From the IMG/VR virus record IMGVR_UViG_3300044612_000288, positions 1-28,034 of that record: 28,034 nucleotides of DNA. One strand, 5' to 3'. Positions within the stretch are counted from its first letter, which is position 1. Each line of letters opens with the position of its first letter. Shown piece by piece: positions 1 through 28,034 of this stretch. The translations under genes were made by a program, and so were the position numbers. The DNA comes from a virus. The notes under the pieces are model-generated. The model saw only the letters and a list, made by a program, of their open reading frames with translations, did not search any database and was not told the origin of the DNA.

Positions 1-1
1 C

Positions 2-166
2 ATCGCCATAGAAACCAAGGCTGGCAAGGGAAAGACAACTGCATTACAAGAGCGAGAACTATCACGAATAGCAGAAAGTGGCGGTGTTACGTTTGTTATT
101 AATGAAGACAATCTCGATGACTTAGGACTTTATTTTATGACGTTTGATGACGATGGGAGATGCTGA
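2..166 (+). CDS. VRR-NUC domain nuclease, C-terminal part (5' end cut by window edge)
   Basis: The frame is open from the first bases to TGA at 164-166, giving 54 residues. It opens with IAIETKAGKGK and continues ALQERELSRI..SGG, then a short acidic tail. The E-x-K pair (ETK, codons 4-6) followed by a conserved Q about a dozen residues later matches the second half of the VRR-NUC fold. VRR-NUC is a PD-(D/E)XK-type nuclease family common in phages as a stand-alone protein of about 90-120 aa. The first acidic catalytic residue would lie upstream of the window. Family members act as structure-specific or resolvase-like nucleases, and a role in processing replication or recombination intermediates is inferred. 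The stop overlaps the next start (TGATG). Confidence 0.72.
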   Translation: MAIETKAGKGKTTALQERELSRIAESGGVTFVINEDNLDDLGLYFMTFDDDGRC

Positions 167-399
167 TGAGAGCAAAGAAAGAGTATGAAAGATGGTGTGC
201 ATTAGAAAGAATGTGGGAGGAATCTCGATTTGGTGCAATGCAAGAAAAGGCATATATCGCTGGGTTTAGTAAAGCGATAGAATTGGTTGAACAATCTTTA
301 CGAGGAGAAGCAAATGAGCAAACTAAATACATTCCGCAAGTTGAGGGCTATCGAGAACGAACCTCAGAAACCATCGTTCCAGTATGCCGTGGAATCTAA
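166..399 (+). CDS. Small hypothetical phage protein
   Basis: 77 residues, unrecognised. I start it at the ATG at 166, which overlaps the previous stop and has GGGAG six bases upstream (155-159). An in-frame ATG at 160 would sit on top of that Shine-Dalgarno site. The first ~50 residues are charged and look helical (MRAKKEYERWC..., then KAIELVEQSLRGE). The last ~28 codons (314-399) are overprinted by the next gene in another frame and look less protein-like. The true functional part may therefore be the N-terminal half. No domain is recognised. Confidence 0.6.
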   Translation: MRAKKEYERWCALERMWEESRFGAMQEKAYIAGFSKAIELVEQSLRGEANEQTKYIPQVEGYRERTSETIVPVCRGI

Positions 400-532
400 T
401 TCAAAGTTCGTGTGGACAACAGGCGCAGACGTAATGAAAACGTGGAAACGTCATGGCTTTGTTCCACCTACCGAGTATCGTGACGATTACTTCTTCAAGA
501 AGAATCGTGAGGGAAAGGAGAACAATGAGTGA
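314..532 (+). CDS. Small hypothetical phage protein
   Basis: 72 residues beginning MSKLNTFRKLRAIENEP. The start at 314 is chosen because CGAGGAGAAGC gives a good Shine-Dalgarno site 7-8 bases upstream; the same frame has an earlier ATG at 287 without one. The protein is basic and aromatic in its second half (VFWTT-like region, then DDYFFKKNREGKENNE). No known domain is recognised. It overlaps the preceding gene by 86 bases and the next by 8, as expected of densely packed phage early genes. Confidence 0.65.
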   Translation: MSKLNTFRKLRAIENEPQKPSFQYAVESNSKFVWTTGADVMKTWKRHGFVPPTEYRDDYFFKKNREGKENNE

Positions 533-719
533 GCAAGATAAAGAATACCTAGAGTCTTTGTATGCTGGCTTTGCTATGGTTGGGTTACTAATAAACGGAG
601 ATCATTCCTTTGAAGAAATCCCATCCTTATCAAAACAGCTTGCAAAGGCAATGTTGGTAGAAGAGCCCGATAAGGGCATTGTTGCAGTAAAACGTCGTTT
701 TATTAAAAAGGAGAAGTGA
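525..719 (+). CDS. Small hypothetical phage protein
   Basis: 64 residues starting MSEQDKEYLESLYAGF. The start at 525 has AAAGGAG at 514-520, five bases upstream, and overlaps the end of the previous gene. An acidic N-terminus precedes a short hydrophobic patch (GFAMVGLLING) and a lysine-rich C-terminus (RRFIKKEK). The patch is too short and polar-flanked to call a membrane segment. Function unknown. It is followed after one base by the DUF3310 gene, so the two are almost certainly cotranscribed. Confidence 0.65.
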   Translation: MSEQDKEYLESLYAGFAMVGLLINGDHSFEEIPSLSKQLAKAMLVEEPDKGIVAVKRRFIKKEK

Positions 720-720
720 A

Positions 721-1230
721 ATGAAACATGGAGTAACTCGTAAGAAAATTCTTGCCTACATGCGCAAGAACCCCAATTCGAAACCTAAAGAAGTAGCAAA
801 GGCGGTTGGTGTTGGTATCTCGTGTGTGTATAACGTAACGTATCAGCTTAGAAAAGAACTAAAAGCGACCCAAAGAGTTGTGGAAGCTAAGTTAAATACC
901 TTACCTCATGAAGCAGAAGTAAAGCGTGTAAAAGGCTTACTAAATACCATTACACAAGGTGCAGTTCGGCGAAGAATTCAAGGTTGGAATCCTGATGACA
1001 ACCCAAATTACCTAGTGCGTCAAGTCGATGTTGTTAATCACCCAGCGCATTACAAAGTTGGTGGCATAGAAGTTATAGATTTCATCGAGTCCAAAGGCTT
1101 AACTTATAACTTAGGTAATGTTGTCAAGTATGTCTCTCGTGCGGATCATAAGGGAAACAAACTTGAAGATTTGAAGAAGGCGCAATGGTATCTTAACCGT
1201 GAAGTATCTACCTTGGAGAAGTCACAATGA
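721..1230 (+). CDS. Winged-helix N-terminus fused to DUF3310 (SaV-like) domain
   Basis: 169 residues with AAGGAG at 708-713 upstream of ATG. Residues ~5-50 (RKKILAYMRKNPNSKPKEVA...GVGISCVYNVTYQLRKEL) have the pattern of a winged helix-turn-helix: a helix, then PKEVAKAVGV and a recognition-like helix. Residues ~104-163 start with VNHPAHYKVGGIEVIDFIE and include GNVVKYVSRADHKGN and DLKKAQWYLNRE, the signature of DUF3310. That family is widespread in phages and, to my knowledge, includes the T7 gp1.7 nucleotide kinase type proteins. A nucleotide-metabolism role is therefore possible, and DNA binding by the N-terminal part is inferred. The gene overlaps the following secreted microprotein by four bases. 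Confidence 0.8.
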   Translation: MKHGVTRKKILAYMRKNPNSKPKEVAKAVGVGISCVYNVTYQLRKELKATQRVVEAKLNTLPHEAEVKRVKGLLNTITQGAVRRRIQGWNPDDNPNYLVRQVDVVNHPAHYKVGGIEVIDFIESKGLTYNLGNVVKYVSRADHKGNKLEDLKKAQWYLNREVSTLEKSQ

Positions 1231-1379
1231 AGAAACTAATTGCGTTTGGATTCGCCGCCATGTTGTCATCTAGCATATTTGCTCAATCAACTGTCATTTG
1301 CGAGACTGATCGCAACGGTAGGATGTGTTGCTGGGATACAAAGGTTTACGGACCTTGGCGTCCGATTACTTGCGGTTAA
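1227..1379 (+). CDS. Small secreted cysteine-rich protein (50 aa, signal peptide)
   Basis: 50 residues, starting in an ATGA overlap with the DUF3310 stop. GGAG at 1215-1218 serves as a weakly spaced ribosome site. The N-terminus is a textbook Sec signal peptide: MKK, a hydrophobic core (LIAFGFAAMLSS), then SIFA followed by Q, predicting cleavage after residue 19. The mature ~31 residues hold four cysteines (C25, C34, C35, C49) and several aromatic/proline residues (CCWDTKVYGPWRP). Two disulfides in the periplasm or outside the cell are inferred. The role is unknown; exclusion of other phages, envelope remodelling or lysis control are possibilities. It is the last gene before a strong terminator. 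Confidence 0.72.
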   Translation: MKKLIAFGFAAMLSSSIFAQSTVICETDRNGRMCCWDTKVYGPWRPITCG

Positions 1380-1388
1380 ATATTCATA

Positions 1389-1421
1389 GGGGATAACGCT
1401 TGTGCGTTGTTCCCTTTTTTT
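1389..1421 (+). terminator. Rho-independent terminator
   Basis: An 11-bp stem pairs 1389-1399 (GGGGATAACGC) with 1404-1414 (GCGTTGTTCCC) using two G-T wobbles. It has a four-base loop TTGT and is followed directly by seven T (1415-1421). It lies 10 bases after the secreted protein's stop and separates the first small-gene unit from the polymerase unit. Confidence 0.9.
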
Positions 1422-1453
1422 GTAGCTTTTGGTTTTGTTATTTAAGGAGAAGT

Positions 1454-3343
1454 GTGGATTTAATTACTTTAGATTTTGAGACGTACTACGCTCAAGACTA
1501 CTCGCTGACCAAATTGACAACTGAGGAATACATCAGAGACAAGCGCTTTGAGGTAATCGGTGTCGGTGTCAAGGTTGGCGAGGGTAAAACCGAGTGGTTC
1601 TCAGGATCGCACATCGAGATCCAAAAATACCTTTCCACCCTCCCGTGGAACGATTCTGCTCTCCTCTGTCACAACACAATGTTTGATGGGGCGATTCTTG
1701 CTTGGCGCTTTGGCATCAAGCCCTCTCTATATTTAGATACATTGTGCATGGGTCGTGCGGTGCATGGTGTAGATGTCGGTGGCTCTTTAGCATCGCTAGT
1801 TGAGCGCTACAAATTAGGCGAGAAAGGCAAGGAGGTTATCGAAGCCAAGGGCAAGCAGATAACTGGTTTCACCTCTTTAGAACTCGAGCGCTACGGCGAA
1901 TACTGCAAGAACGATGTCGAGCTAACTTTTAAGCTTTTCCAAGTATTGTCGAGTGCGTTTCCGAAAGAAGAACTCCAGCTCATTGATTTAACTCTGCGCA
2001 TGTTTATTCACCCCGTACTGGAAGTTGATGATGCGTTGCTGGTTCAGCGTTTGGATGAGCTAAAGCATGAAAAGTTACAGTTATTAGGGACGCTCAAGGA
2101 GAAGCTAGAGTGTGAGAATGAAGAAGCGGTGCGCAAGAAGTTAGCAAGTAACAAGCAGTTTGCCGAGTTACTACAAACATTTAACGTACCTGCCCCGATG
2201 AAAGAGTCCAAGACTACGGGCAAGAACACCTACGCTCTTGCTAAGAATGACGAAGGCTTCATTGCGTTGACAGAACATGAAGACCCGTTTATACAACAGC
2301 TATGTGCGGTGCGTCTTGGTACTAAATCTACAATCGAAGAGTCAAGGATAGAAAGGTTCATTGATGTTGGTTCTCGCAATAAAGGTCGTTTGCCTATTCC
2401 TCTTAAGTATTATGGCGCTCATACTGGTCGTTGGGCTGGTTCTGACAAGGTTAACTTTCAAAATCTCCCCTCCCGTGATGCTAAAAAGAAGACGCTCAAA
2501 AATGCCGTTGTCGCCCCCGAAGACTACGTTGTAATTAACTGCGACTCCTCACAGATTGAGGCTCGTGTCTTAGCGTGGTTGGCTGGGCAAGACGATGTGG
2601 TTGAGCAGTTTGCCAAAGGCGAAGATGTTTATTCTATCTTTGCTACATCAGTCTATGAGCGACCCATCAGTAAGAAAGATCCTATTGAAAGGTTCGTGGG
2701 TAAGACCTGTATCTTGGGACTTGGCTACGGGACTGGCGCATTAAAGTTACAGCACACACTAAAGACAACACCCCCTGGGGTTGTGATTGACGAGACAGAG
2801 TCCAAACGGATTGTGGACTTGTATAGAGAGAAGAACGCCAAGATTATTAGTTTATGGAAGAAAGCCGATAAAGCCATTGGGGATATGGCTAATTGGGAGG
2901 ACACCAAACCATATTACCTAGGTAAACACAGATGCCTGACTGTAACCAAAGAAGGCATAAAACTACCAAACGGGCTGTACATTCGCTATCCAAACCTAGA
3001 ACTCAACCCTGAGAAAGCTAATAGCGGATACATATATCAGTCACGCAAAGGCCCCGTGTCTCTGTGGGGCGGATCTGTGGTGGAGAACGTAGTCCAAGCG
3101 CTAGCTAGGATTATCGTGGGTCAGCAGATGATTAAGTTGACTGAGCGCTATCGACCTGTGCTAACAGTTCACGACGCTGCGGTGTGTGTAGTTCCCGAAG
3201 ACGAGGTAGATGAGGCTTGTGCTTGGATTGTCGAGGTCATGTCAAAGCCACCCGAGTGGGCGAAAGGGTTGCCTGTGGCGTGTGAAGCGCATTACGGACA
3301 GAACTACGGAGAGATGGAGGAGTGGAAAAATGTACGTCATTAA
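1454..3343 (+). CDS. DNA polymerase family A with 3'-5' exonuclease domain
   Basis: 629 residues replicating the phage genome in the cytoplasm. I choose the GTG at 1454, preceded by AAGGAG (1444-1449); the frame is open further upstream through the terminator, which is not credible. The exonuclease domain shows Exo I D7-F-E9, Exo II with N74 and D78, and Exo III Y150-x3-D154, so proofreading looks intact. The polymerase domain shows TGR (324-326), motif A with D364 (CDSSQIEAR), motif B R413-x3-K417-x7-Y425-G, and motif C VHD with D574. All catalytic residues expected for family A are present. Motif B carries L where many polymerases have F or Y at the dNTP-selecting position. No 5'-3' exonuclease domain is present, as usual for phage enzymes. 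The next gene starts inside its last codons. Confidence 0.95.
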   Translation: MDLITLDFETYYAQDYSLTKLTTEEYIRDKRFEVIGVGVKVGEGKTEWFSGSHIEIQKYLSTLPWNDSALLCHNTMFDGAILAWRFGIKPSLYLDTLCMGRAVHGVDVGGSLASLVERYKLGEKGKEVIEAKGKQITGFTSLELERYGEYCKNDVELTFKLFQVLSSAFPKEELQLIDLTLRMFIHPVLEVDDALLVQRLDELKHEKLQLLGTLKEKLECENEEAVRKKLASNKQFAELLQTFNVPAPMKESKTTGKNTYALAKNDEGFIALTEHEDPFIQQLCAVRLGTKSTIEESRIERFIDVGSRNKGRLPIPLKYYGAHTGRWAGSDKVNFQNLPSRDAKKKTLKNAVVAPEDYVVINCDSSQIEARVLAWLAGQDDVVEQFAKGEDVYSIFATSVYERPISKKDPIERFVGKTCILGLGYGTGALKLQHTLKTTPPGVVIDETESKRIVDLYREKNAKIISLWKKADKAIGDMANWEDTKPYYLGKHRCLTVTKEGIKLPNGLYIRYPNLELNPEKANSGYIYQSRKGPVSLWGGSVVENVVQALARIIVGQQMIKLTERYRPVLTVHDAAVCVVPEDEVDEACAWIVEVMSKPPEWAKGLPVACEAHYGQNYGEMEEWKNVRH

Positions 3344-3491
3344 AGATGAGAACGGCGAGACTATGCGCACTGTGCATCGGCAAGAAGAAGCAAGACAGAT
3401 TGTGCAAAGCCGAGAGGGTTGGACATTTAAATGCGTACGCAAACCCGTACGCAAAGTTGACTTGTCAATGTTAGAGGAGGCACCATTTTGA
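3330..3491 (+). CDS. Small basic hypothetical protein
   Basis: 53 residues (MYVIKDENGETMRTVHRQEE...). The ATG at 3330 overlaps the polymerase stop and follows GGAGG at 3317-3321. The protein begins with a beta-like segment and a Glu/Arg-rich helix, then VRKPVRKV, encoded by two copies of a 10-base repeat (3434-3455). Its shape (short beta strands, one helix, a GWTFK turn) suggests a small compact fold, but I recognise no family. Its stop overlaps the next start. Confidence 0.6.
   Translation: MYVIKDENGETMRTVHRQEEARQIVQSREGWTFKCVRKPVRKVDLSMLEEAPF
3434..3455. repeat. Direct repeat CGTACGCAAA x2
   Basis: CGTACGCAAA occurs at 3434-3443 and again at 3446-3455, separated by CC. Each copy contains the palindrome CGTACG. 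The repeat is coding (VRKPVRK), so simple codon-level duplication is the plain explanation; a protein-binding site is only a possibility. Confidence 0.6.
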
Positions 3492-3958
3492 AGACATTAG
3501 AAGAGGGAGCCAAGATGCTACTGGTAGCTTGGATAAAGAACTGGACAATGCGGACACTATTAGGTGTTCTATATGACAACACAAGGCAAAAGCTAGATCA
3601 AGAGTTTGCTGATGACTGTGCAAAAAACTTTCCATTCATGCCAAATCATTTATATTGGTATGCGTCGCATGGCGGTTCTGGTTTAGAAGTACGTCGATTT
3701 ATTGCGGAGGCTTACCCAAAACTAAGTGATCGCTTGTGGGATTTAAAAGATCCCAAAGACTGCCTAAAGCATGCTGAGTATGTACAGAAACAAAAAGCAA
3801 AAGATATTAGAGTGAAAGCTAAGTACGGGCATCAAGAAACATTAGAAAGAGCAAAAGAAAGACGAGAGTATCGAGCTTCTACTATTGGTTATCGGGAATC
3901 AAGAGAAGCTTTTAAGAAACACGGGCGTAGCGCTTGGACAACAGTAAAGGCAAGATGA
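3488..3958 (+). CDS. Hypothetical phage protein, 156 aa
   Basis: I start it at TTG 3488, which overlaps the previous stop and has a perfect AGGAGG at 3475-3480, seven bases upstream. The alternative ATG at 3515, behind GGGAG, would give MLLVAWIKNW and 147 residues. The middle contains an aromatic patch (FPFMPNHLYWYASHGG) and EVRRFIAEAYPKLSDRLWDL. The C-terminal third is a long, strongly basic, probably helical segment (KAKYGHQETLERAKERREYR). That tail would suit nucleic-acid binding, but no family is recognised. It sits in the polymerase operon. Confidence 0.6.
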   Translation: MKTLEEGAKMLLVAWIKNWTMRTLLGVLYDNTRQKLDQEFADDCAKNFPFMPNHLYWYASHGGSGLEVRRFIAEAYPKLSDRLWDLKDPKDCLKHAEYVQKQKAKDIRVKAKYGHQETLERAKERREYRASTIGYRESREAFKKHGRSAWTTVKAR

Positions 3959-4131
3959 TGATAGTCACAATACTCAATATGTTTGCCCTGTTTATCGCTA
4001 CCTGTGCGGTGCTGATATTTGCGGTGGTGTTTAGCTTCTTCTTGTTCATTATGTATGCCTGCGTACACATTGGCTGGAGAGAGATTAAAGGCATGTCGTT
4101 GTCTGAACTATGGAATAGGATTCAGAAATGA
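3958..4131 (+). CDS. Small membrane protein
   Basis: 57 residues from ATG 3958, chosen over ATG 3955 because AAAGG at 3946-3950 is better spaced; the start overlaps the previous TGA. Residues ~2-36 are almost continuously hydrophobic (MIVTILNMFALFIATCAVLI, then FAVVFSFFLFIMYACV). That is enough for two short or one long membrane segment. A polar tail (WREIKGMSLSELWNRIQK) follows. It is an inner-membrane protein by inspection. Holin-like size and topology are noted, but the gene lies in a replication operon away from any lysis gene, so function stays open. Confidence 0.62.
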   Translation: MIVTILNMFALFIATCAVLIFAVVFSFFLFIMYACVHIGWREIKGMSLSELWNRIQK

Positions 4132-4301
4132 GAAAGGTTAGCATACGAACAGTTGAAAATACTATTGGGCTGGCACGTAGTGTTGCTAATGGAACAACCA
4201 AATTTCCTTTTGTGGGCTATTGCGCAGACCTAATGGAAAAAATGCTTGAAGAAATTAAAGAAGCAAGAAGTAAACAAACTAAAAAGGAAACTAAATGTTA
4301 G
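4128..4301 (+). CDS. Small hypothetical protein
   Basis: 57 residues starting at an ATGA overlap with the membrane protein's stop. The sequence begins MRKVSIRTVENTIGLARSVA and ends in a lysine-rich amphipathic helix (LMEKMLEEIKEARSKQTKK). No good Shine-Dalgarno is seen, so translational coupling is likely. No domain is recognised. The next gene (glycosyltransferase) starts seven bases before its stop. Confidence 0.5.
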   Translation: MRKVSIRTVENTIGLARSVANGTTKFPFVGYCADLMEKMLEEIKEARSKQTKKETKC

Positions 4302-5068
4302 AAAATGTAGAAGCAATACAAGCACCAAAGCCCGCTAAATTATTTGTAGCTACACCGATGTATGGTGGGCTATGCACAGGCGGTTACACCATGGGCATTC
4401 TTAACTGTGTGCAGACGTTCTCGCCACGGGGTATTCAAATGTATTACTCGTACATGATGAATGAGTCTCTAATTACTCGTGCCCGCAACGGCATGGCTTA
4501 TGATTTTATGCAGTCAGACGCAACACATCTGATGTTCATTGATGCCGATATTAGCTTTGATCCAAAAGACATTGTTCGCATGATTGATGCTGACAAAGAT
4601 ATTATCTGCGGTCTATATCCTAAAAAAGAAATTAACTGGCAGTTAGTACATGATGCAGTCAAAAAGGGTGTTGACTATAAAGACTTGGGTAACTACACAG
4701 GATCGTTTGTAGTAAACCTAGTGGGCGGTGCGATGGAAAGCACAGGCAATATTAATGTACCAATGGAAATTGACAACGGCGGTACAGGATTCATGCTTAT
4801 CAAGCGTAACGTATTTGAGACATTAAAACCCTTAGTGCCAACCTATACCAACGACATGATTCTCATTGTTGATAAGAACCCACAGAAGAAAATCATTAGC
4901 GAGTTCTTTGATACCAGCATTGATGAGGATACAAACCGATTGCTATCCGAGGACTACCACTTCTGCAAGATTGCTCGCAAAGCTGGCTTCAAAGTATATG
5001 CGGCGCCTTGGGCAAACCTAACGCATAGCGGTACGTATAACTTTAGCGGTCAACTACCAAGGGGATAA
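4295..5068 (+). CDS. GT-A-type glycosyltransferase (phage family)
   Basis: 257 residues with AAGGAAAC just upstream. KLFVATPMYGG is the first beta strand and loop; NESLITRARNGMAYDFMQSD precedes THLMFIDADISFDP, where D83-A-D85 is the DxD motif that binds the metal and sugar nucleotide. ADKDIICGLYPKK and NGGTGFMLIKRNVFE are typical of a glycosyltransferase-like family common in uncultured and marine phages. SEDYHFCKIARKAGFKVYA and a late His (LTHSG) complete the fold. The donor and acceptor (DNA base, virion protein or host glycan) cannot be read from sequence. It leads a cassette with the next two genes, spaced two bases from the following gene. Confidence 0.82.
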   Translation: MLENVEAIQAPKPAKLFVATPMYGGLCTGGYTMGILNCVQTFSPRGIQMYYSYMMNESLITRARNGMAYDFMQSDATHLMFIDADISFDPKDIVRMIDADKDIICGLYPKKEINWQLVHDAVKKGVDYKDLGNYTGSFVVNLVGGAMESTGNINVPMEIDNGGTGFMLIKRNVFETLKPLVPTYTNDMILIVDKNPQKKIISEFFDTSIDEDTNRLLSEDYHFCKIARKAGFKVYAAPWANLTHSGTYNFSGQLPRG

Positions 5069-5069
5069 G

Positions 5070-5705
5070 ATGACTTTTCTAGTCGCCAACATCCCGCCAG
5101 TTAAATGCTTTGTGCGTACTGAGTTTTTGTACAATCACGAGCACGGACACGGCATTCTTGAACCCTGCGTATGGATGACCGCCAAAGCAATAAAGGGGCA
5201 AGCTTTTCGTGTCGAGTCACTGCTTACAAACTACGGAGCGTTGTACGACAAATTGCCTATCAGTGCTTACGTATGGAAAGAAGTAGCCGAACCTTTGCCG
5301 TTAGATCATTTACAAATATGGGACTGCCTGTCTTACGATATGGCAGTGATTGAGAAGTCCAATCTGCGTGGGTTAAAGGTTAAATTCTTTGGCAAGGATA
5401 AACAGTTTCATTTTGGTAACTACTTGTTTACGATTGACTTTGCAAGTCCTGATGCTAACCGTTTGGATACTAGCTTTAGCGAAGGTGTTGAAGAACATAA
5501 GTCATACAACTTTATTAAGCTAGATAATGGGCAGTTTGCTTGCCAACCCAATAACCGATGCCTATGGTATGACGTATCTTTGGTTCCTGCCGTATTTAAA
5601 ATACCTGACTTCAAGATACCTACGGAAGTGTATAGCGTTGAGAATCATGCTAAGTGGAGTGCCAAAGACGAATGGTTCTATAACTTTGAGGAGATTAAAA
5701 AATGA
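5070..5705 (+). CDS. Conserved phage protein of unknown function, partner of the glycosyltransferase
   Basis: 211 residues beginning MTFLVANIPPVKCFVRTEFL, with CAAGGGGAT (around 5059) as ribosome site. Phrases such as NHEHGHGILEPCVWM, AIKGQAFRVESLLTNYGAL and LDHLQIWDCLSYDM look like a conserved family I associate with phage genomes, often beside this kind of glycosyltransferase. No enzymatic motif is evident and I cannot name a function. There is no signal peptide or membrane segment. Its last codons overlap the FkbM start (ATGA), so the three genes look translationally coupled and may share a pathway. Confidence 0.7.
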   Translation: MTFLVANIPPVKCFVRTEFLYNHEHGHGILEPCVWMTAKAIKGQAFRVESLLTNYGALYDKLPISAYVWKEVAEPLPLDHLQIWDCLSYDMAVIEKSNLRGLKVKFFGKDKQFHFGNYLFTIDFASPDANRLDTSFSEGVEEHKSYNFIKLDNGQFACQPNNRCLWYDVSLVPAVFKIPDFKIPTEVYSVENHAKWSAKDEWFYNFEEIKK

Positions 5706-6436
5706 TACCTAATTGCGAACTAGTAAAAGCAGACGGCACACAGTTCCTTGTGTTCAAAGGGCAAGACTTAATCTCAAATCACTTAAAGCACGAACTATAC
5801 GAAAACGATATACATCAATTGAGCCTTAAACTTTTAATTAACGAACCTGCGGGTGAAGTGTTAGACATTGGCGCTAACTTAGGTACGTTCTGTGTACCCT
5901 TGGCTAGAAAAGTAGCTAAGCATATCTACCATGCCTTTGAGCCACAACGGATAGTCTATTACCAACTATGCGCTAATACTTTTATTAACGGACTAGATAA
6001 TGTCCATTGCCATAACTTTGGGATGTCTGACAGAGAAGAACGGTTAGTACTGACCATGCCTGACTATACAACTGAGGGTAACATTGGTGCGTTTAGCATG
6101 GACAAAGAAGTTCGGGAGAATGCATACGAGTGTAAAACCGAGGGTGTCAAAGAGCCGTTAGTAGTATTTACCTTGGACTCAGGGGCACACAAAAACGTAC
6201 GTCTGATTAAGATCGATGTAGAAGGGCACGAGCTTGAGGTTATTAAAGGCGGTATTGAGACTATCAAAAAGAACAATTACCCACCAATCATCTTTGAAGC
6301 CTGGACATGGAAGCCATGGTTTGAGCCTAAGCGTAAGACCCTATTTGAATATTTAAAAGGTCACGGCTATGATATACAACAGCTAGGACACAACAATCTA
6401 GCTCAACACCCTAACCATGGAAAGACGCCAAAATGA
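5702..6436 (+). CDS. FkbM-family SAM-dependent methyltransferase
   Basis: 244 residues. Motif I is VLDIGANLGTF (D55 starts the Gly-rich SAM loop), followed by the acidic post-I strand in YHAFEPQ. The hallmark FkbM segment IKIDVEGHELEVIKGG has D172, E174 and H176. The C-terminal part (PPIIFEAWTW, then LFEYLKGHGYDI) also fits the family. FkbM enzymes O-methylate small molecules and sugars, so methylation of a sugar placed by the upstream glycosyltransferase is a natural inference. GAGG in its leader (5688-5691) provides a ribosome site. Overlap of four bases on both sides. Confidence 0.88.
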   Translation: MIPNCELVKADGTQFLVFKGQDLISNHLKHELYENDIHQLSLKLLINEPAGEVLDIGANLGTFCVPLARKVAKHIYHAFEPQRIVYYQLCANTFINGLDNVHCHNFGMSDREERLVLTMPDYTTEGNIGAFSMDKEVRENAYECKTEGVKEPLVVFTLDSGAHKNVRLIKIDVEGHELEVIKGGIETIKKNNYPPIIFEAWTWKPWFEPKRKTLFEYLKGHGYDIQQLGHNNLAQHPNHGKTPK

Positions 6437-6657
6437 CAACTTTTACGACTGAAGACAGGATTAATGCCACGTCTGATTTAGAACCTATTCCTTTTGCTGG
6501 ACTAGTAGACCTAAATAAACCTGAGATGAGTAGGCAAGATATTGCCGATGTCTTGGGTACAAGTCGTCAAACTGTTACAAACATCGAAGAAAGAGCGCTA
6601 AAAAAGATTCGTGCTGAATTATTTAAGCGTGGCATTGAGAAAGAAGATTTACTGTGA
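6433..6657 (+). CDS. Stand-alone sigma-70 region 4-like HTH protein
   Basis: 74 residues. After an acidic/proline leader (~1-30), residues ~31-66 read EMSRQDIADVLGTSRQTV then TNIEERALKKIRAEL. This is the pattern of the sigma-70 region 4 helix-turn-helix (E-I-A..LG.SR..V..IE..AL.K.R). Regions 1-3 of a sigma factor are absent. By analogy it could bind the host RNA polymerase beta flap or -35 DNA and redirect transcription, for example toward the late minus-strand operon; this is inference. It could equally be a plain HTH repressor. Starts by ATGA overlap with the methyltransferase. Confidence 0.72.
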   Translation: MTTFTTEDRINATSDLEPIPFAGLVDLNKPEMSRQDIADVLGTSRQTVTNIEERALKKIRAELFKRGIEKEDLL

Positions 6658-6791
6658 TTAGTGTAGAAGAACTTAAAAAAGAGATGGAAAAGTATTATCA
6701 ATGGTTAGACAAGCTTGATGAACCTGAAGTTACTCCAGAAGAGGAAGAAGAGTGGCGCAGATTAGAAAAACAGAGTAATATGTCAAAATGA
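6654..6791 (+). CDS. Small acidic hypothetical protein
   Basis: 45 residues from GTG 6654, overlapping the previous stop (GTGA). It fills the space exactly to the nuclease start (ATGA overlap at 6788). The sequence is almost entirely charged and helical (SVEELKKEMEKYYQWLDKLD, then EEEEEWRRLEKQ). No family recognised. The tight fit between two genes is the main support; the Shine-Dalgarno site is weak. Confidence 0.5.
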   Translation: MISVEELKKEMEKYYQWLDKLDEPEVTPEEEEEWRRLEKQSNMSK

Positions 6792-7441
6792 ACTTTACTT
6801 GGTCATTCTCCTCTCTTAAAGACTACGTTAACTGCCCAAGGCAGTACCAAGAAATTAAGGTACTCAAACGGTATTTTAAGTACCCTACTGAGCAGATGCG
6901 CTACGGCACAGAAGTACACAAAGCGTGTGAAGATTATGTAGCTGAGGGTAAGCCCCTAGCTGAGAACTACAAGCGCTTCCAGCCCGTGCTGGACTCTTTG
7001 GTTGAGATTCCTGGGACTAAATACCCCGAACACCGCATGGCGCTGGACTACGACAAAGAACCGTGCCAGTTTGGGAAAGGCTACTGGGTGCGTGGGATAG
7101 TAGATTTATTAATCATAGACGGGGACCATGCGTTCATTGTTGACTACAAGACTGGCTCAAACCGCTACCCTGACCCCAAACAGTTAAAGCTAATGGCGCT
7201 GATGACCTTTGCCCACTTCCCTGAAGTAATGGTAATTAAGGCTGGATTGTTGTTTGTGATGCATGAGAGTTTTATGGAAGAGCAGTACACACGGGATCAG
7301 ATAGATACGTTATGGAAAGCCTTTGAAGGAGACCTTGCTAGGCTTCAGCTTTCGTACGAAAATGATGTATGGCAAGCTAACCCCACCCCCCTTTGCGGAT
7401 GGTGTCCCGTTAGAAGTTGCGAGTTCCACAAGGAGAGATAA
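6788..7441 (+). CDS. PD-(D/E)XK nuclease, Cas4/AddB-like with probable Fe-S cluster
   Basis: 217 residues, RecB-type nuclease fold. SFSSLKDYVNCPRQY at the N-terminus is the usual opening. H44 lies in GTEVHKA, D106 in RGIVDLLII, and D119-x-K121 in VDYKTG; all catalytic positions are present. C16 together with C203, C206 and C211 (CGWCPVRSCEF) matches the one-plus-three cysteine layout that holds a 4Fe-4S cluster in Cas4 and AddB. Expected activity is ssDNA exonuclease or recombination-end processing. The neighbouring HNH-like and SNF2 genes support a DNA-processing set. Confidence 0.88.
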   Translation: MNFTWSFSSLKDYVNCPRQYQEIKVLKRYFKYPTEQMRYGTEVHKACEDYVAEGKPLAENYKRFQPVLDSLVEIPGTKYPEHRMALDYDKEPCQFGKGYWVRGIVDLLIIDGDHAFIVDYKTGSNRYPDPKQLKLMALMTFAHFPEVMVIKAGLLFVMHESFMEEQYTRDQIDTLWKAFEGDLARLQLSYENDVWQANPTPLCGWCPVRSCEFHKER

Positions 7442-7755
7442 TGCCCTACGTTAATAAGCCCCGCCCCTATGCAAAAGAGTATCAACAGGAAAAGTCCCGT
7501 GGTGAACATGAGCGCCGTATGGAGCGTCAACGTGCTCGCCGTGCAGTAGATAAGAAACTTCCTGATGGTAATGGCAACGGTAAAGCAGACGCACGGGAGG
7601 GCAAAGACGTAGCTCACCGCAAAGCGCTGGATAAAGGGGGTAGTAATGGTCATGGCACCTACATTACCACTGCCGCCAAGAACCGTAGCTTTAAGCGTGA
7701 TTCAAAAGGTAACTTAGTATCAGAGACAAGTAAGAAGGAAAGAAAGAAAAAGTAG
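7441..7755 (+). CDS. Small HNH-like protein
   Basis: 104 residues, very basic. The start at 7441 follows AAGGAGAG and overlaps the nuclease stop. The N-terminal half is a charged helix (EHERRMERQRARRAVDKK). The second half reads VAHRKALDKGGSN, then AAKNRSFKRDSKGN. The H59, GG-S-N and N81 positions recall the DH(K)..L..GG..N...N core of phage HNH-like proteins that lack zinc cysteines. The usual D before H is replaced by A and the central region is altered, so activity is uncertain. Alternative: a basic DNA-binding or structural protein. Confidence 0.6.
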   Translation: MPYVNKPRPYAKEYQQEKSRGEHERRMERQRARRAVDKKLPDGNGNGKADAREGKDVAHRKALDKGGSNGHGTYITTAAKNRSFKRDSKGNLVSETSKKERKKK

Positions 7756-7831
7756 TGTCTGCTGTAAGGCATGAGTGGGCAGTGGAGGTTGATTCGTTAC
7801 TCCGTAACCATGTCTGTTGAGCGACGTTTGT

Positions 7832-7884
7832 GAAGGCTGGGTTTTTCCCTTTCTAGAAACAGGGTTTGTTATCCCAGCTACTTC
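7832..7884 (+). ncRNA. Putative structured RNA element
   Basis: GAAG 7832-7835 pairs with CTTC 7881-7884, and GCTGGG 7836-7841 with CCCAGC 7873-7878, giving a 10-bp outer stem with a TA bulge. Inside, CCCTTT (7847-7852) pairs with AAA-C-AGGG (7857-7864) around a CTAG loop. Alternative small hairpins (GGG 7839/CCC 7847; GGG 7862/CCC 7873) could compete, as in a switch. Known class: none recognised. Confidence 0.4.
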
Positions 7885-7910
7885 TCCTTGGCGTGGCAGG
7901 CTCGACCGAC

Positions 7911-7929
7911 TAACCCCCGTAAGGGGTTA
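7911..7929 (+). promoter_or_regulatory. Hairpin upstream of the helicase ribosome site
   Basis: TAACCCC (7911-7917), loop CGTAA, GGGGTTA (7923-7929): a 7-bp perfect stem with no T-run, ending 16 bases before the AAGGA ribosome site of the next gene (7946-7950). It could protect the mRNA 5' end or modulate translation. Confidence 0.45.
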
Positions 7930-7955
7930 CGTTAATAATTCAGTAAAGGACAGTT

Positions 7956-9527
7956 GTGGAACTAATAGAACAAGAAGCATTACGCCTCACAGTACGCTCA
8001 GATTTTGTACCCTACATAACAAACTACCTTGAGAAAAGCGAGGTGCTAGACGATAACGGCGAGACCGCTGACATCGTGGTTTACTGGGGCATCAAAGAGA
8101 TGCAACACATAGCCCGCTTCTACAGTGAGCTAAAACTTCCTTCACCGATACTAAAAGAGTATGACTGGCCCGGGCTGTTCACACCATTCCTGCATCAAAA
8201 GACTACCGCCGCATTCCTGTCCTTAAGGGATCGGGCATTCTGTTTTAACGAGGCTGGTACAGGCAAGACCTCATCCGTAATTTGGGCGGCTGACTACCTA
8301 ATGAAGCAGGGCTTAATTAAGCGTGTGCTGGTTATCTGCCCCCTATCCATTATGTACTCGGCATGGCAGGCTGACATCTTCAAGACCGCTATGCACCGCA
8401 CCGTTGCCGTAGCCTACGGCGATGCAAACAAACGCAAGAAAGTCCTTAGTGGGGCGTACGAATTTGTCATCATTAACTACGATGGTGTATCCATTGTTAG
8501 CGACGATATATGTAAACTAGGGTTTGACCTAATTGTAGTTGATGAAGCTAACGCTTATAAAACAGCTACTACCAAACGCTGGAAAACCTTAGCAAAAATA
8601 ATGACCCCTTCTACTAAACTTTGGATGCTAACAGGCACCCCTGCTTCTCAGTCACCGCTTGACGCTTTTGGTCTAGCTAGGCTGGTGGCGCCGGGGAATG
8701 TGCCTAAGTACTTCACTGCGTGGCGGGATAGGGTTATGCACCAAATAACCCGTTTTAAATGGGCTCCAAAACCCCAAGCTAAGAAGGAAGTATTTAACGC
8801 TCTCCAACCCGCTATCCGTTTTACCAAGGCAGAGTGCTTAGACCTACCCGAAGTAACCTACCAAACCCGTGAGATAGAGCTTACTCCGCAGGTTAAACGG
8901 TACTACAGAGGCATCAAAGATCAAATGCTTGTACAGGCTGCTGGCGAACAAATCAGCGCCGTAAACGCCGCTGCAAAGCTTACTAAGCTCTTACAGATTT
9001 CGGGAGGGGCTGTTTATTCAGACACCCATGAAGTGGTGGAGTTTGATGTATCACCACGTCTAAATGCCCTCATGGAGGTACTAGATGAGACCGAGCATAA
9101 GGTTATTATTTTTGTACCATTTAGGCACACCATTGAGTTGGTAGCTAAACATTTAAATGAACAAGGAGTCACTAATGAAATAATTAACGGAGAGGTAGCC
9201 GCCAAAGAACGGTCAAACATTATCAATCGTTTTCAAACAAACGAATTTCCACGAGTTTTAATTATTCAACCTCAGTCTGCATCGCATGGTGTGACTCTAA
9301 CCGCAGCCGATACAGTAGTTTTCTGGTCGCCGGTTATGAGCGTAGAAACATATTTGCAATGCGTAGCTCGTATTGACCGTGTCGGTCAGGTTAACAAGAT
9401 GACAGTAGTTCATCTGCAAGGCTCTGAAATAGAAAGAAAAATGTATCAAATGTTGCAGAGCAAGATAGATAGCCACGAGAAGCTGGTTGATTTATACAAG
9501 GAAGAGTTAGGAATAAAAGATGAATAA
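7956..9527 (+). CDS. SNF2-type (superfamily 2) DNA helicase/translocase
   Basis: 523 residues from GTG 7956 (AAGGA five bases upstream). Motif I is NEAGTGKTSS with K104. Motif II is VVDEAN (D196, E197) and motif III LTGTPAS (T226). The second RecA lobe has IIFVPFRHTIELV, then ASHGVTLTAADTVVFW and motif VI ARIDRVGQ with R472 and R475. The DEAN box and the R-x-x-R..GQ ending are typical of SNF2-like phage helicases. These translocate on duplex DNA using ATP and take part in replication, recombination or unwinding. Overlaps the next gene by eight bases. Confidence 0.93.
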   Translation: MELIEQEALRLTVRSDFVPYITNYLEKSEVLDDNGETADIVVYWGIKEMQHIARFYSELKLPSPILKEYDWPGLFTPFLHQKTTAAFLSLRDRAFCFNEAGTGKTSSVIWAADYLMKQGLIKRVLVICPLSIMYSAWQADIFKTAMHRTVAVAYGDANKRKKVLSGAYEFVIINYDGVSIVSDDICKLGFDLIVVDEANAYKTATTKRWKTLAKIMTPSTKLWMLTGTPASQSPLDAFGLARLVAPGNVPKYFTAWRDRVMHQITRFKWAPKPQAKKEVFNALQPAIRFTKAECLDLPEVTYQTREIELTPQVKRYYRGIKDQMLVQAAGEQISAVNAAAKLTKLLQISGGAVYSDTHEVVEFDVSPRLNALMEVLDETEHKVIIFVPFRHTIELVAKHLNEQGVTNEIINGEVAAKERSNIINRFQTNEFPRVLIIQPQSASHGVTLTAADTVVFWSPVMSVETYLQCVARIDRVGQVNKMTVVHLQGSEIERKMYQMLQSKIDSHEKLVDLYKEELGIKDE

Positions 9528-9918
9528 TTTAGAAGAATTAGTAAAAGCGTACTTGACAATAAGAATAGAACGTGAAAAAATTCTTGGTGAGTATGAAGAA
9601 CAAGACAAGAAATTAAAGGAAGACATGGCCCTCATCGAACAGTCAATGCTTACCTTATGTAATGATACTAATGCAGATAGCATTAAGACTCAACACGGTA
9701 CTGTTATTCGCAAACTCAATGAGCGTTTTTATTGCAATGACTGGGATAACTTTAGACAGTTCGTCCTAGACCACGAAGCCGTTGAACTGCTGGAGCGTCG
9801 TATCCATCAGGGCAACTTTAAAGAATTTATGTCCGAGCATCAGCAAGATGGTTTGCCGCCCGGTGTAAATGTAATGCGGGAATTCGGCATAGTAGTCCGC
9901 AAACCCGCCTCTAGTTAA
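9520..9918 (+). CDS. Conserved phage protein, unknown function
   Basis: 132 residues. The N-terminal ~50 form a charged helix or coiled coil (EELVKAYLTIRIEREKIL, then YEEQDKKLKEDMALIEQ). A compact domain follows (DSIKTQHGTVIRKLNERFY, DWDNFRQFVLDHEAVELLE). It ends with LPPGVNVMREFGIVVRKP. I recognise this layout from conserved hypothetical proteins next to phage replication genes, but no function is known to me. The first codons overlap the helicase, so coexpression is certain; partnership with the helicase or ssDNA-binding protein is inferred. Confidence 0.72.
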   Translation: MNNLEELVKAYLTIRIEREKILGEYEEQDKKLKEDMALIEQSMLTLCNDTNADSIKTQHGTVIRKLNERFYCNDWDNFRQFVLDHEAVELLERRIHQGNFKEFMSEHQQDGLPPGVNVMREFGIVVRKPASS

Positions 9919-9938
9919 ATTTAGTTAAAGGAGTAGTC

Positions 9939-10790
9939 ATGAGTACAGAATTAACCACAGTAAATCTAAGCGCCCTAGCAACAACGGGTGGTCTTGACGA
10001 AGATACCTTAGCCGTAGCGGGTGGCAATCGCCAAGGAAACAAGCGCATCTCCATCAAAGGCGGTGTGTTCCGTAAGTATGCTGGTGGCAAAGAAATCGGT
10101 GCTATTGAAGACCGTCACATGAATGTGATCATTGTTAAAATGGCACATAAAGCCTCACGTATGTTTTATGATAAAGGCTACAAGGAAGGGGAAAAAGTAT
10201 CCCCAGCTTGCTGGTCTAGTGATTCAGATAAACCCGATGAGGGAGTTAAAACTCCAGTTGCATCCAGTTGTACAACTTGTCCAAATAGCGCAAAGGGTTC
10301 AGGAGAGAACGGTTTAGGAACCAAGTGCAAGCTGTCATGGCGCACCGCAGTCGTGTTACCACAAGACCCAGCAGGTGATGTTATGCAGTTAGTTCTCCCC
10401 GCTACCTCAGCGTTTGGTAAAGAAGACAATGGTCGTTGGCCTTTCCGTCCGTACATCCAGCACTTGGCGTCACACAATGTGTCCGCCGGCCGCGTGATTA
10501 CTAAGATGGCTTTCGATACAAAATCTCCTACGCCAAAAGTATTGTTCTCTCCGGTAGGTGCGGTGCCTGACGATCAGCTAGAAGCAATTGCTCGCCAAGC
10601 AAAGAGTGCCGCCGCCGAAGCTGCTATTAAACTCAATGTTTTCCAAACGGACAGCAGTGGGGAAGAGGCAGTTGAGGTAGCACAACCTGATGTACCCGAG
10701 CCAGTTAAGCGTGATTCAGGCGCTCCCGCTGGTGAGAAAGCTAAGGATGTGTCGGATGTAGTTAAAAAATGGTCTAAGAAGACTGCTTAA
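9939..10790 (+). CDS. Four-cysteine phage replication-associated protein, possible ssDNA-binding
   Basis: 283 residues with AAAGGAG six bases upstream. After a flexible N-terminus, a beta-rich region (RISIKGGVFRKYAGGKEI, HMNVIIVKMAHKASRMFY) leads to four cysteines: C91, then C111-TT-C114 and C130 (CTTCPNSAKGSG...TKCK). This layout could bind zinc. The core (LSWRTAVVLPQDP, VMQLVLPATSAFG) looks OB-like. The C-terminus is acidic/proline-rich and disordered, then ends in a basic segment (VVKKWSKKTA), unlike the acidic tip of classic SSBs. Position between helicase and primase supports a ssDNA-binding or annealing role, which is inference. Confidence 0.55.
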   Translation: MSTELTTVNLSALATTGGLDEDTLAVAGGNRQGNKRISIKGGVFRKYAGGKEIGAIEDRHMNVIIVKMAHKASRMFYDKGYKEGEKVSPACWSSDSDKPDEGVKTPVASSCTTCPNSAKGSGENGLGTKCKLSWRTAVVLPQDPAGDVMQLVLPATSAFGKEDNGRWPFRPYIQHLASHNVSAGRVITKMAFDTKSPTPKVLFSPVGAVPDDQLEAIARQAKSAAAEAAIKLNVFQTDSSGEEAVEVAQPDVPEPVKRDSGAPAGEKAKDVSDVVKKWSKKTA

Positions 10791-10800
10791 GGAGTAAGGA

Positions 10801-11112
10801 ATGCCACGGACGTATAGCCAAGAATTTGTCGATCAAGTAAAAAAGCAAGACCCAAATGAACCGGGGATTGCTTTAGCGCAAGCATGTGTAAACGCTAATC
10901 TTCCAGCAAAGTATGTAGCGGTTGCGCTAAAAGTTACAAGAATGACACTTTACAGCTGGTTCCGTGGCAAGCCTCTTAGACATAAGAATAAGCAGTTAGC
11001 AGAAGTATTTACTGATCTAGTTGAAAGTGATACAGCCAAAGGGATGTTGCCTGCAAAGAACACCCAAGAAGCCAAGGCTTATATAGAGGAGATGATTGGT
11101 CAAAAGATTTAA
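10801..11112 (+). CDS. Small HTH DNA-binding protein
   Basis: 103 residues with GGAGTAAGGA in front of the ATG. Residues ~38-60 (KYVAVALKVTRMTLYSWFRG) fit a helix-turn-helix: a scaffold helix, turn, and recognition helix ending in the YSWFRGK typical of transposase/regulator-like HTHs. PLRHKNKQLAEVF is a further helix. The rest is small and helical. A transcription regulator of the phage programme, or a DNA-site recognition subunit, is plausible. It is the last gene before the terminator at 11143-11164. Confidence 0.65.
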   Translation: MPRTYSQEFVDQVKKQDPNEPGIALAQACVNANLPAKYVAVALKVTRMTLYSWFRGKPLRHKNKQLAEVFTDLVESDTAKGMLPAKNTQEAKAYIEEMIGQKI

Positions 11113-11142
11113 ACGGCGGGGGAAACCCCTATTAATTAACCA

Positions 11143-11164
11143 AGGCGGAGCAATCCGCCTTTTT
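11143..11164 (+). terminator. Rho-independent terminator
   Basis: Perfect 7-bp stem AGGCGGA (11143-11149), GCAA loop, TCCGCCT (11154-11160), running into TTTT to 11164. GCAA is a stable tetraloop. A weaker GGGG-AAA-CCCC hairpin sits just before it (11119-11129). It ends only 13 bases before the primase start. Confidence 0.85.
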
Positions 11165-11177
11165 AGACTCTGCGCAT

Positions 11178-14021
11178 ATGTTAAAACAATTTTACGAGAA
11201 AGCATTACCAAAGCAGGGTGTTTATTGCGTTAGCGGAATAGAACAAGAATCTAAAAAAATAACAAACCGTTTTGCTGAAACACTTGAAGATGTATTTAAA
11301 CAGATTGAGAAGATTAAGAAGCAAGGATTAAACACTTATGTAGCATTAGGTTCATTTGACGGATTTAGTAGGAAGGCAGATAACGGACTGTTCTATCGGT
11401 CGTTCTTTATTGATTTAGATTGCGGTGAAGACAAAGCCGCCGAAGGTAAGGGCTATGCTAATAAAGACGATGCCTTAGTAGCCTTAGATAAATTCCTTAA
11501 GGAGTCTGAGCTACCACCCCCCGTAGTCCTAGATTCAGGCACGGGCATCCATGCGTATTGGTTGTTAGAGGAAGACGTTCCTGTCGCTGAATACACTCCT
11601 TATGCAGAAAAATTTAAGTCTTATGTATTAGCAAGAATTAAAGCTGATGCGGCAGTAATGGCAGATGTGGCACGGATCATGCGTTGCCCTGAGACTTTGA
11701 ACTATAAGACTGACCCACCGTCAGAGAGTAAGTTTCTTAGTGATGAGATGCCTACTTATAGCTTTGATGCGTTCAAAGAGTTCCTTGGTGAGGCTGAACT
11801 AGCGCCTGACGATGTGCTGGCGCATGTCAAAAAAGGTCTAGACGAAGAGACCCGCAAGGCACTAAACATGGACAACTTCAAGTACGTCTTTGCGGAAATT
11901 GCCGAGAAGAGCCTTACTGGTACAGGGTGTAATCAGATACGTTACATGCTAGAAGAGCCTAATTCTGTGTCACGGAATCTATGGGCTGGAGGCTTAACGA
12001 TAGCTGTACATTGCGAAGATGGGGCGACAGCCATCCATCAGATGTCCGAAGATTACGACGAATATAACCATGATGAAACAGAAAAAACTGCCCATTCTTT
12101 TAATGCTCCAAGAACCTGTGATTGGTTTTACAAAGAAGATCCAAGCAGGTGCGAAGGATGCCCTCACAGAGGAAAAATCAAAACTCCCATCGTCCTTGGA
12201 AAAGAGTTCCAAATTGCCGCCTCGCCAAGTAAAGAGGACGCAGTTTGGCAGGCACCGATTGCCGAAGAAGTTCCTACTTTCCCAGACTTCTTAAGACCGT
12301 TTGCACGGGGTATGCATGGCGGTATTTACTTTATGCCCCCACCCAAGGTGGATAAGAAAGGGGTAGTACACAACCAATTACCAATACAGATTCTTCCGTA
12401 TGACCTGTACCCCGTCCAGCGTTTGTATAGCAAGATAGATGGTGAGTGTTTGACGATGCGCTTGGTGCTACCTAATGACGGTAAGCGGGAGTTCCTGCTG
12501 CCAATGAAACATGCCTATGCGCAAGAAGAGTTTAAAAAGATCATGATTAGTAATGGTGTTATACCGCAAACTGATCACGTACCACACCTAATGAACTATG
12601 TAATTAAATGGGAACAATACATGATTAGCTTTCAAAAAGCCGAGATGATGCGTATGCAGATGGGCTGGACTGAGCCTAAGTTTGACGGAGAATGGGACAA
12701 GCGTTCTTTTGTAATCGGCAACAGCGAGATTACAGCTAGCGGCGAGATTGTTAAATCAGCTGCCTCTCCTATGGTACGGATGATTGCACGTCATTTAAAG
12801 CCTGTAGGTTCGTTTGATAAATGGAAAGCCGCTGCTCAAGAGTTAAACAGGAACGAATTAGAAGTTCATGCGTTTGGAATGCTCTGTGGATTTGGCTCTC
12901 CTTTGATGGAATACATGTCTACTTCAGGCGTCGTACTATGCCTTACTGGAGGTTCAGGTAACGCTAAGACAGGTGCCATGTATGCAGGACTCAGTATTTT
13001 TGGCAACCCAAAAGAGCTAAGCGTCTTTGATGCAACTGACAACGGCATGACAGGGCGTTACCTAGGATTACATAGCCTGATGCTAGGCATTGACGAGATC
13101 AGTAACAAAGATGGTAAGGTGCTATCTCAGTTAATCCATAAAATATCCCACGGTAAAGCCAAGATCAGGATGCAGGCATCTGTTAACGCCGAGCGTGAAT
13201 ACGAGCAATCTGCGGCGCTTATTGCACTCTTTACTAGCAACCACTCAATCTACGGCAAGCTGGAGGCGGAGAAAGCTAATCCTGACGGTGAGGCAGCTCG
13301 TGTAGTTGAGTTCATGGTTAAGAAACCTAACATCCTACAAGGCGACATGGGTGGTACTTTGGGACGGCAGATATTTGATACGTTCCGTACCAATTTTGGG
13401 CATGCTGGTTTCCCCTATATCCAAGAAGCGTTAAGGCTTGGCGATAACTACATAGAGGACAGGATTGGTTTTTGGCGGGAGAAGTTTGTTAGAGACTTTG
13501 GCAACGACAATACCTATCGCTTCTATGAGAACTTACTAACTGGGGCAATGACTGGGGGCGATATAGCAACGTCCGCTAATTTAATAACGCTAGGGCTAGA
13601 TCGTATTTATGACGATACTGTTAATCGTATGATTAATGTCCGTGAGAACATCATTAAGGTTAATAAGATTGACTACGAGTCCATACTTGGTGACTTTATG
13701 AATATGCACCTGCCTAATACGTTGGTTATTAAAGAGGGCAAGATGACATATGAACCTAGGGGCCAGCTCGTAGCACGTTGTGTCTCTGAGGAAAGTCTTT
13801 ATCAAGTGTCCAAGACTAAGCTTAAAGAGTATCTACAACAGAAGCACATCAACGTACCTGAGTTTGAGGACTATATGAAGCAGAAGCACATTTTAATTGA
13901 CACCAAGAAGGTAAGATTAAGTTCTGGATGGAAGAGTACAGGCAACGCTGAAAACGTCTGGGCTTACAACTTTAAATCAAGTCTACCTGACATACCATAT
14001 GGAACCGACGAAGATAATTGA
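11178..14021 (+). CDS. Bifunctional primase-helicase (AEP-like primase, P-loop helicase)
   Basis: 947 residues. The N-terminus resembles an archaeo-eukaryotic primase: D79-L-D81 in FFIDLDCG, H125 in SGTGIHAYWLL, and VARIMRCPETLNYK. A cysteine pair C325/C328 (RCEGCPHRG) suggests a zinc site at the domain junction. The C-terminal half has a DUF927-like ATPase: Walker A GGSGNAKT with K597, Walker B GIDEIS with D639-E640, then ALIALFTSNHS as sensor. It would unwind DNA and lay primers for the family A polymerase. The start (MLKQFYEKALPKQGVYCV) suits the family, but there is no Shine-Dalgarno site upstream. Confidence 0.85.
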   Translation: MLKQFYEKALPKQGVYCVSGIEQESKKITNRFAETLEDVFKQIEKIKKQGLNTYVALGSFDGFSRKADNGLFYRSFFIDLDCGEDKAAEGKGYANKDDALVALDKFLKESELPPPVVLDSGTGIHAYWLLEEDVPVAEYTPYAEKFKSYVLARIKADAAVMADVARIMRCPETLNYKTDPPSESKFLSDEMPTYSFDAFKEFLGEAELAPDDVLAHVKKGLDEETRKALNMDNFKYVFAEIAEKSLTGTGCNQIRYMLEEPNSVSRNLWAGGLTIAVHCEDGATAIHQMSEDYDEYNHDETEKTAHSFNAPRTCDWFYKEDPSRCEGCPHRGKIKTPIVLGKEFQIAASPSKEDAVWQAPIAEEVPTFPDFLRPFARGMHGGIYFMPPPKVDKKGVVHNQLPIQILPYDLYPVQRLYSKIDGECLTMRLVLPNDGKREFLLPMKHAYAQEEFKKIMISNGVIPQTDHVPHLMNYVIKWEQYMISFQKAEMMRMQMGWTEPKFDGEWDKRSFVIGNSEITASGEIVKSAASPMVRMIARHLKPVGSFDKWKAAAQELNRNELEVHAFGMLCGFGSPLMEYMSTSGVVLCLTGGSGNAKTGAMYAGLSIFGNPKELSVFDATDNGMTGRYLGLHSLMLGIDEISNKDGKVLSQLIHKISHGKAKIRMQASVNAEREYEQSAALIALFTSNHSIYGKLEAEKANPDGEAARVVEFMVKKPNILQGDMGGTLGRQIFDTFRTNFGHAGFPYIQEALRLGDNYIEDRIGFWREKFVRDFGNDNTYRFYENLLTGAMTGGDIATSANLITLGLDRIYDDTVNRMINVRENIIKVNKIDYESILGDFMNMHLPNTLVIKEGKMTYEPRGQLVARCVSEESLYQVSKTKLKEYLQQKHINVPEFEDYMKQKHILIDTKKVRLSSGWKSTGNAENVWAYNFKSSLPDIPYGTDEDN

Positions 14022-14205
14022 GCCTGAGTGGCTTCTGCCATTTGAAAACATGGATGTAGGGGATAGTTTCTTTATCCCCACCATGCGCCCACCTGAGTTA
14101 ATTTATTCGATTGACTGCGGCGCTAAGCGTGTTGGCATCCGTGTAAAGTCCTACGTTACAACTAAAGAAGGGTACATTGGCGTACGCTGCTGGCGTACAG
14201 GTTAG
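13999..14205 (+). CDS. Small conserved phage protein
   Basis: 68 residues starting inside the primase-helicase gene (13999). The core FENMDVGDSFFIPTMRPPEL and the later GIRVKSYVTTKEGYIGVRCW match a pattern I have seen repeatedly in small phage proteins (MxVGDSFFIPT). No function is known to me; a compact beta-rich fold is inferred. It is the last plus-strand gene, and its TAG (14203-14205) overlaps the TAA of the converging giant gene. Confidence 0.65.
   Translation: MEPTKIIEPEWLLPFENMDVGDSFFIPTMRPPELIYSIDCGAKRVGIRVKSYVTTKEGYIGVRCWRTG
14182..14198. repeat. Inverted repeat at the convergent junction
   Basis: GTACGC (14182-14187) and GCGTAC (14193-14198) form a 6-bp stem with loop TGCTG. TGGCGTAC is also a direct repeat at 14178-14185 and 14191-14198. 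It lies inside the last plus gene just before the shared stop region. There is no T-run, so it is a weak terminator candidate at most. Confidence 0.45.
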
Positions 14206-17200
14206 GGCTTTAATCCGTAAGCTTTAAAGTCTTCTACCAAGCTATGCTTAACGATGTTCTGTTCTATCATGTTTATTTTTAGTAGAGCAGTTTTATCTTT
14301 AGGCGTAAATACTGGGTCTCTTCTAATCTCGTTAGCTTCCTGACGCAATCTATTAAGCTCGCCACCAGCGCCCTTCCTGTATATCTCTATAAGGTCTTCA
14401 GCAAACGGGTTCTTATTTAACACACGAATTAAAGCTTCAGGATCAGTTTCGGCTGATTTTAATTTTTTCTCCATTACCTCAATCTGTTTCTCCATAGACT
14501 TAAACTCACGGCTGTCTACGTTAGGTACGGCTCCAATAAACGAACCAACAAGTGGTAAATCAGTCTTAGCTTTAAATTCTTTTGAGCCCCCAATTAAATA
14601 AGAAGCATTAACAATAGCATCAACCACCCGTGCTGGGCCGTCAATGTAACTATTGGCAAGGAAATAAAGAGTATTAGGCGATATATCAATAGCCCCGTCC
14701 GACTCCCTGTGTAGCTTGTTTGCCAAGATCTTATATGTCTCAGGGATGTTATCTCCGCCTAAATAAGCGTCACCCATGCGGCGATTAGAGTCGTTGTAAA
14801 TGTCTTGTCCAAGACCATTCTTATTCATAACAAACTCGACTGCAGGTCGTAACATGCTTGGCGTTAATGAGTCCACCATCCATGCAGCTGGGTCGTCGCC
14901 AATAGGCATGCGTGATACAGGAATTGGCACGAAAGAGTCCAACATAATCTGAGTAGCTAAATTACCCAGCGCCCCACCAATTGACTGCTGACCCGTCATG
15001 ACCCCTGCAAGCTGTGCGCCGGCAGATGCAAAAGCACCAAGTCCAAACCCCCAAGGTACTTGTAGTGGGTTCTCAAAGCCTGGGAAATAGAAACGAGCAA
15101 AACGAGTCCATTGGCTCATGTCGTCGTTCATAGTCTTATTTCTGCCTAGGTCGTCTTCGTCCGCCATCATTATTGCCATGGTGTAAGCAAACGCACCGGC
15201 GCCCATCAAAGCAGTAGTCATGTAACGTGCAGCTTTTTGTCTACCAGCGTAGTTAGCTTTAAACTCGGCTAATGCAGCTGGATCATTCTTAATTCTATCT
15301 GGTAGTGCAGCAACAACCTTATCTAAACTTTGGAACGCTGGGGCAACCGCTTCAATAGCACGGACCGCACCTGTAGCAGAAGGACGGAAGAACATAAACG
15401 CAGCGCCCATCTCTCTACCGTATTTACCAACCTGTTCAAAGTTAGCTAGGTTTTTAGCGTAGGCAGCGGCACGTACCCGAGCAGCTTGCTCAGTTGCTCC
15501 ATGATCTATAAAGTTTTTCTTAGCAATGGCATACGCTGCGGAGCGGCTAGCCAATTCAAACATATCAGTCCAAATATCAACCAACCTATTAAACTGATCC
15601 CAGGTTTTAATAACTCCACCACGCCCTACTTCTTTATAAAGTTTCTCTGCGTTTGACTTTAGTGAAATACCTTGGAGGTACTGCACCATACCACCCTCTT
15701 CAATAAACTCAACCATTTCTTTATAAATTGGGTTTTTCTTAGCCAGCGCTCGAATTTTGGTGTAATCCTTGGTCTCGTATAACCTAGCAATCTCCATACC
15801 TTTCCACAAGCTACCACCTGTCACTACTTTGTTAGCAATCTGGGCGATAAACCGTGCAGCATGTCCCGGTCCCATTTCGGCACCGATTGCCCAAGCGTTA
15901 GTCAATGCGTCACGGACAAAGTTTAGTGGGGCAAAGTTATAGTTATAACGGGTATGCATCATACCCAGCCCGCTTGTAAGCTTGTTAGCAACGTTAACTA
16001 ATGAGTTAGTGTCTTTGTAGGTACGACGAATAGCCTCACGCAAAGACCTGTCTCGAATAGCAATAACGTCAATGCTTCCATCCTCGTTATAGTGAAATAT
16101 AGTGTTTTCTTTGGGTAGCGCTTTTAAAACATTCTCATCTTGACGCTCTTCAAAGGTAATACGTTGTACCACTTCCCCTTCTAAAAGCCCTTGTCCATTG
16201 GGGTTTAGATCAACTTTCTTGCCGTCAATTGTTTTAGTACTTTTACCTACAGAGTTCTTAATAGACTGGGTAAGTTCTTTTCTACCAGCGCGCATTGCAG
16301 CACGCACAACATCTGACATGGTTTGAAGTATTGGGTTGTCAGAAACAGATAAACGCCCATCAAATCCGTAGGCAACTTCTTGTAACTCTTTACCCATTTT
16401 GGTGCTGTCAAAATCCATCATCTCGTCAGCTTCGGAGTGCTTATCTACACCCTTTAAAGGTACATAATGATTAAATCCATAGAAAGCTATACGATTACTA
16501 ACCGGCTGAGAGTAATAGTTTGCTGATTTATTAAGGTCTCTAGTAACTCTATCTAATTTTTGAACCTGTGCAAACACATCGTCTACTAAAGCTTTAGTCT
16601 TAGGATCAAGCGCTTCATACTTTGCTTTGCGGGCAGCAACGGCTTTTGGACTTAGACCGGTTGCGTTGTACTCTTCGTTAGTAGGATCAACAGCTTTTTT
16701 ACCAGACGGGCTAAAACCGGCTGGGGTTACATACTTAGTATTAGGTACTTGATTGCCGTTAGCATCAGTTGTAAAAATAATAGTATTTAACTCAGACCTA
16801 AGATCCTTTGCCTGTTTTTCTGTAATAGTTTTAGTATTTAGAATCTTCATAATCTGCGCACGGCGATCAGCAGCGCTAATCATAGTGCCACCTTGCGGTA
16901 TGTCTTTTATAGTAGACAGCGGTACCGTCATAACGTATTTAGCTAAGCGGCGCTCGGGATCGTGCAAAGCTTCTGCAACACGGTGCAGCATATCCATAAC
17001 GTCTTTCATTTCCATGCCGGTAGTCTTAGATAAGTCATACACAGCGGTATTTAGCTTCTCGTATGTGCCTTCTACAAACTCACTAAATATATTCTTAGCA
17101 CGGCTGGTGCTTAAGGTAAGCTGATCATAGATATTGTTGATCTTGTCTTTACCTTCGTACATGGTTTTGCCAGCCAAATCATTTAGATCCTGCCAACGCT

Positions 17201-20200
17201 TAATTGGATAGCGTTCGTTTTGCAGTGCAGTGGCAATCCGTCTCCAGCCTTCTTTAGTAAAGAACAGATTCTTAATGTATTTAAAATCTCTTGGCTGATG
17301 CTCTTCAGACAGCGCATAGGCAGACTCTTTGCCAGCGGTCGGCATTATCTCTTCGTCATCCCGTAGCTCAAGCGGTTTTTTAGGCGCTGCAGTCGCGGCA
17401 TAAGATACTTCTTTACCACGTATGCCTTTGCTGGGTAGCGAAATAAGCTGGGCTAAGTCTTCAGCTATTTCTTTAAACACTGCACCTTCGCTTGGATTAC
17501 TAATCCCTAAAGCAGCCGCTATGTTCTTAACAATTGTGGTGAAGAAATTTTCTTTTGGCGTATATGGTGTAGGAGATGCCATTAATGCCAAGTCTTGCTG
17601 AAACTTTGAGTTACTCCAAAACTCAGCCGCAAACTCTTTAAGGGTTTCTATATTGTATTTTTTGCCAAATCTAGCTAAGACAACTCTATGGTTTTGTTTC
17701 AAGCGGTTTAACGCTGCTCTTACGTCTCTTACAACTGGGGCGGGCTTGTTAAACTCTGCACGTAACTCTCTTAGTTTTGCAACAGCAGTTGCAACCTCTT
17801 CTGCATTCTTTTTGTCTGCTTTTAGCTTTCTTATCTTTGCTTCTAAAGCTTTAATCTCTTTATCTAGTTCTGCGCGACGTGCTGAATCTTTAGCAGCTTG
17901 GGCTTCTAAAGACTTAATAAATTTATCTTCGTTGTCAAACACATGGTCAAGGGTCGCGTGAGATACTTCGTGCATGACTGTTTCAGGTAATGGGCGCGCT
18001 CCGCTATAGCCGTCTTTATTGGTGCCCTTTATAGTGATAGTGTTTGTCTTAGGATCAAACTTACCATCTTCGTTTGCTTCTAGCTTGCCAAACTTAATCT
18101 TGGTCTGTATTGGGAAACCAGTTAGTATATTTAAGAACTGAGCCGCAACAGTACCTGTCATGCGGTCATTAAGCGTACGGTCCTTAATTGTGTCTAGTAT
18201 GCTGTCTTTACTTAGCGTCAAGTCATCATTAACAATAGCTGACTCTATCTTAGCTACAAGCTTAGACTTTTTCTCTTTAGCTTCAGCTTGAACTTCTTTG
18301 GTTACTTTTTTCCGCTCTTCGGCACGGGCGGCAATGCGCTCAGCTTTGGCTTTTTCTTTTGCCTCTGCTTCTTCAACGCTAAGTTCAGCCTCTGCAAGCT
18401 GCTCTTTAACATCTTTAATAACTTGCTTTTCTTGTTTCTGTCTGTACGCTTCCGTACGGCGGTCGCCGGCGGTAGTAATCTTATTGTCTCTAACAGCTGA
18501 AATAATCTCTAGATCAAGTATGGCTTCGGTCATCATGCCAAACTTAAGTGCATCATCTACATTTGCTGCGGCTTGCTCTGCTATAAAGACTTGTCGATCT
18601 TTACCTGCATTAATTCTTGCTTGACCACCTTCCTTTGCCATTTGAGCTTCGGTTTTGGTGCCAATGTTCTTTTTAAATAAATCCAGCACCTCTTGTTCAG
18701 ACATAAACTCAAGCGGTTTTTCCTGGGAGTATTTAACTTTAGGAGCATCTTTAATTACAGACAAAGCTTCTTTAATGACTTTCTCGCTCTTGCCATCACG
18801 AGTCATTTGTGCCCGTTTAGCTTCACGATTAGCTTTACGTTCTTTGTTAAGTGCATCTATTTCTGCATTTTTAGCAGTTTGACGCTCAGCCATTATTTGT
18901 TTAATTTCTGGCAGCACCATCTTTTCGTAGGCAATACTGTCATACAAGTCATATGCTTCGTCAAAAGCAGCAGCTTCAATCCCTGCTTCTATGACATCTT
19001 TTGCAACAACGTTTTTATTTTTTTTAGCAAGCACTTGGCTTTGCTTTGCAATTTGCTCAGGAGACTTATCAGAGTAGTAGCTATTCTTGTTTAAGAAGTT
19101 GTAAGACGATGGGTCCTCTGTTTCAGTGTCTTTTGGACCACGCCATTTAATTGGTTTAGCTACTTTCTCTTTCTTAAAAACGTCGCCCTGCACCCCTTCT
19201 TTAGTCTTCTTACCAATATCACCTAGTTTTTCAGGGAACGACAATAGCTTACGGATGTCTTCAAAAGCACTTACCTTAGTAACTATTTCATCACGCTTTG
19301 TTTGCGCTTCGGGTGTAGTTACTTCTGGAACAGCTACTTCTGGGGCAGCTACTTCGGGTGTAACTTGTTCTACAGAAAACGCACCTTCGCCAAATTCTTC
19401 ATTAGCTGCATCGTACTCGTCTTGTGTCAAAATTTGACCAAGTTTTACAGCCCCAGGCATTTCAGGTTTTACTAGCCCTGCGTCAACAACTTCATAAACA
19501 GCTTCTCCAGCCAATTCAGCGGCAGCTTCTTCAGTTATTGCAGCTTGTTCTGCAGCGGCGGCAGCGGCGGCTTCTTGATCAGCTAATGCTTGCTCGTCAA
19601 TTACTTCTTCAATTCCAGCAAGCTCATTAATTACATCTTGCGGCTGATTAGTTTCTGTGCCCCATCTTTCTACAAGCTCAGGAAAGTCAGTAGTTTGTCC
19701 GTCTTCTGGTAAATTAATGCTATTCTGAGCCGCCCAGTTAAAAAATGATTTGTAGGGGTCTAATGCAGGCTGCTGTGCTCCCGTTCCGTCTTCAACTGCG
19801 CTAATAGTACTTTCAGCGTCAGCCACTCCAGGTCGTCCATCTCCGGTAGGGACTGCGGGGGCTCCTCCTGTTTCGGGTCCGCCAAGAACTCCAGCGCCAA
19901 CTCCACCTGCCGTAGTGTCAATCTCTTTAGTAACATCTTGCCCTCCTTCGGCTAACTTAGCCTTTAGCATTGCTATCGCATCTACATTCTTAGTGCCTAC
20001 TGGAATAGTTATTCCAGCTTCTTTAGCTAGTTTTCTATAGTCGGACTGTTTAACTTGGAGTCCAGCATCAACCGCCGCTAGGTAAGATGGTAAATCTGTA
20101 TATGTAGGAGTGGGGGTGGGCGCAGCAGGCGCAGTGGTAGGAGCCCCGCCTTTTAGTTGTTCTAAAAGTTTTTTATCTCTTGCCTGTGCAATTGTTGCTG

Positions 20201-21479
20201 CTGGCATATTAGGATGTGTTTTAGAGTCAAGCTTAGGTTGCCGCTCATTAATTTTTGCTTCTAAGTCTGCAATCTGCTTTGCCTTCTCGTCGCTAGTAGG
20301 CATGTCAAATGTTTCGTCTGCCTTAACAGGAGGAACAGGAGGTGGTGCCATATCCTTTTGCAACAAATCGCCAGCACTATTAATAACAGGATTTAGTTGA
20401 AGCTCTAGCTCACTATCAATAACAAGCGGTGCAGCTTTGTTTTGTAAGGCAGCTTCTTGATTCTTAATTTCTTGGCTTTTATCCTCATCAGCGATAGTTT
20501 TGTTAGCATCGGGTTTAACAGCTGGCGCACCAGGTCCACGGATACCAACAGCCGAACCTACTAATGCACCAACAGCGGCATCCCGTGCAGCAGCACCTGC
20601 TACGCCCTCAAATGTGCCGACATTAAATCCTTCTTTTTGTAAGCCACGATTAATAGCAAGTTGTTCTTGACCAGCTTGTACGCCTTCTAGTGGAGCTTCA
20701 GCTGCAGCCGCTTTAGCCATACGCCCTACAAGATTAGAACTTAGCTTTGCAGACGCACCAGGGGTAAGCAGATTCTCAACACCAAATCTAGCAGCCACAC
20801 CACCTAATGCGGTACCGCCCATGATGTCTAGGAAGTTAGCGCCAAGATATTCTTGGGCTTGCTTAGCTTGTCTATCAGCCTCTTGTTCACTAAGACCAGA
20901 CTTTACTAACTCGTTCTTAACGTTATCGTATAGAGAACCTTTTACTGATCCAGCACCTTGCGCAGCACCAACCACAGTATTAATTGCACGAACTGTAGGA
21001 GGAAGTAGCTTGCCAACTGCACCGACTATACCTGTACCAATATAAGGAACAATAGAGCCAAGACCTTGCGCCAAGGACTGTACGGGGGCTTCGGCTACAC
21101 CAGCTAAGAATGTACTAATCTCATCTTTTACAGTGCCAGTCTTAGCGGCTTGGCGTTGTAAGTCTTCACGTCTAGCCATCTCGGCTCTACGCTCTGGGGT
21201 GTACTCTTCGCCTAGTTGATTTTGAATATCACCTAGCTTTTTAGAGACAACGTTCTCAGCACCAAATACATCGGTAAGCGCTTTAGCTGAACCAATAACA
21301 CCCTGTTTTAGTGCGGTAGCAGTATCAGCAAGGGAAAATCCAGCGCTAGGTGGAGGTACTTCTTCTTTTTGTTTAATGCTGGGTAATATATCCCGCTCAA
21401 TAGCGTTAACGATGTCTGCTTGAGACATCCCATCAGGAAAATTAACTTTCCCAACGCCAGGTACATTAACAGATGGCAT
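14202..21479 (-). CDS. Giant internal/ejected virion protein with metalloprotease-like motif
   Basis: 2425 residues, by far the largest gene. The N-terminus (MPSVNVPGVGKVNFPDGMSQ, ADIVNAIE) is typical of large phage virion proteins. Gly/Ala stretches (~150-310) and proline/alanine linkers (TTAPAAPTPTPTY; PEVAAPEVAVPEVTTPEAQ) separate modules. Coiled coils lie at ~1015-1085 and ~1190-1240. Between them is HEVSH at 1170-1174 (MHEVSHATLDHVF), a zinc-peptidase HExxH motif. The C-terminal ~500 residues (NFEQVGKYGREMGAAFMFFR, FYFPGFENPLQVPWGFG) resemble large polyvalent-protein domains (LPD38-like, from memory), with a hydrophobic segment near 2090. Ejection with the DNA is inferred. It starts two bases after the previous stop with no clear Shine-Dalgarno site. 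Confidence 0.8.
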   Translation of the reverse strand: MPSVNVPGVGKVNFPDGMSQADIVNAIERDILPSIKQKEEVPPPSAGFSLADTATALKQGVIGSAKALTDVFGAENVVSKKLGDIQNQLGEEYTPERRAEMARREDLQRQAAKTGTVKDEISTFLAGVAEAPVQSLAQGLGSIVPYIGTGIVGAVGKLLPPTVRAINTVVGAAQGAGSVKGSLYDNVKNELVKSGLSEQEADRQAKQAQEYLGANFLDIMGGTALGGVAARFGVENLLTPGASAKLSSNLVGRMAKAAAAEAPLEGVQAGQEQLAINRGLQKEGFNVGTFEGVAGAAARDAAVGALVGSAVGIRGPGAPAVKPDANKTIADEDKSQEIKNQEAALQNKAAPLVIDSELELQLNPVINSAGDLLQKDMAPPPVPPVKADETFDMPTSDEKAKQIADLEAKINERQPKLDSKTHPNMPAATIAQARDKKLLEQLKGGAPTTAPAAPTPTPTYTDLPSYLAAVDAGLQVKQSDYRKLAKEAGITIPVGTKNVDAIAMLKAKLAEGGQDVTKEIDTTAGGVGAGVLGGPETGGAPAVPTGDGRPGVADAESTISAVEDGTGAQQPALDPYKSFFNWAAQNSINLPEDGQTTDFPELVERWGTETNQPQDVINELAGIEEVIDEQALADQEAAAAAAAEQAAITEEAAAELAGEAVYEVVDAGLVKPEMPGAVKLGQILTQDEYDAANEEFGEGAFSVEQVTPEVAAPEVAVPEVTTPEAQTKRDEIVTKVSAFEDIRKLLSFPEKLGDIGKKTKEGVQGDVFKKEKVAKPIKWRGPKDTETEDPSSYNFLNKNSYYSDKSPEQIAKQSQVLAKKNKNVVAKDVIEAGIEAAAFDEAYDLYDSIAYEKMVLPEIKQIMAERQTAKNAEIDALNKERKANREAKRAQMTRDGKSEKVIKEALSVIKDAPKVKYSQEKPLEFMSEQEVLDLFKKNIGTKTEAQMAKEGGQARINAGKDRQVFIAEQAAANVDDALKFGMMTEAILDLEIISAVRDNKITTAGDRRTEAYRQKQEKQVIKDVKEQLAEAELSVEEAEAKEKAKAERIAARAEERKKVTKEVQAEAKEKKSKLVAKIESAIVNDDLTLSKDSILDTIKDRTLNDRMTGTVAAQFLNILTGFPIQTKIKFGKLEANEDGKFDPKTNTITIKGTNKDGYSGARPLPETVMHEVSHATLDHVFDNEDKFIKSLEAQAAKDSARRAELDKEIKALEAKIRKLKADKKNAEEVATAVAKLRELRAEFNKPAPVVRDVRAALNRLKQNHRVVLARFGKKYNIETLKEFAAEFWSNSKFQQDLALMASPTPYTPKENFFTTIVKNIAAALGISNPSEGAVFKEIAEDLAQLISLPSKGIRGKEVSYAATAAPKKPLELRDDEEIMPTAGKESAYALSEEHQPRDFKYIKNLFFTKEGWRRIATALQNERYPIKRWQDLNDLAGKTMYEGKDKINNIYDQLTLSTSRAKNIFSEFVEGTYEKLNTAVYDLSKTTGMEMKDVMDMLHRVAEALHDPERRLAKYVMTVPLSTIKDIPQGGTMISAADRRAQIMKILNTKTITEKQAKDLRSELNTIIFTTDANGNQVPNTKYVTPAGFSPSGKKAVDPTNEEYNATGLSPKAVAARKAKYEALDPKTKALVDDVFAQVQKLDRVTRDLNKSANYYSQPVSNRIAFYGFNHYVPLKGVDKHSEADEMMDFDSTKMGKELQEVAYGFDGRLSVSDNPILQTMSDVVRAAMRAGRKELTQSIKNSVGKSTKTIDGKKVDLNPNGQGLLEGEVVQRITFEERQDENVLKALPKENTIFHYNEDGSIDVIAIRDRSLREAIRRTYKDTNSLVNVANKLTSGLGMMHTRYNYNFAPLNFVRDALTNAWAIGAEMGPGHAARFIAQIANKVVTGGSLWKGMEIARLYETKDYTKIRALAKKNPIYKEMVEFIEEGGMVQYLQGISLKSNAEKLYKEVGRGGVIKTWDQFNRLVDIWTDMFELASRSAAYAIAKKNFIDHGATEQAARVRAAAYAKNLANFEQVGKYGREMGAAFMFFRPSATGAVRAIEAVAPAFQSLDKVVAALPDRIKNDPAALAEFKANYAGRQKAARYMTTALMGAGAFAYTMAIMMADEDDLGRNKTMNDDMSQWTRFARFYFPGFENPLQVPWGFGLGAFASAGAQLAGVMTGQQSIGGALGNLATQIMLDSFVPIPVSRMPIGDDPAAWMVDSLTPSMLRPAVEFVMNKNGLGQDIYNDSNRRMGDAYLGGDNIPETYKILANKLHRESDGAIDISPNTLYFLANSYIDGPARVVDAIVNASYLIGGSKEFKAKTDLPLVGSFIGAVPNVDSREFKSMEKQIEVMEKKLKSAETDPEALIRVLNKNPFAEDLIEIYRKGAGGELNRLRQEANEIRRDPVFTPKDKTALLKINMIEQNIVKHSLVEDFKAYGLKP

Positions 21480-21481
21480 AG

Positions 21482-24097
21482 TTATTGTGGTGCGTAAGTA
21501 AAGGAGCCGTCTTTATTTTGTACTAGTTTACCTCCAGGTGCAGCGGGTGTTGGTTTAGCGCCAGGTGCAGGAGTTGCCGTAGTAGTTGTAGAGCCTCCCT
21601 TCCTAGCTTGCTCACGTCTAGCTTCAAAGTCTGCTTCAAATTTTCGTAGATTTTCTTTTTCTGCTTCAATTCTGTTTTTCATTTCAGGGCTAGCATCTTT
21701 TGGTGGGGTCATATTAGCCCATTTGTACGCTCTCTGATATGCAGGATCTTTTTTAGCCCGATCAATGTCAGCTTCCACTCTGGCAAGTAGTTTGTTTTCA
21801 CCGCCTGCTCCACCCGTAGCGTCAGCCCGAACTTGAGCCGCTTGCAAATTACGTTGGCTAGTTAGATTAGACGCCGCAAAAGTAAGAACGTTACCAACTT
21901 TGCCTTTTAGATCAGAAGACAGCTTTTGTTTAAGTTCAGAAGCTTTGTCAAACTCGCCAGCTTTTTCTAAGCGCTCAACTTTGTCTAGTCCAGTTATGCT
22001 TGCATCAATATCTCTAAGAATTTTTTTCTGTTGTTTATCATCTGAAATAAAATCAGGTACTTTGTTTTTAAGAGCAGTTAAACCCGCAACAATTGAATTG
22101 CCTGGGGTAGAACCCCATGTTGCAAAAAACTCAGCCATACGCATCCAGTTTTGACGAGTAGCTTCTTCTTTAGCGTTAGCCTTTTCTGCCATCAATCTTG
22201 CACGCTCTTTTGGAGTAAACTCATCCGGTCCAATATATGCACGGCGCTCAGCTGCTATCTCAGCAATAGTTTTTTCAGGTTTGTTAGCTTCTGCCAAAGT
22301 TGCAGCAATATACTTATCAAGCTCAGGATTACCTGTTCTAGTTGCTGAAGTAATACCAGCAGGAGCTGGAGCAGGACCGGCAGCGCTAGGAACGGCGGCG
22401 GGGGGTTTAACACCAATATTAGGATCAGCTTTAACAATAGCTACTCCTTCGTCAGTCCTTCTTTGAATTGCAGCTTTGTCTTCTTTAGATAAACTAGGAT
22501 CGGCTTGAACTCTAGCATTTTGTTTATTTGCATCAGCAATTATTTGATCCTTGGTACGCATATCCGAAGTTTCATTAGCAATACCACGGAAATCACGATT
22601 TGCAATGCGCTTAAAAACGTCTTCAGTAATTCCTTGACCACCTGCATCTCTAGTTAATACAGGGGCAGGGGTACGATTAAGCTGAGAACCAACGTCTTTA
22701 ATAAGTTGATTTTGAAGATTGATTTTTTCTTGGTCGTAACGAAGATTTTCTGGTATTTCATTTTGTTTAAGTTTTGCAGCATCAATATACGCTTTGCGTA
22801 CCATCTCTGGGTCTTCTACTTCACCCCTATCTTTAAATGCAATAATCCCACCACTAGCTTTACCTACCTTATCACGTAGAACTTCCTCGGCTAAGCGTTT
22901 TGCTATTGGGCTAGAAGTTTCATTAATGTAGTCCCTAAGATCTTCAGGACTCATATCATAGAGTTTGCCTTTTACTGAACCGCCTACGTCGTACGATTTG
23001 ATACCAGTTGTTGGCTTAAACTCACTGGGAAGGCCACCCTCCTTACCACCTCTAAACACATTACCAAGCGAGCCAATAGCGCCAATAGTACCAATACCTT
23101 GTGTAAGCGCATTAGGTGCAGCGACATATGACTGTGTATTAGTAGACTGCATTGGTAGACCACGCAACATATTAGACATAACACCAAGTTGCATGAGCGG
23201 ATACTGTTGAGTGTTAGCCCAGTCCTGAATGGCTTGGTTAATTTTCTGTTGCTCAAGGGCTTGCTGTTGCGCACCCATCTGAGACTTTATACCAATAATA
23301 TCTTTTTGGGCGCCTAGTTGTTGTGCACCTAACTGCCCTAAAGTACCTGCAGCCTGCCCTGCCTGCCCCATACCTTGTAGACCAGCTTGTATTCCTTGTA
23401 AACCCAACTGAGCGCCAAACTGTTGTTGACGCTGAGCATCTTCAAATGCTTTTTGTGAACCTGTAGCGGCAATGCCCTGTAATTGGTTTGTTAAGCTACG
23501 TTGAGCTTCTGCTTCCATAAGCGCTGCACGGTTTCCGCCAAACGCGCCTTGACCTACAGCTTGAGCTTTACGTACTCCTTGACCAATGTTGTAATCCCGA
23601 GCAGCTTGAGCTTTTTGATAGTCCACCACGTTTTGCATATAGGGGGACATGTAACCTTGCATTGCCATTGGGTTTTGAGCTTGTTGTGCAAATTGTTGCC
23701 CTGCACCGGCAGCTTGCCCTGCTAAACCTAATGAACCTAAACCAGAAGCTCCTGCTAAAGCAGTAGCATCTCCAAATTGTCCTGGAGTTTGTAGTCGCCC
23801 CGTTGCCTGCATAGCTTGTTCTTGAAGCGGTTGAAACCCTGCTACATATTTACTGGGATCAGTGCTATATGGTTGGTATGGTTTAAAACCCGTAATCTCA
23901 CTACCATCCATATTAAACAACTGCTTCTGGGTAGCACCCAGCATGGTCTCAACATAAGGCCGAGCGTATTCAGGAATGTTAGTGTTGTATGAAGTACTAG
24001 TAGTTTGAGTTGGACCGCCACCGCCGCCACCGCCAAAATGAGGAGTCCGTCTTCCTTCGTGAGTCCAACCACTATGTTTAGATCTTAATATGCTCAT
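21482..24097 (-). CDS. Gln/Gly-rich virion (probably ejection/internal) protein
   Basis: 871 residues. A seven-glycine run (HFGGGGGGGP) lies near residue 25. The first ~300 residues are rich in Gln, Ala and Gly with helical, tape-like periodicity (LGLQGIQAGLQGMGQAGQAA), including YMSPYMQNVVDYQKAQA. SGGIIAF occurs at mid-protein. The second half is charged and helical (PELDKYIAATLAEANKPEKT, RARLMAEKANAKEEATR), and the end is a proline/threonine linker. In P22-like order it lies between the hub and the giant protein, so an ejection-protein role is inferred. GGTGGAAG in the end of the upstream gene can serve as ribosome site; ATGA overlap. Confidence 0.72.
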   Translation of the reverse strand: MSILRSKHSGWTHEGRRTPHFGGGGGGGPTQTTSTSYNTNIPEYARPYVETMLGATQKQLFNMDGSEITGFKPYQPYSTDPSKYVAGFQPLQEQAMQATGRLQTPGQFGDATALAGASGLGSLGLAGQAAGAGQQFAQQAQNPMAMQGYMSPYMQNVVDYQKAQAARDYNIGQGVRKAQAVGQGAFGGNRAALMEAEAQRSLTNQLQGIAATGSQKAFEDAQRQQQFGAQLGLQGIQAGLQGMGQAGQAAGTLGQLGAQQLGAQKDIIGIKSQMGAQQQALEQQKINQAIQDWANTQQYPLMQLGVMSNMLRGLPMQSTNTQSYVAAPNALTQGIGTIGAIGSLGNVFRGGKEGGLPSEFKPTTGIKSYDVGGSVKGKLYDMSPEDLRDYINETSSPIAKRLAEEVLRDKVGKASGGIIAFKDRGEVEDPEMVRKAYIDAAKLKQNEIPENLRYDQEKINLQNQLIKDVGSQLNRTPAPVLTRDAGGQGITEDVFKRIANRDFRGIANETSDMRTKDQIIADANKQNARVQADPSLSKEDKAAIQRRTDEGVAIVKADPNIGVKPPAAVPSAAGPAPAPAGITSATRTGNPELDKYIAATLAEANKPEKTIAEIAAERRAYIGPDEFTPKERARLMAEKANAKEEATRQNWMRMAEFFATWGSTPGNSIVAGLTALKNKVPDFISDDKQQKKILRDIDASITGLDKVERLEKAGEFDKASELKQKLSSDLKGKVGNVLTFAASNLTSQRNLQAAQVRADATGGAGGENKLLARVEADIDRAKKDPAYQRAYKWANMTPPKDASPEMKNRIEAEKENLRKFEADFEARREQARKGGSTTTTATPAPGAKPTPAAPGGKLVQNKDGSFTYAPQ

Positions 24098-24510
24098 AAT
24101 TTGACTTCCACCAAAATGGCTTTCTCTTCAAAGCCAAAACGTTTCCATAATCTTGCCACTGCTTCTTTGGCAGCCCCTTGAATTTTAGTAGCCCCATTAG
24201 CTTTAAATACTTCAGACATTTGTGTAAAAGTCTCTGGGTTTGTTACTAATTTTCCACCTATTGAGGTAACAAATGCAACTCTATCGTTAGGATAGTTAAT
24301 AAATGACACTGTAGCAGCGCCATGTATTTCTGCGTTTTCATCTGTTGCCACTAGCAGCATCATCTGCCCTGTCACTAAATAAACTTTAATCTGTTCGGTC
24401 GTATACTCTGACCCACCAAACTTCTCTTCTGCACTTTTAATAAACGGCTCAACCTTAGACCAAACTTGGTTTACTAGCTGAACCGGTACTGGCTGGACTT
24501 TAAATGTCAT
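24094..24510 (-). CDS. GNAT-fold protein in the virion operon
   Basis: 138 residues. YTTEQIKVYLVTGQMMLLVA, then EIHGAATVSFIN, FVTSIGGKLV, KANGATKIQGAAKEAVARLW and KRFGFEEKAILVEVKL follow the GNAT acetyltransferase order: central strand, acetyl-CoA-binding turn, GF/LW helix and final strand. The usual R/Q-x-x-G-x-G/A loop is only loosely kept (SIGGKLV), so catalysis is uncertain. Phage virion modules often carry such a small protein next to the internal proteins. Its size equals that of T7 internal protein gp13, but homology is not claimed. ATGA overlaps on both sides and no clear Shine-Dalgarno site. Confidence 0.68.
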   Translation of the reverse strand: MTFKVQPVPVQLVNQVWSKVEPFIKSAEEKFGGSEYTTEQIKVYLVTGQMMLLVATDENAEIHGAATVSFINYPNDRVAFVTSIGGKLVTNPETFTQMSEVFKANGATKIQGAAKEAVARLWKRFGFEEKAILVEVKL

Positions 24511-26174
24511 GCAGGCATATACTTTTTAGGTTTAACTGCGGGAGCCTGCTTCTTTTTACCCGTTCTAGCTACACGCACTTTGTCCATCATCTCATGCAAT
24601 TTTTTAGCGCCAGCATCCGTAGAACCATTACCTAAGTGACTAACCACATCAGCAGGAACTACAAACTCACCATCTGCTAGACGAGCTGGCTGTCTACGCC
24701 CAATGACTGCAGGGATATTATCACTCATGCCGTCCCCTGGTCCTTTAAGTAAACGAGGGTTTCCACCATCAGCATAACCACCTAGGTTATAACCCATGAT
24801 TCCTCCGGATGCGGCCTGCTGTGTTCCGGGTGGCGCTAAGTTAATAGTACCCATTGGAGTAGGGCGCTTTAAGGCTGGGATACCCATGTTAGCTCTTTTA
24901 TCAATTTTGCCTTGACGAATTAGAGCAGCGGTTAAAGCATCTTGATATTTAGTATCTGGGTCATTATCTTCTGCAATACCTACGCTTCCTACATAAGATG
25001 GCGCTTTAGGTTCAGAAGGTTTTTGTCCTTCCATCATAGCGTAATAGCGTTGAAAGTCACTGTAAGAATCCCGCTCTTTTGGTGTGCCTTTAGCAAAACT
25101 AGCAATTCCGCCAACAGCCATCAACATGGGGTTAGACCGCTCATAGGCGGGGGCATCCGTAACTAGTTCGGCACTTACTGGGCGCTGGGTAGGGGTAGCG
25201 TACTGGGTCTTATCAATCATTCCCATGGGGTACAAACCACCTTGAGGGTTCATAGCCGTATTCATTTGGCTCATACGCTCTACAGGACCGCCGCCCCCTT
25301 GCAGAGATGTAATTCCGCCCGAAGCGTAGTTATAACGCTTTTCTTGGTAAACATTAGGTTGACTATAAGGACCACCTTGAAAATTAGGTGATAGGGTATA
25401 CCCCTTTCCGTAAGACGGCTGTGCAGGCATTTGCCCACTACCTTGATTAAGAGCCCCTGACAAACTAAGAGCACCATAACCAAGCACAGCTGACTTAAAC
25501 GGATTCTTGTCTACATAGTCACTGACAGACTTAAATCCTTCCACAAACGGATTTGTAGGAGGCTCACTAACTAGATTAGATGGGCCAGCAGGGAGCTGTG
25601 GCGGGGTGTTAGGAGGTGTAGTAGCTAAAGACTGAGCAGGATATTGACCTGTCTCATTAAAAGTCATTTGTGATAGTTCTGACTGAGACATACTAGTAGG
25701 AGATGGACCGGGAGGGTTTACTTGTACTAACGGTGTTTCCCCTATAGACGCAGTTGGGGCATAAGGAGAAGGACCCGAAGCAAGGGCATCGGCAGCGCCT
25801 TGATTAATAGCGTTTAGTTCAGCTTGGGTAAAATTTTGCCCTAGTTGAGTAATACCTTGATTGGCGCCTTCAGTAACAGTTTGATTAATGCCTTCACTGG
25901 CAATTTGGTTAATACCTTGGTTAATACTTTCATTGGCAACTTGGTTAATACCCTCATTAGCAGCAACGTTTACTAACTCAGGAGCTAATTGAGCTGCTGC
26001 TTCTGTAGTTGCGCTGGTAGCTGCACTACCAACACCGCCTGTTACAGCACCTGTAGCACCCCCAATTAATGCCCCTTTAAGGATGTCATCTCCACCTTTA
26101 CCTTGAACTGCGGCGCTTCCTGCACCAACAGTTGCACCAATGGCTGCTGCTGTACCAACGGCTACCCAAGTCAT
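24507..26174 (-). CDS. Gly/Ala-rich structural protein with LADGEFVVPADVV C-terminal domain
   Basis: 555 residues with AAGGGG as ribosome site. The N-terminus (MTWVAVGTAAAIGATVGAGS, GALIGGATGAVTGG) is a Gly-zipper-like hydrophobic segment that could insert in a membrane. Residues ~70-110 carry an 8-residue NEGINQ repeat. The middle is proline/asparagine-rich and probably disordered. GGI motifs recur: YASGGITSLQ, MAVGGIASFAKG, ASGGIMGYNLGG. The C-terminus (GPGDGMSDNIPAVIGRRQPA, LADGEFVVPADVVSHLGNGS, AKKLHEMMDKVRVARTGKKK) is a domain seen in many phage tail-associated proteins. A structural or ejection role is inferred. Confidence 0.7.
   Translation of the reverse strand: MTWVAVGTAAAIGATVGAGSAAVQGKGGDDILKGALIGGATGAVTGGVGSAATSATTEAAAQLAPELVNVAANEGINQVANESINQGINQIASEGINQTVTEGANQGITQLGQNFTQAELNAINQGAADALASGPSPYAPTASIGETPLVQVNPPGPSPTSMSQSELSQMTFNETGQYPAQSLATTPPNTPPQLPAGPSNLVSEPPTNPFVEGFKSVSDYVDKNPFKSAVLGYGALSLSGALNQGSGQMPAQPSYGKGYTLSPNFQGGPYSQPNVYQEKRYNYASGGITSLQGGGGPVERMSQMNTAMNPQGGLYPMGMIDKTQYATPTQRPVSAELVTDAPAYERSNPMLMAVGGIASFAKGTPKERDSYSDFQRYYAMMEGQKPSEPKAPSYVGSVGIAEDNDPDTKYQDALTAALIRQGKIDKRANMGIPALKRPTPMGTINLAPPGTQQAASGGIMGYNLGGYADGGNPRLLKGPGDGMSDNIPAVIGRRQPARLADGEFVVPADVVSHLGNGSTDAGAKKLHEMMDKVRVARTGKKKQAPAVKPKKYMPA
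25855..25965 (-). repeat. 24-base (8-residue) tandem repeats in the 555-aa protein
   Basis: On the minus strand this reads as imperfect repeats of an 8-residue unit like (V/I)A(N/S)E(G/S)INQ: ANEGINQ, VANESINQ, GINQ, IASEGINQ, TVTEGANQ. On the plus strand the matching units are TTGGTTAATAC-type blocks. The result is a Gln/Asn-rich low-complexity segment. Confidence 0.75.
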
Positions 26175-26677
26175 AATTTTTCCCCTTCTACCCTCATTAA
26201 GTCATTAACGGACGCTATTAAGCCTATATCTTCATAGTCTGGCGCTATAACTTCCTCTTCAACTTTACTTAAATTCTCTTCTCCAACATGCTCAGTTAAA
26301 TGTATAGTTGTCCAGATAGTATCTTCATGTGCATATACAGCACGCTTTAGACCTACTTCTGACACAAATGTACATGGTCCTTCTAACTCTTTCTTACCAA
26401 ACTCTGTATATACCGTAACACGCCCTTTGGAAATAATATTAAGGTGCTGATGTCTATGTATTTTACCTATAACTAAGGAACCTTTCCGTAAGAGTATTTC
26501 TCTGGCATAGGTGCAGCATCCGTATTTCTCGTCAATAGGAGAGAAGTAATGTTTTAGCGGGCTGTCATCAGGTACCAATTCACCAGAAGCTACCTTGTCC
26601 TTAATCCCTTTCTCAACAGTTAAGACGTCCTGTCTGAACTTTACTCTGTCTGTAGAATTTTGTATAGATGTTGTCAT
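26171..26677 (-). CDS. Cupin-domain protein
   Basis: 168 residues. I start at the ATG 26675-26677, which overlaps the upstream stop (ATGA); the frame is open another 34 codons upstream, but that extension reads as shadow of the neighbouring gene. The cupin core runs ILLRKGSLVIGKIHRHQHLN, IISKGRVTVYTEFGKKELEG, CTFVSEVGLKRAVYAHEDTI. Possible metal ligands are H74, H76 and H78, with H near AHEDT. The C-terminus is acidic (VEEEVIAPDYEDIG). A sugar or virion-assembly role is possible; no substrate can be named. Its location in a tail operon is unusual but seen in phages. Confidence 0.78.
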   Translation of the reverse strand: MTTSIQNSTDRVKFRQDVLTVEKGIKDKVASGELVPDDSPLKHYFSPIDEKYGCCTYAREILLRKGSLVIGKIHRHQHLNIISKGRVTVYTEFGKKELEGPCTFVSEVGLKRAVYAHEDTIWTTIHLTEHVGEENLSKVEEEVIAPDYEDIGLIASVNDLMRVEGEKL

Positions 26678-27015
26678 ACAGTTGTGACCGTTACGGTTCC
26701 TATTCTTCCTATTGTTTTTACACCTGTTAAGAAAATCAAAGGGTATCCAAGGGCATTTACCCAATCTAAGCCATTCCAATATATCGGATACCCAAGGCTC
26801 GTATCAAAGTAATACTGCCCAACCTGTAGATTTTCTGTGGGTCTATTTGCCGTAGTACCCGAAGCAGGTACCGTAACGCTTTGAGTAAAGTTGTCAATTT
26901 GGTTAAAGTACAGACGCAGGGCATTTAATACTTGATCTTGGTATAGCTGGCGGTACTCTACTGGCGCAATGGGTAAGTTAGGCGCTTTAGAAGGACGAAG
27001 TGGGACTTGTGCCAT
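26674..27015 (-). CDS. Small tail-associated protein
   Basis: 113 residues (MAQVPLRPSKAPNLPIAPVE...). YRQLYQDQVLNALRLYFNQI is an amphipathic helix. TTANRPTENLQVGQYYFDTS then LGYPIYWNGLDWVNALG is a short beta module found in phage tail and fibre-associated proteins (RP.....GQ.YFDT..G.P.YWNG..WV). The remainder is short and threonine-rich. Start at ATG 27013-27015 overlaps the upstream stop by one base (TAATG). It follows the hub gene in the place where P22 has small tail genes, so a tail fitting or fibre-attachment role is inferred. Confidence 0.7.
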   Translation of the reverse strand: MAQVPLRPSKAPNLPIAPVEYRQLYQDQVLNALRLYFNQIDNFTQSVTVPASGTTANRPTENLQVGQYYFDTSLGYPIYWNGLDWVNALGYPLIFLTGVKTIGRIGTVTVTTV

Positions 27016-28034
27016 TATCTACGTCCGTCATTCCTAATATCAATCCGTGGGCTACCTAGCTGCCATGCCACACCCAGAGAATCCGACTCAATCCTAAAGG
27101 CAAGCTGGCGCCCTCTTAGGCGGGTATAGACCTGTCCAGTAAACTCTTGGACGTTATAGACCGGGGCAGTAGAAAAGTTATCCCCACTAATTACTTCTGG
27201 GTTATCTGCCGTACCATAAGGCGCTCCAGAGTTTTGACGGGGTTTAACCCTCATCGTGACGTATGGGTTGTTGACGTTAGAGCCGTTAAAGTTAATATCA
27301 GGCAGGATACGCCAGACAAAGCCAAAGTTATGCCCATCTCCAATATCAAAGTCAGAAGACTGTATATAAGCATTAATTGGCACGGGGGCTGTACCTGATA
27401 CGTCATCTACCGCAGATTCGTGAAATAGCATCCTATTGTTGTAGTCAGCAGCCATAGGGTATTGACGTAAACCAGAGTCTAACCAAGCCGTACGAGCCAT
27501 TGTGCCGTATGCCCAAGTACGTTCTAAGTAATTGTAAATCACGTATTTATTTATAACGTTACTTCCTTGTGAGCAGTAGAACCACCATACTTCGTTGTAG
27601 CTTTCGTTACCACCACAGAATACTTGGAAGGCCTGCTCCCTGTTAACATCCTCAAAAATGTATTGCCAGAGCGAACAAGGTAGGGTCTCAACACGACCTG
27701 AGTACATGTAGAACTTATCAACACCCATCCAATACGTTACGTTATTAATCGTAATCATAGAGTTTGGAGACATAACAGATATGTTATCCATGAGGATTTG
27801 AAAGCCCCAGACATAGGGCGGTCCTAGGTACTGCATGGAGTAAATAGCCGCATCTGTCCATACCAAGATTTCTTGACGAGTATTACGGGCACCCATAATA
27901 AATGACCCGGCAGATAACCTAAATTCGCCTGATTGGTTTGTTACTGCAGGCACCCACTCGTAAGGATTTTCTTGGTCTGACCAGCGTACCAGCATAGGAT
28001 CAAAGGTTGTAGAAGCTGTATTTGGGTCATATGG
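27015..28034 (-). CDS. P22 gp10-like head stabilisation/tail hub protein, C-terminal part
   Basis: The frame is open through the right edge, so the gene is cut; 339 residues are visible. An internal Met at 27993-27995 is not the likely start, because PYDPNTASTTFDP continues in frame before it. Conserved stretches include MLVRWSDQENPYEWVPA, GSFIMGARNTRQEILVWTDA, AIYSMQYLGPPYVWGF, VTYWMGVDKFYMYSGR and LPCSLWQYIFEDVNREQ. The pattern matches what I know of the P22 gp10 DNA-stabilisation family (beta-propeller-like, about 470 aa), which closes the packaged head and carries tailspikes. The match is from memory. Confidence 0.7.
   Translation of the reverse strand, partial: PYDPNTASTTFDPMLVRWSDQENPYEWVPAVTNQSGEFRLSAGSFIMGARNTRQEILVWTDAAIYSMQYLGPPYVWGFQILMDNISVMSPNSMITINNVTYWMGVDKFYMYSGRVETLPCSLWQYIFEDVNREQAFQVFCGGNESYNEVWWFYCSQGSNVINKYVIYNYLERTWAYGTMARTAWLDSGLRQYPMAADYNNRMLFHESAVDDVSGTAPVPINAYIQSSDFDIGDGHNFGFVWRILPDINFNGSNVNNPYVTMRVKPRQNSGAPYGTADNPEVISGDNFSTAPVYNVQEFTGQVYTRLRGRQLAFRIESDSLGVAWQLGSPRIDIRNDGRR

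Follow-up and report, generated by a model that had tools for sequence, protein, structure and literature searches.

The window analysed here is the whole 28,034-nucleotide stretch of the virus record IMGVR_UViG_3300044612_000288. It encodes a 2425-aa protein, designated W, on the minus strand at positions 14202–21479, stop codon included. The gene is defined by its open reading frame and translation and by the full-length relatives L002 and L003; L-numbers designate the relatives compared with W. It starts with ATG. The earlier note on this DNA gave no strand, and a plus-strand reading is ruled out by stops throughout. The protein covers 26% of the window, which agrees with the earlier figure of more than a quarter.

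W is the last minus-strand gene in the window. It lies behind an upstream gene for an 871-aa DNA-ejection-protein-like product (21482–24097, minus strand; PHROG 4287 "DNA ejection protein", E = 1.6e-11) and a gene for a phage stabilisation or virion structural protein, which is cut by the window end (27015–28034, minus strand; PHROG 3287, E = 2.3e-52). The latter product is 29.6% identical to ctvy9321, "phage stabilization protein" (E = 2e-31). As the final gene of a P22-like ejection cluster in a short-tailed phage, and the largest one, W stands in place of P22 gene 16. From this gene context, W probably travels inside the virus particle. It resembles P22 gp16 in its order behind the stabilisation and ejection genes and in its N-terminal tag. 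P22 gp16 differs in its length of 609 aa and in having no LPD38 and, to our knowledge, no HExxH. Pairwise comparison and a search of a small set at E 0.05 found no sequence match of W to P22 gp16 beyond the tag.

All parts of W described below are on the minus strand. The N-terminal tag (residues 1–35, 21375–21479) was delimited by a table of family N-termini, by analyses of tag swaps and tandems, and by identities with P22 gp16. It is followed by a Gly/Ala-rich N-terminal body with conserved glycines in alignment A4 (residues 60–330, 20490–21302). Two hydrophobic peaks are found in this body, at residues 141 and 293, where hydropathy reaches 1.3; in a scan for membrane-spanning helices, the peaks of W at 141, 293, 978 and 2087 reach only 1.2–1.3. 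Our guess is that the body may be a membrane-active ejection part. A variable Pro/Ala/Thr/Glu-rich linker (residues 370–735, 19275–20372), within which the upstream exchange boundary falls, leads to the partner region of type-A zincins (residues 740–1070, 18270–19262), recognised from matches among type-A proteins and nucleotide identity to L011. The zincin-like metallopeptidase domain, here called the zincin, spans residues 1069–1351 as modelled (17427–18275; AlphaFold2, alignments A3 and A6).

The earlier note had correctly placed an HEVSH motif at residues 1170–1174 of W (17958–17972). The motif is conserved in the alignment rows, and exactly one HExxH is present in 52 of the 52 family proteins that reach the region. 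Letter-shuffled family proteins gave HExxH in 204 of 10,400 trials, or 0.02 per protein. The presence of HExxH in the family is beyond chance. A third zinc ligand downstream, which the earlier note proposed to look for, has a candidate in E1282 (17634–17636), within KEFAAEF on a helix downstream of HExxH. The residues H, E, H and E1282, together with an F, are invariant in all 46 non-identical alignment rows. Most of the zincin diverges, while the general-base Glu and the third-ligand candidate are kept (46/46). The dN/dS of the zincin is 0.04–0.09 in six of eight pairs. Conservation and the model indicate that H1170, H1174 and E1282 would bind zinc and that E1171 would act as the general base. 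The retained general-base Glu favours catalysis over a structural site, since zinc held for structure alone would not require it.

A coiled-coil insert (residues 1192–1245, 17745–17906), seen in the alignment of relatives and helical in the model, separates the HExxH helix from the helix bearing E1282. W, L002 and L011 have it, and L006 and L008 lack it. On this insert falls a WHEP-TRS match of Pfam (residues 1205–1244) that is below the cut-off. HEVSH had been described as lying between two coiled-coil stretches. The first stretch is indeed coil-like: residues ~1000–1090, before HEVSH, are highly charged, with 46 charged residues in 1001–1100. The second coil is the insert inside the metallopeptidase domain itself, which makes the picture misleading.

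The AlphaFold2 model of the zincin has a pLDDT of 87.4 and a pTM of 0.84. The modelled HExxH and E1282 sit on two helices beside a small sheet, E1282 being in helix 212–221 (model numbering). The predicted strands 59–63, 71–74 and 79–85 of the model, with helices before and after them, correspond to the topology of the zincin-like MPTase, which has a three-stranded sheet, an N-terminal helix and two C-terminal helices. HEVSH is thus conserved in relatives and surrounded by a confidently modelled zincin-like domain rather than an unstructured stretch, the two points on which the earlier note made its proposal depend. Sequence and model support the presence in W of a zinc-metallopeptidase domain with an intact predicted site. 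Foldseek found no match of the zincin model in the PDB at E ≤ 0.001, a result probably due to the dominance of the long coil insert. In a second structural comparison, the best zincin was the lethal factor peptidase (Z 8.1, rmsd 4.3, 152 aligned), tied with many coiled-coil rows of the same Z.

Two diverged zincin types, A and B, occupy one slot across the family, and W belongs to type A. The types are homologous: hhalign of the type-A profile (A6) against the type-B profile (A7) gave 98.9% and E = 1.2e-17. The type-B profile matches N4 virion RNA polymerase at E = 1e-5 to 5e-5, across HExxH and the following region. It also matches the chain 9sfn_G, "Internal virion protein", at E = 1.4e-9, and a mixed A/B profile does so at E = 3.7e-11. 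The type-A profile alone found no relative among solved chains, its best match (E = 0.22) being a non-peptidase. The N4 link had been read from a mixed-type profile, and this reading was dropped: with the types tested apart, the link rests on type B. At the level of profiles, the kinship of W's zincin with N4 virion RNA polymerase runs through type B only. Among zincin members, 33 of 46 match PHROG 2206, with W's own domain lacking the match, and 10 of 46 rows match SprT-like (best E = 1.3e-5). Matches of the domain in NCBIfam and Pfam are mostly weak coil ones, and the zincin query alone found nothing at E ≤ 10 in annotated phage records.

Judged by these profiles, the zincin of W is of a known kind, the metallopeptidase of phage polyvalent proteins, found in N4 virion RNA polymerase. 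It shares with the zincin-like MPTase of Iyer et al. 2017 (PMC5512222) the HExxH helix, the downstream Glu helix, the small sheet, and a location in a giant phage protein with LPD38. The accessible text of that paper describes variable inserts between the two helices and lists LPD38 as phage-type only. Unlike the account in that text, the W family keeps the zincin strictly in one slot, flanked by an ejection-type N-terminus and an LPD38 carrier, and has two diverged zincin types exchanged along with a matched partner region. The C1 domain of N4 virion RNA polymerase has HExxH in common with the W family, by the type-B match, but Pfam shows no RNA polymerase domain in W. In 9sfn_G, HExxH-A-A-T and a downstream KE-L/F motif align with the family. 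This chain differs from W in length (1337 aa, about half), and the carrier profile matches no solved chain. It is probably phiKMV gp37, a gp16 equivalent given the same length of 1337 aa in a table of PMC8954989 (accessible part).

The zincin type changes seven times on the carrier tree, and at least four changes are firmly forced by starred branches. Between W and L010, the flanks are mostly 79–92% identical in nucleotide sequence, whereas residues 601–1350 are only 30–51% identical. Between W and L011, residues 751–1100 show 93–99% nucleotide identity, and most flanking blocks 57–82%. The partner region upstream of the zincin follows the type: 1215 matches are between proteins of the same type (264 A-A and 951 B-B), against 7 cross matches. 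In W, residues 740–1070 match 16 of the 17 other type-A proteins and none of the 34 type-B proteins. As judged from these comparisons, the partner region and the zincin move between phages as one unit while the carrier stays. A zincin module exchanged in this way suggests that the phages deliver enzymes into bacteria by a plug-in system. No description of zincin types exchanged in one slot, or of swapped N-terminal tags, was found in the titles, abstracts and accessible passages of the open-licence literature. Neither the cassette exchange nor the tag swapping appears in the earlier note.

The C-terminal carrier module (residues 1391–2425, 14205–17309) is conserved and mostly helical, as seen in alignment A5, the model and matches to viral structures. 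The earlier impression that this part resembles large polyvalent-protein domains is borne out by LPD38 (residues 2119–2301, 14577–15125; Pfam PF18857, E = 1.7e-19), which scores 71.1 bits against a gathering cut-off of 27; no MuF model, the other family named for comparison, is among the Pfam matches at E ≤ 1. Against predicted viral structures, the model of the carrier (~1000 aa, pLDDT 77.7) had 84 matches at E ≤ 0.001, and some of the proteins there with the same C-terminus carry LT_GEWL domains. In solved structures, the model has no counterpart among the matches listed, and neither full W nor the carrier profile hit any solved chain by sequence. In representative bacterial and archaeal genomes, the carrier profile gave 97 pattern matches and no confirmed relatives. 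Full W matched 115 annotated phage records at below 60% identity, and the 40 matches listed all cover the C-terminal part alone. The ~1000-aa LPD38 C-terminus is a widely shared carrier. W is similar in giant size to P1 DarB and the Bcep22-like and JC1 DarB-like virion proteins, and LPD38 is also found in JC1 gp69, which was detected in purified virions by mass spectrometry (PMC9144972, accessible part). Their payloads differ from that of W, being helicases, methylases and a transglycosylase in the JC1 table of the same source.

We propose, with a probability of roughly 0.55, that W is a packaged and ejected carrier with a self-contained, exchangeable cassette of partner and zinc endopeptidase, which acts after ejection. 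The short N-terminal tag would load W into the procapsid. The N-terminal body and the LPD38 C-terminus would form the carrier and, from the gene context, be ejected with the DNA. Between the carrier parts would lie the cassette, composed of the partner region 740–1070 and the endopeptidase 1069–1351. The cassette is exchanged as a unit while the carrier is constant, and the peptidase therefore most likely need not recognise the carrier. After ejection, its target would be either the partner region that accompanies it or a protein of the host. Two observations argue for a target outside the constant carrier, namely the pattern of exchange and the invariance of the catalytic residues. A less likely but serious alternative is self-processing: the zincin would cut the polyprotein to which it belongs and release the parts, at a time that may precede packaging, fall while the protein is inside the head, or follow ejection. 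Iyer et al. put forward such processing as the general role in polyvalent proteins, and P1 DdrB does undergo it (PMC5512222, accessible part); a cut between partner and zincin would also explain the type-matched partner. However, the carriers of W and L010 are mostly more than 80% identical in DNA yet have different zincin types, so that a cut site in the carrier would need to suit both. According to the same source, transfer occurs without processing for N4 virion RNA polymerase, ArdC and TraC1. Cleavage is not general, because the N4 protein, with its related domain, is packaged without it (PMC5512222).

N4 also bears on the improbable case in which the fold is kept for packaging or for the architecture of the ejection machine, catalysis being lost or incidental. 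N4 encapsidation requires a region including this domain (PMC5512222, accessible part), and the domain sits in ejection proteins of several phage kinds. The general-base Glu and the third-ligand candidate, invariant in 46 of 46 rows despite divergence, and the low dN/dS argue against it. It is very improbable that the domain serves to breach peptidoglycan, or to cut a periplasmic protein, on the way through the envelope, in the manner of the T7 gp16 transglycosylase; HExxH zincins mostly cut proteins. Carriers with the same C-terminus do have LT_GEWL domains, and wall-cutting domains are frequent in gp16-type ejection proteins (PMC8954989, accessible part), but no known wall-hydrolase model of Pfam matches W. 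Cell-wall cleavage, raised in the earlier note, finds no muralytic domain among the Pfam matches of W at E ≤ 1. An oxygenase-like HExxH site, comparable to radical SAM/alphaKG-HExxH enzymes, is scarcely to be expected, since a Glu third ligand on the following helix is the zincin arrangement; the N4 structure paper names both possibilities for the N4 domain (PMC12633501, accessible part).

If the cassette reading is right, the family would be a natural experiment on phage protein delivery, with payload and tag exchanged in near-identical carriers. Swaps between W and L010 would separate the determinants of packaging and activity and the target of the peptidase. The reading also sharpens the question of what purpose the conserved HExxH domain serves in ejection proteins, N4 virion RNA polymerase among them.

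More tentatively, W may be a delivery protein with three sockets. The first would be an exchangeable loading tag, a code for capsid targeting that fits the scaffold or portal of each phage. The second would be the carrier, which is constant and crosses the envelope, and the third an exchangeable payload: partner and zincin in W, and in cousins a methyltransferase or other enzymes. Because the tags are common to otherwise unrelated ejection proteins, including P22 gp16, the proposal extends to a general loading code, readable from sequence, for the ejected proteins of short-tailed phages. If true, such a code would be useful for building protein-delivery particles. P1 DarB has a loading signal of no more than 30 residues at its N-terminus, which brings a foreign protein into the head (PMC9024508, accessible part).

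The N-termini of the family are short, mutually unrelated tags, swapped independently of the protein body, and such tags also begin ejection proteins of other phages. A rule that the tag is always in the last ejection gene was dropped, as another gene lies behind in the BA3 and FGH annotations; the claim is limited to tags at the beginning of a gene that is late and usually large. The idea that tags generally mark several virion proteins of one phage was also rejected: motif patterns over the collected loci gave, besides tagged proteins and internal starts, only two spurious-looking matches. W's own tag and the DIEKAR tag have no match in annotated phage records. The tag of W has 9 of 17 identities with residues 10–26 of P22 gp16, and the matching segments lie equally far from the two N-termini; the pairwise E is 0.02, and this segment is not the one with the highest score. 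Tags are in tandem in 30 of 43 cases, and that of W is single (p = 0.054).

The earlier note had placed an HEVSH zinc-peptidase motif at residues 1170-1174 of the 2425-aa protein (W; 14202-21479 (-)). The motif is there, and family conservation and a shuffle test indicate that it is real. A profile search with the carrier, the conserved C-terminal module (residues 1391-2425), yielded 58 viral loci, of which 51 reach the slot, the upstream place occupied in W by a zincin-like metallopeptidase domain (zincin; residues 1069-1351). The other seven (L012, L014, L019, L020, L041, L042, and L058) end at contig ends at most 117 residues before the carrier match. Each of the 51 slot-reaching proteins and W contain exactly one HExxH (52/52, near copies included); shuffled sequences contained it in 204 of 10,400 trials. 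Its middle two letters are highly variable, with 22 motif versions among the 52 proteins. E-F-[VIAL]-[ASGT], a pattern drawn up post hoc from these same sequences, is found downstream in 52/52. The spacing is 56-69 residues, except in W and L011, where a coil insert is present and the spacing is 112. This insert (1192-1245 in W) separates the two predicted zinc-binding helices and is missing in L006 and L008. Across 46 aligned non-identical copies, H1170, E1171, H1174, E1282, and F1283 are the sole invariant positions, and E1282 is the candidate third zinc ligand.

The AlphaFold2 model of the W zincin (46 sequences) is confident (pLDDT 87.4, pTM 0.84). It has three strands; in model numbering, helix 96-113 contains HExxH and helix 212-221 contains E1282. 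HEVSH thus lies in a structured stretch. The layout is the same as that given for polyvalent-protein metallopeptidases by Iyer et al. (PMC5512222). At the sequence level, zincin is under strong purifying selection: dN/dS was 0.04-0.09 in six of eight pairs and 0.195 in L031/L037, and was not computable in one pair with saturated dS. W falls within the definition of LPD38 and shows all tested features of a polyvalent metallopeptidase. The domain class, the HExxH motif, and their occurrence in ejected proteins are already reported (PMC5512222; PMC12633501).

Sorted by the motif around E1282, the zincins are of two types: type A (EFxAE), comprising W and 17 other proteins, and type B, comprising 34. 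BLAST with the W domain matched 17/17 other type-A proteins and 0/34 type-B proteins. Compared as profiles, the two types match each other (98.9%, E 1.2e-17, 196 columns), which identifies them as homologues that have diverged. A profile of type B, made from 29 of 30 type-B rows with the near copy L017 omitted, picks up 9sfn_G, annotated "Internal virion protein", at E 1.4e-9 and N4 virion RNA polymerase at E 1e-5 to 5e-5. The type-A profile showed no match to a chain like either of these. The N4 link of the zincin family, as traced by these profiles, runs via type B. With the PHROG library, 33 of the 46 domain members match "virion RNA polymerase"; the W domain itself does not.

The type in the slot changes between otherwise similar genes. 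Between W and L010, DNA identity is mostly 79-92% over residues 1-550 and 1401-2300, except that L010 lacks a counterpart of W residues 401-450. Over residues 601-1350, the identity is only 30-51%, and the L010 zincin there is type B. Conversely, W and L011 reach 93-99% identity over residues 751-1100 and 81-89% over zincin proper, whereas other blocks are mostly 57-82%, with a few lower. On the carrier tree (47 rows; the 52 proteins minus four duplicates and the short L067), zincin type requires a minimum of 7 changes, at least 4 of them forced by well supported branches. Shuffled type labels require 14.1 on average, so zincin type is partly inherited too. The region upstream of zincin follows the type. 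The W partner region (residues 740-1070) matches 16/17 other type-A proteins, the exception being L039, and 0/34 type-B proteins. When the 320 residues preceding zincin were compared all against all (51 queries, directed hits, near copies included), there were 264 A-A, 951 B-B, and 7 cross-type hits. Partner and zincin thus move as a single cassette. The partner region (18270-19262 (-)) is near-identical in L011 while the remaining gene is far less alike, pointing to a recent transfer of that region. Between W and L010, the last 125 residues (2301-2425) are 57-72% identical in nucleotides, a drop that makes this tail the third variable part of the protein.

The N-terminus is exchanged separately. 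The first 25-60 residues form a tag, and 43 non-identical complete N-termini (L025 excluded, its start being unsure) fall into 20 groups, short and unrelated at the cut-off used, although some singletons seem akin by eye. The tag is a tandem pair in 30/43 (shuffle p <= 0.01) and single in W (residues 1-35; 21375-21479 (-)); residues 61-120 of the same proteins gave 0/43. Tag likeness does not correlate with carrier likeness (Spearman 0.04, p 0.25), whereas likeness over residues 61-330 does (Spearman 0.35; pairs not independent). L024/L026 and L052/L059 have like bodies and different tags, and L040/L052 share a tag on different bodies. These comparisons indicate that tags are swapped independently of the rest of the protein. 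Annotated phage records were searched with six tags. Two, including that of W, had no match. The other four led to 26 records, 22 with the KYPQY tag, mostly Vibrio podophages; four of the matches to tags other than KYPQY have weak E-values (0.008 to 0.3). In 13/13 records inspected of the 26, the match starts between residues 1 and 8 of a coding sequence. For Pan3 and ctvy9321, the tagged protein carries an ejection or DNA injection annotation. Five tagged proteins (505-1218 aa) have no Pfam match and therefore no LPD38. Tags similar to those of the family open late large genes of other phages.

In P1 DarB, at most the first 30 residues are reported to load the protein into heads (PMC9024508), and ten residues do so in T4 IPIII (PMC8402733). 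P22 ejection proteins depend on scaffolding protein, and gp7 and gp20 also require N-terminal parts (PMC8402733). By analogy, the tags may be loading signals matched to the head of each phage. The carrier would cross the envelope and the cassette would be the payload. Since one and the same carrier accommodates two zincin types, each keeping its own partner, the substrate or regulator of the peptidase is more likely to be in the partner or the host and less likely to be in the carrier. Ejection proteins are already known to be mosaic (PMC8954989). The literature searched contained no description of zincin-type exchange with a matched partner in one slot, nor of swapped, tandem N-terminal tags, and relative to it both appear new.

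In the minus-strand order of the 28,034-base viral window, a stabilisation-type gene cut by the window end (29.6% identical to "phage stabilization protein" of ctvy9321, E 2e-31) is followed by genes for a 113-aa protein, a 202-aa short-tail-fibre-like protein, 555-aa and 138-aa proteins, an 871-aa protein (PHROG 4287 "DNA ejection protein", E 1.6e-11), and W. Replication-type genes, such as family A DNA polymerase and SNF2 helicase, are on the plus strand. The minus-strand order is reminiscent of P22, where genes 10, 26, 14, 7, 20, and 16 are consecutive. W occupies the position of gp16 and may function similarly. Beyond the tag, W showed no sequence match to gp16, and it is therefore placed where gp16 is but not named a gp16. 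The W tag and the gp16 start share 9/17 identities (residues 12-28 and 10-26), a weak likeness (pairwise E 0.02). The 138-aa gene (24094-24510 (-)) sits between ejection-type genes, and a Pfam search with it at E 0.01 gave no match; at a similar position, ct2os315 carries a gene with the annotation GCN5 acetyltransferase.

The C-terminal likeness to large polyvalent-protein domains proposed in the earlier note holds, with LPD38 (PF18857) at residues 2119-2301 only and the entire 1391-2425 conserved in 41 sequences. Against predicted viral proteins, the carrier model (pLDDT 77.7) has 84 matches at E <= 0.001, and the matches listed include proteins that bear the names LT_GEWL, RelA/SpoT, type I restriction methylase, and LPD38. 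For Burkholderia phage JC1, an LPD38 protein is reported from purified virions (PMC9144972). FGH, BA3, and Vibrio phage 1.205.O each have LPD38, partial methyltransferase-model matches, and their own single HExxH. The Ruegeria phage 45A6 protein has one HExxH, and no LPD38 was matched in the 3047-aa incomplete part examined. Three marine phage LPD38 proteins (L078:11989-19893, L080:8989-16884, and L076:1816-11208) have partial methyltransferase matches and a single HExxH each, partly of other types (HELAH/HEMAH...GFAEF).
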